Origin: Alphaproteobacteria bacterium | GTDB lineage: Bacteria; Pseudomonadota; Alphaproteobacteria; Acetobacterales; Acetobacteraceae | DNA: 64,000 nucleotides | Direction of reading: 5' to 3' | Assembly: GCA_020850755.1 (NCBI GenBank) | Contig: JADZEB010000016.1 | Location: 1-64,000, forward strand | Part shown: in pieces, positions 1 through 64,000 of the stretch | How positions within the stretch are numbered: the stretch's first letter is position 1 | Layout: each line of letters opens with the position of its first letter | Made by a program: the position numbers and the translations under genes | The notes under the pieces: generated by a model | Database searches by the model: none | What the model was told of the DNA's origin: nothing | What the model saw: only the letters and a program-made list of their open reading frames with translations

Positions 1-1
1 G

Positions 2-645
<644 letters not shown>

Positions 646-649
<4 letters not shown>

Positions 650-1662
650 TCGATCGCGGCAAGCCGCTCCTGAGCCTGTCGGGGCTTGAGGTCGCCTATC
701 CCGGCCGCGCTCAAGGCTGGCGCCGGCCTGGATCGGTGCGGGCCGTGGCCGGCGTAAGTCTCGACATCATGGCGGGCGAGGCGCTCGGGCTTGTGGGCGA
801 GTCCGGCTGCGGCAAGAGCAGCATCGCCAAGGCGATCGTGCGCCTGGTGAGGCCGAGCGGCGGAGCGATCCTGTTCGACGGCGCCGATATCGCGCAGGCC
901 GGCCGGCGTGCGCTCCTGCCGCTGCGGCGACGCATCCAGATCATCTTCCAGGACCCCTACAGTTCGCTCGATCCGCGCCACAGGATCGGCCGCATCATCG
1001 CCGAGCCGCTGAAGATCCACGGCCTCGCCACCGGGCGCCGCGACGCGCGGGTGGCGGAGCTTCTCGATCTTGTCGGCCTGGATGGCGCGCTGGCGCGCCG
1101 CTACCCGCACGAACTCTCCGGCGGGCAGCGCCAGCGGGTCGGCATTGCCCGTGCCCTTGCGGTTGAACCCGAACTGCTGATCTGCGACGAACCGATTTCC
1201 GCGCTCGATGTGTCAATCCAGGCGCAGATCCTGAACCTGCTCTGCGATCTGCGCGAGCGGCTGGCCCTCACCTATCTCTTCATCTCGCATAATCTCGCGG
1301 CCGTGGCGATGGCCTGCGACCGCATCGCGGTGATGTATCTTGGCCAGATCGTCGAGGTGGGCAGCGCAACCCAGATCCTGTCCGATCCGGTACATCCCTA
1401 CAGCCGGGCGTTATTGTCCGCAGCGCCCGTCGCCGACCCCGTAGTGGAACGCAAGCGCCCGCGCATAGCCATCCCGGCCGGTGAGGTTTCCGCCGGGGGC
1501 GAGGAAACGCGGGGATGCCGCTTCCGCCCACGCTGCTGGCTGCATGCGCGCTTGGGCGCGCCGGATATCTGTTCAAAGACGGCTCCCACGGCACAGGAGG
1601 TCGCTCCGGGCCGCGTTGCGCAATGCCACTTCCCGGTCGAGTCGAGATCCGCCGACCGCTAG
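646..1662 (+). CDS. Oligopeptide ABC transporter ATP-binding protein, DppF/OppF type
   Basis: Second ATPase of the same importer, 338 residues, starting at the ATG that overlaps the previous stop. It has a full nucleotide-binding domain: Walker [11 protein letters not shown]-loop in [12 protein letters not shown], signature [15 protein letters not shown], Walker [15 protein letters not shown] and H-loop FISHNL. The oligopeptide C-terminal extension ends with the cysteine pattern CRFRPRC and a final AQCHF. DppD/DppF pairs normally form the heterodimeric motor of dipeptide, oligopeptide or nickel importers. This is the last gene of the operon; the transposase remnant begins about 70 bases downstream. 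Substrate is unassigned. Confidence 0.92.
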
Positions 1663-1721
1663 GCTCATCTCGCGCCGCTGCGCACCCTGTCGAAGCAGCG
1701 CGTAAGTCCACGCGAATAGCA

Positions 1722-2157
1722 GCGGATCGCATCCATCACGGACGGAAGTTCCGCATGCTCGCCGTGATCGACGAGTTCGGCCGGGAGTGACTGGCCACCA
1801 CCGTGGCCCGTAAGCCCGACAGCGACGATGTCCTGGCGACCTTGACGGAGCTGTTCGTCAAGCGGGGGCCGCCGGTGCATATCCGCTCCGACCAGGGTCC
1901 GGAGTTCGTCGCCGCGGCCGCGAAGGCCTTTCCAGGCCGGAGCGGCGTGACCGCGCGACGCATCGAGAAGGCCAGCCCTGGGGAAAACGGCGACAAGGAA
2001 TCCTTCAATGGCAAGCTCCGGGACGAGTTGCTGGAGGCGGAACTGTTCTGCACGCTGGCCGAGGCCAAGGTGCTGATCGAGGCGTGGCGCCGCCACTGCA
2101 ACACCGAACGGGCCCACAGCACTCCGGTCTACCGGCCACCGGTTCCGGAGATGCTCG
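1722..2157 (+). pseudogene. IS3-family transposase OrfB remnant (integrase core, truncated, in-frame TGA)
   Basis: The translated frame matches the C-terminal part of an IS3-family OrfB integrase core: GRKFRMLAVIDEF, then HIRSDQGPEF, ENGDKESFNGKLRDEL and a YRPPVPE tail. The second catalytic Asp (in SDQG) and the catalytic Glu (in DKES) are separated by 35 residues, the DD35E spacing of IS3 elements. A TGA at 1788-1790 interrupts the frame directly after DEFGRE, where the family normally has a Cys codon. The N-terminal half with the first catalytic Asp, OrfA and the left inverted repeat are absent. The element is therefore dead. Its downstream edge abuts the mbfA-like fragment. Confidence 0.8.
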
Positions 2158-2208
2158 GCCCACCAAGCTGGCCCGGGAGGCGGAGCGCGGCGGAGCCGGA
2201 CTGCGAGC

Positions 2209-2382
2209 TTGGCGCGCCAAGGCCGGATACTGGTCGCGCAGCCGGCTGGCGTAGAGGGCGTAGATCTGGCTGTCCTCGTCCTCCTCCTCCTCAGAGGAGA
2301 TGGCGAGCGCCAGGATCTCCTGCGCGGAGAGGCTGCCGGAGCGACGGCGGGAGCCGCCGAGAATGGGCAAGAGCGATCGCAT
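2209..2382 (-). pseudogene. 5' fragment of an mbfA-like gene (membrane-bound ferritin / VIT-family iron exporter)
   Basis: Reading the minus strand from an ATG at 2380-2382 gives about 58 residues including QEILALAISSEEEEDEDSQI and YALYASRLRDQYP. This resembles, from memory, the start of the rubrerythrin-like domain of MbfA (a glutamate-rich iron-binding helix), an alphaproteobacterial iron/peroxide-responsive iron exporter with a C-terminal VIT1/CCC1 membrane domain. The match ends near QYPALARQ. The rest of the domain and the membrane region are missing, and the IS3 remnant lies immediately beyond. The simplest reading is that insertion or deletion removed the 3' part. The family assignment rests on a short stretch and is moderate in confidence. 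Confidence 0.5.
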
Positions 2383-2483
2383 TAAGCCAGTTCCGTGGGT
2401 CTCGAGCTGCGGCGTCCGCGACGTTCGCGGCGCCGAGCGCATCGGCGCGCCGGGAGGGCAGATGACAGGCCCCTGCGATCCTA

Positions 2484-3047
2484 TCAGGTGACGGGCGGCG
2501 AGAGCGACCTGCGGCGCAGCCGGGGAAGCATCGCCATTAGGGACCCATCCCTGAGCACGAGGTGGTGCCAGAGCGCCGCCACCACATGCAGCGCGACCGC
2601 CGCCAGCAGCAGGTTGGCCAGCACCTCGTGCGCCTCTCCCCAAAGGCGGCCGCCAGGGATCGGCATCGGCGCGGGCAGCGGCAGACCGCCGAACACCGTC
2701 ACTGCCCTGCCACGCGCCCAGCGATCGAACAGGCCGCTCAGCGGCAACGCGACGGTCAGGAAGATCAGCGCCAGGTGCATCACTTTGGCCGCCAGTCATT
2801 GCCACGACGCGCGATCGACACGGGGCGGCAGGACCACCGCGCGCCAGGCGACGCGCAAAGCCACGGCGCCGAGCACCAGCACACCAAGGCTGTAGTGCAC
2901 CTGCATGGCCAGGTCGCGGCTGCCGCCGCGCGGGAACTCCTCCATGGTGCTGCCGACCACCCAGGCCGACAGCACCAACAGCGCGGTAGCCCAGTGGATG
3001 GCGCGTGCCGTCGCGCCATAGGGCCGCATCTCGACATCCGTCGCCAT
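2484..3047 (-). pseudogene. Cytochrome b561-family membrane protein interrupted by an in-frame TGA
   Basis: The minus-strand frame from the ATG at 3045-3047 encodes about 187 residues of a four-helix cytochrome b561-type protein, which carries electrons across the inner membrane. Candidate haem-ligand histidines sit in RAIHWATALLV, MQVHYSLGVL, and AHEVLANLLL/VALHVVAALWHH. Codon 84 is TGA (plus-strand 2796-2798), between RASWQ and LAAKVMHLALIF. Both halves are in the same frame, so this is a nonsense change (for example CGA to TGA) and not a frameshift. The second half has its own possible GTG/ATG restarts near 2783-2786, but half a b561 would lack two haem ligands. A sequencing error is possible. 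It follows the PepSY gene on the same strand, 17 bases downstream. Confidence 0.8.
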
Positions 3048-3063
3048 CCTCGGGGCCCTCTGA

Positions 3064-3402
3064 TCAGCGGTCGCGGCGCGAGACGGCGCCGGTCGCGGCG
3101 TCCACGCGGAGCTCGACGCGCTGTCCCTCGGCGGTCGTGGACTTCACCTCCCAGGCGCCGCGCTCCCACTCGACGCTGCGCACTGGACCGTAGCCCGCCG
3201 CGCGCAACGCCGCCGCAGCGCCGGCAGCGTCCACCGCCGCGCGGGCCAGGGCCGCGCGGTCCGTGCCCCGGCGATCATCACCGCGGCGTTCCTCGGTGCG
3301 GCGTCCGTCGCGGCTGTCGTCGGGGGATGCCATGGCCGAGGCGAGCGGGAACGCCGCCGCGACGGCAAGGGCCAGGGCACCGGCAGGAAGAAAACGGGTC
3401 AT
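3064..3402 (-). CDS. Periplasmic PepSY-domain protein
   Basis: A 112-residue protein with an N-terminal signal peptide (hydrophobic ALALAVAAAFPLASAMA, cleavage probably after ASAMA). A charged Asp/Arg-rich linker follows at about residues 27-48, then a single PepSY domain at about 50-112 with the usual ending VELRVDAATGAVSRRDR. PepSY domains are small periplasmic modules often encoded beside two-component systems and b-type cytochromes; their ligand is generally unknown. Here the gene is divergent from a second PepSY gene that leads a response regulator/kinase operon, and it precedes the b561 gene on its own strand. The shared promoter region carries direct repeats (3468-3508), so regulation by the neighbouring regulator is plausible. 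Confidence 0.85.
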   Translation of the reverse strand: MTRFLPAGALALAVAAAFPLASAMASPDDSRDGRRTEERRGDDRRGTDRAALARAAVDAAGAAAALRAAGYGPVRSVEWERGAWEVKSTTAEGQRVELRVDAATGAVSRRDR

Positions 3403-3467
3403 CGGGAATACTCCAACGGGTCTGCATTGCGGGACATCCGCAATGAAGGGCAGTCTGATCCCGCGCA

Positions 3468-3508
3468 GCTGAACCTCGGCTGAGCTGTCCGTTCAGCCTA
3501 CGTTCAGC
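3468..3508. promoter_or_regulatory. Back-to-back direct-repeat boxes in the divergent PepSY promoter region (candidate OmpR-family regulator sites)
   Basis: On the plus strand at 3491-3508 the sequence reads GTTCAGC-CTAC-GTTCAGC. On the minus strand at 3485-3468 it reads GCTCAGC-CGAG-GTTCAGC. Each pair has an 11-bp repeat period, one helical turn, as is usual for OmpR/PhoB-family response-regulator boxes, and each points towards one of the two divergent PepSY genes. Five bases separate the boxes. The obvious cognate is the response regulator encoded at 3845-4504. That it binds here is inference. Confidence 0.6.
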
Positions 3509-3530
3509 TTGCCCCTGCGAGCCTTTCGCG

Positions 3531-3845
3531 ATGCGTCGTACTCTCCTGATGCTGCCACTGCTTCTGCTCGCCACACCCCCGGTTCGGGCGGTTGATCGGC
3601 GCGACCATGAGCGTGCGCGCGCCGCGCTTGCCGCCGGCGAAATCCGCCCGCTAGCGGAGCTGTTGGCGGAGGTCGAGCGGCGCTATGTCGGCCGAATCAT
3701 CGAGACCGAGCTGGAGCGCGACGGCGGCCGCTGGATCTACGAGATCACGATCCTGCCGTCCTCCGGACGGGTTTTCGAGCTGAAGCTCGACGCCGCGACC
3801 GGCGCCCTGCTGCGCGCCCGCGGCCCGGTACAGGAACGGCGCTGA
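3531..3845 (+). CDS. Periplasmic PepSY-domain protein, first gene of the two-component operon
   Basis: A 104-residue protein with a signal peptide (MRRTLLMLPLLLLATPPVRA) followed by one PepSY domain. The domain contains RYVGRIIETELERDGG, RWIYEI and the typical end VFELKLDAATGALLRARG. The stop shares one base with the ATG of the response regulator gene (3845), so the two are translationally coupled. Linkage of a PepSY protein to a PhoP/PhoQ-like pair suggests a periplasmic accessory or sensor input, but no ligand can be read from the sequence. It is preceded by the direct-repeat box at 3491-3508. Confidence 0.85.
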   Translation: MRRTLLMLPLLLLATPPVRAVDRRDHERARAALAAGEIRPLAELLAEVERRYVGRIIETELERDGGRWIYEITILPSSGRVFELKLDAATGALLRARGPVQERR

Positions 3846-4504
3846 TGCGCGTCCTCGTGGTGGAGGATCACGCTGCACTAGCCAGGCAGGTCAGCGACGC
3901 ACTGGCCGAGGCCGGCTTCGTCGCCGATCAGGCGATGGACGGCGAAGAGGGTCATTTTCTCGGCGACACCGAGCCCTACGACGCGGTGGTGCTCGATCTC
4001 GGCCTGCCACGCATCGACGGGCTGACGGTGCTGAAGCGGTGGCGCGCCGCAGGCCGCGACATGCCCGTGCTGATCCGGACGGCGCGCGACGGCTGGAGCG
4101 ACTAGGTCGCCGGCCTCAACGCCGGCGCCGACGACTACCTGACCAAGCCCTTTGTCATGGCAGAGCTGTTCGCGCGCGTGCAGGCGCTGGTGCGCCGCGC
4201 GCATGGGCGCAGCAGGCCCGAGATCGTGCTCGGCCGGCTTGTCGTGGACACCGCCGCGCAGCGCGCGTTGCTGAATGGCGCCACGGTGAAGCTGACCGGG
4301 CTGGAATACCGCCTGCTGGCCTATCTCGCGCTGCATGCCGATCATGTGGTCTCCAAGACCGAGCTGACCGAGCACCTCTACGCACAGGATTTCGACCGCG
4401 ATAGTAACACGCTCGAAGTCGTCATCGGACGGCTGCGCCGGAAACTCGGCGACGGCTTCATCGAAACGATCCGCGGGCAGGGCTACACGCTGTCGGGCCG
4501 ATGA
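3845..4504 (+). pseudogene. OmpR/PhoP-family response regulator interrupted by an in-frame TAG
   Basis: The 220-codon frame encodes a normal-length winged-helix response regulator. The receiver domain has the acidic pair E7-D8 and phospho-acceptor D51 in VVLDLGLP. The DNA-binding domain starts near residue 125 and contains LTGLEYRLLAYLALHAD and RGQGYTLSGR. Codon 87 (4103-4105) is TAG, directly after RDGWSD. The frame then continues unchanged with VAGLNAGADDYLTKPF, where the conserved Lys is intact. Relatives usually have a sense codon such as Lys here, so one base change explains it. Residue 78 is Arg in a beta strand normally hydrophobic (VLIRTAR), a second sign of decay. A downstream ATG at 4157 could only yield the DNA-binding part. 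The stop overlaps the kinase ATG. Confidence 0.82.
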
Positions 4505-5847
4505 GATGGCCGCGCTCCCTCGCGCTGCGGCTTGCCCTGGCGGCGGGGCTGTGGGTGGCGGCCGGACTTGGCGGTGCCGCATGGTTCGTCGCCAGCATTG
4601 CGGCGCGGCACGTGGAGGCGGCCTTCGACGCGCGCCTCGCCGCGCTTCTCGATGCGACCGTCGCCGCGGCGATGACGGATGCCGATGACGGCATCGTGTT
4701 GTCGCGTTCGCCCGCTGGCGCCGATTTCGAACGCCCCTTCAGCGGCGCCTACTGGCAGGTTACGGCGCCCGACGGCTCCGTCCGGACCTCCCGCTCGCTG
4801 TGGGACCAGGTGCTTCCCGCAGCGGCGACGGACCATGAGGGGGTGCTGCTGCGCGACGTCATCGGCCCGCGCAACGAGGCGCTGCGCGTCGCTGAGCGGG
4901 ATCTGCTGCTGCCCGGCGCATCGGTGCCGGTGCATGTCGCGGTCGGGCTTTCGCGCGCAGAGACGCAGGCGGAGATCGCCCGGCTGCGGCGCACGCTGCT
5001 GGTCACCTTCGCGATGCTGGGCCTGGGCCTGGTCGGCGGCGTCGTGGCGACGGTGGTCGCCGGCCTCGCCCCGCTGCGGCGGGTGCGCCGAGCTCTGGCC
5101 GAAGCGCGGGAAGGCCGTCGCACGGGCTTCGACATCGCGGTGCCCTCGGAAATCGCGCCGGTGGTCGCCGAGCTTGACGCGCTGGTGACCGCGAACCGCG
5201 CGACCGTGGAGCGCGCCCGGTCGCATGTCGGCAATCTCGCCCATGCGCTCAAGACGCCGCTCGCCGTCCTGCGCAATGCCCTGGACGGAGCGGCGCCCGA
5301 CCTTTCCGCCGCGCGGGCGGAGGCCGCTGCGCTGGACCGGCTGGTGCACCACCATCTGGCGCGGGCAAGGACCACCGCCCTCGCCTCGGCGTCCGCAGGG
5401 GCCGCGCCGATCGAGGTCGCGACGCAGGTCGCGGGTGCGCTGCGGCGCCTCTTCGCGGAGCGCGATCTCGCGCTCGAGGTCGGCGGCGACCCGGCGCTTC
5501 ACGTGCGCGTGGACCCGCAGGACCTGACGGAGATGCTCGGTAACCTGATGGAGAATGCCTGCACCTGGGCACGCGCCCGCGTCACGACTTCCGTGGCGGC
5601 GGCCGGGCGCGAGGTGGTCATCGCCGTGTCGGATGACGGGGCCGGCCTGTCCGGAGCGGAGCGGGAGGCCGCGCTCGGCGGCGGCGTGCGCCTCGACGAA
5701 GCATCGCCGGGGAGCGGATTGGGCCTTGCGATCGTCGCCGATCTGGCGTCGCTGCACGGCGGCCGGCTCGAGCTCGGCCGCGCGGTCGAAGGCGGGGTCC
5801 GCGCTGCGCTGCATCTCCCGCGGCTGTCGTCTCCGACCGGAACATGA
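4501..5847 (+). CDS. PhoQ-like sensor histidine kinase
   Basis: A 448-residue membrane kinase. A transmembrane helix lies at about residues 8-32, a periplasmic sensor region at 33-155, and a second helix at 160-190 (LGLGLVGGVVATVVAGLAPL) leading into a HAMP-like linker. The phospho-acceptor H-box is HALKTPLAVLRNAL, unusual but typical of PhoQ-like kinases. The ATPase domain has the N-box NLMENACTWA, G1 DDGAGL and G2 GSGLGLAIV. The start overlaps the regulator stop (ATGA). The kinase appears intact although its partner regulator is not, so it may be an orphan or may phosphorylate another regulator. The stimulus is unknown; PepSY linkage hints at an envelope signal. Confidence 0.88.
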   Translation: MRWPRSLALRLALAAGLWVAAGLGGAAWFVASIAARHVEAAFDARLAALLDATVAAAMTDADDGIVLSRSPAGADFERPFSGAYWQVTAPDGSVRTSRSLWDQVLPAAATDHEGVLLRDVIGPRNEALRVAERDLLLPGASVPVHVAVGLSRAETQAEIARLRRTLLVTFAMLGLGLVGGVVATVVAGLAPLRRVRRALAEAREGRRTGFDIAVPSEIAPVVAELDALVTANRATVERARSHVGNLAHALKTPLAVLRNALDGAAPDLSAARAEAAALDRLVHHHLARARTTALASASAGAAPIEVATQVAGALRRLFAERDLALEVGGDPALHVRVDPQDLTEMLGNLMENACTWARARVTTSVAAAGREVVIAVSDDGAGLSGAEREAALGGGVRLDEASPGSGLGLAIVADLASLHGGRLELGRAVEGGVRAALHLPRLSSPTGT

Positions 5848-6070
5848 CGCCGCGGCGCATCCGGCGCCGTCGCCTTGATCCTTGGGTCACGGGTCACCGC
5901 ACGCGCTCGCGAATGCCCGGAAGTCACAGCCTCGGAGGATAGACCCCTTTGGCCAGGGCCAGGTCGCGATTGGGGACAGAGGTGGCCCGCGCCCATTCGG
6001 GCCACATCGCGGCCGATATAGGGGTCCATAGAGGGGGTGAGCCCTCTAACCCATTGAAAGATTTATTTAT
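5848..6070. other. Gap between the kinase gene and tRNA-Ser; no convincing gene
   Basis: The minus strand holds a 27-codon open frame that stops at 5924-5926 and ends LALAKGVYPPRL. I could not assign it, and it may be the tail of a lost gene. A small palindrome lies at 6029-6048. The 25 bases next to the tRNA 3' end are AT-rich. No integrase gene or clear attachment-site duplication was seen. Confidence 0.4.
6029..6048 (-). terminator. Short palindrome downstream of tRNA-Ser, possible transcript end
   Basis: A perfect 7-bp inverted repeat (TAGAGGG, six-base loop, CCCTCTA) lies about 22 bases past the 3' end of the tRNA-Ser gene in the direction of its transcription. No T-run follows on the minus strand, so it is not a classical intrinsic terminator. 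Confidence 0.3.
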
Positions 6071-6163
6071 TGGCGGAGGGGATGGGATTCGAACCCACGA
6101 TACGCCTTGACAGCGTATAACGGTTTAGCAAACCGCCGCCTTCAGCCACTCGGCCACCCCTCC
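6071..6163 (-). tRNA. tRNA-Ser (anticodon GCT)
   Basis: The minus strand folds as a class II tRNA. Acceptor stem GGAGGGG (from 6163) pairs with CCCCTCC (6081-6075). A discriminator G and an encoded CCA end the gene at 6071. The anticodon loop is TTTGCTAA flanked by CGG/CCG, giving anticodon GCT (reads AGC/AGT serine codons). The long variable arm characteristic of tRNA-Ser lies before the T-arm GGGTTCGAATCCC. The length of 93 nt including CCA fits. tRNA-Ser 3' ends are common integration sites; the accessory-looking segment 1-6070 lies on the 3' side. Confidence 0.96.
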
Positions 6164-6391
6164 GCCGGGAGTGGGATTACACGGCGTATGCGGCGCCGGT
6201 TGTAGAGGCGCCCTTCCCCCCTGTCAACGAAAGCCGGTCGGTTGGTCGTCGAAAGCGAGGGCGGCGCGCGGCAAAGCGTCCTCGCGCCGGGGCTTGATCG
6301 TCGCCGGCCGCCATGCCAAGGCAGGCGCCGGACGCCGCGCGCCCGCACTCGCGGACCCGGCGCGGCCACGCAATGCATCCAGGGGGTGGCA

Positions 6392-7201
6392 ATGGATCTC
6401 GGTATTCGCGGCGAAACCGCGCTGGTGGTGGGCGCGAGCTACGGCATCGGCTTCGAATCGGCCAAGGCACTGGCGTGCGAAGGCGCGCGCGTGCTGATCG
6501 CGGCGCGCAGCGAGGCCAACCTCGCCAAGGCCGCCGCCGACATCGCCGCCGCCTCCGGCCAGGCCCCGCCGGCCTTTGCCGCCGACGTGACGCGCGAGCA
6601 GGACGTGGCGGCGCTGGCGAAATGGGCCGCGGCCGAGGCGCCGTCGCTCGACATGCTGATCACGGCGGTGGGCGGCAGCCAGCGCTCGAGCTTCGCCGCG
6701 CTGACCGACGAGGACTGGCAGCGCAACTACGATTTCAACGTCATGTCGGCGGTGCGCCTGGTGCGCGCCTTCCTGCCGGCGCTGCGCAAGGCCCGCAAGC
6801 CCGGCGGCGGCGCGGCGGGGCGCATCGTCCTGTTGGGGGCGGCAGCCGCGAAGATGCCCTATCCCAACCAGATCGTCTCGAACGTGCACAAGGCGGGCCT
6901 GCTGGCGCTGACCAAGACGCTCGCGGCCGAGCTTGCCCCCGACGGCATCCGCGTCAACCTGGTGGCGCCGGGGCGCACGCTGACGCCGCTCTGGATCAAC
7001 CGCGCCGCCGACATGGCGAAGAAGGACGGACGCAGCCCCGAGGCCGTGATCGAGGAATTCTCCCACGAGATCCCGATGCGCCGCTTCGGCCGGCCCGAGG
7101 AGACCGCGCAGGCGGTGCTGTTCCTGGCCAGCCACGCGGCGAGCTACATCACCGGCCAGGCCCTGAATGTCGATGGGGGCATCGCGCGCGGCCTGCTCTA
7201 A
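6392..7201 (+). CDS. SDR-family oxidoreductase with altered catalytic site
   Basis: A 269-residue short-chain dehydrogenase/reductase fold: cofactor-binding GASYGIGFESA near residue 13, an ALITAVGG-like strand (LITAVGGSQ) in place of NNAG, and the C-terminal LASHAASYITGQALNVDGG. In canonical SDRs a Tyr precedes the active-site Lys by four positions. Here the segment reads IVSNVHKAGLLAL, so Ser163 occupies that place with Lys167 present. The enzyme either uses a different proton donor or is not a classical dehydrogenase. I chose the ATG at 6392, preceded by AGGGGGTGGCA; in-frame sequence further upstream does not look like an SDR. The substrate is unknown. Confidence 0.85.
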   Translation: MDLGIRGETALVVGASYGIGFESAKALACEGARVLIAARSEANLAKAAADIAAASGQAPPAFAADVTREQDVAALAKWAAAEAPSLDMLITAVGGSQRSSFAALTDEDWQRNYDFNVMSAVRLVRAFLPALRKARKPGGGAAGRIVLLGAAAAKMPYPNQIVSNVHKAGLLALTKTLAAELAPDGIRVNLVAPGRTLTPLWINRAADMAKKDGRSPEAVIEEFSHEIPMRRFGRPEETAQAVLFLASHAASYITGQALNVDGGIARGLL

Positions 7202-7253
7202 GGCCGCCGCACGATACCCCCAACCGGATGGCGCGAAAGGGGATGGGCGCGGA

Positions 7254-7877
7254 TCAGCCCATCTTCATCGTCATCGCCTTCTGCACCGCGGGCCTGGCGT
7301 CCATGCGCGCGACCCAGTCGAGCAGCTTCGGGAACTCCTTGAACTCGGGATTGTTGTCGGCCTCGCGCTTGATGTGCGGATAGTGGGCGATGTCGGCGAT
7401 CGAGTAGTCGCCGCCGAGCCACGGCGCCTGGCCGAGGCGGGCTTCCAGCGCCTCGAACACGCGCCTCGCCTCGCGCGCATGGCGCGCCACCTCCGAGGGC
7501 GGGCGCTCGGGCAGCACGGCGCGCAGGAAGTGCAGGTTCGAGCAGGTGGGCCCCGTATTGGCCGCCTGGAACATCAGCCACTGCATCACGGTGAGCCGCG
7601 CCGCCTCGTCCGCGCCACCCAGCCTGCCCGCCTTGCCGGCGAGATACCACAGGATCGCGTTGCTCTCGATGATGGTCGCGGGCTTGCCGCCGGGGCCCTC
7701 GCTGTCGACCAGCGCCGGGATCTTGGCGAGCGGGTTGAGCGCCTTGAAGTCGGCCGCCATGTGCTGCTTCTGGCCGAGATCGACCGGATGGATGCGGTAG
7801 GGCAGGCTGCCCACCTCCTCGAGGAAGATCACCGGCTTGCGGCCATTGGTCGTAGTCCAGGTGTAGAGATCGAGCAT
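7254..7877 (-). CDS. Nu-class glutathione transferase (YfcG/YghU-like disulfide-bond oxidoreductase)
   Basis: A 207-residue GST fold: N-terminal thioredoxin-like domain (LDLYTWTTTNGRK, cis-Pro in KIPALVD, ESNAILWYL) and an all-helical C-terminal domain containing the DYSIADIAHYPHI capping motif. Thr9 and Asn11 match the T-x-N active-site pattern of the nu class, whose members bind two glutathiones and reduce disulfides; this is family knowledge, not shown here. The next gene upstream on the same strand is a paralogue 30 bases away, so the two are probably co-transcribed. Confidence 0.88.
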   Translation of the reverse strand: MLDLYTWTTTNGRKPVIFLEEVGSLPYRIHPVDLGQKQHMAADFKALNPLAKIPALVDSEGPGGKPATIIESNAILWYLAGKAGRLGGADEAARLTVMQWLMFQAANTGPTCSNLHFLRAVLPERPPSEVARHAREARRVFEALEARLGQAPWLGGDYSIADIAHYPHIKREADNNPEFKEFPKLLDWVARMDARPAVQKAMTMKMG

Positions 7878-7907
7878 CGTTTCCTCCGTTCGGATTAGGA
7901 TTGTTGA

Positions 7908-8558
7908 TCAGGCGCCGTAGGTGCCGGGCTCCTTGAGCGAGACGGCGAAGCCGCGCGCGGTGGCGGGGCGGGCCATCATCGCCTCGTACCAGCGCCTGAC
8001 CTGCGGATAGTCGGCGAGATCGACCTGGTGGCGCGGATGCCGCCAGGCCCAGCCGAGAATGGCGAAATCGGCGATGCTCGGCTCGCCTTCGGTGGCGACG
8101 AAGTCGCGCCCGGCAAGCCGGCGGTCGAGCACGCCGTAGAGCCGGCGCGTCTCCTTCATGTAGCGATCGAGGCCGTAGGCGCGCTTCGCCTCGTCCTCGA
8201 GCGCGATGAAGTGGTGCACCTGGCCCGGCATCGGGCCGAAGCCGCCCATCTGCCACATCAGCCATTCCAGCACGGGGATGCGCGCGCGCAAGGAGCGCGG
8301 CAGGAAGCGGCCGGTCTTCTCGCCGAGATAGAGCAGGATCGCGCCCGACTCGAACACGCTGATCGGCGCGCCCCCCGGCCCCTGCTGATCGATGATCGCC
8401 GGGATGCGGTTGTTGGGGCTGATCTTGAGGAACGCCGGCTCGAACTGCTTGCCGGCCGAGATGTCGATCGGATGGACGCGATAGGCGAGCCCCATCTCCT
8501 CGAGCACGGGGCTGATCTTGCGCCCGTTCGGCGTGTCCCAGGTGTAGAGGTCGATCAT
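7908..8558 (-). CDS. Nu-class glutathione transferase (YfcG-like)
   Basis: A 216-residue GST paralogue of the downstream gene. The N-terminal domain begins MIDLYTWDTPNGRK with Thr9 and Asn11 in the nu-class positions, cis-Pro in RIPAIID and the ESGAILLYL glutathione-contact segment. The C-terminal helical domain carries PSIADFAILGW. The second half, around WLMWQMGGFGPMPGQ, matches YfcG-like enzymes better than the neighbouring paralogue does. Likely role: glutathione-dependent disulfide or peroxide reduction in the cytoplasm. It lies 9 bases downstream of the AT-rich gene at 8568-9500, which looks foreign, so co-transcription with that gene may be incidental. Confidence 0.9.
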   Translation of the reverse strand: MIDLYTWDTPNGRKISPVLEEMGLAYRVHPIDISAGKQFEPAFLKISPNNRIPAIIDQQGPGGAPISVFESGAILLYLGEKTGRFLPRSLRARIPVLEWLMWQMGGFGPMPGQVHHFIALEDEAKRAYGLDRYMKETRRLYGVLDRRLAGRDFVATEGEPSIADFAILGWAWRHPRHQVDLADYPQVRRWYEAMMARPATARGFAVSLKEPGTYGA

Positions 8559-8567
8559 TGGTGATTC

Positions 8568-9500
8568 CTAGATCATAAGAAGGCGATATTTGCCTGCAAG
8601 CTCTCTAGACCAAGCATCGAAGCGCTGCGATATAGCATCAAGAGTGGGCGAAAGGCTATCGTAATCACATACAAGATACTTACTTATACTTGGAACAAAG
8701 CCGCCGGCCCCTCTGACCGCACGACATTTCAGTATGCCCACTTTTGCAATGAATGGCTTCGAGTTATGGCGAAAATAGACCAAAGACGGACTATTACGAA
8801 CTACGATTGGTACGATCAACCTAATTATACAAGCACCAGTTTTCGTATATCTCTCTATCTCTTTAGATTCATAATCCGATTTTGTATTATTCCACGCCTC
8901 CGCCGCCTTCAAGAGATCAATATTTTCATTCCGCAATCCCTCCTGTTCGAACTTCAATGCGCTTGCCTCCTTTGAAAGCAAGTCCGCCTCTTTCTTTTTT
9001 ATACTCATCCAGCGGCCTGGATCTTTAACGATACTCATTACCTTCTGTACAAAAGTAATGCGGCAGGCGGAGCCGGCAAAAATGTCCTTAAAACCAATCC
9101 CGACCATATCAAAATCTTGCTTCAAATTGTTCTTGGAGATAACGATATCGTTGCCGTCCGGCCCCCTCATAATCCTTCTGCTAGTGGTATAGCCGCACCA
9201 GATGTCTTCGTGCGCACCGCTAGAAGTATAGTTCTGGAAAAACAAATAGGGATCCCGCGACCGCTTCACGGAAATTACAAAAATTAGTCTTGCAAAAATA
9301 TTAGGTCCAAGCATAATGCATTTTCTGGCTATAATATCCATCTCTCTTGTTTTTTGTGTTTGCATGTCTTCATAATAGAAAGGTTGGTCGATCAAATAGT
9401 TTTTCTCGAGCAACAACTCGGCCACCCGCGCCTCAAAAGGCCATCCCTCACGATCCTCGAGGTGCCTAAGCACTAGTCTCTCGAATGCACCCATTCTCAT
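8568..9500 (-). CDS. Unrecognised 310-residue protein, possible PD-(D/E)XK nuclease-like; AT-rich, probably acquired
   Basis: I do not recognise a named family. Residues 20-90 have the outline of a restriction-endonuclease-like core: a helix with E23/E28 (PFEARVAELLLEK), then R52-E53-M-D55 in REMDIIA, then a hydrophobic strand ending S77-V-K79 (FVISVKRS), resembling E...D...(E/S)xK. Residues about 168-215 are Lys/Glu-rich and probably coiled coil (KKKEADLLSKEASALKFEQE). The C-terminal part begins with hydrophobic IIRLIVPIVVRNSP and ends GKYRLLMI. The gene is strikingly richer in A and T than both flanks and uses codons (ATA, AAA, AAT, AGA) rare in its neighbours, indicating horizontal transfer. 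It stands alone, so a defence or nuclease role is only a guess. Confidence 0.6.
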   Translation of the reverse strand: MRMGAFERLVLRHLEDREGWPFEARVAELLLEKNYLIDQPFYYEDMQTQKTREMDIIARKCIMLGPNIFARLIFVISVKRSRDPYLFFQNYTSSGAHEDIWCGYTTSRRIMRGPDGNDIVISKNNLKQDFDMVGIGFKDIFAGSACRITFVQKVMSIVKDPGRWMSIKKKEADLLSKEASALKFEQEGLRNENIDLLKAAEAWNNTKSDYESKEIERYTKTGACIIRLIVPIVVRNSPSLVYFRHNSKPFIAKVGILKCRAVRGAGGFVPSISKYLVCDYDSLSPTLDAISQRFDAWSRELAGKYRLLMI

Positions 9501-9528
9501 GGTCTTGGATTCTCCATGGGAAGCCGGG

Positions 9529-10998
9529 CTAGGACAGCTTCTTCTTCAGCACATCGTTGACGAGTGCCGGGTTGCCCTTGCCCGCCATCGCCTTCATCAC
9601 CTGGCCGACGAAGAAGCCGAACAGCTTGTCCTTGCCCGAGCGATACTCGGCCACCTTGTCGGCGTTCTTCGCCATCACGGCATCGACCGCCGCCTCGATC
9701 GCGCCGGTATCGGTGACCTGGCGCAGCCCCTCGGCTTCGACGATCGCGGCCGGGTCGGGATCGGTGCCGGCCTCGATCATCGTCTCGAACACCTGCTTGG
9801 CGATGCGCCCGGAGATGGTGTTGTCGGCCATCAGGTCGAGCAGCCGGCCAAGATTGCCGGCCGAGACCGGGCTGTTCTCGATCGAGCGGCCGGTCTTGTT
9901 CAGCGCGGCGAACAGATCGCCCATCACCCAGTTGGCGGCAAGCTTGGCATCGCGCCCCTTGGCCACCGCCTCGTAATAGGCGGCGGTCTCCTGCTCCAGC
10001 ACGAGCACGCCGGCATCATAGGCCGAGAGGCCGAAATCGCGCATGTAGCGCGCCTTGCGCGCATCGGGCAGTTCCGGCAGGCCGCGCTTCAGTTCCTCGA
10101 CCCAGGCTGGATCGAGCACCAGCGGCAGCAGGTCGGGATCGGGGAAGTAGCGGTAGTCGTGCGCATGCTCCTTGCTGCGCATCGAGCGCGTCTGGCCCTT
10201 GTTGGCGTCGTAGAGCCGCGTCTCCTGCTCGACCGCCCCGCCCTCCTCCCACACCCGCACCTGGCGCAGGGCCTCGACCTCGATCGCCTGCATGACGAAG
10301 CGCACCGAGTTGACGTTCTTCACCTCGCAGCGGGTGCGGAAGCCCTCGCCCGGCTTGCGCACCGACACGTTGACGTCGCAGCGCATGGAGCCTTCCTCCA
10401 TGTTGCCGTCGCAGGTGCCGAGATAGCGCAGGATGGTGCGCAGCTTGCGCAGGTAGGCGCCCGCCTCCTCGGGGCTGCGCATGTCGGGCTCGGAGACGAT
10501 CTCCATCAGCGCCACCCCGGCGCGGTTGAGGTCGATCAGGCTTTTCGCCGGATGCTGGTCGTGCAGGCTTTTCCCGGCATCCTGCTCCAGGTGCAGGCGC
10601 GTGATGCCCACCTCGCGCGTGGTGCCGTCGGGCATGTCGAGCAGGATCGTGCCCTTGCCCACGACCGGCCGCGAATACTGGCTGATCTGGTAGCCCGCCG
10701 GCAGGTCGGCGTAGAAATAGTTCTTCCGGTCGAACACCGAGACGAGGTTGATCTCGGCGTTCAGGCCGAGGCCGGTGCGCACCGCCTGGGCCACGCATTC
10801 GCGGTTGATCACCGGCAGCATGCCGGGGAAGGCCGCATCGACGAACGAGACCTGGGTGTTGGGCTCGGCGCCGAAGGCGGTCGCCGCGCCCGAGAACAGC
10901 TTGGCATTGCTGATGACCTGGGCATGCACCTCGAGCCCGATCACCACCTCCCATTCGCCGGTATCGCCGCTGACGCGGTAGGGCTTGGCCTCGCTCAT
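9529..10998 (-). CDS. gatB: Aspartyl/glutamyl-tRNA(Asn/Gln) amidotransferase subunit B
   Basis: A 489-residue subunit of GatCAB, which converts Glu-tRNA(Gln) (and Asp-tRNA(Asn)) to the amidated form. GatB binds the tRNA and performs the kinase step. Recognisable signatures are [11 protein letters not shown] near residue 20, [32 protein letters not shown] and the C-terminal YqeY-like helical domain ending [28 protein letters not shown]. Length matches the family. The order gatC-gatA-gatB on the minus strand, with 3 bases to gatA, makes a single operon. Its presence implies the indirect route to Gln-tRNA or Asn-tRNA. Confidence 0.97.
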
Positions 10999-11001
10999 GG
11001 C

Positions 11002-12489
11002 TCAGCCTCCCGCCCGCAGGACGGGCCTGGCGGTGAAGCCTGCCGCCCGCTCGATCGCCGCACCGACGGCGAACACCGTCTCCTCGTCGAAGGCGCGCCC
11101 GACCACCTGCAGCCCGAGCGGCAGCCCCTCGGCCGACAGGCCCGCCGGCACGGAAAGGCCCGGCAATCCGGCCAGGTTGGCCGTCACCGTGAACACGTCG
11201 TTGAGATACATGGTCACCGGATCGTCCATCTTCTCGCCCATGCCGAAGGCGGCCGAGGGCGCGGTCGGGGTCAGGATCGCGTCCACATCGGCGAAGGCCC
11301 GCTCGAAGTCGCGCGCGATCAGCGCCCGCACCTTCTGCGCCTTGAGGTAGTAGGCATCGTAGTAGCCGGCCGAGAGCACATAGGTGCCGATCAGGATGCG
11401 CCGGCGCACCTCGGCGCCGAAGCCCTCGCCGCGCGTGCGCTCATACATCTCGTCGAGGCTGTCGCCCGGCTCGATCACGCGCAGCCCGTAGCGCACGCCG
11501 TCGTAGCGGGCGAGGTTCGAGGAAGCCTCGGCCGGGGCGACGATGTAGTAGGTCGGCAGCGCATACTTGGTGTGCGGCAGGCTGATCTCGCGGATCTCGG
11601 CCCCCTGCTCCCTGAGCCAGGCCATGCCCTGCTGCCACAGCGCCTCGATCTCGGCGGACATGCCGGGCACGCGGTATTCCTTGGGCACGCCGATTCGCAA
11701 TCCCTTCATCGGCTGGTCGCAGGCGGCGGCGAAATCAGGCACCGGCCGCTCGGCCGAGGTGCTGTCCTTGGGATCGAACCCGGCCATCGAGCCGAGCAGG
11801 ATGGCGTTGTCGCGCACGCTGCGCGCCATCGGCCCGGCCTGGTCGAGCGAGGAGGCGAAGGCCACGATGCCCCAGCGCGAACAGCGGCCATAGGTGGGCT
11901 TGATGCCGGCGATGCCGCAGAAGGCGGCCGGCTGGCGGATCGAGCCGCCGGTGTCTGTCGCCGTGGCACCAAGGCAGAGCCGCGCGGCCACCGCCGCCGC
12001 CGACCCGCCCGAGGAGCCGCCGGGCACCAGCCGGGTCGCGGCATCGCCCTTGCGCTGCCACGGATTCTCGACCCCGCCATAGGCGCTGGTCATGTTCGAG
12101 GAGCCCATCGCGAACTCGTCGAGATTGGTCTTGCCCAGCATCACCGCCCCGTCTCGGAACAGGTTGGCGGTGACGGTGCTCTCGTAGGGGGGCACGAAAT
12201 TGCCGAGGATCCTCGACCCCGCGGTCGAGCGCACACCCCTGGTGCAGAACAGGTCCTTGATGCCGAGCGGGATGCCCTCCAGCGGCCGGGCCGCCCCGCG
12301 CGCGATGCGATCGTCGGCGGCGCGGGCATCGGCGAGCGCCCGTTCGGGCGTTGGCAGGATGAAGGCGTTGAGACGTGGGTTGAGTGCGGCGATGGCATCG
12401 AGATGCGCCTGCGCCAACTCGACGGCCGAGAAGGATTTGCGGTCGAGGCCGGCACGGGCCTCGGCGATGGAAAGCTCGGTCAGTGACAT
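11002..12489 (-). CDS. gatA: Glutamyl-tRNA(Gln) amidotransferase subunit A
   Basis: A 495-residue amidase-signature subunit that liberates ammonia from glutamine for tRNA-dependent transamidation. The Ser-Ser-Lys catalytic triad lies in GIKDLFC (Lys), the Gly/Ser-rich [15 protein letters not shown] and [15 protein letters not shown] (nucleophile Ser in GGSIR). [10 protein letters not shown] and [13 protein letters not shown] are also typical GatA. The start is the ATG at 12487-12489 ([12 protein letters not shown]), 5 bases after gatC ends. An in-frame extension further upstream only overlaps gatC and is not part of the protein. Confidence 0.97.
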
Positions 12490-12494
12490 CGGCC

Positions 12495-12782
12495 CTACTC
12501 CACCACCTTGGGCACGGCGTAGAAGGCGTCGATGCGCTCGGGCGCGTTCGACAGCACCGCCTCGGGCTGGGCGCCGTCGTTGACGACATCCTCGCGCATG
12601 CGCATGGCCAGGGCGGCGGACCCGGTGAGCGGCTCGACGCCACCGGTGTTGACCTCGTTCAACTGCTCGATCCAGCCGAGGATCGCGTTGAGCTCCTGCC
12701 CGAGCCTGGGCAACTGGTCCTCGGGAACGCGCAACCGGGCCAAGCTGGCGATCCTTCGAACGGTGGCGGCATCCAGCGACAT
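12495..12782 (-). CDS. gatC: Aspartyl/glutamyl-tRNA amidotransferase subunit C
   Basis: A 95-residue clamp subunit that wraps around GatA and stabilises its contact with GatB. Family features: [19 protein letters not shown] at the N-terminus, the [20 protein letters not shown] helix, and the C-terminal MREDVV...[17 protein letters not shown]. It is the first gene of the minus-strand gatCAB operon and is divergent from ruvX across about 78 bases (12783-12860), which must carry both promoters. No unambiguous promoter hexamers were picked out there. Confidence 0.96.
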
Positions 12783-12860
12783 GCGCTAAGTCTCTTCCGG
12801 GAAATCGTTGGAAAACAGCCGGTTTTCGGCCGGCAACGGGCGCGGACGCTAGCACCGGGC

Positions 12861-13382
12861 ATGACGATACGCAACCTTGCCGACCTACGCGCGGCGCTGC
12901 CGCGCGGACAGCGCCTGATCGGGCTCGATCTCGGCACGAAAACGATCGGCGTGGCGCTGTCGGACGTCACGCTGATGCTCGCCTCGCCCTATGGCAGCCT
13001 CACGCGCGGCAAGCTCGGCGCGGTGGCCGAGGCGGTGCGCGCGATCGCCGCCAAGGAAGGCGCGGGCGGCATCGTCGTCGGGCTGCCGGTGAGCCTGGAC
13101 GGCACCGAGGGCCCGGCGGCGCAGGCGGCGCGCGACTGGGCCGGGGACCTGGCGAAGCGCACCGGCCTGCCGGTGACGCTGTGGGACGAGCGGCTGAGCA
13201 GCGCGGCGGTGAACCGTTTCCTGATCGGCGAGGCCGACATGTCGCGCAAGCGCCGCGGCGCGGTGGTGGACAAGATGGCGGCGGCCTACATGCTGCAAGG
13301 GGCGCTCGACGCCACGCGTCCGCGCGCCGCGCCCGGCCCGGGCACCGCGCCCGCGCCGCGCCCTGATCCGGCGGGCGGCTAG
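12861..13382 (+). CDS. ruvX: Putative pre-16S rRNA nuclease / Holliday junction resolvase RuvX (YqgF)
   Basis: A 173-residue RNase H-fold protein. Diagnostic pieces are [18 protein letters not shown] (first acidic residue), [11 protein letters not shown], and [11 protein letters not shown] with the catalytic Glu, followed by [21 protein letters not shown] with the last Asp. The family is essential in E. coli, where YqgF matures the 5' end of 16S rRNA; the resolvase name is historical. About 20 extra Pro/Ala-rich residues extend the C-terminus. The start is the ATG at 12861. The AEC transporter gene starts three bases after its stop. Confidence 0.93.
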
Positions 13383-13385
13383 CGC

Positions 13386-14309
13386 ATGGACGCCGTGCTG
13401 CTGGCGGTGGTGCCGACCTTCGCCGTGATCGCGCTCGGCTGGGTGCTGCGCCGGGCGGGGCTGCCGGGCGATCCGTTCTGGCCGGCGGCCGAGCGCCTCA
13501 CCTACATGATCCTGCTGCCGGCGCTGATCGTGCAGAACGTCGCCACCGTCCGTCTGGCCGGCGCCGCCCTGCCGATGGCGGCGGCGATGGGGCTGGCCGT
13601 GGCCCTGGTGGGCGTGGCGCTGATGCTCCTGCGTCCGGCCCTGCCCTTCTCCGGCCCGGCCTTCACCTCGCGGGTGCAGGGTTCGATCCGGCCCAACCTC
13701 TATGTCGGGCTGGCCGTGGTCGGCGCGCAGCATGGCGCGCCGGGTGTGTCGCTTGCCGCCGTGGCGCTCGCCAGCGTCGTGCCGACGGTGAACCTGCTTT
13801 CGGTCTATGCGCTGAGCCGGCACGCCACCGAACGGCCCGTCGCCCCGCTGGCGATGGCCGGCGAACTCGCCCGCAATCCGATCCTGCAAGGTATCGCGCT
13901 CGGCGCCATGCTGAACCTGAGCGGGATCGGCCTGCCGCTCGTGCTCGACCGCTCGCTGGCCATCATCGGCGGGGCCTCGCTGCCGCTCGGCGTGCTCTGC
14001 GTCGGCGCGAGCCTGCAACTCTCCCGCCTGCACCAGGGCGGCGGGGCGCTGGTGCTGGCCGCCCTGCTCAAGCTCGCCCTGGTGCCGGCGCTGTGCGCGG
14101 GCCTGTTGTGGGCGTTCGGCGCGGGCGGCCTGCCCGCCCGCGTCGCCACCATCTTCGTTGCCATGCCCGCCGCGCCCTCGGCCTATGTGCTGGCGCGCCT
14201 GATGGGCGGCGATGCCGATCTGATGGCGCGCATGATCTCGGCCCACACCCTGTTCGCCGGCGCGACCCTGCCCCTGGTCATGCTGGCCGCGCCGCTCCTG
14301 TTCCCCTGA
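13386..14309 (+). CDS. AEC-family (auxin efflux carrier-like) transporter
   Basis: A 307-residue integral membrane protein of about 10 hydrophobic segments, starting MDAVLLAVVPTFAVIALGWVLRR, with the mid-protein NPILQGIALGAMLNLSGIGLP break and the closing MISAHTLFAGATLPLVMLAAPLL that are typical of the AEC/permease family. Bacterial members are weakly characterised; some are malonate or malate carriers. The two-fold repeated five-helix layout is visible. It follows ruvX by three bases and precedes pyrB, so it may share transcription with both. No substrate can be proposed from sequence. Confidence 0.88.
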   Translation: MDAVLLAVVPTFAVIALGWVLRRAGLPGDPFWPAAERLTYMILLPALIVQNVATVRLAGAALPMAAAMGLAVALVGVALMLLRPALPFSGPAFTSRVQGSIRPNLYVGLAVVGAQHGAPGVSLAAVALASVVPTVNLLSVYALSRHATERPVAPLAMAGELARNPILQGIALGAMLNLSGIGLPLVLDRSLAIIGGASLPLGVLCVGASLQLSRLHQGGGALVLAALLKLALVPALCAGLLWAFGAGGLPARVATIFVAMPAAPSAYVLARLMGGDADLMARMISAHTLFAGATLPLVMLAAPLLFP

Positions 14310-14390
14310 GGCGCGGCCGCGCGCTTGTCCTGCCGCGCCGCGCCCCCCTATCATCGCGCCGGCGACTCGGGAAGCGAGAGGAGGCGGCTC

Positions 14391-15365
14391 GTGCAGAGCG
14401 GAGGCGACAGTGGCGCGATGCGCTTCCCCCACCGCCACCTGTTGGCGATCGAGGGCATGACGCCCGACGCGATCGGCTTCCTGCTCGACCTCGCCGACAG
14501 CTATGTGGACCTCGGCCGTTCGGCGGAACGGAAAAGCACGCTCCTGCGCGGGCGCACGCTGATCAACCTGTTCTTCGAGGATTCCACCCGCACCCGCACC
14601 AGCTTCGAGCTTGCCGGCAAGCGCATGGGTGCCGATGTCATCAACATGAGCGTCTCGGGTTCGTCGGTCGCCAAGGGCGAGACGCTGCTCGACACGGCAA
14701 TGACGCTGAATGCCATGCATGTCGATGTACTGGTGGTGCGCCATGCCGCCTCGGGCGCGGCGAAACTGCTGTCCGAGAAGCTCGACTGCGCGGTGATCAA
14801 TGCCGGCGACGGCACGCACGAGCACCCGACCCAGGCGCTGCTCGACGCGCTGACGATCCGCCGGCGACTGGGGAGGCTCTCCGGCCTCACGGTCGCGATC
14901 TGCGGCGACATCACGCATAGCCGCGTGGCGCGCTCGAACATCCATCTGCTCGGCACCATGGGGGCGCGGGTGCGCGTCGTCGCCCCGCCGACGCTGTTGC
15001 CCACCGGCATCGAGCGGCTCGGCGTCGATGTGTTCACCGACATGCGCGAGGGGTTGAAAGGCGTCGATATCGTGATGATGCTGCGCCTGCAGCAGGAACG
15101 CATGAGCGGCGCCTTCATCCCCTCGATCCACGAATTCTTCCGCTACTGGGGCCTGACCTACGACAAGCTCGCCGCCGCGCACCCGGACGCGCTGATCATG
15201 CATCCGGGACCGATGAACCGCGGCGTCGAGATCGACAGCGAGGTGGCCGACGATATCGGCCGCAGCGCCATCCGCGAGCAAGTGGAGATGGGGGTGGCCG
15301 TGCGCATGGCGATCCTGGACGCGCTGACGCGCCCCTTGCGCGGCAACCAGCCGCAGGCGGCCTGA
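14391..15365 (+). CDS. pyrB: Aspartate carbamoyltransferase catalytic subunit
   Basis: Condenses carbamoyl phosphate with aspartate, the committed step of pyrimidine synthesis, in the cytoplasm. Signatures are [13 protein letters not shown] (carbamoyl-phosphate loop), [39 protein letters not shown] (His/Gln active-site residues), [13 protein letters not shown] and [14 protein letters not shown] chose the GTG at 14391 because AGGAGG lies six bases upstream (324 residues); the ATG at 14418 gives 315 residues and is possible but its AGG-rich site is about 14 bases away. It is followed after 3 bases by the dihydroorotase-like gene, matching the alphaproteobacterial PyrB/PyrC' pair. No pyrI regulatory subunit is seen. 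Confidence 0.95.
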
Positions 15366-15368
15366 GCC

Positions 15369-16703
15369 GTGGCCCGCGCAGTGACCCGTGGCGGCGACAG
15401 CCTGGCGCTGGTCAATGCGCGCCTGCTCGACCCCGCCTCCGGGCTCGATGCGCCGGGGGGCCTCTTGGTGCTCGATGGCCGGATCGCCGATTTCGGCCCC
15501 GCGGTGTTCGCCGCCGGCACCCCGCCCGGCATCGCCGTGGTCGATTGCGACGGCCATTGCCTCGCTCCCGGCCTCGTCGATATGCGCGTGCGCGTGGGCG
15601 AGCCCGGCGAGGAGCACAAGGAGAACCTCGCCTCCGCCGCGCTTGCCGCCGCCGCCGGGGGCGTGACCACGCTCGCCGCCCTGCCCGATACCGACCCGCC
15701 GATCGACGAGCCGGCGCTGGTGGCCTTCATCGCCCGCCGCGCCCAGGAGGTGGGCAGCGTCACCGTGCTGCCCTATGCCACGCTGACCAAGCGGGGCGCC
15801 GGCAAGGAGCTGGCCGAGATCGGCATGCTGCGCGAGGCCGGCGCGGTCGCTTTCACCGATGGCGCGCGCGCGATCGGCGATGCGCAGCTGATGCGCCGGG
15901 CGCTTTCCTATGCGAAAGCCTTCGGCGCGCTGATCGTCCAGCACCCGGAAGAACCCTCGCTTGCCGCGGGCGGGGCGATGAACGAGGGCGAGTTCGCCAC
16001 CCGGCTCGGCCTGCCCGGCATCCCGGCACTGGCCGAGGTGATCCAGGTCGAGCGCGACCTGCGCCTGCTCGAACTCACGCGGGGGCGGCTCCATTTCGCC
16101 CATGTCTCGACCGAAGGTGCGGTGGCCGCGATCCGTGCGGCCAAGGCGCGCGGGCTGGCCGTGACCGCCGACACGGCGCCGCCCTATTTCGACCTCAACG
16201 AGACGGCGGTCGGCGATTATCGCACCTTCGCCAAGCTCTCGCCGCCCTTGCGCACCGAGGCCGACCGGCTGGCGATCATCGCCGCGCTGGCCGACGGCAC
16301 CCTCGATGCCGTCGCGTCCGACCACAACCCGCAGGACCAGGACACCAAGCGCCTGCCCTTCACCATGGCGAGCTGGGGCGGCATCGGGCTGGAGACGCTG
16401 CTGGCCGTGACGCTCAATCTCGTCCACAACGGCGCCCTGGCGATGATCGAGGCCGTCCGGCTGCTGACGCTCGCCCCCGCCGCCCTGCTCGGCCAGGCCG
16501 AGGCCGGTCGGCTCGCCCGCGGCGTGCCGGCCGACCTCGTGCTGTTCGATGCCGAGCGCGGCTGGCGTGTCGATGCCGACCGCCTGTCCAGCAAGTCGAA
16601 GAACTCGCCTTTCGACGGCCGCCCGGTGCAGGGCCGCGTCTTGCGTACGATCAAGGCCGGGCGCACCGTGTTCCAGCTTGCCGGGCGCGGCCCGGCCGAC
16701 TGA
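15369..16703 (+). CDS. Dihydroorotase-like protein PyrC', probably non-catalytic partner of PyrB
   Basis: A 444-residue amidohydrolase-fold protein following pyrB by 3 bases (GTG start). It aligns with class I dihydroorotases through [33 protein letters not shown] and [15 protein letters not shown]. The zinc ligands are mostly gone: the HxH motif reads R73-V-R75 ([12 protein letters not shown]), and the segment that normally has consecutive His in EVTPHH reads ADTAPPYF. The final Asp (SDHNP) remains. In Pseudomonas an inactive dihydroorotase homologue (PyrC') is a structural part of the aspartate transcarbamoylase holoenzyme; by analogy this protein probably assembles with PyrB. A genuine PyrC should exist elsewhere in the genome. 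Confidence 0.88.
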
Positions 16704-16722
16704 TTCCGGACACGCCCCCCTG

Positions 16723-17349
16723 ATGGACCTCGCGTTGATCCTTGCCGCCATCGGCGGCTACCTGTCGGGCAGCATCCCGTTCGGCCTCTTGCTGACGCAG
16801 ACGGCCGGACTTGGCGATGTGCGCAAGATCGGCTCGGGTAATATCGGGGCGACCAACGTGCTGCGCACCGGGCGCAAGGGGCTGGCGGCGGCGACCTTGC
16901 TGCTCGATGCGCTGAAGGGTGCGGCGCCGGTGCTGGTCGCGGGCGCGCTGGCCGGCCGCAATGCGGCGCTGGTCGCCGGCGCGGCGGCGGTGGCGGGGCA
17001 CCTGTTCCCGGTCTGGCTCGGCTTCGCCGGCGGCAAGGGCGTGGCGACCGGCCTTGGCGTGCTGATCGCCGGCTCCTGGCCGGTCGGGCTGCTCGCCTGC
17101 GCCACTTGGCTTGCCTCGGCCGCGATCTTCCGCATCTCCTCGCTGGCCGCCTTGCTCGCCTTCGCGCTCGCCCCGCTCTCGGCCTGGTTCCTGGCCGACC
17201 GCCCCTTCGCGTTCATGGTCGGCGCCGTGGCGCTGGGCGTGATCGCGCGCCACCACGGCAATATCCGCCGCCTGCTCGCCGGCACCGAGCCGCGCATCGG
17301 CCGCAAGAAGCCGGCCGACGCCGCCACCGAGCCGCCCGCGACCTCATGA
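16723..17349 (+). CDS. plsY: Acyl-phosphate:glycerol-3-phosphate acyltransferase
   Basis: A 208-residue polytopic inner-membrane enzyme making lysophosphatidate from acyl-phosphate and glycerol-3-phosphate, the first acylation of phospholipid synthesis. The three PlsY loop motifs are visible: [10 protein letters not shown] with [16 protein letters not shown], then [23 protein letters not shown], and [19 protein letters not shown] near the end. Five to seven hydrophobic segments are present. The ATG at 16723 follows pyrC' by 19 bases. The stop overlaps dprA by four bases, so plsY and dprA are coupled. Confidence 0.95.
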
Positions 17350-18560
17350 CCGCCGGGCCGCTCCGACCCCCGGCGAGCGAGAGCGAGCGGCTTGCCTGGC
17401 TCCGGCTCGCGCGCAGCGAGGGGGTGGGGCCGGTGGGCTTTCGCCGCCTGCTTGGCCGCTTCGGCTCGGCCGAGGCGGCGCTGCGTGCCCTGCCCAATCT
17501 CGCCCGCGCCGCCAGCCGCGCCGCCACGCCGCATCTGGCCGACGCCGAGGAGGTGGCGGCCGAGGCCAAGGCGATGGCCCGGCTCGGCGGGCGTTTCATC
17601 TATCTCGGCGCGCCCGACTACCCGCCCGCCCTGGCGCTGCTCGACGACGCCCCGCCCGTGCTCGGCCTGCTCGGCGGGGGGCGGCACCTGCTAGGCCGGG
17701 CGGTGGCGATCGTGGGGGCGCGCAACGCCTCGGCCAACGGGCGGCGCATCGCGGCCCAGCTCGCCGAGGAGCTGGCGCGCGCCGGCATCACGGTGGTGTC
17801 CGGCCTCGCCCGCGGCATCGACGCCGCCGCGCACGAGGCCGCACTCGGCGCGGGGATCACGGTGGCGGCGGTGGCAGGCGGGCTCGACACGCCCTATCCG
17901 CCCGAGAACGCACCCCTGCAAGTGCGCATCGCCGCCACCGGGGCGGTGCTGTCCGAGGTCCCGCTCGGCACCGCGCCGCAGGCGCGCCACTTCCCGCGCC
18001 GCAACCGCCTCATCGCCGGGCTGTCGCTCGGAGTGGTGGTGGTCGAGGCGGCCCCGCGCTCGGGCTCGCTGATCACGGCGCGCATGGCGCTCGACTATGG
18101 GCGCGAGGTGTTCGCCGTGCCCGGCTCGCCGCTCGATCCGCGCTGCCGGGGCAGCAACGACCTCTTGCGCCAGGGGGCGATCCTGGCCGAGACGGCCGAG
18201 GATGTGCTGCGCCACCTGCCCGAGGCCCCGTCGCCCGGCGCCGGCCTGCCCTTGGCACCTCCGCCCGAAGCCGCGCCCCGTCGCCCGGCCCGGCCCGCCC
18301 CCCCGCCTGCGGCACCCGCCGCAGCCCCCGAATCCGCCCGTCCGGCACCCGACGCACCACCCCGGAGCGAGGCCGAGCGGGCGCGCGCCGCGCTGGGCGA
18401 ACTTCTTGGCCCCCATCCCGTTGCGGTTGACGAAATCATCCGACAGTGCCAACTGTCCCCCGCCGCGGTGGCGGCCGCGCTCTTGGAACTCGACCTTGCC
18501 GGGCGCCTCGAAAGGCTGCCGGGCAATCGTGTGGCCCTGATCGCCGGCCCTGGCCGCTAG
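17346..18560 (+). CDS. dprA: DNA-processing protein DprA
   Basis: A 404-residue protein that loads RecA on incoming single-stranded DNA in natural transformation. An N-terminal SAM-like helical region (about 15-75) is followed by the Rossmann-like core: [78 protein letters not shown] and [20 protein letters not shown] Pro/Ala-rich linker (about 300-345) leads to a C-terminal winged-helix domain ([16 protein letters not shown]). It overlaps plsY and precedes topA, a common alphaproteobacterial order. With comM at 62106 it suggests, but does not show, transformability. Confidence 0.95.
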
Positions 18561-18615
18561 GCGCCGGGGCGCGGCCCCGACGACCGCCTGCGGCCATGAG
18601 GAGCGCGTCGTCGCG

Positions 18616-21360
18616 ATGGATGTCGTTGTTGTAGAATCGCCCGCCAAGGCCAAGACTATAAACAAATATCTTGGCCCCGGCTTCACGGTGCTCGCCTCCT
18701 TCGGCCATGTCCGGGACCTGCCGCCCAAGGACGGCTCGGTACGGCCAGAGGACGATTTCGCCATGGCCTGGGAGGCCGACGGCCGAGGCGAGAAGCAGGT
18801 CGCGGCGATCGCCAAGGCGCTCAAGGGCGCCAATACCCTCTACCTCGCCACCGACCCCGACCGCGAGGGTGAGGCGATCTCCTGGCATGTGCGCGAGATG
18901 CTGGCCTCCCGCCGCGTGCTCAAGGATGTCGCGGTGCGGCGGATCGTCTTCAACGAGATCACGAAAAGCGCGGTGCGCCACGCGATCGAGCATCCGCGCG
19001 CGCTCGATGACGGGCTGATACAGGCCTATCTCGCCCGCCGCGCGCTCGACTATCTGGTGGGGTTCACCCTCTCGCCCGTGCTCTGGCGCAAGCTGCCGGG
19101 CAGCCGCAGCGCCGGGCGCGTGCAGTCGGTTGCCCTGCGCCTGATCTGCGAGCGCGAGGCCGAGATCGAGGCCTTCCGCGCCCAGGAATACTGGAGCATC
19201 GAGGCGGTGTTCGTGCCACCCTCGGGCACGCCCTTCACCGCCAGGCTGACCCATCTCGACGGGCGCAAGCTCGAGAAGTTCGACCTGCCGAACGAGGCCG
19301 CGGCGATGCGCGCCAAGGCGGCCGTCGAGGCCGGCAGCTTTGCGGTGGCGAGCGTCGATCGCCGCCGTGTCCGCCGCCGCCCGCAGCCGCCCTTCACGAC
19401 CTCGACCCTGCAGCAGGAGGCCAGCCGCAAGCTGGGCTTCGGCGCGACGCGCACCATGCGCACCGCCCAGCAGCTCTACGAGGGCGCAGATATCGGCGGC
19501 GAGACGGTCGGGCTGATCACCTATATGCGCACCGACGGCGTGCAGATGGCGCGCGAGGCAATCGGCGCCATTCGCGACCATATCGGCGGGCGCATCGGCG
19601 GGGCCTACCTGCCCGAGCGGCCGCGCCACTATGAAACCCGCGCCAAGAACGCGCAGGAAGCGCACGAGGCGATCCGCCCGACCGATGTCGCGCGCACGCC
19701 CGACAGCGTCGCCCGCTACCTGAACGAGGATCAGCGCCGGCTCTACGAGCTGGTCTGGAAGCGCGCGGTGGCAAGCCAGATGGCGGATGCCGAACTCGAC
19801 CAGGTCAGCGTCGATGCCGCCACGCCCGACCGGCAGACCGTGCTGCGCGCCACCGGCTCGATCATCGCCTTCGACGGCTTCCTGCGTCTCTATCGCGAGG
19901 ATGCCGACGAACCCACCTCCGACGATGACGAGAACCGCATGCTGCCGCCAATGGCCGAGGGCGATGCGCTCGCCCGCCGCGACGCCAAGGCCGACCAGCA
20001 TTTCACCCAGCCCCCGCCGCGCTATTCCGAGGCGAGCCTGGTCAAGAAGCTGGAGGAGCTGGGCATCGGCCGCCCCTCCACCTATGCCTCGATCCTGTCG
20101 GTGCTGCAGGACCGGCAATATGTGAAGCTCGAAAGCCGGCGCTTCGTGCCCGAGGATCGCGGCCGCCTCGTCACCGCCTTCCTGACCAGCTTCTTCGAGC
20201 ACTATTTCGCCTACGACTTCACCGCCGGGCTGGAAGAGCAGCTCGACGACATCTCGGGCGGGCGGGCCGAATGGAAGGCGGTGCTGAGCGCCTTCTGGGA
20301 GTCGTTCAGCCAGGCCGTCGCCGCCACGCGCGAGCTTTCCATAGGCCAGGTAATCGAGGCGCTCGACCGCGACCTTGGGCCGCACTTCTTCCCCGCCCGC
20401 ACCGACGGCACAGACCCGCGCGGCTGCCCGGCCTGCGCCAATGGCCGGCTCGGGCTGCGGCTGGGCAAGTTCGGCGCCTTCATCGGCTGCTCGAACTACC
20501 CCGACTGCTCCTATACCCGGCGGCTGGCGGTCGATACCGGGGCCGAGGGCGGCGTTGCCGACACGGTCAAGGAAGGCACGCGCTCCATCGGCACCGATCC
20601 GGCCAGCGGCAAGCCGGTCACGCTGCGCCGCGGCCCCTACGGGCTCTATGTCCAGTTGGGCGAGGCCGAGGGGAAGGAGAAGCCCAGGCGCGCCAGCCTG
20701 CCGCGCGGCCTGGAGCCAGACAGCCTCGATCTCGACCGCGCGCTCGGCCTGTTGTCGCTGCCGCGCGAGGTGGGCAGGCACCCCGAGAATGGCGAGGTGA
20801 TCCAGGCCGGCATCGGCCGCTTCGGCCCCTATGTGCGCATGGGCAGCACCTACAAGTCGCTGGAGCCGGGCGATGATGTGCTGACGGTAGGGCTCAACCG
20901 CGCGGTGGCTCTGCTCGCGGATGCGGCCAAGCGCCACCGCCCGCTCGGCCCGCATCCGGAAGGTGGGGCCACCGTCACCGTCTCGCGCGGGCGGTTCGGC
21001 CCCTATGTCGAGCATGCCGGCATCTACGCCAACCTGCCGCGCGGCGTGACGATGGACGCGATCACGCTCGAGGAGGCGGTCGATCTCCTGCGCAGCAAGG
21101 GCAAGCCGGGCGGCAAGCGCGCCGGCGGGGCCAAGGGCACGGCCGGGAGCAAAGCCGGGAGCAAGGCCGGCGGCAGGACCGGCGCCAAGGCGGGCGCAGC
21201 ACGGCGCGGCACCACGGCCGAGGCCGACGAGACCAAGCCGCCGATGCCGCCCAGGAAGACGCCGGCCAGGAAGGCCACCGCGAAGAAGCCCGCCGCCAAG
21301 GGCGGCGCGAAGAAGGCCTCGGGCCGGGCGAAGGCCGCCAGGCCCGCCGCAGACGGCTAA
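18616..21360 (+). CDS. topA: DNA topoisomerase I (type IA)
   Basis: A 914-residue enzyme that relaxes negative supercoils through a 5'-phosphotyrosyl intermediate. TOPRIM opens MDVVVVESPAKAKTINKYLG and carries the acidic DxDxE in LATDPDREGEAISWHV. The catalytic Tyr lies in GLITYMRTDGVQM (about residue 303). A four-Cys zinc-ribbon is at about 599-630 (CPACANG ... CSNYPDCSYT). Repeated GxFGPYV-type C-terminal modules follow, and the last 75 residues are a Lys/Ala/Gly-rich tail (KAGSKAGGRTGAKAGA) likely to bind DNA non-specifically. The first 16 codons are noticeably AT-rich, probably keeping the start unstructured. Confidence 0.97.
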   Translation: MDVVVVESPAKAKTINKYLGPGFTVLASFGHVRDLPPKDGSVRPEDDFAMAWEADGRGEKQVAAIAKALKGANTLYLATDPDREGEAISWHVREMLASRRVLKDVAVRRIVFNEITKSAVRHAIEHPRALDDGLIQAYLARRALDYLVGFTLSPVLWRKLPGSRSAGRVQSVALRLICEREAEIEAFRAQEYWSIEAVFVPPSGTPFTARLTHLDGRKLEKFDLPNEAAAMRAKAAVEAGSFAVASVDRRRVRRRPQPPFTTSTLQQEASRKLGFGATRTMRTAQQLYEGADIGGETVGLITYMRTDGVQMAREAIGAIRDHIGGRIGGAYLPERPRHYETRAKNAQEAHEAIRPTDVARTPDSVARYLNEDQRRLYELVWKRAVASQMADAELDQVSVDAATPDRQTVLRATGSIIAFDGFLRLYREDADEPTSDDDENRMLPPMAEGDALARRDAKADQHFTQPPPRYSEASLVKKLEELGIGRPSTYASILSVLQDRQYVKLESRRFVPEDRGRLVTAFLTSFFEHYFAYDFTAGLEEQLDDISGGRAEWKAVLSAFWESFSQAVAATRELSIGQVIEALDRDLGPHFFPARTDGTDPRGCPACANGRLGLRLGKFGAFIGCSNYPDCSYTRRLAVDTGAEGGVADTVKEGTRSIGTDPASGKPVTLRRGPYGLYVQLGEAEGKEKPRRASLPRGLEPDSLDLDRALGLLSLPREVGRHPENGEVIQAGIGRFGPYVRMGSTYKSLEPGDDVLTVGLNRAVALLADAAKRHRPLGPHPEGGATVTVSRGRFGPYVEHAGIYANLPRGVTMDAITLEEAVDLLRSKGKPGGKRAGGAKGTAGSKAGSKAGGRTGAKAGAARRGTTAEADETKPPMPPRKTPARKATAKKPAAKGGAKKASGRAKAARPAADG

Positions 21361-21377
21361 GCGCGCGGCCCCGCTTC

Positions 21378-23588
21378 GTGCCCCGCACGCCCCGCAACCG
21401 TCCGCCCGAGGGTTCCCGCCGCGGCCTGCCCACGCGCGAGGAGCTGCGCGAATGGATCGAGGCCTCGCCCGAGCGCGTCGGCAAGCGCGACATCGCCCGC
21501 GCCTTCGGCATCGGGCCGGCCGACAAGCCGGCCTTGCGCGAGCTGCTGCGCTCGCTCGAGACCGAGGGCACGCTCGAACGCGGGCCGCAGCGGCGCTTCG
21601 CCCCCTCTGGCCGGCTGCCGGAAACCGCGGTGGTCGAGGTCTACGGCACCGACCTAGACGGCGATCCGCTCGCCCGCCCCGTGGGCTGGCAGGGGCCGAA
21701 CCCGCCCACCGTGCTGATGGCGCCCGAGCGGCGCGGCATGCCGGCGCTCGGGCCCGGAGACCGCGTGCTTGCCCGCCTGCGCCCGATCGGCGCCAACAAG
21801 TACGAAGGCCGCACGATCCGGCGCATCTCCGAGGCGCCGGCACAGGTCTTGGGCGTGTTCGAGGGAGGTGCGAGCAGCGGCGGGCGCATCGTGCCCACCA
21901 ATCGCCGCCTCAAGCAGGAATTCCGCGTGCCGGCGGGCGAAACCGGCGGGGCCGAGCCGGGCGAGCTGGTGCTGGCCGAGCTGCTGCCGGCGCACGGCTT
22001 CGGCCTCAAGCCGGCGCGCATCGTCAAGCGCGTCGGGCGCTTCAGCGATCCGCGTGCGGCCAGCCTGATCGCGATCCACACTCACGACATCCCGGTGGAA
22101 TTCCCGGCCGAGGCGGTGGCCGAGGCCGAGCGTGCCGGTGCCGTGCCGCTCGGCGATCGCACCGACCTGCGCGCCGTGCCGCTGGTGACGATCGACGGGG
22201 CCGATGCGCGCGATTTCGACGATGCCGTATTCGCCGAGCCCCTGGCGGGGGCCGATGGCGGCGGCTGGCGCGTGGTGGTGGCGATCGCCGATGTCGCCTG
22301 GTATGTGCCGCCCGGCTCGGCGCTCGACCGCGCGGCGCGGCAGCGCGGCAACTCGGTCTACTTCCCCGACCGCGTCGTGCCGATGCTTCCCGAAGCACTG
22401 TCGAACGGCTGGTGCTCGCTCCGCCCGAACGAGGATCGCGGCTGCCTCGCCTGCGAGATCCTGATCGACGCCGAGGGCGAGATCCGCCGCCACCGCTTCA
22501 TGCGCGGCCTCATGCGCTCGGCGGCGCGGCTGACCTACGAGCAGGTCCAGGCTGCGCGCGAGGGCCGCCCCGAGAAGGACACGCCGCCCCTGCCCGAGTC
22601 GCTGCTGGCGCACCTCTATGGCGCCTTCCAGGCGCTACTTGCGGCGCGCATCCGGCGCGGCGCGATCGACCTCGACCTGCCCGAGCGGCGGGTGACGATC
22701 AGCCCCGAGGGCCAGGTCACCGGCATCGCGCCGCGCCAGCGCCTGGACAGCCACAGGCTGATCGAGGAGTTCATGATCGCGGCCAACGTCGCCGCCGCCG
22801 AGACGCTGGAGCGCGCCGCCCAGCCCTGCATGTATCGCGTCCATGACCGCCCCTCGGACGAGAAGCTCGATGCGCTGCGCGAGTTCCTGGGCGGGCTCGG
22901 GATCGGGCTGGCGCGCGGGCGCGACATCACGCCCAAACACTTTGCGCAAGTTCTTATAAAAGTCGAGGAACACACTGAAAAACAAATAATCCATGAGGTG
23001 ATCCTGCGCAGCCAGGCCCAGGCCGCCTACAGCCCGGACAATCTCGGCCATTTCGGGCTCGGTCTTGCCCGCTATGCCCATTTCACCTCGCCCATCCGCC
23101 GCTATGCCGACCTCCTGGTGCATCGCGCCCTGATCCGCGGCAGGCGGCTTGGCCCCGGCGGGCTGCCCGACACCGACCCCACCTCCTTCGCCGATGCCGC
23201 CGAGCACATCACCCGCACCGAGCGCCGCGCGACCGAAGCCGAGCGCGACGCCGCCGACCGTTATGTCGCCGCATTCCTCTCGGATCGTGTCGGAGCACGG
23301 TTCGGATCGCGCATTTCCGGCGTGACTCGCTTCGGCCTTTTCGTCACCCTGGACGAAACCGGGGCCAGCGGATTCGTGCCGATGGCCTCCCTGCCGAACG
23401 ACCGCTACATGCTCGATCCGTCGCGCCATACGCTGACAGGACGCCACAGCCGCCTGAGCTTCCGCTTGGGCCAGCGGCTGGATGTCGTCCTGCGCGAGGC
23501 AAGCCCCGTGACCGGCGGACTTCTGTTCCGTCCGGCTGAGGATGCCGGAAACGCAACGGAGCGCATGGCGCGGCGGCGGCGGCGATAG
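21378..23588 (+). CDS. rnr: Ribonuclease R
   Basis: A 736-residue 3'-5' exoribonuclease of the RNB family that degrades structured RNA. An N-terminal winged-helix region (about 15-75) is followed by cold-shock-like domains. The RNB catalytic core has clustered acidic residues in VTIDGADARDFDDAVFAE (about residue 270-287). A C-terminal S1 domain begins ISGVTRFGLFVTLDETGASGFV. The start is the GTG at 21378, 17 bases after topA. One oddity: bases about 22934-22995 (HFAQVLIKVEEHTEKQIIHE) are abruptly AT-rich and diverge from the usual KVxGTP-type sequence at this point, although length and frame are unaffected. Confidence 0.95.
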   Translation: MPRTPRNRPPEGSRRGLPTREELREWIEASPERVGKRDIARAFGIGPADKPALRELLRSLETEGTLERGPQRRFAPSGRLPETAVVEVYGTDLDGDPLARPVGWQGPNPPTVLMAPERRGMPALGPGDRVLARLRPIGANKYEGRTIRRISEAPAQVLGVFEGGASSGGRIVPTNRRLKQEFRVPAGETGGAEPGELVLAELLPAHGFGLKPARIVKRVGRFSDPRAASLIAIHTHDIPVEFPAEAVAEAERAGAVPLGDRTDLRAVPLVTIDGADARDFDDAVFAEPLAGADGGGWRVVVAIADVAWYVPPGSALDRAARQRGNSVYFPDRVVPMLPEALSNGWCSLRPNEDRGCLACEILIDAEGEIRRHRFMRGLMRSAARLTYEQVQAAREGRPEKDTPPLPESLLAHLYGAFQALLAARIRRGAIDLDLPERRVTISPEGQVTGIAPRQRLDSHRLIEEFMIAANVAAAETLERAAQPCMYRVHDRPSDEKLDALREFLGGLGIGLARGRDITPKHFAQVLIKVEEHTEKQIIHEVILRSQAQAAYSPDNLGHFGLGLARYAHFTSPIRRYADLLVHRALIRGRRLGPGGLPDTDPTSFADAAEHITRTERRATEAERDAADRYVAAFLSDRVGARFGSRISGVTRFGLFVTLDETGASGFVPMASLPNDRYMLDPSRHTLTGRHSRLSFRLGQRLDVVLREASPVTGGLLFRPAEDAGNATERMARRRRR

Positions 23589-23602
23589 CGGGGGCCGCGC
23601 GC

Positions 23603-25231
23603 GTGTGGGGGCACGCCGCCTTGCACAGGATCGCCCTGGTGCTGCTGGTCGTGGTCGCACCGGGCGCGATCTCGCCTGCCCGCGCCTTCGCCGATGACAC
23701 GGTCGCCTATCTACGCAGCGCCGAGGGTGCCACCGTTGTCGAACGTGCCCTTACGCTCCTGGCCGAGCGCTACCTCGATCCCGTGCGCGTGCCCGATCTT
23801 GCCATCGCCGGGCTGCAGGGTCTGCGCACCTTCGATCGCGCGCTCAGTATCGACCCGCGCCAGAACCGCATCCGCCTCCTGGCCGAGGATCGCGTGGTGG
23901 CGACCGAAAACCAGCCAACCGAACGCGACATCGCCGGCTGGGGCGCCGCCGCGACCCGTATCCTTGCCGCAGCGGCCGAAGCACGCCCCGCCCTTCAGAC
24001 CGTCACCGGCGAGCGCCTGATGCGCGGCTACTTCGAGGCGCTGTTCGACAGGCTGGACCCCTATTCGCGTTATGTCCCGCCCATGGATGCCAGGGAAGAG
24101 CGCGAGATCCGCCGCGGCCAGGGCGGTGTCGGGCTCCGCGTGGAACGCTCACGCGGCGGCCATGTCATCGTCGAGGTGATCCCGGAAAGCCCGGCTGCCA
24201 TTGCCGGCATCAGCGAAGGCGAGCGGCTGGTCGCGGTCAACGGCCGGCCCGTCGGCCGCTTGTCCGAGGAGGCGGTCTACGATCTGCTGCGCGGGCCCGA
24301 GGACAGCCGGGTGGGCCTGACGATCCGGCGCGCCTCCGGCCCGGCCCGCAGCATTACGCTGCATCGCGCCCTGGTGGCACCGAACACGGTCGAGTTCGGC
24401 CGCCTGGATCGGCTGGCCGTGTTCCGCATCTCGGCCTTCAACCGGCTTACCCATCAGCGCCTGTCGCGCCTGCTGGTGGAGACAATGAGCGATCGCCGCG
24501 AACCGGTCCGCGGCGTGATCCTCGATCTGCGCGGCAATCGGGGCGGGCTGTTGCGCCAGGCCGTGTCGGTGGCCGACCTGTTCCTGACCGACGGGCCGAT
24601 CATGTCCACGCGCGGCCGCCACCCCGATGCATCGCGCGATTTCGAAGCCGCCGACACGGACCTCACTGAAGGGCTGCCGCTGGTGGTGCTGATCGACGGC
24701 CGCTCGGCCTCTGCCGCGGAGATCGTCGCGGGCGCGCTCCAGGACCGACGTCGCGCCGTGCTGATCGGCAGCGTGACCCTGGGCAAGGGGCTGGTGCAGA
24801 GCGTCTCGCGCTTGCCGGACGATGGCGACCTGATTGTCACCTGGGCGCGCGTGATCATGCCTGCCGGCTATCCGCTGCAGGATCTGGGGGTCCTGCCCGC
24901 GATCTGCACCAGCCTCGGCCGCGAGATACTGGAGAGCCAGCTCCGCGCGCTGGACCAGGGGCGGCTGCCGATGGCCTCGGCGCTCAGCGGATGGCGCGCG
25001 GCGCGGCCGGGACTGAGTGGGCCCGCGGCAGCGCAGCTTCGAAGCGCTTGCCCGCCAGCCGAGGGGCGCGAGGACGATATCGAGGCCGCGCGCTGGATCC
25101 TGGAGCGACCGAACGCCTATGCCGCCGCCCTGGTGGCCGAGGGCCGGGGGACAGCGCCGCGCGGCACCGAAGCGGTGGCATCCGCCCCGCTCCAGGTGCC
25201 CAGTGCAACGGGGGCGGGACCTGGCCGCTGA
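23603..25231 (+). CDS. S41-family carboxy-terminal processing protease
   Basis: A 542-residue secreted or periplasmic Ser/Lys protease. A signal peptide covers the first ~30 residues (IALVLLVVVAPGAISPARAFA). A PDZ domain at about 170-250 has GGVGLRVERSRGGHVIVEV and AGISEGERLVAVNG. The S41 catalytic domain has Ser370 in RSASAAEIVAGALQD and Lys395 in TLGKGLVQS, spaced 25 apart as in Tsp/CtpA. The C-terminal 130 residues have no recognised domain. The GTG start at 23603 is 14 bases after rnr. Family members trim envelope proteins; the target here is unknown. Confidence 0.9.
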   Translation: MWGHAALHRIALVLLVVVAPGAISPARAFADDTVAYLRSAEGATVVERALTLLAERYLDPVRVPDLAIAGLQGLRTFDRALSIDPRQNRIRLLAEDRVVATENQPTERDIAGWGAAATRILAAAAEARPALQTVTGERLMRGYFEALFDRLDPYSRYVPPMDAREEREIRRGQGGVGLRVERSRGGHVIVEVIPESPAAIAGISEGERLVAVNGRPVGRLSEEAVYDLLRGPEDSRVGLTIRRASGPARSITLHRALVAPNTVEFGRLDRLAVFRISAFNRLTHQRLSRLLVETMSDRREPVRGVILDLRGNRGGLLRQAVSVADLFLTDGPIMSTRGRHPDASRDFEAADTDLTEGLPLVVLIDGRSASAAEIVAGALQDRRRAVLIGSVTLGKGLVQSVSRLPDDGDLIVTWARVIMPAGYPLQDLGVLPAICTSLGREILESQLRALDQGRLPMASALSGWRAARPGLSGPAAAQLRSACPPAEGREDDIEAARWILERPNAYAAALVAEGRGTAPRGTEAVASAPLQVPSATGAGPGR

Positions 25232-25280
25232 AAAGCCGCCGCAACACCCTGCCATTCCTGGGCAAACCTGAACACCAAAC

Positions 25281-25308
25281 TTGACATGACGACCGGCGCC
25301 GCTAAGGT
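25281..25308 (+). promoter_or_regulatory. Candidate housekeeping sigma promoter for rpmG
   Basis: TTGACA at 25281-25286 is separated by 16 bases from TAAGGT at 25303-25308, upstream of rpmG (ATG at 25394). The -35 is a perfect consensus; the -10 is only partial. About 80 bases of leader would precede the start codon. Confidence 0.6.
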
Positions 25309-25393
25309 GCGCGCCCCATAGCGCCGCGTGGACCGCTTCGCGCGCGCCGCGATAACGACGCCCTTTTCTCGAACCCTGCGCTGAGGCCCGGCC

Positions 25394-25561
25394 ATGGCCA
25401 AGACCAATACCATCCTGATCAAGCTCGTGAGCACCGCCGACACGGGCTACTACTATGTCACCAAGAAGAATGCGCGCAACGCCACCGGCAAGCTTGAGCT
25501 CAAGAAGTACGATCCGGTCGTGCGCAAGCACGTTGTCTTCCGCGAAGGCAAGATCAAGTAA
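25394..25561 (+). CDS. rpmG: 50S ribosomal protein L33
   Basis: A 55-residue protein beginning [21 protein letters not shown] and ending [19 protein letters not shown]. It matches the L33 of alphaproteobacteria, the form without zinc-binding Cys. It sits at the large-subunit E site. It is monocistronic to judge by its own promoter (25281-25308) and the following gene on the opposite strand. Confidence 0.96.
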
Positions 25562-25858
25562 GACGCAGGCAGAGCCAGACTAGGCCCGGCGCGAGGACGT
25601 CGCGTATCGATGGCGGCGTGACTACGCGATACAGGGGGCCGGCCAAGCAGGCGTGGCGCACAGTTTATCGTAGCAGCGGAGCGGGCAGCCCATGGCGCCC
25701 GCTCTTGTCATCTGCCCGCTCTTGTAGTCTGGCGGAGGCCGACCGCGCACGGGCGAAGGTCCATCAAGCAACGCCAGGCACGCCCCGCCGAGGCATTCCG
25801 GAGCTATCCACCGGTTCAATAACAACGCGGAAGGATGTTGCCCTGGCCCGGCCCGCGA
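25562..25858. other. Intergenic region between rpmG and pleD (convergent); no gene recognised
   Basis: About 300 bases between two converging genes. The only structure seen is a direct repeat of CCCGCTCTTGT (about 25699 and 25717) and a loose GTATCG/CGATAC pairing near 25606-25635. No T-run terminator, promoter or plausible coding frame stood out. Confidence 0.4.
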
Positions 25859-27253
25859 TCAACCGCTGGCGGCGTTGGCAACGCAGTTCCGCCCCATCGC
25901 CTTGGCCCGATAAAGGGCCTGGTCCGCCATGTTCAGCAGCGCCTCGTCCAACTGGTCCGGCCGGCCCGGTGGCGGGTTGGCCGGATCGTAGGCGGCAACG
26001 CCGATACTGACCGTGATCGGGATGCTGCGCCCGCCGCCCAGCGGCACCGGCCGGTCGGCGATCTCCGAGCGCAGACGCTCGGCGACGCGGCGCGCGTCGG
26101 CCACCGAGGCACCAGGCATCACCACCACGAACTCGTCGCCGCCATAACGGGCAACCGTGTCGAACGCACGCAGGTTGGAGCGCAGATAGCTGGCCACATG
26201 GCGGATCGCTTCGTCGCCGGCGGCATGGCCGAAACTGTCGTTCACGTCCTTGAAGCGGTCGATATCGACCAGAAGCAGCGCCATCGCCTGACCTGCCACG
26301 CCCGGCGCGGGTGCGAGCAGCGACATCAGGTGCGACCGGAGATAGCGCTGGTTGTAGACCCCGGTCAGCCCGTCGACCACCGCCAGCGAGATCGAGTAGG
26401 CGAGGTTTGCGCGCAACTGGTCCTGGTAGAATTTCCGCCACATCTGGTTGCGCGCACGCACGCGCAGCTCATGCTCGTCCACGGGGCGGATGATGTAGTC
26501 GTTGGCGCCCAGTTCCAGGCCGCGCAGGATGCGGTTCTTGTGCTCGGGATCGGCGATCAGCAGGAGCGGCAGGTCGCGTGTCGTTTCCGATGCCTTGAGG
26601 TCGGAGGAAAGCCGCAGAGCATCGGCATGCTCGAGCGAGAGGCTGATCACGGCAAGGTCGAAGGCCTGCTCGCGCACCTTCTCGGCCATCTCCTCGGGGG
26701 TGCGGGCGCGCTCGCAATGAATGCCGTCGCGGCTGAGGGCGGCAACCACGCGATCGGCATCGAAGTCGAAATCGTCCATCACCAGCGCGCGCGCGCCCTG
26801 GACGGATCGGCGCTGGTGGCGCGGCGGCGACAGGCCAAGCTGGTGCGCCGTCATCTCGCGTAGCCGTGTCTCGTCGAGCAGGCGTTTGAGGCGGATCAGC
26901 GACTTGACCCGCGTCATCAGCGTGTCGTCGTCGATCGGTTTGGTCAGGAAATCGTCGGCGCCGGCCTCGAGGCCACGCACGCGCTCGGCCGTGTCGCGCA
27001 GCGCCGTGACCATCACCACCGGGATGTGTTCGGTCGCCGGATCGGCCTTGAGACGTTCGCACACTTCGAACCCGTCCATCCCGGGCATCATCACGTCGAG
27101 CAGGATGAGGTCGGGGCCGAAGCTGCGCGCCATCTCCAGCGCCTGCTTGCCATCCAGAGCCGCCGCAACCGTGAAATATTCCTGCGCGAGCTTGGCTTCC
27201 AAGAGCCGGAGATTCGGCTGCACGTCATCGACAATCAGAACGCGCGCGGTCAT
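25859..27253 (-). CDS. pleD: PleD-type response regulator / diguanylate cyclase
   Basis: A 464-residue c-di-GMP synthase. The first receiver domain has D9-D10, phospho-acceptor D53 (LILLDVMMPG) and Lys in FLTKPID. The second receiver domain (about 150-270) lacks a phospho-acceptor Asp (AVISLSLEHADALRL) and acts as the dimerisation adaptor, as in Caulobacter PleD. The GGDEF domain has DGLTGVYNQRY, LLVDIDRFKDVND, the RAFD inhibitory I-site five residues before YGGDEF, and SIGVAA. All catalytic and feedback residues are present. I start at the ATG at 27251-27253 (MTARVLIVDD); the 21 in-frame residues before it are not PleD-like. Confidence 0.95.
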   Translation of the reverse strand: MTARVLIVDDVQPNLRLLEAKLAQEYFTVAAALDGKQALEMARSFGPDLILLDVMMPGMDGFEVCERLKADPATEHIPVVMVTALRDTAERVRGLEAGADDFLTKPIDDDTLMTRVKSLIRLKRLLDETRLREMTAHQLGLSPPRHQRRSVQGARALVMDDFDFDADRVVAALSRDGIHCERARTPEEMAEKVREQAFDLAVISLSLEHADALRLSSDLKASETTRDLPLLLIADPEHKNRILRGLELGANDYIIRPVDEHELRVRARNQMWRKFYQDQLRANLAYSISLAVVDGLTGVYNQRYLRSHLMSLLAPAPGVAGQAMALLLVDIDRFKDVNDSFGHAAGDEAIRHVASYLRSNLRAFDTVARYGGDEFVVVMPGASVADARRVAERLRSEIADRPVPLGGGRSIPITVSIGVAAYDPANPPPGRPDQLDEALLNMADQALYRAKAMGRNCVANAASG

Positions 27254-27583
27254 GCTACGCGCTCGGCAAGGCCAGGGGCGCGGAGCGCGTCGCCCCTTGC
27301 GGGGCGGACCAGCCATTCGCAGTTCGGGCGGGGGCTAGCGCGGTCAAGAAGGTGGGCTCCAGTCGGCTTGCGCGCCTGCGTACGAGTGGATGCAACCGGA
27401 CGACGCGCGAGAAGTGATGGATCAGAGAAATCGCAATCCCCATGCCACCCCTGGCACGAACAGCCTCTCGGCCCGGCATCAAGGGCGTCAGCATAGTCAG
27501 CCAACGACTCGACTCGGGGCATTACCAGCGGTTGCACTGTAACATTAAAGTGCGACCTGAACAGCGCGGGTTACAGGACTTCA
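27254..27583. other. 330-bp gap between pleD and the tartrate-dehydratase-like gene
   Basis: No gene recognised. Two short overlapping minus-strand open frames (27255-27494 and 27250-27537) have no family resemblance. An inverted repeat CTGTAAC (27537-27543) / GTTACAG (27570-27576), with 26 bases between the arms, lies just past the 3' end of the next gene. The region should contain the pleD promoter, but no convincing hexamers were found. Confidence 0.4.
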
Positions 27584-28753
27584 CTACCCCGCGGCGACCT
27601 CCTGCATGATCGGCCAGACCTCGGACTGGGTTTCGTAGCCCGTGCCGGGGTTCTCGGGCAGGCCAACATGGCCGTTCTGCACAGGAATGTTGTCGGCGAA
27701 CCCTGAAAACGGCTTGAACACGTCTGGATAGGCCTCGCAGCCGCCAAGTTGCAGCCCTGCCGCAAGATGCAAGGACAAGAGGTGCCCGCCATGCGGCACG
27801 ACTCGGCGCCCAGACCAGCCGAGCGGGTGGAGCATGTCCAGAATGCGAAGATACTCGGTGACTCCATAGGACAGGGTGCAGTCGAATTGCAGCCAGTCGC
27901 GGTCAGGGCGGAAGCCGCCGTGGCGGACCAGGTTGCGGGCATCGGGCATCGAAAAAAGATTCTCGCCCGTGGCCAGAGGCGGCGCATAGACCTCGGCCAG
28001 CTTCGCATGCAGCGCATAGTCGAGCGGATCGACCGGCTCCTCGAAGAAGGCCAGGTTGAATGGCGCCATCGCCCGCCCGTAGGCCATCGCCTCGGTCTCG
28101 TCGAAGCGGGCATTGGCATCGACCGCCAGCCTTGGCCCCTCGCCCACCTCGACCAAAGCCGCCTCGATCCGAGCCATGTCCTCGGCCAGCGGCGCACCGC
28201 CGATCTTGATCTTGCAGGTCTCGTAGCCGCGATCGAGATAGCTGCGCAGTTCCGCGCGCAACGCCTCGGGACCCTTGCCTGGATAGTAGTAGCCGCCGGC
28301 GGCGTAGACCCAGACGCGTTCGTCCCACTTGCCGCCGTTGAAGCGCTCGGCCAGCAGGCGGCAGAGCGGCTTGCCCTCGATCTTCGCCACCGCGTCCCAG
28401 ATCGCGATATCGAGCAGCGCCACCGCCACCGAACGCTCGCCATGCCCGCCCGGCTTCTCGTTCCGCATCGCGATGCGGTGCAGCGCGAAGGGATCGAGAT
28501 TGTCGCGCGCGGGGTCGCGATACTCCTTCGGATCGGCGCCCATGATGCGCTTGATGAAGCGCTCGCGCAGCAGCCCCTGCGCGGCGTAGCGGCCATTGGT
28601 GTTGAAGGCGAAGCCCACCACCGGCTTGCCCTCGCGCACCACGTCGGTCACCACCGCGACGACGCTGACAGTCATCTGGCTGAAGTCGATCACGGCATTG
28701 CTGATGGCCGACTTGACGCCATAGACGCCATCGCGGATCGCTAGGATCTTCAT
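27584..28753 (-). CDS. Mandelate racemase/enolase-superfamily dehydratase, D-tartrate dehydratase-like
   Basis: A 389-residue acid-sugar dehydratase of the enolase superfamily, the length of characterised D-tartrate dehydratase. Visible chemistry: KIKIGG (KxK base motif, about residue 183), metal ligands in AVDANARFD, FFEEPVDPLDY and ATGENLFS, and the general-acid/base His in VVPHGGHLLSLHLAAG. The long N-terminal capping domain includes GRYAAQGLLRERFIKRI. The expected reaction, D-tartrate to oxaloacetate plus water, is by family resemblance. It is followed upstream on the same strand by a 2-hydroxyacid dehydrogenase gene, consistent with a hydroxy-acid locus. Related acid sugars remain possible substrates. 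Confidence 0.8.
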   Translation of the reverse strand: MKILAIRDGVYGVKSAISNAVIDFSQMTVSVVAVVTDVVREGKPVVGFAFNTNGRYAAQGLLRERFIKRIMGADPKEYRDPARDNLDPFALHRIAMRNEKPGGHGERSVAVALLDIAIWDAVAKIEGKPLCRLLAERFNGGKWDERVWVYAAGGYYYPGKGPEALRAELRSYLDRGYETCKIKIGGAPLAEDMARIEAALVEVGEGPRLAVDANARFDETEAMAYGRAMAPFNLAFFEEPVDPLDYALHAKLAEVYAPPLATGENLFSMPDARNLVRHGGFRPDRDWLQFDCTLSYGVTEYLRILDMLHPLGWSGRRVVPHGGHLLSLHLAAGLQLGGCEAYPDVFKPFSGFADNIPVQNGHVGLPENPGTGYETQSEVWPIMQEVAAG

Positions 28754-28808
28754 GGGCTTGCTTCCTCGGGGCTCGGAACGAGCGGGGTACCAAACCGGCC
28801 ACGCCGGT

Positions 28809-29765
28809 TCAAGCGACGCGATGCAGAAGCGGGCCGCCGGCACCGGCGCGCAGGCGCCGGCAATTCTCCACCGCCACGCCCAGGCTGCGCTCGATCGTGC
28901 CGCCGGTCAGCCAGGCGATGTGCGGGGCGAGCACGACATTGGGCAGTTGCAGAAGGGCCTCGCCGGCCGGCACCGGCTCCTCGGCGAAGACATCGAGGCC
29001 GGCCGCGGCAAGCCGGCCCGAGCGCAGCGCCGCCACCAGCGCCGGCTGATCGACCAGGCCCCCGCGCGCGGTGTTGACCAGGATCGCGCCGGGCTTCATG
29101 GCGGCAAGCGCGGCGGCATCGATCATGCGCGCAGTTTCGGGCAGCAGCGGCACATGCAGCGACAGGATGTCGGCCTGGGCGAGCAGATCGGGCAGCGGCA
29201 GGAAGCGCGCGGCGGGCGGCGCCTCGGCCTTTGGCGCGCGCGCCGTGTAGGCGAGCTTGGCACCCAAGGCCAGCAGCGCCGGGGCCAGCAGGCGCGGGAT
29301 GGCGCCGAAGCCCACCAGCCCGACGGTGCGCCCCGCAAGCTCGCCGAACCGGTCGGGCAGCGCCGCGGGCAACGCCCAGCCCTGCCCCGCCCGCGTCGCC
29401 TCGTGCAGCAGGGGCAGGCAGCGCAGCGCCGCCAGCATCAGGAGCAGCGTCATCTCGGCCACCGCCTGGCTGTTGGTGCCCGGCATGTTGCAGACCGCGA
29501 TACCGGCGCGCTTCGCCGCCTCGAGGTCGATCGTGTTCACCCCCACCCCCACCTTCTGGATCAGCCTCAGGCACGGGGCGGCGGCGATATGCGCCGCAGT
29601 AACCGGCCGCAGCACGTGCCACAGCACCTCGGCCTCTTCCATCAGCGCGGCGAAGCGGGCATCGTCCGCCTCCGGGCAGGGCGCGACATCGAGCCCCTCG
29701 GCCGAGAGGGCGGCAAGCCTGGCGGCGAGGCCCGGACTGACATCGTAGTGGAAGATGACCTTCAT
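28809..29765 (-). CDS. D-isomer-specific 2-hydroxyacid dehydrogenase (hydroxypyruvate/glyoxylate reductase-like)
   Basis: A 318-residue NAD(P)-dependent enzyme. The cofactor domain has VGLVGFGAIPRLLAPALLALG; the substrate site has VGVGVNTIDLEAAKRAGI. The catalytic Arg is in NTARGGLVDQPAL, the Glu in LDVFAEEPVP and the His in LAPHIAWLTG. Members reduce hydroxypyruvate, glyoxylate or related 2-keto acids. The start is the ATG at 29763-29765. It is divergent from the kinase/enolase pair (69 bases) and lies behind the tartrate-dehydratase-like gene. In this company hydroxypyruvate to D-glycerate is an attractive activity, but the substrate is inference. Confidence 0.85.
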   Translation of the reverse strand: MKVIFHYDVSPGLAARLAALSAEGLDVAPCPEADDARFAALMEEAEVLWHVLRPVTAAHIAAAPCLRLIQKVGVGVNTIDLEAAKRAGIAVCNMPGTNSQAVAEMTLLLMLAALRCLPLLHEATRAGQGWALPAALPDRFGELAGRTVGLVGFGAIPRLLAPALLALGAKLAYTARAPKAEAPPAARFLPLPDLLAQADILSLHVPLLPETARMIDAAALAAMKPGAILVNTARGGLVDQPALVAALRSGRLAAAGLDVFAEEPVPAGEALLQLPNVVLAPHIAWLTGGTIERSLGVAVENCRRLRAGAGGPLLHRVA

Positions 29766-29833
29766 CCGTCCCTGCTCCCCGCTGCTGGTTCCGCCCTGCC
29801 CGCCCTCGGGCATGGCACCGACAAGCGCCTAGC

Positions 29834-30847
29834 ATGTCCGAAGGCGAAATCGTAGCCGGGCTGCGCCGGCTCGGCCTGTGGTCGGGGCCGGGCGCGCCGT
29901 CGATGACCGCCCTTGCCGGCGGCGTCTCCTCCGACATCTGGCGGGTCGATCTGCCCGATGGCCCGGTGTGCGTGAAGCGTGCGCTCGCCCGGCTCAAGGT
30001 CGCGGCCGAGTGGCGCGCCCCGGTCGGGCGCAACGCCTTCGAGTGGGCCTATATGGAGCGGGTCGGGCGGATCGTGCCGGGCTTCGTCCCGCGCCTGGTT
30101 GCGCGCGACGAGGCGGCGGGCCTGTTCGTCATGGCCTGGCTGCCGCCCGAGCGCTACCGGCTGTGGAAGACGATGCTGCGCGAGGGCGAGGCCGAGCCCG
30201 CCCACGCCGCCGCGCTCGGCCGGGCGGTCGCCGCCGTGCATGCCGCGACCGCCGGCCGGGCCGAGATCGCACGCGCCTTCCCCACCGGCGAGGCGTTCCA
30301 CGCCCTGCGCATCGAGCCCTATCTGCTCGCCACCGCCGCCCGCCACCCCGAGCTCACCGGGGCGCTGGTGGCGCTGGCCGGCATCACCGCCAGCCAGCGC
30401 AAGGTGCTGGTGCATGGCGATGTCAGCCCGAAGAACATCCTGATCGGCCCCGACGGGCCGGTGCTGCTCGATGCCGAATGCGCCTGGTATGGCGAGCCGG
30501 CCTTCGACCCGGCCTTCTGCCTCAACCACCTGCTGCTGAAATGCCTGTGGAACCGCGCCGCCGCGCCACGTTTCCTCGCCTGCTTCGCCGCGCTGGCGGA
30601 GCAGTATCTCGCCGGCGCCGACTGGGAGGAGCCGGGGGCGCTGGAGCGGCGCATCGCACGCCTTCTGCCCGGCCTCCTGCTCGCGCGCGTGGACGGGAAA
30701 AGCCCGGTCGAGTATGTCACCGCCGAGGCGGACAAGGCGCTGGTGCGCCATGTTGCGCGCGCGCTCCTGCGCGCCCCGCCCGACCGGCTGGCGGCGGTGG
30801 CCGCGGCGTGGCGCGCGGCGCTGCTCGCCCACGGCATCGCCGCCTAG
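29834..30847 (+). CDS. Aminoglycoside phosphotransferase-fold small-molecule kinase
   Basis: A 337-residue kinase-like protein of the APH superfamily. The N-lobe has LAGGVSSDIWRVDLPDG and VCVKRAL (ATP Lys). The catalytic loop is LVHGDVSPKNIL (Asp base and Asn), and the metal-binding segment is LLDAECAWYGEPAFD. Overall it resembles methylthioribose-kinase or homoserine-kinase-like APH proteins acting on small metabolites more than antibiotic-resistance enzymes. The enolase-like gene follows 39 bases downstream, so product of one could be substrate of the other. A phosphorylated hydroxy acid, for example 2-phosphoglycerate from glycerate, is a testable guess. Confidence 0.82.
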   Translation: MSEGEIVAGLRRLGLWSGPGAPSMTALAGGVSSDIWRVDLPDGPVCVKRALARLKVAAEWRAPVGRNAFEWAYMERVGRIVPGFVPRLVARDEAAGLFVMAWLPPERYRLWKTMLREGEAEPAHAAALGRAVAAVHAATAGRAEIARAFPTGEAFHALRIEPYLLATAARHPELTGALVALAGITASQRKVLVHGDVSPKNILIGPDGPVLLDAECAWYGEPAFDPAFCLNHLLLKCLWNRAAAPRFLACFAALAEQYLAGADWEEPGALERRIARLLPGLLLARVDGKSPVEYVTAEADKALVRHVARALLRAPPDRLAAVAAAWRAALLAHGIAA

Positions 30848-30886
30848 ACCGATCCCAAGCCCCCGCACCGCAAGGACACCGCCCGC

Positions 30887-32185
30887 ATGCCCAACACCGC
30901 GATCGAGAGCGTCACCGGCCTGTGCGTCTGGGACAGCCGCGGCCGCCCTACCGTGGAAGCCTGCGTGCGGCTTGCCTGCGGCGCCGAGGGGCGCGCGATC
31001 GCGCCCGCCGGCGCCTCCACCGGCTCGGGCGAAGCGGTCGATCTGCGCGATGGCGGGCACGCGCTCGGCGGGCTCGGCGTGGCGCGGGCGGTGGCGAACG
31101 TCGCCGAGGGGATCGCCCCGGCGCTGGCCGGCATGGACGCCGACGACCAGGAAGCGATCGACGCGGCGATGATCGAACTCGACGGCACGGCGAACAAGGG
31201 CCGGCTCGGCGGCAACGCCATGATCGCCGTCTCGATGGCGGTGGCGCACGCCGCCGCCGCCGCGCATGACCAGCCGCTCTGGCGCTACCTGCGCGCGCGC
31301 GAAGGCGTCGATGGCGCGGTGGTGCTGCCGATGCCCGAGATCCAGATCTTCGGCGGCGGCGCCCATGCCGGCCGGCGCGTCGATGTGCAGGACTTCATGG
31401 CCATGCCGATCGGGGCCGAGAGCTTCGCCGAGGCTTGCGTCATGACCGCCGAGGTGTATCGCGCCGCCGGCGCGATCATGGGCAAGCGCGGCAAGCTGAT
31501 GGGTGTCGCCGACGAGGGCGGCTTCTGGCCCGCCTTCGACACCAACGAGGAAGCGATCGAGGCGCTGCTGGAAGCGATCGAGAAGGCAGGCTTCGTGCCG
31601 GGCGAGGAGGTGGCGATCAGCCTCGACATCGCCGCCTCGGAACTGCATCGCGACGGGCTCTATAGCTTGGGGCTGGAGAAGCGCGCGCTCGACAGCGACG
31701 CCATGGCGGCGATGGTGCTCGACTGGGTGAACCGCTACCCGATCGTATCGGTGGAGGACCCGCTCGGCGAGCACGACCCCGATGGGCTTGCGCGCTTCAC
31801 CGCCGCGGCACTCGGGCGCGTGCAGGTGGTGGGCGATGACGCGGTGGTGACAAGCGCTGCGCGCATCGCCGCCCTTGCCGCACGCGGGGCCTGCAACACG
31901 GCGCTGATCAAGCCGAACCAGGCCGGCACGCTGAGCGAGACGCTGGCGGCGGTGAAGGCCGCGCGCGCGGAAGGCTGGGGCGCGATCGTCTCGGCCCGCT
32001 CGGGCGAGACCGAGGACGTGACGATCGTCCATCTCGCTCTCGGCTGGGGCGTGGAGCAGCTCAAGGTCGGCTCCTTCGCGCGCTCCGAGCGCATAGCGAA
32101 ATGGAACGAGGCGATCCGGATCGAGGATGCGCTCGGCCAGGGCGCGCGCTTCGCCACCGGCCTGCCCTTTCCGCTTTCGCAATGA
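30887..32185 (+). CDS. Divergent enolase (phosphopyruvate hydratase-like) paralogue
   Basis: A 432-residue enolase-fold protein. Conserved pieces are DSRGRPTVE, GASTGSGEAVDLRDG (Ser44, yeast Ser39), GGGAHAGRRVDVQDFM (His160), ADEGGF, SLDIAASE, VEDPLGEHD, VVGDDAVVT, LIKPNQAGTLSET, ARSGETED and KVGSFARSERIAKWNE. By recalled alignment to yeast enolase, metal ligands D246/E295/D320 and bases E211/K345/K396 are kept. Yeast E168 is Asp169 here (QDFM for QEFM) and phosphate-binding His373 is Ala370 (VSARSGE for VSHRSGE). It is therefore unlikely to be the housekeeping enolase and may act on another substrate. It follows the APH-fold kinase. Confidence 0.85.
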   Translation: MPNTAIESVTGLCVWDSRGRPTVEACVRLACGAEGRAIAPAGASTGSGEAVDLRDGGHALGGLGVARAVANVAEGIAPALAGMDADDQEAIDAAMIELDGTANKGRLGGNAMIAVSMAVAHAAAAAHDQPLWRYLRAREGVDGAVVLPMPEIQIFGGGAHAGRRVDVQDFMAMPIGAESFAEACVMTAEVYRAAGAIMGKRGKLMGVADEGGFWPAFDTNEEAIEALLEAIEKAGFVPGEEVAISLDIAASELHRDGLYSLGLEKRALDSDAMAAMVLDWVNRYPIVSVEDPLGEHDPDGLARFTAAALGRVQVVGDDAVVTSAARIAALAARGACNTALIKPNQAGTLSETLAAVKAARAEGWGAIVSARSGETEDVTIVHLALGWGVEQLKVGSFARSERIAKWNEAIRIEDALGQGARFATGLPFPLSQ

Positions 32186-32278
32186 CAGCCATGTGATATT
32201 TTGGCGGCGGTGCGCCCGATTTGTTGACGCGGGCGCAGACGTGGTCTAGCGGCGCATCGCGAAGAACAGGAGCCCGCC

Positions 32279-32866
32279 ATGCCGTCGTCCGCTTCGTCCT
32301 CCGCCTCGGATTCCAATCCCTGGTTGTTCTTCAAACGCTGGCTCGCCCATCCCCTGGAAATGGGCTCGATCATCCCCTCCTCTCCCGCGCTCTGCCGTCG
32401 CCTCGTCGCGCAGTGCCACCTTGCCCCGGGCGAGATGGTGCTGGAGCTTGGCGCCGGCACGGGCGTTGTCAGCCGCGCGCTGCTGGACAGCGGGCTCTCG
32501 CCCGAGCGACTGGCGGTGGTCGAGATCGTGCGCGAGATGGCCGACTGGCTGCGCCAGTCCCTGCCCGGCGCGAACGTCATCTGCGGCGACGCGCGCGAGT
32601 TGCCGAACCTGATCCCGGCCTCGATGCAGGGGCGCATCGGCGCGGTCATCTGCGGCATCCCGCTGGTGCTGCTGCCGCTTACCGAGCAGCGGCGCTTCAT
32701 CGACGCGATCGAGGCGGTGGCGCCGGGCAAGGGCTTCCTGCACTACTCCTACTGCATCACCTCGCCCCTGCCCTGGCGCAAGCATGGCTTGACCGCGCGG
32801 CGCGAGGCGTGGACGCCGCTCAACTTCCCGCCCGCATCGGTCTGGCGCTACCAGCCGGCGCGCTGA
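32279..32866 (+). CDS. SAM-dependent methyltransferase, phospholipid N-methyltransferase (PmtA)-like
   Basis: A 195-residue class I methyltransferase. The N-terminus (WLFFKRWLAHPLEMGSIIPSSPALCRRL) resembles the amphipathic membrane-binding segment of alphaproteobacterial PmtA. The SAM motif is VLELGAGTGVVSRALLDSG, with VVEIVREMADWL (acidic ribose contact) and VICGDARELPNL following. PmtA enzymes convert phosphatidylethanolamine to phosphatidylcholine. rRNA-adenine-dimethylase-like relatives share the fold, so the assignment is probable, not certain. A convergent hairpin follows at 32884-32927. Confidence 0.78.
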   Translation: MPSSASSSASDSNPWLFFKRWLAHPLEMGSIIPSSPALCRRLVAQCHLAPGEMVLELGAGTGVVSRALLDSGLSPERLAVVEIVREMADWLRQSLPGANVICGDARELPNLIPASMQGRIGAVICGIPLVLLPLTEQRRFIDAIEAVAPGKGFLHYSYCITSPLPWRKHGLTARREAWTPLNFPPASVWRYQPAR

Positions 32867-32883
32867 CAAGCGCCGCCGCGCAC

Positions 32884-32927
32884 AAAGAGAAAGGGCGCGC
32901 CCGGCGGGCACGCCCCTTCTGTCTCTC
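32884..32927. terminator. Hairpin between two converging genes, probable bidirectional terminator
   Basis: AAGGGCG (32891-32897) pairs with CGCCCCTT (32911-32918) with one bulged base, and the outer GAGA/TCTC bases extend the stem. It sits between the methyltransferase stop (32866) and the minus-strand oxidoreductase stop (32946). T-rich sequence follows on each strand but no clean run. Confidence 0.45.
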
Positions 32928-32945
32928 GTTCCGGGCGCGCGCCGG

Positions 32946-34181
32946 TCAACGCGTCATCGGGATCTCGGCCTCTGTGCCGGTGGGATAGATGCGCCGCACA
33001 TCCTCGCGCCGCTGCAGCCACCAGCCATAGGTGCGCGGCAGGAGGTCGAGATAGTCGGGCACGCCCAGCTCCTTGGCCGCATGCACCGGCCAATAGGGAT
33101 TCCACATCAGCTCGCGCGCCAGCGCGACGAGGTCGGCCTTGCCCTCCTGCAGGATCGCCTCGGCATGCCTGGCCTCGGTGATCAGGCCCACGACCATCGT
33201 CGTGATGTCGGCTTCCTTGCGGATGCGCTCGGCATAGGGGACGTGATAGCCCGGCACGCGCGGCACGATCGCCACCGTCAGCGGGCCGTTGATGCCGCCC
33301 GAGGAGGTATCGACCACATCCACCCCGCGCGCCTTCAGCTCTTTGGCCAGCGCCACCGTGTCGTTGATGTCCCAGTGCCCGCCCTTGCCGTCCACTGCCG
33401 AGGTGCGGAAGAAGAGCGGCATCTCCTTGGGCCAGGCCGCGCGCACGGCCTCGACCAGCTCCAGCCCGAAGCGCATCCGCCCCTGCAAGTCGCCGCCATA
33501 GCCGTCGGTGCGGTGGTTGACGATCGGCGAGAGGAACTGCTGGATCAGGTAGCCATGCGCGCCATGCACCTCGCAGATGTCGAAGCCGGCCTCCAGCGTG
33601 CGCAGGGTGGCGACGCGGTAATCCTCGATCGCCTGGCGGATATCGTCGCGGTCCATCTCCTTCGGCGCGATCGCGCCCGCGCCCACTGGCACCGGCGAGG
33701 AGGAGATGCCCTGCCACGGCGCCTCGCCATCCTTGGCGTCCTCGGGGCGGAGCGGGCGGAAGCCGTCCCATGGCGCCTTGCACGCGGCCTTGCGCCCGGC
33801 ATGGCCGAGCTGCATCGCCGAGGCCGCGCCGCGCGCGCGGATGAAGTCGGTGATGCGCCGCATCGCCTTCACCTGCTTGTCGGTGTAGATGCCGGCGCAG
33901 TGATAGGTCTTGCGCGCGCTTTCGACGACGGCGGTCTCCTCACAGAAGACGATGCCGGCCCCGCCCATCGCGAACTGGCCGAGATGCACAAGGTGCCAGT
34001 CGGTCGGCGTCCCATCCTCCGAGGAATACTGGCACATGGGCGAGACGACGATGCGGTTGCGGATGGTCAGGCCGCGGATCTGCATCGGCTGGAACAGGAG
34101 CGGCAGATCGGGCTTGCCGCCGCCCGAACGGTTGCCATCCGCCGCCTCGCGCACGGGGTTTTCATGGGCGTTGGCGGTCAT
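32946..34181 (-). CDS. NADH:flavin oxidoreductase, old yellow enzyme family (YqjM-like)
   Basis: A 411-residue FMN-dependent ene-reductase-type TIM barrel. It has LFQPMQIRGLTIRNRIVVSPMCQYSS (FMN loop with the Cys of the YqjM subgroup), GFDICEVHGAHGYLIQQFLSP, NHRTDGYGG and the C-terminal KADLVALARELMWNPYWP. YqjM-class enzymes reduce activated C=C bonds with NADPH. The start at 34179-34181 (MTANAHEN) has AAGGAGA about 6 bases upstream on the coding strand; in-frame residues further upstream are not OYE-like. Physiological substrate unknown. The upstream neighbour on the same strand is a nu-class GST. Confidence 0.9.
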   Translation of the reverse strand: MTANAHENPVREAADGNRSGGGKPDLPLLFQPMQIRGLTIRNRIVVSPMCQYSSEDGTPTDWHLVHLGQFAMGGAGIVFCEETAVVESARKTYHCAGIYTDKQVKAMRRITDFIRARGAASAMQLGHAGRKAACKAPWDGFRPLRPEDAKDGEAPWQGISSSPVPVGAGAIAPKEMDRDDIRQAIEDYRVATLRTLEAGFDICEVHGAHGYLIQQFLSPIVNHRTDGYGGDLQGRMRFGLELVEAVRAAWPKEMPLFFRTSAVDGKGGHWDINDTVALAKELKARGVDVVDTSSGGINGPLTVAIVPRVPGYHVPYAERIRKEADITTMVVGLITEARHAEAILQEGKADLVALARELMWNPYWPVHAAKELGVPDYLDLLPRTYGWWLQRREDVRRIYPTGTEAEIPMTR

Positions 34182-34300
34182 GGTCGGTCTCCTTGGCATG
34201 AAACGGTGTGCTGCCGGATGGCCCGGCCGGGCGCGAAGTCTAGGGGCGGAGCGCCCGGCCGACAACCGGACGCCCCGCATCGGAATCGAACCGGGCGCGC

Positions 34301-34996
34301 CTAGCGCCTTGCGAACTGCGTCGCGCCGAACATCACGTCGCGCTCCTTGTCGGTGATCGGGGCAGAGCGCTGCTTGTCGGCCAGCACCTGGACGGCCTTC
34401 TGCACCGCCGGGCGCGCGGCGATACGATCGACCCACGCCTTGACCTCGGGATAGTCGGCAAGCGGCACGCCGCGCGTATCGCTGCCGCGCACCCACGGCC
34501 AGGCGGCCATGTCGGCGATCGAGTATTCATCGCCGGCGAGATAGGGCGCCTCGGCCAGGCGCTTTGCCAGGACTCGCATCAGCCGCTGGGTCTCGTTCAT
34601 GTAGCGCTCGACCGGATAAGCGAGCTTCTCCTTGGCGTAGTTCCGGAAATGGTTGAGCTGCCCGAACATCGGCCCGATGCCGCCCATCTGGAACATCAGC
34701 CATTGCAGGCAGGTATAGCGCGCGATGCCGTCGGCGGGGATGAAGCGCCCGGTCTTCTCGGCGAGGTAGATCAGGATCGCACCGGACTCGAACAGGGCGA
34801 GCCGCCGCCCGCCGGGGCCGTCGGGATCCACGATCGCCGGGATGCGGTGGTTGGGCGTGATCGCCAGGAACTCGGGCTTGAACTGCTCGCCCGCGCGGAT
34901 ATCCACCGGCACCACCTTGTAGGGCAGGCCGCACTCCTCCAGCATGATGTGCACCTTGTGGCCGTTCGGCGTGGGCCAGGTCCAGACCTCGATCAT
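34301..34996 (-). CDS. Nu-class glutathione transferase (YfcG-like)
   Basis: A 231-residue GST, third nu-class paralogue in the window. The N-terminus MIEVWTWPTPNGHKVHIMLEECG has Thr9 and Asn11 in the active-site positions; RIPAIVD carries the cis-Pro and ESGAILIYLAEKTG the glutathione-binding Glu-Ser. The C-terminal domain includes WLMFQMGGIGPMFGQLNHF and DEYSIADMAAWPWV. It is about 15 residues longer at the C-terminus than the copy at 7908-8558. Likely disulfide or peroxide reductase with glutathione. It precedes the OYE gene on the same strand by about 120 bases. Confidence 0.9.
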   Translation of the reverse strand: MIEVWTWPTPNGHKVHIMLEECGLPYKVVPVDIRAGEQFKPEFLAITPNHRIPAIVDPDGPGGRRLALFESGAILIYLAEKTGRFIPADGIARYTCLQWLMFQMGGIGPMFGQLNHFRNYAKEKLAYPVERYMNETQRLMRVLAKRLAEAPYLAGDEYSIADMAAWPWVRGSDTRGVPLADYPEVKAWVDRIAARPAVQKAVQVLADKQRSAPITDKERDVMFGATQFARR

Positions 34997-35147
34997 CGCG
35001 TGCTCCTTCGCGTTGCGCGCTGCGGTTGCGGCGCGATCCTGGCACCGGGCGGCTGGACAGGCAACCGCGCCGCCGCGACAATCACGCGCATATCATCGCA
35101 TCGGCGCGCCACACCGGCCGCGCCCACCCAGGATGGAGGTTCGCAAG

Positions 35148-35927
35148 ATGGCTGAAGCCGCGCAGGAGCTGGCGGGGCGCGTGGCGCTGGTCACGGGCAG
35201 CGCGCGCAACATCGGACGCGCGACCATGCTGGAACTGGCCCGCGCCGGCGCTGCCGTGGTGGTGCATGGCCGCACCGAGACCGAGGAGGCGCGCTCGACC
35301 TTCGCCGAAGCCAAGGCGCAGGGCGCCAGGGCGATCCTCGCCTGCGGCGACATCTCCCGCGAGGAGGAGATGGCCGAGGTTATCCGCCGCGCCGTGGGCG
35401 AGCTGGGCGGGCTCGACATCATCGTGAACAACGCCGCGCTGCGCAAGACGACGCCCTTCCCCAGGATCACCCTGGCCGAGTGGCGCCACATCGTCGGCAC
35501 GGCGCTCGACGGGGCCTTCATCACCTCGATGCTGGCCGTGCCGCACCTGATCGAGCGCGCCAAGGCCGGGCCCGGCACCGGGCGCATCCTCGGCATCGGC
35601 GGCATGACCGCGAACAAGGGCGCCAAGGGCCGCGCCCATGTGATGGCGACCAAGGCGGGGCTGGCCGGGCTGATGCGCGGCATGGCGCTCGACCTGGCCG
35701 AGCACGGCATCACCTGCAACACGGTGTCGGTGGGCTCCTTCGACACCGATCGCAAGGGCTCGTCCTCGGTCGTTCCGACCTACCAGGCCAATCTCGACAT
35801 CCCGCTCGGGCGCAAGGGCGTGCCGCAGGACATTGCCGGCGTGATCCGCTTCCTGTGCGGCCCGGCGGCCGCCTACATCACCGGCCAGAACATCCAGGTG
35901 AATGGCGGGGCGTGGCTGGGGCTGTAG
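35148..35927 (+). CDS. SDR-family oxidoreductase with altered catalytic site
   Basis: A 259-residue short-chain dehydrogenase fold. The cofactor loop is VTGSARNIGRATMLELA (TGxxxNIG), with IIVNNAALRKTTPF and the C-terminal LCGPAAAYITGQNIQVNGGAW. The usual Tyr-x3-Lys is replaced: the segment reads GRAHVMATKAGLAGLMRG, so Val165 occupies the Tyr position with Lys169 kept and His164 beside it. This differs from the SDR at 6392, which has Ser there. The ATG at 35148 is chosen because GGATGGAGG lies about 8-16 bases upstream; an in-frame ATG at 35133 adds five residues. Substrate unknown. Confidence 0.85.
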   Translation: MAEAAQELAGRVALVTGSARNIGRATMLELARAGAAVVVHGRTETEEARSTFAEAKAQGARAILACGDISREEEMAEVIRRAVGELGGLDIIVNNAALRKTTPFPRITLAEWRHIVGTALDGAFITSMLAVPHLIERAKAGPGTGRILGIGGMTANKGAKGRAHVMATKAGLAGLMRGMALDLAEHGITCNTVSVGSFDTDRKGSSSVVPTYQANLDIPLGRKGVPQDIAGVIRFLCGPAAAYITGQNIQVNGGAWLGL

Positions 35928-35965
35928 CCCCGCCACGCTTGCCGCGCCCGCGTGCGCCCCGCACC

Positions 35966-37135
35966 TCACGCATTGCCGGCGAGATAGTCGAGCGCGGCCT
36001 GCGCCCCGCCCGCCTTGTGCGGCACGCCGGCGGCGCGCAGCCCCATCTCCACACCGGACAGGGTGGCCATCAGCATCAGGTCGTTGAAGTCGCCCAGATG
36101 GCCGATGCGGAACACCCGACCCTTGAGCTGGCCCAGGCCGTTGCCGAGGCTCATGTTGAAGCGCGCCAGCGTGGTGGCGCGGAAGGCGTCTGCATCGTGT
36201 CCTTCGGGCAGGCGCACGGCTGTAAGCGAGGACGAATAGTGCGTCGGCTCGGCGCACTGGATCTCGAGCCCCCAGGCGCGCACCGCACGCCGCGTCGCCT
36301 CGGCATGGCGGTCGTGGCGGGCAAAGACGTTCTCCAGCCCCTCCTCGATCAGCATGTCCACCGCCTCGCGCAGGCCGTAGAGCAGGTTGGTCGAGGGGGT
36401 GTAGGGGAAGTAGCCGGTCTTGTTGACGCCGAGCTGCGCACCCCAGTCCCAGTAGCTGCGCGCCAGCCTGGCCGCCTTGCCCGCCGCGACCGCCTTGGCG
36501 CTGACGGCGTTGAAGGACAGGCCGGGCGGCAGCATCAGCCCCTTCTGGCTGCCGGCCACCGTCACGTCCACGCCCCATTCGTCGTGGCGGTAGTCGATCG
36601 AGGCGAGCGAGGAGATGGTGTCCACCATCAAGAGCGCCGGGTGGCCGGCGGCGTCGATCGCACGGCGCACGGCGGCGATGTCGCTCGCGGCACCGGTGGA
36701 GGTCTCGTTGTGCACGACGCAGACGGCGCGGATGGCGCGCGCCTTGTCCTCGCGCAGGCGCGCCTCGATCGCCGCCGCATCGGCCCCGCGCCGCCAGTCG
36801 GTGCGGATGAACTCCGGCAGGAGGCCGAGCCGGCCGGCCATCTCCTGCCACAGGGTGGCGAACCAGCCCGTCTCGCACATCAGGACGCGATCGCCGGGCG
36901 AGAGGGTGTTCACCAGCGCCGCCTCCCATGCCCCGGTGCCGGACGCGGGGAAGATCACCACCGGCTGGGCGGTCTTGAACACGGCGCGCACCCGGTCCAG
37001 CACCTCGGCGCCGAGGCGGCCGAACTCCGGCCCGCGATGGTCGATGGTCGGGCGGTCGATCGCGCGCAGGATGCGGTCGGGCACGTTGGTGGGTCCCGGG
37101 ATCTGCAGGAAATGGCGGCCGGCGGTGTGGGGCAT
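35966..37135 (-). CDS. Serine-glyoxylate aminotransferase-like enzyme (alanine-glyoxylate aminotransferase family)
   Basis: A 389-residue class V PLP aminotransferase. It begins with GRHFLQIPGPTNVPDRILRA, the family's signature N-terminus, then IDHRGPEFGRL, FPASGTGAWEAALVN (PLP phosphate loop), MVDTISSLASIDYRHDEWGVD, and the PLP Lys198 in AGSQKGLMLPPG. The C-terminus GQLKGRVFRIGHLGDFNDLMLM is typical of SgaA. The known reaction is serine plus glyoxylate to hydroxypyruvate plus glycine, central to the serine cycle and to glyoxylate disposal. It is divergent from the lyase gene at 37289. Alanine or aspartate as amino donor cannot be excluded. Confidence 0.88.
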   Translation of the reverse strand: MPHTAGRHFLQIPGPTNVPDRILRAIDRPTIDHRGPEFGRLGAEVLDRVRAVFKTAQPVVIFPASGTGAWEAALVNTLSPGDRVLMCETGWFATLWQEMAGRLGLLPEFIRTDWRRGADAAAIEARLREDKARAIRAVCVVHNETSTGAASDIAAVRRAIDAAGHPALLMVDTISSLASIDYRHDEWGVDVTVAGSQKGLMLPPGLSFNAVSAKAVAAGKAARLARSYWDWGAQLGVNKTGYFPYTPSTNLLYGLREAVDMLIEEGLENVFARHDRHAEATRRAVRAWGLEIQCAEPTHYSSSLTAVRLPEGHDADAFRATTLARFNMSLGNGLGQLKGRVFRIGHLGDFNDLMLMATLSGVEMGLRAAGVPHKAGGAQAALDYLAGNA

Positions 37136-37288
37136 GGGCAGGGACTCCTTGGCTCGGCGCGCAAGATGGCGACGCCTTAGGGCCAAGTCCAGGGCCGAGG
37201 GGCACCCACGCCCCCTGGCCTTCGCCCCCCTCCCCCCGGCCGGCGCACGCGTGCTAGAAGGCCGCATCACTGAACCGGGGACCCAGCC

Positions 37289-38647
37289 ATGCCGTCCAGC
37301 CTGATCGATTCGACCCTCTATCGCGACATGTTCGGCGCCGAGGCCATGCGCCGCGTCTTCTGCGACGAAGGGCGGCTGCAAGCCTGGCTCGATACCGAGG
37401 CGGCGCTGGCGCGCGCGCAAGGCAAGCTCGGCATCATCCCGGCCGAGGCGGCGGCGGAGATCTCGGCCCGCGCCAAGGTGGAAAATCTCGACCAGGCGGC
37501 GATCAAGGCCGAGTTCGACCGCGTGGGGTTTCCCATCCTGCCGATGGTCCACGCACTGCAGAAGGCCGTCTCCGAGCAGTCGCGCCGCTATGTGCATTGG
37601 GGCTCGACCACGCAGGACATCATCGACACCGGCCTCGTGCTGCAAATCCGCGCGGGCCTGGCGCTGCTCGACGCCGAGCTTGCCGCGATCGAGGCGGCGC
37701 TGGCCAAACTGGTGGCCGAGCATCGCGATACCGTGATGGCCGGGCGCACCTTCGGCCAGCAGGCGATCCCGGTGACCTTCGGCTACAAGGCGGCGATCTG
37801 GCTGGACGAAACCATGCGCCACCGCGCCCGCCTGGCCGCCATGCGCCCGCGCGTGCTGGTGGTGGAATGCGGCGGCGCCGTGGGCACGCTCGCCTCGATG
37901 GGCGCGGACGGGCTCAAGGTGCGCGCGGCGATCGCGGCCGAGCTCGGCCTGGGCGAGCCCGAGATCTCCTGGCATGTCGCGCGCGACCGCATCGCGGAAG
38001 TGGGCAGCCTGCTGGCGATGGTGACGGCAACCCTGGCCAAGATCGGCGGCGAGATCGCCGCCCTGATGCGCACCGAGATCGGCGAGTTGGCCGAGCCCGC
38101 GATCCACGGCCGCGGCGCCTCCTCCACCCTGCCGCAGAAGCGCAACCCGATCCTGGCCTCGCCCTTGTGGGCGATCGCGCGGCGTGTGCGCATGCTGGCG
38201 CTCAATGCCGTCGAATCGATGGAGCAGGAACATGAGCGCGGCAACGGCCCGATGTTCCTGGAATGGGGCGCGATGCCGGAAGCCTTCGTCTTCACCGCCG
38301 GCGCTCTGGCCCAGGCGCGCTTCGTGCTGGAAGGGCTGGAGGTGGATGCGCGCCAGATGCGCCGCAACCTCGACCTGACGGGCGGCGCGGTGATGGCAGA
38401 AGCGATCATGATGGGCCTTGCCCCGGTGCTCGGGCGCGGGCGGGCGCATGACCTTGTCTACGAGGTCTGCCGCCGCGCTGCCTTCGGCGAGATCACGGTC
38501 AAGGCCGGCCTGCTTGCCGTGCCCGAGATCGCCGCCGCCATCACGCCCGAGAAGATCGACGCGCTGCTCGACCCGTCCGGCTATCTCGGCACCTGCCGCG
38601 ATATGGCCGACCGCGTGCTTGCCGCGTGGCGGAAACGCGGGGCATGA
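37289..38647 (+). CDS. Aspartase/fumarase-superfamily lyase (3-carboxymuconate cycloisomerase / adenylosuccinate lyase-like)
   Basis: A 452-residue all-helical lyase. The superfamily signature GRGASSTLPQKRNPILA (flexible substrate loop with catalytic Ser) lies near residue 275. VHWGSTTQDIIDT and AGRTFGQQAIPVTFG supply the other two conserved regions. The C-terminal domain (FGEITVKAGLLAVPEIAAAI) resembles PcaB-like members more than the purine-pathway PurB. No pca genes are nearby, so the substrate is open; addition or elimination on a succinate-type moiety is likely. Its stop overlaps the next gene's start by four bases, so it is coupled to the FAD/Fe-S dehydrogenase. Confidence 0.85.
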   Translation: MPSSLIDSTLYRDMFGAEAMRRVFCDEGRLQAWLDTEAALARAQGKLGIIPAEAAAEISARAKVENLDQAAIKAEFDRVGFPILPMVHALQKAVSEQSRRYVHWGSTTQDIIDTGLVLQIRAGLALLDAELAAIEAALAKLVAEHRDTVMAGRTFGQQAIPVTFGYKAAIWLDETMRHRARLAAMRPRVLVVECGGAVGTLASMGADGLKVRAAIAAELGLGEPEISWHVARDRIAEVGSLLAMVTATLAKIGGEIAALMRTEIGELAEPAIHGRGASSTLPQKRNPILASPLWAIARRVRMLALNAVESMEQEHERGNGPMFLEWGAMPEAFVFTAGALAQARFVLEGLEVDARQMRRNLDLTGGAVMAEAIMMGLAPVLGRGRAHDLVYEVCRRAAFGEITVKAGLLAVPEIAAAITPEKIDALLDPSGYLGTCRDMADRVLAAWRKRGA

Positions 38648-41631
38648 GCGCAGCCCTCGCGCCCGCTGGCCGTGCGCGCAACCGCTCGGGCCGAGTCGGC
38701 GACAGCCGGCTCGCCGCGCGGCTCGCGCGCGAGCTCGAAGGCGAGGTCCTGTTCGATCCCTTCAGCCGCGGCCGCTACGCCACCGACGCCTCGATCTACC
38801 AGATCGAGCCGATCGGCGTGGTGGTGCCGCGCCGCCGCGCCGATGTGGAAGCCGCGATCGCCATCGCGCGCGAGGAAGGCGTGCCGGTGCTGCCGCGCGG
38901 AGGCGGCACCAGCCAGTGCGGCCAGACCGTGGGCGAGGCGCTGGTGCTCGACTGCTCGAAGCACCTCAACCGCGTGCTTGCCATAGATGCCGAAGCGCGC
39001 ACCGCCACGGTCGAGCCGGGGCTCGTGCTCGCGCACCTCAACGCCGCGCTGCGCAAGCACGGGCTGTTCTTCCCGGTCGATCCCTCCACCCATGCCCGCT
39101 GCACGCTGGGCGGCATGGCCGGCAACAATTCCTGCGGTGCCAAGTCGATCCGCTACGGGCTGATGGCCGACAATGTGCTGGCGATCGAGGCGATCCTGGC
39201 AGATGGCGGCTCCTGCCGCTTCGCCGCGCAGGCCGACAATCTCGGCGCCGCGCAGACGCCGCCCGCCCGGCTCGAACTGGTCGAGCGGCTGCGCGCGCTC
39301 GGCACCCGCGAGGCCGGGGAGATCGCGGCGCGCTTCCCGCGCCAGCTTCGCCGCGTCGGCGGCTACAATATCGACGCGCTGACACCGGCCGCCCGCGCCG
39401 CCGGGCGCGACAATCTCGCCCGCCTGCTGGTCGGCAGCGAAGGCACGCTCGGCTTCTTCGCCGCGCTCGACCTCAAGCTCGCGCCGATCAAGCCGCGCAA
39501 GGTGATGGGCATCTGCCAGTTCCCCACCTTCCGCAAGGCGATGGAGGCGGCGCGCCACCTGGTGACGCTCGACCCCGAGGCGGTGGAGCTGATCGACCGC
39601 ACCATGATCGATCTCGGCCGGCGGATCGCGATCTACCGCCCGACCGTCGATCGCATGGTCCAGGGCGAGCCGCAGGCGCTGCTGACGGTGGAGTTCGCCG
39701 GCGGTGAGGACGGGCCGCTGCTGGCGAAGCTTGCCGAACTCAAGGCGATGATGGCCGAACTCGGCCATCCCGGCGCGGTGGTGGAGGCGGTCGATGCCGG
39801 CTTCCAGGCGGCGATCGCCGAGGTGCGCGAGGCCGGGCTCAACATCATGATGTCGATGAAGGGCGACGGCAAACCCGTCTCCTTCATCGAGGATTGCGCC
39901 GTCGATCTGGCCGATCTCGCCGATTACACCGAGCGGCTGGAGGCGGTTTTCCGCCGCCACGGCACCTCGGGCACCTGGTATGCTCACGCCTCGGTCGGCT
40001 GCCTGCATGTGCGCCCGGTCCTGAACATGAAGGACGGCACCGATGTGCGGCGTATGCGCGCGATTGCCGAGGAATGCTTCGCGCTGGTGCGCGACTACAA
40101 GGGCAGCCATTCCGGCGAGCATGGCGATGGCCTCGTGCGCAGCGAGTTCAACGAGCCGATGTTCGGCCCGCGCATCGCCCGCGCCTTCGAGGCGGTGAAG
40201 GACGCCTTCGACCCCAAGGGCCTGTTCAATCCGGGCAAGATCGTGCGCAGCCCGCGCATGGACGACCGCAGCCTGTTCCGCTACGCACCCGACTATGCAC
40301 CCAACCATGCGTCCCTGCCCTTCACGCCCGTGCTCGACTGGTCGGAGCATCCGGGGCCGCTCGGCGGTTTCCTCGGTGCGGTCGAGATGTGCAACAACAA
40401 CGGCACCTGCCGCCGCGCCGACCCCGGCGTGATGTGCCCCTCCTACCGCGTGACGAAGGACGAGGCGCACCTGACGCGCGGGCGCGCCAACAGCCTGCGC
40501 CTGGCGATCACCGGGCAGCTCGGGCCGGACGCGATCGCCTCGGACGCGATGGCCGAGACGATGAAGCTCTGCGTCTCGTGCAAAGGCTGCAAGCGCGAAT
40601 GCCCGACCGGCGTCGACATGGCACGGATGAAGGTCGAGGTGCTGGCCGCGCGCGCGCGCCGCCACGGCGTGCCGCTGAAGGATAAGTTGATCGCGCACCT
40701 GCCGGCCTATGCGCCCTGGGCCGCGCGTTTCCCGGGCCTGATGAACCTGCGCGACCGCCTGCCCGGCCTGGCTGCCCTGTCGGAAAGCCTGCTCGGCTTC
40801 TCGGCCCGGCGCAGCCTGCCGTGCTGGCGCAGCGATCCCTTCCGCGACGCGGAGATTGCCGCCTTCGCGCCCGCTCCCGGCACCGCCACCGGAGAAGCGG
40901 TGCTGTTCGTCGATTGCTTCACCCGTTATTTCGAGCCGGGGCATGCGCGCGATGCGCTGCGCGTGCTGTCCGCCGCCGGCGTTGCGGTCGAGATCGCGCG
41001 GCCCTGGGACAATGGCCGCGCGCTCTGCTGCGGGCGGACCTATCTCGCCGCGGGCATGGTCGATCACGCGCGCGACGCGGCGCGGCGGATGATCGCCTCG
41101 CTCCTGCCGGCGGTCGGGCGCGACCTGCCGATCCTCGGCCTCGAACCCTCCTGCCTGTTCACGCTGCGCGACGAGTTCCCCGCGCTGCTGCCGGGGCCGG
41201 AGGCGCGCGCGATCGCGGACAGGGCGATGCTGGCGACGCAATATCTGGCGCGCGAGAGCAAGGTCGGGCGGCTTGCCCTGCCGCTCCGGCCCCTGGCGGG
41301 GCAGCGCGCGCTGGTGCATGGCCATTGCCACCAGAAGGCCTTCGCCGCCTTCGAGGACACGCTCGCCTGCCTGCGCCTGGTGCCTGGCCTGGCGGTGGAG
41401 CCGATCGCCTCTTCCTGCTGCGGCATGGCCGGCGCCTTCGGCTATGATGCCGATACGATCGACGTGTCCTTGCGCATGGCGGAGCTGTCGCTCCTGCCAG
41501 CCGTGCGCGCGGCCGGGCCCGGGGCGCTGATCGTCGCCGACGGCACCTCCTGCCGCCACCAGATCGCCGACGGCGCCGGCCGGCCGGCGCGCCATACGCT
41601 CAGCATCCTTGCCGAGGCCCTGCGCCCATGA
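38644..41631 (+). CDS. FAD-binding and Fe-S-binding 2-hydroxyacid dehydrogenase (YdiJ/D-2-hydroxyglutarate or D-lactate dehydrogenase type)
   Basis: A 995-residue fusion. Residues about 25-250 are a PCMH-type FAD domain (VLPRGGGTSQCGQTVGEALVLDCSKHLN and DPSTHARCTLGGMAGNNSCGAKS). About 250-540 is the oxidase C-terminal domain ending HSGEHGDGLVRSEFNEPMFG. About 580-680 has two ferredoxin-type clusters (CNNNGTCRR...MCPSYR and CVSCKGCKRECPTGV). The C-terminal third carries CCG-type motifs (ALCCGRTY, SSCCGMAGAFGYD). This matches E. coli YdiJ, an FAD/Fe-S D-2-hydroxyglutarate dehydrogenase, and large D-lactate dehydrogenases; glycolate is also possible here. It is coupled to the upstream lyase and to the downstream DUF924 gene by 4-base overlaps. 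Confidence 0.88.
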   Translation: MSAALAPAGRARNRSGRVGDSRLAARLARELEGEVLFDPFSRGRYATDASIYQIEPIGVVVPRRRADVEAAIAIAREEGVPVLPRGGGTSQCGQTVGEALVLDCSKHLNRVLAIDAEARTATVEPGLVLAHLNAALRKHGLFFPVDPSTHARCTLGGMAGNNSCGAKSIRYGLMADNVLAIEAILADGGSCRFAAQADNLGAAQTPPARLELVERLRALGTREAGEIAARFPRQLRRVGGYNIDALTPAARAAGRDNLARLLVGSEGTLGFFAALDLKLAPIKPRKVMGICQFPTFRKAMEAARHLVTLDPEAVELIDRTMIDLGRRIAIYRPTVDRMVQGEPQALLTVEFAGGEDGPLLAKLAELKAMMAELGHPGAVVEAVDAGFQAAIAEVREAGLNIMMSMKGDGKPVSFIEDCAVDLADLADYTERLEAVFRRHGTSGTWYAHASVGCLHVRPVLNMKDGTDVRRMRAIAEECFALVRDYKGSHSGEHGDGLVRSEFNEPMFGPRIARAFEAVKDAFDPKGLFNPGKIVRSPRMDDRSLFRYAPDYAPNHASLPFTPVLDWSEHPGPLGGFLGAVEMCNNNGTCRRADPGVMCPSYRVTKDEAHLTRGRANSLRLAITGQLGPDAIASDAMAETMKLCVSCKGCKRECPTGVDMARMKVEVLAARARRHGVPLKDKLIAHLPAYAPWAARFPGLMNLRDRLPGLAALSESLLGFSARRSLPCWRSDPFRDAEIAAFAPAPGTATGEAVLFVDCFTRYFEPGHARDALRVLSAAGVAVEIARPWDNGRALCCGRTYLAAGMVDHARDAARRMIASLLPAVGRDLPILGLEPSCLFTLRDEFPALLPGPEARAIADRAMLATQYLARESKVGRLALPLRPLAGQRALVHGHCHQKAFAAFEDTLACLRLVPGLAVEPIASSCCGMAGAFGYDADTIDVSLRMAELSLLPAVRAAGPGALIVADGTSCRHQIADGAGRPARHTLSILAEALRP

Positions 41632-42227
41632 CCTCCAACCCCGCCACGACCGACGCCAAGCCCCCCTATCAGCCGGTGCTCGATTTCTGGTTCGGCACGG
41701 AGAACCCCGCGCGCCCCTATCGCGAGGCATGGTTCAAGCGCGACGATGCCTTCGACGCCGAGATACGCCGCCGGTTCCTGCCCACCTACGAAGCGGCCGC
41801 CACCGGACAGCACGACGCCTGGGCCGAGACGCCGCAAGGCGCGATCGCGCTCATGATCCTGCTCGACCAGTTCCCGCGCAACCTGTTCCGCAACGATGGC
41901 CGCGCCTACGCCACCGACGCCAAGGCGCGCGCCATCGCCCGCATGGCGGTGATGGAACGCGGCTGGGACCGGGCCATGCTGCTGACGGAACGGATGTTCC
42001 TCTATCTGCCGTTCGAGCACAGCGAGGAACTGGTCGACCAGCACCTCTCCTGCGCGCTGTTCGAGGGACTGCGCGACGAGCCGGGGGCGGCGCTGGCGAT
42101 CGACTATGCCTGGAAGCACCTGTTCGTGATCCAGCGCTTCGGCCGCTTCCCCCACCGCAATGCCGAACTCGGCCGCGACAGCAGCCCGGCCGAGCGCGAG
42201 TTCCTCAAGTCCGGGCGGGGCTACTAG
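41628..42227 (+). CDS. DUF924-family protein
   Basis: A 199-residue cytoplasmic protein of the DUF924 family: VLDFWFG at the start, REAWFKRDDAFDAEIRRRF, ALMILLDQFPRNLFRNDGRAYATD in the centre and FLYLPFEHSEELVDQ, GRFPHRNAELGRDSSPAEREFL at the end. The fold is TPR-like, and no biochemical role is established for the family. Its start overlaps the stop of the FAD/Fe-S dehydrogenase gene, so it is the last gene of that operon (lyase - dehydrogenase - DUF924). No evidence links it functionally to the dehydrogenase beyond position. Confidence 0.9.
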   Translation: MTSNPATTDAKPPYQPVLDFWFGTENPARPYREAWFKRDDAFDAEIRRRFLPTYEAAATGQHDAWAETPQGAIALMILLDQFPRNLFRNDGRAYATDAKARAIARMAVMERGWDRAMLLTERMFLYLPFEHSEELVDQHLSCALFEGLRDEPGAALAIDYAWKHLFVIQRFGRFPHRNAELGRDSSPAEREFLKSGRGY

Positions 42228-42327
42228 GTCCGGCCGTGGCCCCTTGGCGGGGCCTTCAACCCCGGCCTATTCTGCGCCCCGTCAACCGCTTTCCCGCAAC
42301 GCCTTCATCGCGAGCGACAGCACCGCC

Positions 42328-42879
42328 ATGACCTCTCCCACCTCTGTCCTTCCGCCCGACGCGCCGGCCTGGCCGGCGGACATCTATCGCACCCTGCGCG
42401 AGCGCGACATCAAGCAGGTGTCCTACGTGCCGGATGCCGGCCACAAGCACCTGATCAACATGTGCCATGCCGACAACCAGATGAAGGTGGTGACGCTCAC
42501 CACCGAGGAGGAGGGCGTGGCGCTGGCCTGCGGCGCCTGGCTGGGCGGGGAGCGTTCGGTGCTGCTGATGCAGTCCTCGGGCGTGGGCAACTGCATCAAC
42601 ATGATGTCGATGCTCAAGACCTGCCAGTTTCCGTTCCTGACCCTGGTCACGATGCGCGGCGATTTCGGCGAGGGCAATCCGTGGCAGGTGCCGATGGGCC
42701 AGGCCACCAAGGCCGTGCTCGAGGCGATGGGCCTGATCGTCTACAAGGTCGAGCGGCCGGAGGATGTGGGCCCGACTGTCGATATGGCGGCCCAGATCGC
42801 CTATGACAGCCAGCAGCCCGTGGCCGTGCTGATCGGCCAGAAGGTGATCGGCGCCAAGAAGTTCGTGAAGAAGGGCTGA
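42328..42879 (+). CDS. Sulfopyruvate/phosphonopyruvate decarboxylase-like, alpha subunit (TPP N-terminal domain)
   Basis: A 183-residue protein equal to the N-terminal (Pyr) domain of thiamine-diphosphate decarboxylases: IKQVSYVPDAGHKHLINMC, TLTTEEEGVALACGAWLGG (conserved TPP-activating Glu), LLMQSSGVGNCINMMSML and VTMRGDFGEGNPWQVPMG. It resembles ComD and the first half of phosphonopyruvate decarboxylase. The cofactor-binding half is the next gene, five bases downstream, so the active enzyme is an alpha/beta assembly. Such enzymes decarboxylate sulfopyruvate or phosphonopyruvate. No coenzyme M or phosphonate synthesis genes are adjacent, so the 2-oxo-acid substrate is uncertain. Confidence 0.85.
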   Translation: MTSPTSVLPPDAPAWPADIYRTLRERDIKQVSYVPDAGHKHLINMCHADNQMKVVTLTTEEEGVALACGAWLGGERSVLLMQSSGVGNCINMMSMLKTCQFPFLTLVTMRGDFGEGNPWQVPMGQATKAVLEAMGLIVYKVERPEDVGPTVDMAAQIAYDSQQPVAVLIGQKVIGAKKFVKKG

Positions 42880-42884
42880 GCGTC

Positions 42885-43472
42885 ATGGCTGGCACGCAAA
42901 TGATGCACCGGCGCGATGCGGTTCGCGCCCTGTTCGATCCGCGCGGGGATGTCCTGGTGGTCGTCGGCCTCGGCACCTCGGTGGGCGACATGGTCACCAC
43001 CAATGGCGAGCACCCGCTGAATTTCTGCATGGCCGGCGCCATGGGCGGGGCCTGCGCGATGGGCCTCGGCCTTGCGCTGGCGCAGCCCGAGAAGCGCGCC
43101 GTCGTCATCACCGGCGATGGCGAGCTGCTGATGGGGCTCAGCTCCCTGGCGACGATCGGTGCCAAGCGCCCGGCCAATTTCGCCCTCGTCGTCACCGACA
43201 ACGAACGCTACAGCGAAACCGGCGGGCAGCGCACCGTCACCGCCGACGGCGTTGATATCGCCACCATGGCCAAGGGCGCGGGCTTCCGCGATACCATGGT
43301 CGTGCGCGAGGAAGGCCAGCTTGCCGCCGCCCGCAAGATGATGCGCGAGGCGCCGGGTCCGGTCTGCATCGTGCTCAAGGTCGATCCCGAGAACCTGCCC
43401 GCGGTCGCCCGCACGCGCGACGGCGCCTGGGGCAAGAACCGCTTCCGCGAAGCGCTGCTCGGCAAGATCTGA
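42885..43472 (+). CDS. Sulfopyruvate/phosphonopyruvate decarboxylase-like, beta subunit (TPP-binding domain)
   Basis: A 195-residue thiamine-diphosphate-binding (PP) domain protein. The Mg/TPP motif begins ITGDGELLMGLSSLATIG and ends about 27 residues later at the Asn of LVVTDNERYSETGGQ. FCMAGAMGGACAMGLGLALA is typical of ComE and the second half of phosphonopyruvate decarboxylase. It pairs with the alpha subunit gene (5-base spacing) to complete the active site at the subunit interface. The reaction is non-oxidative decarboxylation of a 3-carbon 2-oxo acid, the substrate undetermined. Confidence 0.87.
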   Translation: MAGTQMMHRRDAVRALFDPRGDVLVVVGLGTSVGDMVTTNGEHPLNFCMAGAMGGACAMGLGLALAQPEKRAVVITGDGELLMGLSSLATIGAKRPANFALVVTDNERYSETGGQRTVTADGVDIATMAKGAGFRDTMVVREEGQLAAARKMMREAPGPVCIVLKVDPENLPAVARTRDGAWGKNRFREALLGKI

Positions 43473-43504
43473 GCCTTGGTCCCGGCCGGGGCGGCGCTGG
43501 GCGC

Positions 43505-43783
43505 ATGTTCGATGCGTTCGCCGTTCTGGCCGGCCACCATGCCAACCCTGTGCCCCAAGGCTACACCCTCGCCAGACTGGCGGCGCAGGCCGCGCTCGGG
43601 GCCGGGCTTGGCCTCGTGCTGGTGGCGGGTCTGGCCCTGCTTCGTCTGACCACGCTCTCGGTGCCCGTCTCGCCCTATCTTCTTGCCGCCATCGGCATCG
43701 TCCTTGTCGTGATTGCCTTCGCCCTTCGCCACCGCCTGCGCGCGGCCGAAGGTGCGGACGCCGAGCCTCCCACAGCCCCCTGA
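43505..43783 (+). CDS. Small integral membrane protein of unknown function
   Basis: A 92-residue protein with two predicted membrane helices (about 25-47, ALGAGLGLVLVAGLALLRL, and about 55-75, LLAAIGIVLVVIAFAL), a short positively charged segment after the second and an acidic/Pro tail. No family is recognised. It sits between the decarboxylase pair and a GST gene on the same strand with short spacing (32 and 18 bases), so co-transcription is likely. Confidence 0.65.
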   Translation: MFDAFAVLAGHHANPVPQGYTLARLAAQAALGAGLGLVLVAGLALLRLTTLSVPVSPYLLAAIGIVLVVIAFALRHRLRAAEGADAEPPTAP

Positions 43784-43801
43784 CCATTCGGAGATGCTGC
43801 G

Positions 43802-44413
43802 ATGATTCTGATCGGCCGCCCCGGCTCGCCCTTCGTGCGCCGCGTCGCTTCGACGCTCAACCATTACGGCATGAAGTATGAGAGCCTGCCCTTGTCCACC
43901 GCCACGCAGGCGGCCGACATCGCCAAGTTCAACCCGCTGGTCCGCGTGCCCTCGCTGGTTCTGGACGATGGCGAGGCGCTGATCGATTCCAACTGCATCA
44001 TCGACTATCTGGACGAGCTTGCGGGGCCCGAGCGCGCGCTGACCCCGCGTAGCGGGCCGGAGCGGCGCCAGGTGCTGCGGCTGGTGGCGATCGCAACCGG
44101 CGTGGCCGAGTTCGGCGTGCAGGCCTATTACGAGCGCGACCGCCGCCCGGCCGACAAGGTATGGCCCGACTGGGTGGCCAAGCGCAGCGAGCAGGTCGAG
44201 CAGGGCCTGCAGACCTTGGAAGCACTGGCGCCGACGCCCTGGCTCGCGCTCGGACGCTTGACGCAGGCGGATGTCACCGCCGCGATCGTCCTCGAATTCA
44301 TCCAGCGCGTTCTTCCCGCCGTGGCACCCGCCGGCCGTTTCCCCGGCCTCGAGGCGCTGTCCACCCGGCTGGGTGGCGAACCATTCTATGCCGAGGCACG
44401 CGACAAGGGCTGA
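43802..44413 (+). CDS. Glutathione transferase family protein (YibF-like)
   Basis: A 203-residue GST fold. The N-terminal domain begins ILIGRPGSPFVRRVASTLNHYG, with the Ser-Pro-Phe-Val-Arg pattern of YibF-like and beta-type enzymes, RVPSLVLDDGEALIDSNCIIDYLDEL carries the cis-Pro and the Asp/Glu-Ser glutathione contact. The helical C-terminal domain is shorter in motifs but includes LTQADVTAAIVLEFI. It is distinct from the three nu-class copies elsewhere in the window. Substrate unknown. Confidence 0.85.
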   Translation: MILIGRPGSPFVRRVASTLNHYGMKYESLPLSTATQAADIAKFNPLVRVPSLVLDDGEALIDSNCIIDYLDELAGPERALTPRSGPERRQVLRLVAIATGVAEFGVQAYYERDRRPADKVWPDWVAKRSEQVEQGLQTLEALAPTPWLALGRLTQADVTAAIVLEFIQRVLPAVAPAGRFPGLEALSTRLGGEPFYAEARDKG

Positions 44414-44546
44414 ACCGCCGCGCGCCACCGCGACACGCGGCCCGGCCGGAACTGCAGAAACGTAACGTTGCTGCGGCCCGCCGCGTTTCGCTAGCATGTC
44501 CCGGCGGGCCCGCGCTGTGCCCGCCTCCGGCCCGGGAGGGTGGGAC

Positions 44547-45326
44547 ATGCCGCGCCGTCGTTCGCTTCTGCTCGGAAGCCTGGCCGCGCCCTTTGTGCTC
44601 GGTGCCCGCGGTTCGGCACGCGGCCAGCCGGGTAGCCCGGATCGCGCCGTCGATCTCGAACTGATCCTCGCCCTCGATGTCTCGCGCAGCATGGATGCGT
44701 GGGAGCAGGAACTGCAGATGCGCGGCTACGCCGTCGCGCTCGAGGATCCGCGCGTGGTCGATGCCATCACCTCAGGGCCGCTCGGGGCCATCGCCGTGAT
44801 GATGTTCATATGGTCCGACTACCACATCCAGGAGACGCTGATCCCCTGGCGCGTCATCGACAGCCCAGAAAGCGCGCAGAGCTTCGCCCAGGCGGTGCTG
44901 GAGGCACCGCGGCGCATCTACCTCTACACCTCGATCAGCGGGGCGATCGATTTCGGCGCGCGCCAGTTCGGCAAGGGCTATACAGGGTCGCGGCGCGTGA
45001 TCGACATCTCGGGCGACGGGGTGAACAACAGCGGCCGGCCGTCCGGCATGGCGCGCGACGAGGCACTGACGCAGGGCATCGTCATCAACGGACTGCCGAT
45101 CATCAACGACCGGCCCAACCCCTTCCCCATGCGCCAGCCGCCGCTGGACGAGTTCTACCGCGACCATGTCATCGGCGGGGACGGCGCCTTCATGGTGGTG
45201 GCAGAGGGGTTCGAGGCGTTCGAGAACGCCATCCGCCGCAAGCTGATCCGCGAGGTTTCAGGCCGCGGCGACGGGCGCGGCCTGGCCGAGCGGGTGGCCC
45301 CGGCGGCCCGGCCGCGCGGCGGCTGA
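44547..45326 (+). CDS. DUF1194 protein, von Willebrand A-like, probably Tat-exported
   Basis: A 259-residue protein. The N-terminus MPRRRSLLLGSLAAPFVLGARG has the Arg-Arg and mildly hydrophobic run of a twin-arginine signal. The mature part matches the DUF1194 family: LILALDVSRSMDAWEQELQMRGY (MIDAS-like DxSxS), YTSISGAIDFGARQF, RRVIDISGDGVNNSGR and a C-terminal FMVVAEGFEAFENAIRRKLIRE. I prefer the ATG at 44547 because GGGAGGGTGGGAC precedes it; an ATG at 44496 adds 17 residues ahead of the signal. The role of the family is unknown; a metal-dependent adhesion or binding role is likely. Confidence 0.85.
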   Translation: MPRRRSLLLGSLAAPFVLGARGSARGQPGSPDRAVDLELILALDVSRSMDAWEQELQMRGYAVALEDPRVVDAITSGPLGAIAVMMFIWSDYHIQETLIPWRVIDSPESAQSFAQAVLEAPRRIYLYTSISGAIDFGARQFGKGYTGSRRVIDISGDGVNNSGRPSGMARDEALTQGIVINGLPIINDRPNPFPMRQPPLDEFYRDHVIGGDGAFMVVAEGFEAFENAIRRKLIREVSGRGDGRGLAERVAPAARPRGG

Positions 45327-45488
45327 GCCCGGGCTGGACGGCGCAGCAGCGCTCGCTCCTGCTCCCGCAGCCAGGAGACGGGCAAGCGGGAGACGTCTAT
45401 CCTGGCCGCTGTCCAGTCCGGCCCCGGCGTGTCCTGCCTGCAGGGCATGCCGGCTTGCACCGGACCCCAACCTTCCGGAGCCGCCGCC

Positions 45489-46070
45489 ATGACCGCATCC
45501 CCCGCCACCCAGCCACCGGCCCGCCTGCCGGTGCCCACCCGAGAGACGCTCAGCCCAGCCCAGCAGCAGGTCTGGGACGCGATTGCCTCGGGGCCGCGCG
45601 GCGGGGTGCGCGGGCCGTTCCTGGCCCTCCTGCATAGCCCGGAACTCGCGAACCGCGTGCAGCATCTGGGCGAGTATCTGCGCTACGGCAGCACCCTGCC
45701 GCCCCGCCTGTCGGAACTCGCGATCCTGGTCACGGCGCGGGCCTGGACCTGCCAGTATGAATGGTTCGCGCATGAACCCCACGCGCTGAAGGCGGGACTG
45801 CCGCAGCGAGTAATCGACTCGATCAAGGACGGGCAACGCCCTGATTTTGCAGCAGAAGACGAACTTGCCCTCTACGATTTCGCAGCCCAGATGCATCGCG
45901 ACCGACGGGTTGACGATGCAACTTATGCGCGCGCAGCGCACGCGTTCGGGCCCCAAGGCGTGGTCGATCTTGTGGGTATTCTTGGCTACTACACCTTGAT
46001 TGCGATGACCCTGAATGGCCACCAGATTCCCCTACCCGCCGGCGCTACTGCACCTTTAGCAGCGCGGTAG
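45489..46070 (+). CDS. Carboxymuconolactone decarboxylase-family protein
   Basis: A 193-residue all-helical protein of the CMD/AhpD family. The central signature is LRYGSTLPPRLSELAILVTARAW followed by CQYEWFAHEPHALKAGL; the second redox Cys of AhpD (CxxC) is absent, as in many decarboxylase-like or orphan members. The 5' region 45327-45488 has no obvious gene. Members act as gamma-carboxymuconolactone decarboxylases or as peroxidase partners, but without pca genes or the CxxC pair neither function can be assigned. Confidence 0.85.
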   Translation: MTASPATQPPARLPVPTRETLSPAQQQVWDAIASGPRGGVRGPFLALLHSPELANRVQHLGEYLRYGSTLPPRLSELAILVTARAWTCQYEWFAHEPHALKAGLPQRVIDSIKDGQRPDFAAEDELALYDFAAQMHRDRRVDDATYARAAHAFGPQGVVDLVGILGYYTLIAMTLNGHQIPLPAGATAPLAAR

Positions 46071-46226
46071 GACACAAGCTTAAACGGTTACTCGAGGACA
46101 CGCGGATGCCCGTCAACCAGGCCGCCCGACGATACCTGGGGATTGAATCTTTGTTTAATGCGGGAATCTCGATTTCCGAAGCGATGGGGCTTGCATACGT
46201 CTCTAAATTGATATATCCATACCGAT

Positions 46227-47591
46227 ATGCGACTCTCTGGCGGCATCCTCGCTCCCGCTGCGTCTGACCGCTCCAGCCCACCCGCGAAGGTTGGCGGCAA
46301 GGGCCTGGGCGGAACGGCAGGCCTCGCCAACAGCTTCGGCCAGCTCCAGCCCGAGCATATTCCCGCCGCGTTGCTGTTCGGCTTCGACCATGAAACCTCG
46401 GCGCGCATCGCCGCAGCCTTGGCTGCCGACTTCCCCAGCCTGCCCCTTTATCTGGCCGAAGAACATGATGCCCAGGCGCTGCTGAGCGGGCGCGGTCCAC
46501 GCCCGATCCTGGTCTGCGGCCACGCCGCAGGCCAGCTCGACGGCGTTGCCGCCGCCGCCCAGCTCGCCAACGGACCAGCCGCCTGCCCGGTGATCGTGTT
46601 CACCCCGCATGCGGATGCGGCGCTGGCGGTGGCCGCCCTGCGCGCCGGGGCGGCGGATTGCGTCACGGACGATCTCGGCCCCTGCACCGCGCTCCGCCAG
46701 GCGGTGGCGCGCCAGCTCCGCCACCCGCCGCGCCCGGTGCCGGCCCCGCTCCTGCCTTCACCCGACCTTGCGCCGGGCGAGGCGACGCCGGATGCGGACT
46801 CGGCCGACCTCTTGTCGCTCCAGGCCGAGCTGCGCGAGGCCCTGTATGAAGGCCGGTTGCAACTCCACTACCAGCCGCGCGTCGATCTCGCCACGCGTCG
46901 CGTGGTCGGCGCCGAGGCCCTGCTGCGCTGGCCCCATCCGCGGGCCGGCATGATCAGCCCGGCCGTGTTCATCCCGCTGGCCGAGCGCAGCGGGCTGATC
47001 CTCGATATCGGCCGCTGGGTTGCCGCCAGCGCCTGCGCCGATGCCGCCGCCTGGGACATGATCGGCCTGTCTCGGCCGATCACGATCTCGATGAATGTCT
47101 CCTCCCGCCAGCTCGAGGATCGGCGGCTGGCCACAGACCTGTTGCATGCCATGGCGGAATCCGGCCTGCCGCCCGAGCTTCTGGAGATCGAGATCACCGA
47201 AACCCGCGCGCTCGATACCTCGGGCGATTCGCTGCTCGCGCTCACCGCCGTGCGTGATCTCGGCGTGTCGGTGGCGCTGGATGATTTCGGCACCGGCTTC
47301 TCCTCGCTCAGCCATCTGCGCCGGCTGCCGCTGACCACGCTCAAGATCGACCGCACCTTCGTGCGCGACCTCCCGCATGACCGCGACGACGCCACGATCG
47401 TACGCGCGCTGGTGGATATCGGGCGCGGGCTCGATCTGCGCGTCGTCGCCGAAGGGGTGGAAACGGCCGAGCAGCTCGCGTTCCTGCGCGAACTGGGCTG
47501 CGCCGAGGGCCAGGGCTATTTCTTCTGCCCGCCGGTTTCGGCCGACGCGCTCGCCGAGCGGATCGGGCGCATCCAGAACGCCCCGGCCTGA
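46227..47591 (+). CDS. EAL-domain cyclic-di-GMP phosphodiesterase with N-terminal receiver-like domain
   Basis: A 454-residue protein. Residues about 45-165 look like a degenerate receiver (ALLFGFDHETSARIAAALAAD, CPVIVFTPHADAALAVAALRAGAADCVTDD) without a clear phospho-acceptor Asp. Residues about 200-450 form an EAL domain: LHYQPRVDLATRRVVGAEALLRW, ISMNVSSRQL, EIEITETRAL, VALDDFGTGFSSLSHL, LKIDRTFVRDL, VVAEGVETAEQLAFL and GCAEGQGYFFCPPV. All usual metal and catalytic residues are present, so c-di-GMP hydrolysis is likely. It could oppose PleD (25859-27253). The first 40 residues are low-complexity and the true start could lie further in. Confidence 0.87.
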   Translation: MRLSGGILAPAASDRSSPPAKVGGKGLGGTAGLANSFGQLQPEHIPAALLFGFDHETSARIAAALAADFPSLPLYLAEEHDAQALLSGRGPRPILVCGHAAGQLDGVAAAAQLANGPAACPVIVFTPHADAALAVAALRAGAADCVTDDLGPCTALRQAVARQLRHPPRPVPAPLLPSPDLAPGEATPDADSADLLSLQAELREALYEGRLQLHYQPRVDLATRRVVGAEALLRWPHPRAGMISPAVFIPLAERSGLILDIGRWVAASACADAAAWDMIGLSRPITISMNVSSRQLEDRRLATDLLHAMAESGLPPELLEIEITETRALDTSGDSLLALTAVRDLGVSVALDDFGTGFSSLSHLRRLPLTTLKIDRTFVRDLPHDRDDATIVRALVDIGRGLDLRVVAEGVETAEQLAFLRELGCAEGQGYFFCPPVSADALAERIGRIQNAPA

Positions 47592-47627
47592 CCCTCGGCA
47601 CCGCATCTCGCCGCGGATACCTATCCG

Positions 47628-47669
47628 GAAAAGCATCGGGCGGCTCCCGCGTCCTGCAGGAACCGCCCG
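47628..47669 (-). terminator. Rho-independent terminator after the peptide-binding protein gene
   Basis: On the minus strand CGGGCGG (47669-47663) pairs with CCGCCCG (47643-47637) and is followed by ATGCTTTTCC. The hairpin lies about 50 bases beyond the stop of the minus-strand binding-protein gene and between it and the converging EAL gene. Confidence 0.65.
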
Positions 47670-47717
47670 CTAGGACTCAGCCCATCCGGAACCGATCCGG
47701 CGGGCCGCCGACCGGCT

Positions 47718-49304
47718 TCAGTTGGCCGGCTTGACGCTCATCGCAAGCGACCATTCGTCCGTCCGCGGCTCATGGCGGAGGCCCTGGCGCACGCCCCACA
47801 CATTCACCTGGTGGTAGAGCGGAATGATGCCGACATCGTTGATGGCGATCTCGGTCGCACGGATGAAGATCTGGCTGCGCCGCTCGTCATCCAGCGTGCG
47901 CAGCGCCTCGGCCAGAAGGCGATCGACCTCCGGGTTCGAGTAGCGGGCGCGGTTGGACGCGCCGCGCCCGAGCTCCCGCGTGAAGGTTCCGAGCAAGGAG
48001 CCGACCGGGGAGGAAGGCTCGGCCGTGTCGATGCCCCAGCCGGCGAAGAACATGCTGTATTCCTGCCGGCTCGCCGCCGTGATCCAGGGGGCAAAGGGCT
48101 GTGTCACGACCTCGGTCTGGATACCGACGCGCGACAGCATCTGCCCGATTGCCTGGCAGATGCGGTCGTCGTTGACGTAGCGGTTGTTCGAGCAATGGAT
48201 CGAGGTGCGGAAGCCCTGCGGGAACCCCGCCTCCGCCAACAGGCGGCGCGCCCCGTCGGGATCATAGGCCGGCACCCGCAGCGACGGTGCGTACCCGAAC
48301 ATGCCTTCCGGCATGAGCTGGCCGGTGATCACCGCCGCGCCATCCATCACCCGCTCGACCAGGGCCTGGCGATTGATGGCCTTGCTGACCGCCTGGCGCA
48401 CGCGCAGGTCGAGGAAGGGGTTGCGCGCCATCGGCCGCCCCTCGCGGTCGCGCACGAACGGGGACGAACGCTCCAGATGGTCGGTGAAGGCATACATGAT
48501 GCGGTTCGAAACCGCGCGCGTCACCTGGAAGCGGCGGTCCTGCTCGATGCGGCGGATGTCGGAGGTGGGCAGATTCTCGATGATGTCGACATCGCCCGCG
48601 ATCAGCGCCGCGACGCGCGCCGCGTTGTTGCGCATGAAGCGGCTGGTGACGCGCGCCCAGGGCTGGGCCCCGCCCCAGTAGTTCGGGTTGCGCTCCATCT
48701 GGATGCGCTCGCCCGCCTGGAAGGAGATGAAGCGGTAGGGGCCGGTGCCGATCGCCGCCTTGCCGGCATTGTAGTCGGCGGTGGTGGCGTCGGTGCCGTT
48801 CTTGCGCGAGATGATGCCGAAGGTGCTCATGTAGGTCGGCATGAGCGGGAACGCGGAGCGGGTGCGGAACCGGATCGTCAGCGGATCGACGACGGTCGTC
48901 TCGACGATCTGGTTGATGTACAGGCCGAATGACGACGGGCTGTTCGGTACGCGCGGGGCGCGCTGGATGGTGAAGGCGACATCGTCGGCCGTGAACGGGC
49001 TGCCGTCATGCCAGGTCACGTTCGGGCGGAGCTTGAACTCCCAGGTGGTCTCGTCGAGCGCACGCCACGACAGGGCCAGGCCCGGCGTCGGGCGCTGGCG
49101 GGCATCCGGGATGATGAGCGCATCGAAGAAGTGCGCGGCAACCGCCTTGTTCGGCCCGAGATTGTGGTAGTGCGGGTCGATCGAGGTGACGTCGTTCTCA
49201 AGCGCGATGCGCAGTTCGCGATCCTGCGCCAGAGCGATGCCGGACCAGGCCATCACCGCCGTTGCGGCAATGCCGGCCAACGCCATGCGGCGTGTGTGCT
49301 GCAT
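47718..49304 (-). CDS. Peptide/nickel-type ABC transporter substrate-binding protein (DppA/SBP family 5)
   Basis: A 528-residue periplasmic binding protein. A signal peptide covers MQHTRRMALAGIAATAVMAWSGIALA. Family 5 features are DVTSIDPHYHN, FKLRPNVTWHDGSPFTADDVAFTI, GTGPYRF, ERNPNYWGG, LRVRQAVSKAINRQALVERV and the C-terminal IIPLYHQVNVWGVRQGL. It normally works with two permeases and one or two ATPases, none of which lie beside it here; the DppDF-type ATPases at 2-1662 are 46 kb away and not clearly connected. Possible ligands are peptides, glutathione or nickel chelates. A terminator follows at 47628-47669. Confidence 0.92.
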   Translation of the reverse strand: MQHTRRMALAGIAATAVMAWSGIALAQDRELRIALENDVTSIDPHYHNLGPNKAVAAHFFDALIIPDARQRPTPGLALSWRALDETTWEFKLRPNVTWHDGSPFTADDVAFTIQRAPRVPNSPSSFGLYINQIVETTVVDPLTIRFRTRSAFPLMPTYMSTFGIISRKNGTDATTADYNAGKAAIGTGPYRFISFQAGERIQMERNPNYWGGAQPWARVTSRFMRNNAARVAALIAGDVDIIENLPTSDIRRIEQDRRFQVTRAVSNRIMYAFTDHLERSSPFVRDREGRPMARNPFLDLRVRQAVSKAINRQALVERVMDGAAVITGQLMPEGMFGYAPSLRVPAYDPDGARRLLAEAGFPQGFRTSIHCSNNRYVNDDRICQAIGQMLSRVGIQTEVVTQPFAPWITAASRQEYSMFFAGWGIDTAEPSSPVGSLLGTFTRELGRGASNRARYSNPEVDRLLAEALRTLDDERRSQIFIRATEIAINDVGIIPLYHQVNVWGVRQGLRHEPRTDEWSLAMSVKPAN

Positions 49305-49406
49305 TGTGTTGCCTCCCCTAGCTTGTGCGGGCCTTGGCTTGCCCGGGTGCCAACAGGATTGCCCCCGGCACCGGCCGCGGTCAACCCGCTTGCACGCCAG
49401 CCCCGT

Positions 49407-49883
49407 TCAGACCGCCGGATTGCTGTTGAGCTGGATGTAGTTCTGGATGCCGATCCGCTCGATCAGGTCGAACTGGGTTTCGACGTAATCGACATGCTCC
49501 TCCTCGTTCTTGAGGATGCCGGCGAACAGGTCGCGCGAGGCGAAGTCGCGCACCGCCTCGCAATGGGCGATGGCGTCGCGCAGGTCGGCAATCGCCTTCT
49601 CTTCGAGCTTGAGGTCGCAGCGCAGGATCTCCTCGACCGTTTCGCCGATCAGCAGCTTGTTGAGCTTCTGCAGGTTGGGCACGCCCTCGAGGAACAGGAT
49701 GCGCTCGATCAGCACGTCGGCGTGCTTCATCTCCTCGAGCGATTCCTTGTATTCGTGCTCGGCAAGCTTGCCCACGCCCCAGTGGCCGAGCATGCGCGAA
49801 TGCAGGAAATACTGGTTGATCGCCGTGAGCTCGTTGGTGAGCACGGTATTGAGGAACTCGATGACCTTGCGATCGCCCTTCAT
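49407..49883 (-). CDS. bfr: Bacterioferritin
   Basis: A 158-residue haem-containing ferritin subunit that assembles into a 24-mer iron store. It begins MKGDRKVIEFLNTVLTNELTAINQYFLHSRML. Ferroxidase ligands lie in NELTAINQY (Glu18), EEMKHADVLIER (Glu51/His54), KAIADLRDAIAHCE (Glu94) and KNEEEHVDYVE (Glu127/His130). The Met in EEMKHAD is the haem-b ligand (Met52 in E. coli). Length and sequence are typical. It lies downstream of the bfd gene on the same strand (115 bases), with the Fur-like site upstream of bfd. Confidence 0.95.
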   Translation of the reverse strand: MKGDRKVIEFLNTVLTNELTAINQYFLHSRMLGHWGVGKLAEHEYKESLEEMKHADVLIERILFLEGVPNLQKLNKLLIGETVEEILRCDLKLEEKAIADLRDAIAHCEAVRDFASRDLFAGILKNEEEHVDYVETQFDLIERIGIQNYIQLNSNPAV

Positions 49884-49998
49884 GACAGCCCTCCACGCCT
49901 GCGAGCGGCCCGCGACAAGGGCCGGCGCCTGCAAGGAAGCGCCTCGGTCCGTGCGGCGTCAAGCACGCTGCGACACGCGCCGGGCCATCAGGTTCGGA

Positions 49999-50205
49999 TC
50001 ACTCGGCCGGCGGCGGATACGGCGCTGAGAAGCCCGGGGCACCGCCCCATTCCTCGCGCAGCATGTCGCGCACCATCGGCGCGCACTTGCCGCAGCACGG
50101 GCTGACCCCGCATTGGCCATAGACCTGGCTGGGCCGCGCGGCCCCGGCACGGGCGGCGGCGCGCACGTCGCGATCGGTCAGGGCATTGCAGAGGCAGACA
50201 TACAT
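49999..50205 (-). CDS. bfd: Bacterioferritin-associated ferredoxin (BFD-like [2Fe-2S] protein)
   Basis: A 68-residue protein starting MYVCLCNALTDRDVRAAAR. Cys4-x-Cys6 pairs with a C-terminal Cys cluster (GVSPCCGKCAPMV), giving the C-x-C...C-x2-C pattern of BFD ferredoxins that reduce the bacterioferritin core to release iron. The start is the ATG at 50203-50205; in-frame codons above it are not BFD-like. The gene is short and sits between the Fur-like palindrome (50265-50289) and bfr, a logical iron-mobilisation pair. The C-terminal 15 residues (GGAPGFSAPYPPPAE) look unstructured. Confidence 0.92.
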   Translation of the reverse strand: MYVCLCNALTDRDVRAAARAGAARPSQVYGQCGVSPCCGKCAPMVRDMLREEWGGAPGFSAPYPPPAE

Positions 50206-50264
50206 GCGGCCGCACCCCAGGCCGCCAGGCGCGACCGTCGGGCCGACACTAGGCCACCCCCGAC

Positions 50265-50289
50265 GCAATTGCAAGTCATTCGCAATTGC
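50265..50289. promoter_or_regulatory. Fur-family operator palindrome upstream of bfd
   Basis: A 25-base near-perfect inverted repeat centred on base 50277: left arm begins GCAATTGCAA, right arm ends CGCAATTGC, with mismatches only at two of twelve base pairs. The core TTGCAAGTCATTCGCAA is the form recalled for Fur/Mur sites in alphaproteobacteria. The centre lies 72 bases upstream of the bfd start codon. Iron repression of bfd, and perhaps bfr behind it, would follow. Binding is inferred from sequence. Confidence 0.7.
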
Positions 50290-50320
50290 TGGCTGCGAGA
50301 ACGGAACCACGCCTTCCTGT

Positions 50321-51286
50321 CTAGCCCGCGCTGCACTTCGCCCCACCAAGCACGCAGAATCGCGCGCAGTGAGGATGATTGAGCGCCACGCTGCCCGCCG
50401 CCTCGGCGAGCGTGTGGCCCAACTCGAACTGCGGGTCGTAGGGCAACAGGGTGCACGCCACCACCGCCGGCCGCTCGGCCCCCTTGCGCCGCACAACCAT
50501 GCGCGAGGACGCGCACATCACGCTGTCGGGCGAGAGCCTGAGGATTCCCCAGCACGCCTCGGTGATCTCGGGCACGTCCACCGTCTCGTCCATCTCGGGG
50601 AACAGCACGAGCTGCACCGGGTCCTGCGCATCGATCGGGATGGCGTGCCCGGCGAACAGCCGGGCATAGCCCCCGCGCAGTTCGTCCTCGTTTTCGGTGC
50701 CGAAATGCCGCCCGGCGACATGGACGCGAAACCCGTTGCGGGCGAGCCAGACCAGGCCCTCCAGTGTCGGCGCATAGGTGCGCGGCCCGCGCTCCTGCTC
50801 GTGCAGCGGCGCGGCGTAGTGGTCGAGCGAAACGCGGATCGTCAGCCGCTCGCCATGGCGCCTAGCAAGCTCGAGCAGGCCGGCGCGGCGCTTCGTCATC
50901 GGCTTCATCGCGTTGGTGAGCACGATCGCGCGATGCCCGCGCTCCAGCGCATCCGCAAGCATCGGCAGGATGTCGGGGCTCATGAAGGGCTCGCCGCCGG
51001 TGAAGCCGATCTCGGTCGTGGGCCAGCCCAGCGCCGCGATCTCGTCCAGATAGGCGCGGAGGTCACCGGCGCGGAAATAGGCCAGCCGGTCGTTCTTCGG
51101 GCTGCTCTCGATATAGCAGTTCTGGCAGCTCAGGTTGCAGAGCGTGCCGGTGTTCACCCACAGCGTGGCGAGCGCCTTCAGTGCCACGCGCGCCCGCTTC
51201 TCGCCGCGCGCGGTGATGGCGGGGTCGCGGAACTTGGCCGGGTTGAGGGCAGGCCGGGTGGGCGGGGGATCGAATGAGACGTTCAT
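50321..51286 (-). CDS. Radical SAM protein
   Basis: A 321-residue radical SAM enzyme. The [4Fe-4S]-AdoMet cluster motif is CNLSCQNC (Cys50, Cys54, Cys57), followed by SAM-binding GFTGGEPFMSPDILPML and RVSLDHY. The C-terminal region contains several Cys (EACWGILR, VMCASSR, ACTLLP, HCARFCVLGGAKCSAG) that could ligate an auxiliary cluster, as in SPASM/twitch proteins. No precursor peptide or known cofactor genes are adjacent. It ends 32 bases before the Fur-like palindrome, which lies at its 3' side and probably does not regulate it. Function unknown. Confidence 0.85.
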   Translation of the reverse strand: MNVSFDPPPTRPALNPAKFRDPAITARGEKRARVALKALATLWVNTGTLCNLSCQNCYIESSPKNDRLAYFRAGDLRAYLDEIAALGWPTTEIGFTGGEPFMSPDILPMLADALERGHRAIVLTNAMKPMTKRRAGLLELARRHGERLTIRVSLDHYAAPLHEQERGPRTYAPTLEGLVWLARNGFRVHVAGRHFGTENEDELRGGYARLFAGHAIPIDAQDPVQLVLFPEMDETVDVPEITEACWGILRLSPDSVMCASSRMVVRRKGAERPAVVACTLLPYDPQFELGHTLAEAAGSVALNHPHCARFCVLGGAKCSAG

Positions 51287-51450
51287 CGAGCTGCAATGCC
51301 TTGCGGGTTGCCGACGGATGGCCGGGGAAGCGCCGGCCGCTACGGGATATGGTTACATCATGCCAAATGCGGTGCGGTGCGGCGCTTCACGTTGGCGTCA
51401 TTACCGGGTTCTGCGGGCCGCGCCAAGGGCTCGGCCCGGGCCGCGATTGA

Positions 51451-51479
51451 CTTGCCTCAATGCGGCGCAACCCCATGTT
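51451..51479 (+). promoter_or_regulatory. Heat-shock sigma-32 (RpoH)-type promoter of the Hsp20 gene
   Basis: CTTGCC at 51451-51456 and CCCCATGTT at 51471-51479 are separated by 14 bases, matching the CTTGAA / CCCCATNT pattern and spacing of RpoH promoters. The Hsp20 start codon is 63 bases beyond the -10 element. The match to a heat-shock gene supports the reading. Confidence 0.7.
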
Positions 51480-51542
51480 TTCTAGAAGGAAAACATGCCG
51501 GCGCCGAAGGTCGGCTGGTTACCGTACAGGAGGAGAAGAACG

Positions 51543-52019
51543 ATGCTTGGACGTTTTCTCACCCCCCGCGCCGGCGGCGCTCCCTCCCGCTATGATGATC
51601 CCTTCTCGGCGCTCCATCGCGAGATCAACCGGGTGTTCGAGGACATGACCCGCGGCTTCGGCACGGCGGTCGGCATGCCGGCCGGCTGGCAGCCCTCGGT
51701 CGAACTCTCCGAGAACACCACCAGCGCCAAGGTCACGGCCGAGCTGCCGGGCATGGACGAGAAGGATGTCGAGGTCAGCCTCGAACAGGATCTGCTCACC
51801 ATCAAGGGCGAGAAGAAGGCCGAGAGCGAGCGCGAGGAGGAAGGGGTCAAGATCAGCGAGCGCAGCTATGGCTCGTTCCAGCGGGTGATCACCCTCCCCT
51901 TCGCCCCCGATCCCGACAAGGTCGAGGCCCGGTTCGAGAAGGGCGTGCTGACCATCACCATGCCTCGCCCGCCCGAGGCCACGCCCGCCACGCGCCGGAT
52001 CGCCATCGGCAAGGGCTGA
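51543..52019 (+). CDS. Hsp20-family small heat-shock protein
   Basis: A 158-residue ATP-independent chaperone. The N-terminal region (LGRFLTPRAGG...DPFSALHREINRVFEDM) leads into the alpha-crystallin domain from about 55 to 145: WQPSVELSENTTSAKVTAELPGMD, VEVSLEQDLLTIKGEKK, SYGSFQRVITLPF and the FEKGVLTITMPRP strand, with the C-terminal IAIGKG. The ATG at 51543 is preceded by AGGAGGAG at good spacing. It holds unfolding proteins during heat stress; regulation by RpoH is indicated by the upstream promoter. Confidence 0.93.
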   Translation: MLGRFLTPRAGGAPSRYDDPFSALHREINRVFEDMTRGFGTAVGMPAGWQPSVELSENTTSAKVTAELPGMDEKDVEVSLEQDLLTIKGEKKAESEREEEGVKISERSYGSFQRVITLPFAPDPDKVEARFEKGVLTITMPRPPEATPATRRIAIGKG

Positions 52020-52044
52020 TTGGTCCCCGTCAGCGCGGGGCCGA

Positions 52045-53727
52045 TCAGGAAGGCGAACCCCCGGCGGCCGGTGGCGAAGGTGGCGTAACTATCTCCGCCC
52101 GGCCGCCCGCGATGCGCACGCACATCGTCAATGCCTCGGCGCCGGTCAGCCGGTGGGTGATGAGGATTACGCTCCGCCCCGCCGCCGCTCCGTTCAGCGC
52201 GGCCATGAAGGCCCGCGCCGTGTCCGGGTCGAGCCCGGCGGTCGGCTCGTCGAGCAGCAGGATCGGCGCCGCGCGCAACAGGGCGCGCGCCAGCAGCACG
52301 CGCCGCGCCTGCCCGCCGGAAAGCCGCACGCCGCCCTCGCCGCACCAGGTCTCCAGCCCATCGGGCAAGCCGCGGACGAAATCGCCGAGTTGCGCCGCAT
52401 CGAGCGCGCGCCATAGCGCGGCCTCGTCCGCTTCCGGACTGCCAATCAGGAGATTCTCGCGGATCGTGGCCGAGAACAGCGCGCTGTCCTGTGCCACATA
52501 GGCGATGCGCGCACGCAGCGCTGCCCCGGTCATGGCGGCGAGATCGACCCCGCCCAGCCTGATGCGCCCGGCCGCTGGCGGGATCATGCGCATGAGCAGG
52601 GCAGCGAGGGTGGACTTGCCCGCCCCGCTCTCGCCCAGGATCGCCACCCGCGCGCCCTCGGGGATCGACAGGCAGAGCCCGTCCAGCACCAGCGGGCGGT
52701 CGGCGCCATAGCGCGCCAACAGACCCTCGATCTCCAGCGCGAAGCCCTGTGGCGCCGGTGCCGCGGCCTCCCGTGCCGGATCGGGATAGGGTGCGGGCGT
52801 GGCCGCGATCGCCGCCAGCCGCGCCCCCGCCCCCGCCGCCTGGCCGAGCGCGAGGCCCGCACGCGGCAAGGCGGCCAGAAGCTCGGCCAGCGCCAGGATC
52901 GCGAACAGACCGAGCGCCATCATCGCGGGTTCCAGGGCACCGGCGGCGATGCGCTCGGCCCCAAGCAGCAGGAAGGCGACAAGGCCCGCCTGGACGGCAC
53001 CTCCGGCCAGCGCACCGGCAAGGGCGTTCTGGCGCGCCGCCTTGCCCTGCGCCGTCGCCAGCGCCTTGGTGCTTGCAGCGAGGCGCGCTGCCATGCGTGC
53101 TTCCGCCCCCGCGCCCAGTATCTCGCGCATGCCCTCGGCCGCATCGACCGCATCGACGCGCAAGGCCGACAGCCGTTCGCCCACCTCGGCGCCGATACGT
53201 GCCTGCCGCCGCGCCAGCACCAGCGGCAGCCCGACCGCGACCACGAGCAACAGCAGAAGCGGCACCATCGCCAGCGCGGGGTCGAGCCACAGCACGAACA
53301 ACAGCAACGCGCCCGCACCGAGCATCGCCAACCCGACCGGCACCAGCACGCGCAGATAGAGGGCGTCGAGCGCGTCGATGTCCGACAGCATCCGGTTGAG
53401 CAGGTCGCCCGCGCGCAATCGCCCGAGCGCGATTGGCCCGGCCGCCGCCAGCCGCGCGAACAGCCAGACGCGGATATCGGCCAGGACCCGGAACAGGGCG
53501 GCATGGGTCGCCAGCCGCTCGGCGTAGCGCACCGCCACGCGCAGGGGTGCGAACAGGCGAAGCAGCGGCAGGCTGGCCGCCGCTGCCCCGCCCGCGATCG
53601 CCGCGCCGGCAGCCAGCAGTACGCCAAGGCCGAGCGCCACCGACAGGAGCGCCACCAGCGCCCCCGCCACCAGCGCCCCCCGGCGTGGCGCAAGCAGGGC
53701 CAGGGCGAAGCGAAGCCCCGGCATCAT
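52045..53727 (-). CDS. cydC: CydC subunit of the thiol (cysteine/glutathione) ABC exporter
   Basis: A 560-residue half-transporter. Six membrane helices cover about residues 10-300, and the ATPase domain spans 330-545 with Walker A ILGESGAGKSTLAALL, signature RLSGGQARRVLLARAL, Walker B ILLLDEPTAGLD and the H-loop ITHRLTG. CydDC exports cysteine and glutathione to the periplasm and is needed for assembly of cytochrome bd and c-type cytochromes. Its ATG (53725-53727) overlaps the end of cydD by four bases, so the pair forms one operon. Cytochrome bd genes are not in the window. Confidence 0.92.
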   Translation of the reverse strand: MMPGLRFALALLAPRRGALVAGALVALLSVALGLGVLLAAGAAIAGGAAAASLPLLRLFAPLRVAVRYAERLATHAALFRVLADIRVWLFARLAAAGPIALGRLRAGDLLNRMLSDIDALDALYLRVLVPVGLAMLGAGALLLFVLWLDPALAMVPLLLLLVVAVGLPLVLARRQARIGAEVGERLSALRVDAVDAAEGMREILGAGAEARMAARLAASTKALATAQGKAARQNALAGALAGGAVQAGLVAFLLLGAERIAAGALEPAMMALGLFAILALAELLAALPRAGLALGQAAGAGARLAAIAATPAPYPDPAREAAAPAPQGFALEIEGLLARYGADRPLVLDGLCLSIPEGARVAILGESGAGKSTLAALLMRMIPPAAGRIRLGGVDLAAMTGAALRARIAYVAQDSALFSATIRENLLIGSPEADEAALWRALDAAQLGDFVRGLPDGLETWCGEGGVRLSGGQARRVLLARALLRAAPILLLDEPTAGLDPDTARAFMAALNGAAAGRSVILITHRLTGAEALTMCVRIAGGRAEIVTPPSPPAAGGSPS

Positions 53728-55472
53728 GGGCCGCCCCCATCGTCGGCACGGATGCGTCCGCCCTCGATCCGCACGCGCCGGCCGAGCGCGGCGCTCGCGG
53801 CCTCGCTGTGGCTGGCCATCAGCACGGTGCGCCCGGCGGCGAGCGCGCGCAGCGCCTGCATCACCGCAGCCTCGGTCTCGGCGTCGAGATGCGCGGTCGG
53901 CTCGTCGAGCAGCAGAAGCGGCGCATCCTTGAGGAAGGCGCGTGCGATGGCCACACGCTGCGCCTGCCCGCCAGACAGTCCGAAGCCGCGCTCGCCCAGG
54001 AGCGTATCGAGACCCTGCGGCAGCGCCGGCAGGAAGGCCGTCACCTGCGCCGCGGCGGCGGCGCGGTCCACCTCGGCGTCGGATGCGTCGGGGCGGGCGA
54101 AGCGGATATTCTCGCGCAGGCTGCCGTGGAACAGGTGCGTGCGCTGCCCGACCCAGGCGCTGAGCGCGCGCAAGCGCTCCGGCGCGATGCGCTCGACCGG
54201 CACGCCATTGGCCAGCACGCGGCCGCGATCGGGCCTGCGGAAGCCCATCAGCAGGTCGAGCAGGGTCGATTTCCCCGCCCCACTCGGGCCTGTCACGGCC
54301 ACCGCCTCGCCCGGCGCGAGCGCGAGTGTCAGGCCCGACAGCGCCGGCCGCGCCCCGCCTTCATAGGCCAGGTGGACATCCTCGAAGGCGATGGCGATGC
54401 GGCCGGCGTCCGGCACCGGCAAGGTGGCGGCGGGATCGGCGGGCGGCGCGGCATCGACCAGGGCGGCAAGCGCCTCGGCCGCGCCGGCGGCGGATGCCCG
54501 GTCGTGATAGGTCAGGGCGAAGGCGCGCAAGGGCTGGAAGAACTCCACCGCCAGCAGCAGCAGGAACAGGCCGGTCGCACGCGGAAGGCTGCCATCGGCG
54601 ACGCTCGGCGCGACCATGAAGGCCACGCCGGCGATCGCACCCATGGCGCACAATTCCAGAACCGCCGAGGACAGGAAGGCAAGCCGCAGCACCGCCATGG
54701 TGCGCAGGCGGAACTCGTGCGCGGCGGTGCCGAGGCGCGCGGCCTCGGCCTCGGCCTGGCCGTAATGGATCAGCGTGCCGAGGCCGCGCAGCCGGTCGAG
54801 GAAGCGCCCGCCCAGCCGCTCCAGCATGCGGAACTGGCGGCGGCTGGCGCGCGCCGCGCCGATGCCCGAAAGCGCGAGGCCGAGCGGGGCGAGCACCAGG
54901 AAGCCGGCCAGAAGCGCCGCCACAGGTCCGGAATGCAGCGCCGCCGCCACCAGCATCGCCAGCGGCAGGACCGCCGCCAGGGTCGCGGCCGGCAGCCAGC
55001 GCGCGGCGAACCCCTCCAGCGCCTCAATCCGGTCGGTCAGTGCGATCGCCGCCCCGCCCGCCTCCTGCTCGGCCGCGCGCGCGGGGCCGGCGGCGAGCAG
55101 GCGCTCGAACACCAGTGCGCGGGTATCGGCCTTGAGGCGGGCACCGGCGGCAAAGCCGGCGATCTCGGCGAGGATGCCGCATTCCAGGCGCACCAGGACC
55201 ACGACGCCAAGGGCGAGGAGCGCCGCCCGCTCCTCCGCCCACAGGGCGGCGCCGGCTAGCGCCTGATCGATCAGCCCGGCCAGGAGATAGGCCTGCGCGA
55301 TCGCTCCCAGCCCGGCCGCGAGGGCAAAGCCCACCGCGAGCAGGATCGAGGGCCGCGCCGAGCGGGCACGGGCCTTCAGGAAGGCTTGCGCCCGCCCGTT
55401 CTGCGCCGGCTCGGGCACAGGGTCTGGCGCGGCGTCTGGCGCGGCGTCGGGCTGGGGGATTGTCGCGGCCAT
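53724..55472 (-). CDS. cydD: CydD subunit of the thiol (cysteine/glutathione) ABC exporter
   Basis: A 582-residue half-transporter with six membrane helices at about 40-330. The ATPase domain has Walker A VTGPSGAGKSTLLDLLMG, Q-loop in WVGQRTHLFHGSLRENIRFA, signature GLSGGQAQRVAIARAF, Walker B LLLLDEPTAHLDAETE and H-loop MASHSEAAS. AGLIDQALAGA at the start of the membrane domain matches CydD. The heterodimer with CydC moves reduced thiols to the periplasm. It is the first gene of cydDC; the 221-base gap upstream (55473-55693) should hold the promoter, but none is obvious. Confidence 0.92.
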   Translation of the reverse strand: MAATIPQPDAAPDAAPDPVPEPAQNGRAQAFLKARARSARPSILLAVGFALAAGLGAIAQAYLLAGLIDQALAGAALWAEERAALLALGVVVLVRLECGILAEIAGFAAGARLKADTRALVFERLLAAGPARAAEQEAGGAAIALTDRIEALEGFAARWLPAATLAAVLPLAMLVAAALHSGPVAALLAGFLVLAPLGLALSGIGAARASRRQFRMLERLGGRFLDRLRGLGTLIHYGQAEAEAARLGTAAHEFRLRTMAVLRLAFLSSAVLELCAMGAIAGVAFMVAPSVADGSLPRATGLFLLLLAVEFFQPLRAFALTYHDRASAAGAAEALAALVDAAPPADPAATLPVPDAGRIAIAFEDVHLAYEGGARPALSGLTLALAPGEAVAVTGPSGAGKSTLLDLLMGFRRPDRGRVLANGVPVERIAPERLRALSAWVGQRTHLFHGSLRENIRFARPDASDAEVDRAAAAAQVTAFLPALPQGLDTLLGERGFGLSGGQAQRVAIARAFLKDAPLLLLDEPTAHLDAETEAAVMQALRALAAGRTVLMASHSEAASAALGRRVRIEGGRIRADDGGGP

Positions 55473-55693
55473 GCGGGCGGTTGCGCCGTGCGCCTTCCCT
55501 TGGGTCAGGCGCCAGGGCGCAGCCGACGGCCGCCACTGCGCGGGGCAAGGCAGCTACGGCGTGTGGCAGGGGCAGGATGCGGGCGGCGCGTCATGGCGGC
55601 CGGAGTATAGCGGCGCCGGGCGGCTTTGCACCGGGGATCGGGCCGCGCTCTTGCCCGGGCCGCGCCTCCGGCGCTCAGGGCAGCGCCAGGCTC

Positions 55694-56467
55694 CTAACGG
55701 CGCTGTTGCTGCGGCTGGCGGGTCGAGCCGATCACCGGGGCCGGCCTTGCTGCCGGCGCCGGCGCTGGCGGGGCTGCGCGCATCACCGGGGCCGGCGGCG
55801 GGGCACTTCGCATGACCGGAGCGGGCGCGGCGCGCATCATCGGCGCGGGAGCCGGCATTGCCCGCGACACGGGCGCCATCTGGGGGCTGGGCGCAGGCAT
55901 GGCGCGCGATGCGGGCGGCAGGCCTGCAACCCCCGCGGGCTTGGGCGCCTGGCTTGGCGCGACGCGGTAGGGGATCGCCACGTTCGGCGCGCTGCCGCTG
56001 CGCGGAACGACGGGCGCAACCGCGGCCACGCTCCCCTGGGTCGGCTTGGAACCCAGGCCCGGATAGACCGGCCGGCAGTTGGGATCGACCGGGCCCAGTG
56101 CGCGCGAGTTCGGGTTGCAGCCCGCCACCGGACCGGGTGCGGGCGGCGGGGGCTGCGGTGCCGGATGCGGTGCTGGGCGCGGCCGCCCGAAATAGTGGTA
56201 GGAGGGCGTGTAGCGGTTGTAGCCCCACCAGGGGCTGTAGCCGTAGGAGAAGCCGAAGCCCACCACCGGCGCCGGGCTGACATAGCCGCCATAGAGCGTG
56301 CCGCCATACTCCGGGGCAGTGCCGTAGTAGGAACCGTAGCCCGTGGCCGGGTCCTTCCCGTCCGCATAGGGATAGGCCCCGTAGCCGTCGGCGTGCGGCG
56401 CCTCGTACAGCGTGTCCGCACAGGCGACGAGCGTGAGAATCGGCAACAAGGCCAGAACGCGTTTCAT
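55694..56467 (-). CDS. Secreted Pro/Ala-rich lipoprotein of unknown function
   Basis: A 257-residue protein. The signal MKRVLALLPILTLVACAD ends in a lipobox (LVAC, Cys16), so it is probably a lipoprotein. Residues about 17-90 are rich in Gly and Tyr (YGAYPYADG, FGFSYGYSPWWGYNRYTPSYHY). The rest is Pro/Ala-rich with imperfect repeats built on AP-x-MR-x-APP (about 200-245). No domain is recognised. Low-complexity composition of this kind suits an envelope-exposed, unstructured protein. It is followed downstream by cydD on the same strand after 221 bases, with no evidence of linkage. Confidence 0.7.
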   Translation of the reverse strand: MKRVLALLPILTLVACADTLYEAPHADGYGAYPYADGKDPATGYGSYYGTAPEYGGTLYGGYVSPAPVVGFGFSYGYSPWWGYNRYTPSYHYFGRPRPAPHPAPQPPPPAPGPVAGCNPNSRALGPVDPNCRPVYPGLGSKPTQGSVAAVAPVVPRSGSAPNVAIPYRVAPSQAPKPAGVAGLPPASRAMPAPSPQMAPVSRAMPAPAPMMRAAPAPVMRSAPPPAPVMRAAPPAPAPAARPAPVIGSTRQPQQQRR

Positions 56468-56556
56468 GGTGGCAAGCTCCCCCGACCAGAGCGAGCCTAA
56501 CCTGCCAGGCCATCACGGCAAAAGCATGGCGTCCTGGCCGCCGCGCCACCGCCCCC

Positions 56557-57942
56557 TCAGCCGAACAGGCGGGCGAGGCTGGCGCGATAGGCGGTGGCGG
56601 TGGCGCGTTCGTCGGCGTGATGCCCATCGCGCACCACCCAGCGCCCGCCCACCATCACGTCGCGCACCGAGTTTGCATCGCCAGCGAACACGAAGGCATC
56701 GGCGAGCGTATCGCCGCTGGCCCCCGCGAGCCAGGGATCGGCCGCGTCGAGCACGAGCAGGTCGGCGCGCCGGCCGGGCGCGATCGCGCCCACCGGCCGG
56801 CCGAGCGCCTGCGCCCCACCGTCCAGCGCCTCAAGGAGCAGCGTCGTGCCGGGCGAAGGCTGCGCCTCGGATGCCACCAGGGTGCGCGCGCGCAGGTGCA
56901 GGCGCTGGGCATACTCGGCCTGGCGCAGCTCGTGGCGCGGGCTGGCCGAAACCTGGCTGTCCGAGCCGATGCCCCAGCGCCCGCCGCCGCCGCGCCAGGC
57001 ACCGAAGGGGAACAGGCCGTCGCCGAGATTGGCCTCGGTCAGCGGACAAAGACCCGCGACCGCCCCGCTCGCCGCCAGCGCCGCCGTCTCGGCCGCGTCC
57101 ATGTGGGTGGCATGGATCGCGCACCAGCGCGCATCGGGCGCGGCAAGCTCCAGCAGGCGCGCGACAGGCCGGCGCCCGGTGGCGGCCAGACACTCCTCCA
57201 CCTCGCGCAGCTGCTCGGCGACGTGGATGTGGATCGGCGCCTCCGGATCGAGCGCCCGCATGCCCGCCACCGCGTCAGCCAGCAGCGCTGGCGAGACGGC
57301 GCGCAAGGAATGCGGCGCCAGCCCGACGCGCGCATCCGCCCCGCCCGCGATGTCGGCCTGCACGGTGGCGACGATGTGCAGGACGCCCTCGGCATCGTTC
57401 AGGAAGCGGCGCTGCCCCTCGGCCGGCGGCGCCTCGCCGAACCCGCCATGACGGTAGAGCGAGGGCAGCATGGTGATGCCGATGCCCACGCGGCGCGCAG
57501 CGGCCAGGATGCGCCGCGCCATCTCGGCGCGGTCGGCATAGGGGCGGCCGTCGGGCGCGTGGTGGAGATAGTGGAACTCGGCCACCGCCGTATAGCCGCC
57601 CTTGAGCATCTCGACATAGAGTTGCGCGGCCACCGCCTCCGCATCCTCGGGGCCGAAGCGCGCGGCGATGCGATACATCACCTCGCGCCAGGTCCAGAAG
57701 CTGTCGTTGCCGCCAGGGCCGCGCCGCTCGGTGCGCCCGGCCATGGCGCGCTGGAAGGCATGGCTGTGCAGGTTGGGCAGGCCCGGCAGGACGGGACCGC
57801 GCAGCCGCTCGGCGCCTTCGACCGCCCCCGCCTGCGCGCCAGTGCGCACCGCCACGATGGCCCCCGCGCCATCGACATCGATCGCGACATCGCGCGCCCA
57901 GCCCTCGGGCAGCAGCGCCTCATCGGCCAGATAGGTGCGCAT
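56557..57942 (-). CDS. hutF: Formimidoylglutamate deiminase
   Basis: A 461-residue amidohydrolase that converts N-formimino-L-glutamate to N-formyl-L-glutamate in one branch of histidine degradation. Metal ligands: HxH in PNLHSHAFQRAMAGR, His in IHIHVAEQLREVEECL, and His/Asp in WCAIHATHMD and WGIGSDSQVSASPRHELRQAEY. QRAMAG is characteristic of HutF. The final region PGRRADLLVLDAADPWLAG is the usual amidohydrolase end. No other hut genes are present in the window, so it may be detached from its operon. It ends 89 bases before the lipoprotein gene. Confidence 0.9.
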   Translation of the reverse strand: MRTYLADEALLPEGWARDVAIDVDGAGAIVAVRTGAQAGAVEGAERLRGPVLPGLPNLHSHAFQRAMAGRTERRGPGGNDSFWTWREVMYRIAARFGPEDAEAVAAQLYVEMLKGGYTAVAEFHYLHHAPDGRPYADRAEMARRILAAARRVGIGITMLPSLYRHGGFGEAPPAEGQRRFLNDAEGVLHIVATVQADIAGGADARVGLAPHSLRAVSPALLADAVAGMRALDPEAPIHIHVAEQLREVEECLAATGRRPVARLLELAAPDARWCAIHATHMDAAETAALAASGAVAGLCPLTEANLGDGLFPFGAWRGGGGRWGIGSDSQVSASPRHELRQAEYAQRLHLRARTLVASEAQPSPGTTLLLEALDGGAQALGRPVGAIAPGRRADLLVLDAADPWLAGASGDTLADAFVFAGDANSVRDVMVGGRWVVRDGHHADERATATAYRASLARLFG

Positions 57943-57951
57943 CGCGCCGGC

Positions 57952-59631
57952 CTAGGGCGTGCCGGACAGGCGGCTGGCGCGCAACTCGCCCATCGCCTCC
58001 AGGATCGGATAGGCGGAGGAAACGAGGTGCGAGTTGATGCGCTTTAGGTCGCGCAGCACGTCGAGATGCAGCGCACTGGTTTCCACGCTCTCAGGGCGGT
58101 TCTCGCGCAGGCGGGCGAAATGCTTGTCGGCCGCCTCCCGTTCAAGGGTGCGCAGCCGCACCTTCTCCTCAAGCAGCTTGCGTGCCGCCGCCGGCTGGCC
58201 GGTCATGAACACGGCCAGCGACAGTTTCAGCGTTTCCTGCACGCGCTCGAACATCGCGGTGATGTCGGCCTGCCCTTCGGCCGAGAAGCGCAGCCGGTTC
58301 TTGATCTTCTTCTCGGCCAGTTCCATCAGGTTCTTGTCGATGATGTCGCCGACATGCTCGAGGTTGGTGGTGTAGGTGATGATCTCCATCGCGCGGCGGC
58401 TTTCGGCATCCGACAGGAATCCGGAGCGGCGCGAAAGCTGCGTGAGATAGAGCTTGATCGCCTCGTGCAGCGCATCGAGCACATTGTCGCGCGCTGCCAC
58501 CTCCTCGACCAGCTTGCGGTCGTCGCGCATGAAGGCCTGCGCCGAATCATGCAGCATGGTCTCGATCACATCGCCCATGCGCAGCGTCTCGCGCGCGGCG
58601 GCGGCAAGCGCAAGGTCGGGATTCTCCAGCGCGGCGGGGTCGAGGTGGCGCGCCTTGCCCGGATCCTCGGCGCGCGCCGGCGTGGGCAGAAGCCGGGTGA
58701 GCAGGCGCGCGGCGAGATCGAGCAGCGGCAGGGCGGCAACGGCCAGGACCAGGTTGAAGGCGGTGTGGCCGTTCACCACCAGCCGCGCGCCGCCGCCGAA
58801 CTGGGCCAGGAGTGGCGCCACCGTGCCAAGCGGCAGCAGCGCCAGTTCGGCCCCGATCGCCCGGAATGCGAGGTTGCCCACGGCCACACGGCGCGCCTCG
58901 GGCTCCGATCTCCAGGTCGCGGTCACCGCCGGCAGCGCCCCGCCGATATTGGCGCCGAGCACGAGGGCGAGCGCGAGCGTGGGCGCAACCAGCCCCGCCT
59001 CGGCGAGCGTCGCGATCAGCAGCACGACCGCGAGGCTGGAATGGGCAAGCCATGTCAGCACCGCCCCGACCAGGGTCGCCAGAACCGGCTCGCCGGCAAG
59101 CGCCGCGAACAGGCTGGCGAGCCAGCTTGCCTCGCGCAAGGGCGCGGTCGCCTGCACGATCAGCCGCAGCGCCAAGAGCGTCAGGCCGAGGCCCAGCACG
59201 GCGCGGCCGATATCGCGCCGGCGCGTCGCCTCGCCGCTCATGAAGGTGGCGACGCCGGCCAGGATCAGCGCCGCATGCAGCCAGGACAGGTCGAAGGCCA
59301 GCGCCTGCGCCACCAGCGTGGTGCCGACATCGGCGCCGAGCGCGACCGCAAGCCCCATCGGCGCCGTCATCAGCCCGCGCGCGGTGAAGCTCGCCGCCAG
59401 CATCACGGTGGCGGTGGCGCTTTGCAGCAGCACGGCAACGCCAAGCCCGGCGAGGAAGGCCGGAACGCGCGCGCGCAGATGCTCCCCCAGCCAGCGCCGC
59501 AGCGTCCCGCCGCTGGCGCGCAGGACGCCCGTGCGCACGGTGCGCAGCCCCCACAGCATGAGCGCGACCGCGCCCAGAAGCTGGATCAGGACTGCCGTGC
59601 CGGAGAGCGGATTGGCGAGCGTGCTTGTCAT
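57952..59631 (-). CDS. Na/Pi cotransporter family protein (NptA/YjbB-like) with PhoU-like C-terminal domain
   Basis: A 559-residue membrane protein. Eight to ten hydrophobic segments in the first ~330 residues carry the duplicated QSATATVMLAASF and HSSLAVVLLIATL motifs of the type II Na/phosphate family. The C-terminal 200 residues are soluble helices resembling PhoU (MGDVIETMLHDSAQAFM, TTNLEHVGDIIDKNLMELA, RDLKRINSHLVSSAYPIL). YjbB-like proteins export or import phosphate. The gene lies 84 bases downstream of phosphonoacetate hydrolase on the same strand, consistent with handling the phosphate that enzyme releases. The direction of transport is unproven. Confidence 0.9.
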   Translation of the reverse strand: MTSTLANPLSGTAVLIQLLGAVALMLWGLRTVRTGVLRASGGTLRRWLGEHLRARVPAFLAGLGVAVLLQSATATVMLAASFTARGLMTAPMGLAVALGADVGTTLVAQALAFDLSWLHAALILAGVATFMSGEATRRRDIGRAVLGLGLTLLALRLIVQATAPLREASWLASLFAALAGEPVLATLVGAVLTWLAHSSLAVVLLIATLAEAGLVAPTLALALVLGANIGGALPAVTATWRSEPEARRVAVGNLAFRAIGAELALLPLGTVAPLLAQFGGGARLVVNGHTAFNLVLAVAALPLLDLAARLLTRLLPTPARAEDPGKARHLDPAALENPDLALAAAARETLRMGDVIETMLHDSAQAFMRDDRKLVEEVAARDNVLDALHEAIKLYLTQLSRRSGFLSDAESRRAMEIITYTTNLEHVGDIIDKNLMELAEKKIKNRLRFSAEGQADITAMFERVQETLKLSLAVFMTGQPAAARKLLEEKVRLRTLEREAADKHFARLRENRPESVETSALHLDVLRDLKRINSHLVSSAYPILEAMGELRASRLSGTP

Positions 59632-59715
59632 GAAACCGCAACATACGCTGCGGCCCGTGGCCGTCGCAACGAGATGTGGTGCCGGCGCGCGGTGGACCTG
59701 CCTCGCGGCACGGTA

Positions 59716-60987
59716 TCAGTTTGGTGCAAGCCCATTCAATGCCAGGGCGAACACGTCGTAGTTGCGCGGGCGCGGCGCTCCGGTGGCCGGAGGGGCGGCC
59801 AGCGGCACGGCAAGTGGGCGGTTGAAGATCATCGGCACGATCTGCTCGGTCAGGCCGCCATGGCTGCGCAGGGGCGCATCGAGCCCCGAGAGGTCGTGCG
59901 CGGCGGCCGAGGTGCCGACGGTCATGTGCCGCGCGCTGATCACCACAAGGTCGCCCATACGGTCGGGCGGCAGGCCGAAGCGCGCGCAGGCGGCATCGCG
60001 CGGCAGCACGAGGTCGATGCCCGCCAACGCGGCAATGCGCGGCAGGAGCGCCGCCCCCTGCCCCGCCGCGGCGCCGTGCAGATGCACCGTCGCGAAGGAG
60101 CCGAGCGCGCCGTGATGCACGACATAGGGATCGGTGATCGGCAATATGACGGTGCTTGCACCCGCGCCGAGCCAGCCATCGAGCATGTCCTGGAGATAGA
60201 GCACGTTCGGCCTGCCGGTGGCGTCGTGCTTGTCGTTCATGCCGTGATCGGCGGTGACGGCGAGCGTCGCCCCCAGCGCGTCGAGCGCGCCGAGATGGCG
60301 GTCGACCATGGCGTAGAAGGCGTTCGCCTCGGCGCTGCCGGGGGCGTGCTTGTGCTGGATATAGTCGGTGGTGGAGAGATACATCAGGTCGGGGCGCATC
60401 CGCTCCAGCAGGCGCACGCCTGCGGCCAGCACGAACTCCGACAAGGCCGCCGAATAGACATCCGGCAGCGGCAGGCCGACGAAGCCGAGCGCATCGTCGA
60501 GCCCGTGCGTCGCCGCCGCCGCCTTGTCGGCACGTTCGGCCGAGAGGCAGACCCCGCCTGCCATGCCGTGGCCGAGCAAGAGGCGCAGCTTGTCCTTGGC
60601 CGTCACCACCGCGACCCTGGCCCCCGCCTGCGAGAAGGCGGCGAAGATCGTCGGCGCGCGCAGGAAGGACGGGTCGTTCATCATCACCGCCTTGCCGCTC
60701 TCCGGGTCGATGAAGAAGTTGCCGCTGATGCCGTGCACCGCGGGCGGGGCACCGCAGGCGATGGAAAGGTTGTTGGGGTTGGTGAAGCTCGGGATCACTG
60801 CCTCGGCCAGAAGCGACGTGCCCTTGGCAATGATGCGCGCGAGATTGCGCATCAGCCCCGCGGCGATCGCTGCCTCCGTATAGGCGGGCTCGCTGCCATC
60901 GAGGCACACCACCACCGTCGGCCGCGCCGGCCAGGCATAGCGGCGGCCATTGACGCTGACGGCATCGGGCCGGACGGCGGCAGGCAT
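59716..60987 (-). CDS. phnA: Phosphonoacetate hydrolase
   Basis: A 423-residue alkaline-phosphatase-superfamily enzyme cleaving phosphonoacetate to acetate and phosphate. Two-metal-site features: VVVCLDGSEPAYTEAA (Asp), IPSFTNPNNLSIACGAPPAVHGISGNFFID (nucleophile Thr), LYLSTTDYIQHKHAPGS, AVTADHGMNDKHD (Asp-His) and the late His in LRSHGGLTEQIVP. Length and motif layout match characterised PhnA. It is 11 bases downstream of a GarR-like dehydrogenase gene on the same strand and is followed by the Na/Pi transporter. The usual phnW/phnY genes of the aminoethylphosphonate route are absent from the window. Confidence 0.87.
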   Translation of the reverse strand: MPAAVRPDAVSVNGRRYAWPARPTVVVCLDGSEPAYTEAAIAAGLMRNLARIIAKGTSLLAEAVIPSFTNPNNLSIACGAPPAVHGISGNFFIDPESGKAVMMNDPSFLRAPTIFAAFSQAGARVAVVTAKDKLRLLLGHGMAGGVCLSAERADKAAAATHGLDDALGFVGLPLPDVYSAALSEFVLAAGVRLLERMRPDLMYLSTTDYIQHKHAPGSAEANAFYAMVDRHLGALDALGATLAVTADHGMNDKHDATGRPNVLYLQDMLDGWLGAGASTVILPITDPYVVHHGALGSFATVHLHGAAAGQGAALLPRIAALAGIDLVLPRDAACARFGLPPDRMGDLVVISARHMTVGTSAAAHDLSGLDAPLRSHGGLTEQIVPMIFNRPLAVPLAAPPATGAPRPRNYDVFALALNGLAPN

Positions 60988-60998
60988 GGGCGCGCGCC

Positions 60999-61880
60999 CT
61001 AGCGGCGGAACAGGGTGTAGATGCCCTGCGTGCCCATCTCGCGCCCGCCGGCGGCGGCAAGCTGCTCGAACAGGTGCTTGGCCTGGGCGAGACCGGGGAG
61101 CTTGAGGCCCATGCGCTCGGCCTCCTCCAGCGCGATGGTCTGGTCCTTGATGAAATGGTGGACCAGGAAGCCGGGCGCGAAATCGTCCTTCAGGATGCGC
61201 GCGCCGAGGACGTTGAGCTGGAAGCCGCCCGCCGCGCCCGAGCCGATCGAGGCCATCAGCGCCTCGGCGCTCAGCCCGGCCTTCATGGCGTAGGCCAGCC
61301 CCTCGGCGACACCGATGATGGTGCTGGCGATGACGATCTGGTTGGCCATCTTGCAGTGCTGGCCGGCGCCGGGGCCGCCCTGGTGGACGATGGTCTTGCC
61401 CATGCACGCGAACAGCGGCATCGCCTCGTCGAAGGCGGCCTTGTCTCCGCCCGCCATGATCGAAAGCCGCGCCTCGCGCGCGCCGACATCGCCGCCTGAG
61501 ACCGGGGCGTCGAGCGAGCGGCAGCCCTTCTTCGCCGCCTCGGCGGCGATGCGCGCGGCGAGGCTCGGCGAGGAAGTGGTCATGTCGATCAGCAGGCTGC
61601 CGGGCCGGGCGTTCGCCACCACCGCACCCTTGCCGAGATAGACATCCTCGACGTCGGACGGGTAGCCCACCATCGTCACGACAGCGTCGGACGCGGCGGC
61701 GAGCGAGGCGGGGCTGTCGTGCCAGGTGGCGCCGGCCTCGATCAGGGCCGCGGCCTTGGCACGCGAGCGCGTATAGACGTGCAGCTTGTAGCCGGCCTTC
61801 TGGATGTGCCCGGCCATGGGCGCGCCCATGATGCCAAGGCCGATGAAGCCGACGGAGGTGGTGGCGGGCGAAACGGGCAT
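60999..61880 (-). CDS. 3-hydroxyisobutyrate dehydrogenase-family NAD(P)-binding reductase (GarR / tartronate-semialdehyde reductase-like)
   Basis: A 293-residue beta-hydroxyacid dehydrogenase. The N-terminal cofactor motif is VGFIGLGIMGAPMAGHIQKAG, with IDMTTSSPSLAARIAAEA and the substrate-site DAPVSGGDVGAREARLSIMAGG. The catalytic Lys lies in GAGQHCKMANQI, followed by the C-terminal helical domain. Family members interconvert tartronate semialdehyde and glycerate, or 3-hydroxyisobutyrate and its semialdehyde. The ATG at 61878-61880 is used. Its 11-base distance to phnA suggests one transcript. Which semialdehyde it reduces is unknown. Confidence 0.87.
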   Translation of the reverse strand: MPVSPATTSVGFIGLGIMGAPMAGHIQKAGYKLHVYTRSRAKAAALIEAGATWHDSPASLAAASDAVVTMVGYPSDVEDVYLGKGAVVANARPGSLLIDMTTSSPSLAARIAAEAAKKGCRSLDAPVSGGDVGAREARLSIMAGGDKAAFDEAMPLFACMGKTIVHQGGPGAGQHCKMANQIVIASTIIGVAEGLAYAMKAGLSAEALMASIGSGAAGGFQLNVLGARILKDDFAPGFLVHHFIKDQTIALEEAERMGLKLPGLAQAKHLFEQLAAAGGREMGTQGIYTLFRR

Positions 61881-62105
61881 CGGGGCATGTCCTTGGCTGG
61901 GAAGCGGGCACGGGCGAAGGGCGCGGTGCGCCATCCGCCGGCGGACCAGAAGCCCGAGGATCGCCGGTCCCGTCAAGGGTCTAGCGTGGCAGCGCCGCCC
62001 CGGCAGCCGCGCCGCCTTCTGGCGCCCGCCGCATCTGTGTATCCTGCCACCCGAGCCGCGCCCCTGCTCCCGCCCCGCGACCTTCGGAACGTCCAGCCCC
62101 CCGCC

Positions 62106-63620
62106 ATGATCGCCCGCACCGCGACCTTCGCCTTCCAGGGCATCGAGACCGTGCCCGTCGAGGTGCAGGTGCAGATCGCCGCCGGCCTGCCGGCCTTCGT
62201 GCTGGTGGGCCTGCCCGACAAGGCCGCCGCCGAGGGGCGCGAGCGGGTGCGCGCCGCGCTCACCGCCATGGGCCTGTCGCTGCCGCCCAAGCGCATCGTG
62301 GTCAACCTCGCCCCGGCCGACCTCGCCAAGGAGGGCAGCCACTACGACCTGCCGATCGCGCTCGGTGTGCTGGCGGCGATGGAGGTGCTGCCGGCCGAGG
62401 AGCTGGCCGGCTTTGCCGCGCTGGGCGAGCTCGGGCTCGACGGCTCGCTTGCGCCGGTGGCCGGCATCCTGCCGGCGGCGATCGGCGCCTCGGCGCGCGA
62501 TCTCGGCCTGATCTGCCCGGCCGCGCAGGGCGCCGAGGCGGCCTGGGCCGGTCGGATCGAGATCCTGGCCGCCTCCTCGCTGCTGGCACTCGTGAACCAC
62601 TTCAAGGGCACGCAGGTGCTGTCCCCGCCCGTTCCGGCCACGGCCGAAGCGACCTTGCGCGGCCCCGATCTGGCCGATGTGCGCGGCCAGGAGACCGCGC
62701 GCCGCGCGCTCGAGGTTGCCGCCGCCGGGGGGCACAACCTGCTGATGATCGGCCCGCCCGGCTCGGGCAAGTCGATGCTGGCCGCGCGCCTGCCGGGCCT
62801 CCTGCCCGACCTCAGCCCGCGCGAGGCGCTCGATGTCAGCACCGTCCACTCGCTCGCCGGAATGCTGAATGACGGACGGCTGGTGCAGCGCCCACCCTAT
62901 CGCGCGCCGCACCATTCGGCCTCGATGGCGGCGCTGATCGGCGGCGGGCTGCGCGCCAGGCCGGGCGAGGTCTCGCTCGCCCATCACGGCGTGCTGTTCC
63001 TCGACGAGCTGCCCGAGTTCCCGCGCATGGCCCTCGAAGCGCTGCGCCAGCCGATCGAGGCGGGCGAGACCACGGTCGCGCGCGCCGCCGCCCACGTCAC
63101 CTATCCCGCGCGTTTCCAGCTTGTCGCGGCGATGAACCCGTGCCGCTGCGGCTTCTATGGCGATCCGGCGCGCGAATGCGGACGCGCCCCGCGCTGCGCC
63201 GAGGACTACCAGGGCCGCATCTCCGGCCCCCTGCTCGACCGCATCGACCTCGTTATCGAGGTGCTGCCGGTGGCGCCGGCCGATCTCGCGCGCGCGCCCG
63301 CCGGCGAAGGCTCGGCCGGGGTTGCCGCACGCGTGGCCGAGGCGCGCGCGCGCCAGCGCCGCCGCTATGGCGAGGACGGGCCGCGCTGCAACGCGGCTGC
63401 CGAGGGCGAGGTCCTGAAGCGGCATCTCGCGATCGAGAACGAGGCGCTTGCATTGGCCGAGCAGGCCGCCGAGCGGCTCAAGCTTTCGGCGCGTGGCTTC
63501 ACCCGCGTGCTCAAGGTCTCGCGCACCATCGCCGACCTTGGCGCAGCCTTGGCGATCAGCAAGGCGCATGTCGCCGAGGCGCTCGCCTTCCGCCATCACC
63601 GGCCCGGACGGACGCCCTAG
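62106..63620 (+). CDS. comM: YifB-family Mg-chelatase-like AAA ATPase (ComM)
   Basis: A 504-residue AAA+ protein. The N-terminal Lon-protease-like substrate domain has VLVGLPDKAAAEGRERVRAAL, VVNLAPADLAKEGSHYDLPIALG and AALGELGLDGSLAPV. The ATPase has Walker A MIGPPGSGKSMLAARLPG, Walker B GVLFLDELPEF and arginine-finger region, with a four-Cys zinc site (MNPCRCGFYGDPARECGRAPRC). The C-terminal domain contains LSARGFTRVLKVSRTIADL. ComM is a hexameric branch-migration helicase promoting integration of transforming DNA. The 225-base gap upstream (61881-62105) shows no gene. Confidence 0.93.
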   Translation: MIARTATFAFQGIETVPVEVQVQIAAGLPAFVLVGLPDKAAAEGRERVRAALTAMGLSLPPKRIVVNLAPADLAKEGSHYDLPIALGVLAAMEVLPAEELAGFAALGELGLDGSLAPVAGILPAAIGASARDLGLICPAAQGAEAAWAGRIEILAASSLLALVNHFKGTQVLSPPVPATAEATLRGPDLADVRGQETARRALEVAAAGGHNLLMIGPPGSGKSMLAARLPGLLPDLSPREALDVSTVHSLAGMLNDGRLVQRPPYRAPHHSASMAALIGGGLRARPGEVSLAHHGVLFLDELPEFPRMALEALRQPIEAGETTVARAAAHVTYPARFQLVAAMNPCRCGFYGDPARECGRAPRCAEDYQGRISGPLLDRIDLVIEVLPVAPADLARAPAGEGSAGVAARVAEARARQRRRYGEDGPRCNAAAEGEVLKRHLAIENEALALAEQAAERLKLSARGFTRVLKVSRTIADLGAALAISKAHVAEALAFRHHRPGRTP

Positions 63621-63643
63621 CCGCCGCGCGCTTGCCTGTCCCG

Positions 63644-64000
63644 CTAGTCGTCGGCGCGGAAAGCGCCTTCGAGCCAGATCGGCGCGCCCTCGGGCAGGGC
63701 GATCATCACGTCGAAGCGGCAGTCGCAGCCGGCAAGCTCGGGCCGCTCGGCCAGCGCGATCTCGGCCGCGGCGACCAAGCGGCGGCGCTGCGCCGGACTG
63801 ACCGCCTCGGCGCCATCGGCCGCGCTCATGCGTGCCTTGACCTCGACGAAAAGCACGAGCCCGTCGCGCCGGGCCAGGAGGTCGATCTCGCCCGCAGCCG
63901 TGCGCAATCGCTGCGCCAGGATGGCGAAGCCGGCGGCCTCCAGCACGCGTGCGCAAAGCGCCTCGGCCGCGCGACCTGCCCTCTCGGCGCGACGGCCGCG
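63644..64000 (-). CDS. YraN/UPF0102-family protein (5' end outside window)
   Basis: A small protein with a nuclease-like fold. The minus-strand frame is open to the window edge: it continues upstream of a Met at 63946 with RAGRAAEALCARVLEAAGFAIL, which is the usual family N-terminus, so the true start is beyond base 64000. The core TAAGEIDLLARRDGLVLFVEVKAR contains the E...D...ExK pattern of PD-(D/E)XK nucleases. The C-terminal part ends CRFDVMIALPEGAPIWLEGAFRADD. The role is unknown; family members are often beside rsmI. It converges with comM. Confidence 0.88.
   Translation of the reverse strand, partial: RGRRAERAGRAAEALCARVLEAAGFAILAQRLRTAAGEIDLLARRDGLVLFVEVKARMSAADGAEAVSPAQRRRLVAAAEIALAERPELAGCDCRFDVMIALPEGAPIWLEGAFRADD

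Follow-up and report, generated by a model that had tools for sequence, protein, structure and literature searches.

A diverged lone gene between gatB and a GST gene in an Acetobacteraceae contig belongs to an uncatalogued family that is PD-(D/E)XK-like and carries an unusual (S/E)xK motif

The window analysed here, which is the whole 64,000-nucleotide stretch of Acetobacteraceae DNA, contained a single horizontally acquired gene that is inserted between two ordinary genes, gatB and a GST gene (Table 1). On balance we favour, with modest confidence, the explanation that it encodes a stand-alone nuclease of the PD-(D/E)XK fold, acting as a single-gene endonuclease that would attack invading DNA and be carried as mobile-element cargo.

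A composition count gave the gene, 8568-9500 on the minus strand, a GC content of 0.443 and a GC3 of 0.489, compared to a GC3 of 0.91-0.94 for gatB, gatA and both GST genes. Across the 64 kb the GC content of 500-base windows had a mean of 0.704 (sd 0.046), and the only ones below 0.58 were the gene's own, besides a second, mild dip to 0.57 at 45751-46250. Shuffling the bases of the same letters 1,000 times produced a longest open stretch of 191 codons, compared to the 310 of the gene. The sequence-only reading of this DNA had described a lone AT-rich gene differing from both flanks in base composition and codons; its coordinates, strand and length of 310 amino acids were confirmed, as was the difference from the flanks.

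The stop codon of gatB lies 28 bp before the start of the nuclease-like gene, the end of which lies 9 bp before the start of the GST gene, and all three genes are on the minus strand. A survey of 40 relatives, searched with the GST protein, revealed that the GST gene comes immediately after gatB, at a distance of ~10-40 bp, in L075, L079, L082, L083, L084 and L086. These empty sites show that the nuclease-like gene is an insertion in the lineage of the window. No second copy of the gene was found in the window's own genome and no partner gene was found at the locus, in agreement with the earlier description of a gene sitting between GST and gatB without partners. Two other relatives had different content in the gatB-GST gap, as judged by eye: a GC-rich ORF of 266 amino acids resembling a polysaccharide deacetylase in L080, and a GC-rich, reverse-strand ORF resembling a small membrane protein in L071.

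Table 1. Positions of the gene, its predicted parts and its flanking genes in the window
Feature	Position	Strand	Basis or remark
Whole gene, AT-rich acquired ORF	8568..9500	(-)	310 aa + stop; TAG at 8568-8570, ATG start
Residues 20-147, predicted alpha-beta-beta-beta-alpha-beta PD-(D/E)XK-like nuclease core	9060..9443	(-)	AlphaFold; Mrr_cat profile alignment
E23, helix-1 glutamate	9432..9434	(-)	56/56; aligns with Mrr helix Glu
D55, catalytic-position aspartate in REMD	9336..9338	(-)	56/56; aligns with Mrr catalytic Asp
S77, position of (D/E) in (D/E)xK	9270..9272	(-)	Ser 48/56, Glu 8/56
K79, catalytic-position lysine	9264..9266	(-)	56/56
Residues 170-220, Lys/Glu-rich long helix (predicted coiled coil)	8841..8993	(-)	AlphaFold, pLDDT ~73-87
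Residues 224-309, predicted C-terminal beta-rich domain + final helix	8574..8831	(-)	AlphaFold; conserved in family
gatB, 5′ flank of insertion (upstream on minus strand)	9529..10998	(-)	gatB-GST adjacency in relatives
GST gene, 3′ flank of insertion	7908..8558	(-)	Orthologues directly after gatB in relatives

Used as a direct query, the window protein had no match in Pfam, PADLOC, PHROGs, NCBIfam, PDB sequences, plasmids, phages, viral contigs or genome contigs, and no PADLOC 2.0.0 model matched it at E<=5. A whole-genome search revealed one distant relative, L002 (E 2.5e-5), from which the family was reached stepwise (the window protein to L002, then to L006 and L007), the steps via L002 and L006 being needed. 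L003 (E 0.009) and the weak matches L008-L010 and L098-L100 were left out as relatives. Members were found on plasmids of Priestia, Leptospira and Enterobacter, with further members on seven viral contigs and 48 genome contigs, and they spanned Pseudomonadota, Bacteroidota, Bacillota, Cyanobacteriota, Myxococcota, Nitrospirota and other phyla; 14 of 5,426 E. coli genomes contained the family. A profile of the relatives, built without the window protein, matched the window ORF at E=8e-12 in a set of 2,549 sequences comprising all window ORFs and 2,000 shuffles. None of the 2,000 shuffles and no other window ORF was matched, except for the version of this ORF that runs from its upstream stop. 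The window protein shared 16-23% identity with its relatives and had diverged far more than any other member, its end branch in the tree being 7.5. A scan of 50 members produced no convincing Pfam, NCBIfam or PADLOC match, those to PADLOC being isolated and weak, and a literature search found the accessions of the E. coli, Priestia and Leptospira members named in no paper. As judged by these profile matches, the homologues and the window protein are one uncatalogued, widespread family. The sequence-only reading had called the gene the best candidate in the window for an undescribed system; what stood of this is an uncatalogued nuclease family, and a demonstrated system did not follow.

Seven positions, G19, E23, Y43, R52, E53, D55 and K79, were invariant in all 56 aligned homologues. 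E23, E28, E53, D55, S77 and K79 were located where the sequence-only reading had placed them, and the E23/E28, E53-x-D55 and S77-x-K79 groupings that it had picked out as nuclease-like were borne out for E23, E53, D55 and K79, whereas E28 lay outside the conserved columns. Position 77 was Ser in 48 of the 56 sequences and Glu in the other eight, which makes the family motif E..D..(S/E)xK. D55 and K79 occupy the catalytic Asp and Lys positions on adjacent strands, as in PD-(D/E)XK proteins; the acid expected two residues before the Lys is replaced by S77 in the window protein.

AlphaFold (AF2), run on the window protein with an alignment of 50 homologues, returned a pTM of 0.73, with pLDDT of ~90 for residues 20-80 and ~50 for residues 123-147, whereas a run on the single sequence was uninformative (pLDDT 31.6). 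The predicted elements (H20-32, E41-45/50-54, E56-65, E68-80, H123-133 and E138-147) correspond to the PD-(D/E)XK topology, with residues 85-121 forming a low-confidence insertion within the predicted core. Following the core, a long helix pair was predicted at 170-205 and 209-220, which is partly an extension with gaps in short relatives, and this is succeeded by the beta-rich end; both agree with the coiled coil and second domain proposed earlier. Foldseek gave no PDB match at E<=0.001, the best being at E=0.2, and between E 0.2 and 5 PD-(D/E)XK proteins recurred in the list, which included R2 endonuclease, AF1548, Hjc, MspJI, NotI and EcoRV. A fold search against viral proteins likewise produced only non-significant matches, several of them PD-(D/E)XK proteins.

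Profile-profile comparison with Mrr_cat, using a profile built from Mrr_cat sequences collected in this analysis, scored 29.5 (E 1.5e-5 as a single comparison), compared to a maximum of 8.6 for 60 column-shuffled profiles; the hhalign probability for the family against Mrr was only 57%. In this alignment E23, D55 and S77-x-K79 fell on the Mrr helix Glu, catalytic Asp and QxK. UPF0102 scored 17.8 (shuffled maximum 6.1) and the GST control 4.5, whereas membership of NERD (PF08378) was rejected because its profile score of 15.0 was below the shuffled maximum of 17.1. The invariant residues, the predicted fold and the Mrr profile alignment together support the nuclease core that the sequence-only reading had proposed, and the predicted fold is of the PD-(D/E)XK type and not the unrelated one that would have spoken against that proposal. 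We regard the predicted PD-(D/E)XK fold of the family as well supported.

The window protein had no Pfam match to Mrr_cat (PF04471) above the curated cut-off and one of the 50 members matched it at E 0.048; members also matched NERD (nine) and UPF0102 (five) weakly, and all of these matches were below the curated cut-offs. We take NERD, UPF0102 and Mrr_cat to belong to the PD-(D/E)XK fold group; UPF0102/YraN and NERD are PD-(D/E)XK-fold families with an Ex..D..ExK core. UPF0102/YraN (PF02021) resembles the present family in that its profile scored above all shuffles and some members matched it weakly. A match to UPF0102/YraN was also seen at the end of the window (63704-63967). The best profile match was to Mrr_cat, the type IV restriction nucleases such as EcoKMrr and MspJI, which share with the family the order of helix Glu, Asp and x-x-K, in which a non-acidic residue precedes the Lys. 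The family differs from them in having Ser or Glu where Mrr has Gln, so that it does not contain the PD-QxK site carried by EcoKMrr and MspJI (PMC12707154). The QxK of these two enzymes means that a non-acidic residue at position 77 does not by itself imply a dead enzyme. CCGG-family type II enzymes (NgoMIV, Cfr10I and BsaWI) also lack the usual acid before the Lys and have a relocated acid, in the pattern PDX21-53KX12-13E (PMC4652773). The D55-x23-K79 spacing of the window protein is within the CCGG range. A relocated Glu of the CCGG type was rejected, as no acid was conserved 12-13 residues after K79 in the family and window residues 91-93 are Y-T-S.

The Ser-type branch of the family has a conserved Asp ~18 residues after K79 (the D97 column), where the window protein has H-E-D instead. 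With the Glu-type members the window protein has in common P231, V78 and a short C-terminus, and in the tree it was placed on the longest branch beside them, with weak support. S77 could thus have arisen separately from the Ser of the large branch, and in the window copy it may mark either convergence on a chemistry that works equally or the loss of a metal ligand. The second of these would make the window gene a dead or decaying copy, in which an E-to-S change at position 77 left a protein that only binds DNA or drifts. Such a Ser among features otherwise of the Glu type, the very long branch with its low identity to relatives and the frequency of truncated or frame-shifted copies in the family speak for this explanation. 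We nevertheless consider it unlikely, since the gene has kept 310 codons without a stop along with all the other invariant residues, Ser at 77 is normal in 47 other members from several phyla and compatible with purifying selection, and Mrr and MspJI work with Gln at the same position (PMC12707154).

Comparison of the member sequences indicates that the family is under purifying selection: dN was ~0.2 between members, with dS saturated in six of the seven pairs compared, so that a dN/dS ratio (0.08) was obtained for a single pair. Truncated or frame-shifted copies, one of them in E. coli MS14386, were found and included L006, L012, L035, L067 and L095, which suggests that family genes are frequently lost. 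Conflict genes are typically patchy, mobile and often decayed, but these traits are no proof of defence.

Tyrosine integrase or recombinase genes made up 10 of the 287 ORFs within 3 kb of a member and four of the 425 ORFs further out within the same loci, which served as the control (Fisher p 0.025); six of the ten nearby integrases were within 300 bp of the member. In the two E. coli genomes that were read, the member is in a tRNA-Asn island where it adjoins an integrase, together with a MobQ relaxase, and the Prodigiosinella member comes after tmRNA and an integrase. In E. coli D7 (L094:11959-16101), the member of which has 367 amino acids (WP_023155921.1), a 530-amino acid gene with C-x-x-C and HFAHR motifs lies between the integrase and the member; it resembles CoiA-like proteins by eye and had no PADLOC match. 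The member of an uncultured Porphyromonadaceae (L029:7375-14493) lies inside a type I restriction operon in the order hsdM-hsdS-X-hsdR, overlapping the hsdS stop and ending 5 bp before hsdR. On an Enterobacter hormaechei plasmid (L013:7287-9062) two small HTH genes and the member interrupt a methionine-salvage (mtn) cluster. Many members, like the window copy, stand alone among metabolic or housekeeping genes with no adjacent defence gene. Homologues confined to housekeeping contexts would have told against the sequence-only reading; the neighbourhood survey instead included homologues beside integrases, on plasmids and viral contigs and in a type I restriction operon.

The frequent adjacency of tyrosine integrases could also mean that the protein is a DNA-processing nuclease of the mobile element, serving junction resolution, end processing, integration or replication and not defence. 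The PD-(D/E)XK fold includes the Hjc resolvases, which were among the weak fold and sequence matches, and one member is beside a Y-family damage-repair gene. However, the integrases near different members do not form a single orthologous partner and are missing within 3 kb at most loci, no element surrounds the window copy and one member is inside a type I restriction operon, so we consider this role improbable. No conserved partner gene was found among the 959 neighbouring ORFs of members. As to a toxin-antitoxin arrangement, there was neither a conserved neighbour family nor an antitoxin gene beside the window gene. This lack of a conserved antitoxin-like neighbour speaks against a nuclease of the suicide or toxin type, which would cut host DNA or RNA once infection occurs, as does the absence of any sequence or structure pointer to RNA or host DNA. 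Such a nuclease would fit a single gene whose coiled coil and second domain could sense or oligomerise, and plasmid relatives do lie among toxin-antitoxin genes, but we give it little credence.

Returning to the stand-alone nuclease attacking invading DNA, the predicted active site would be E23/D55/(S or E)77-x-K79 within residues ~20-147, resembling the E/D/QxK of Mrr. E23, D55 and K79 would carry out metal-dependent DNA cleavage, with S77 in the position of the Mrr Gln. The coiled coil and C-terminal domain would probably serve oligomerisation and recognition of the target or DNA, although this is a guess, and use against phage or other mobile-element DNA is likewise guessed from the genomic contexts. 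A pangenome screen of E. coli described single-locus defences containing PD-(D/E)XK, and it counted 11 systems whose components bind or cleave DNA (PMC9519451); the single-locus defences resemble the present family, by description only, in their stand-alone or short loci and distant PD-(D/E)XK motifs. This explanation is weakened by the lack of a significant Foldseek match, the Mrr probability of 57% and the lack of a catalogued family, as well as by the housekeeping contexts of many members and the position of the window copy as the most diverged member, in which the Ser may reflect a separate loss of the acid. It also counts against it that no known sensor domain or partner that would explain targeting was found. 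Overall, the gene is best read as a mobile single-gene DNA endonuclease, probably with a defensive role. Only tentatively do we extend this to an immune single-gene family with a dominant Ser-x-Lys site (E..D..SxK), in which a metal ligand may have been relocated, spread as integrase-linked cargo across phyla.

What is new is a coherent family, absent from the searched copies of Pfam, NCBIfam and PADLOC, that joins the PD-(D/E)XK nucleases. It has an E. coli representative and is thus open to immediate testing, and the Ser/Glu split at the metal-ligand position raises the testable questions of whether the SxK form is active and whether another acid replaces the lost one. The window gene, as a diverged lone member of this PD-(D/E)XK-like family with its unusual (S/E)xK motif, is a good candidate for experiment. 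Should its role prove to be defence, the family would represent a single-gene system that stands alone and has been overlooked by island-based searches because its members are often alone between housekeeping genes.
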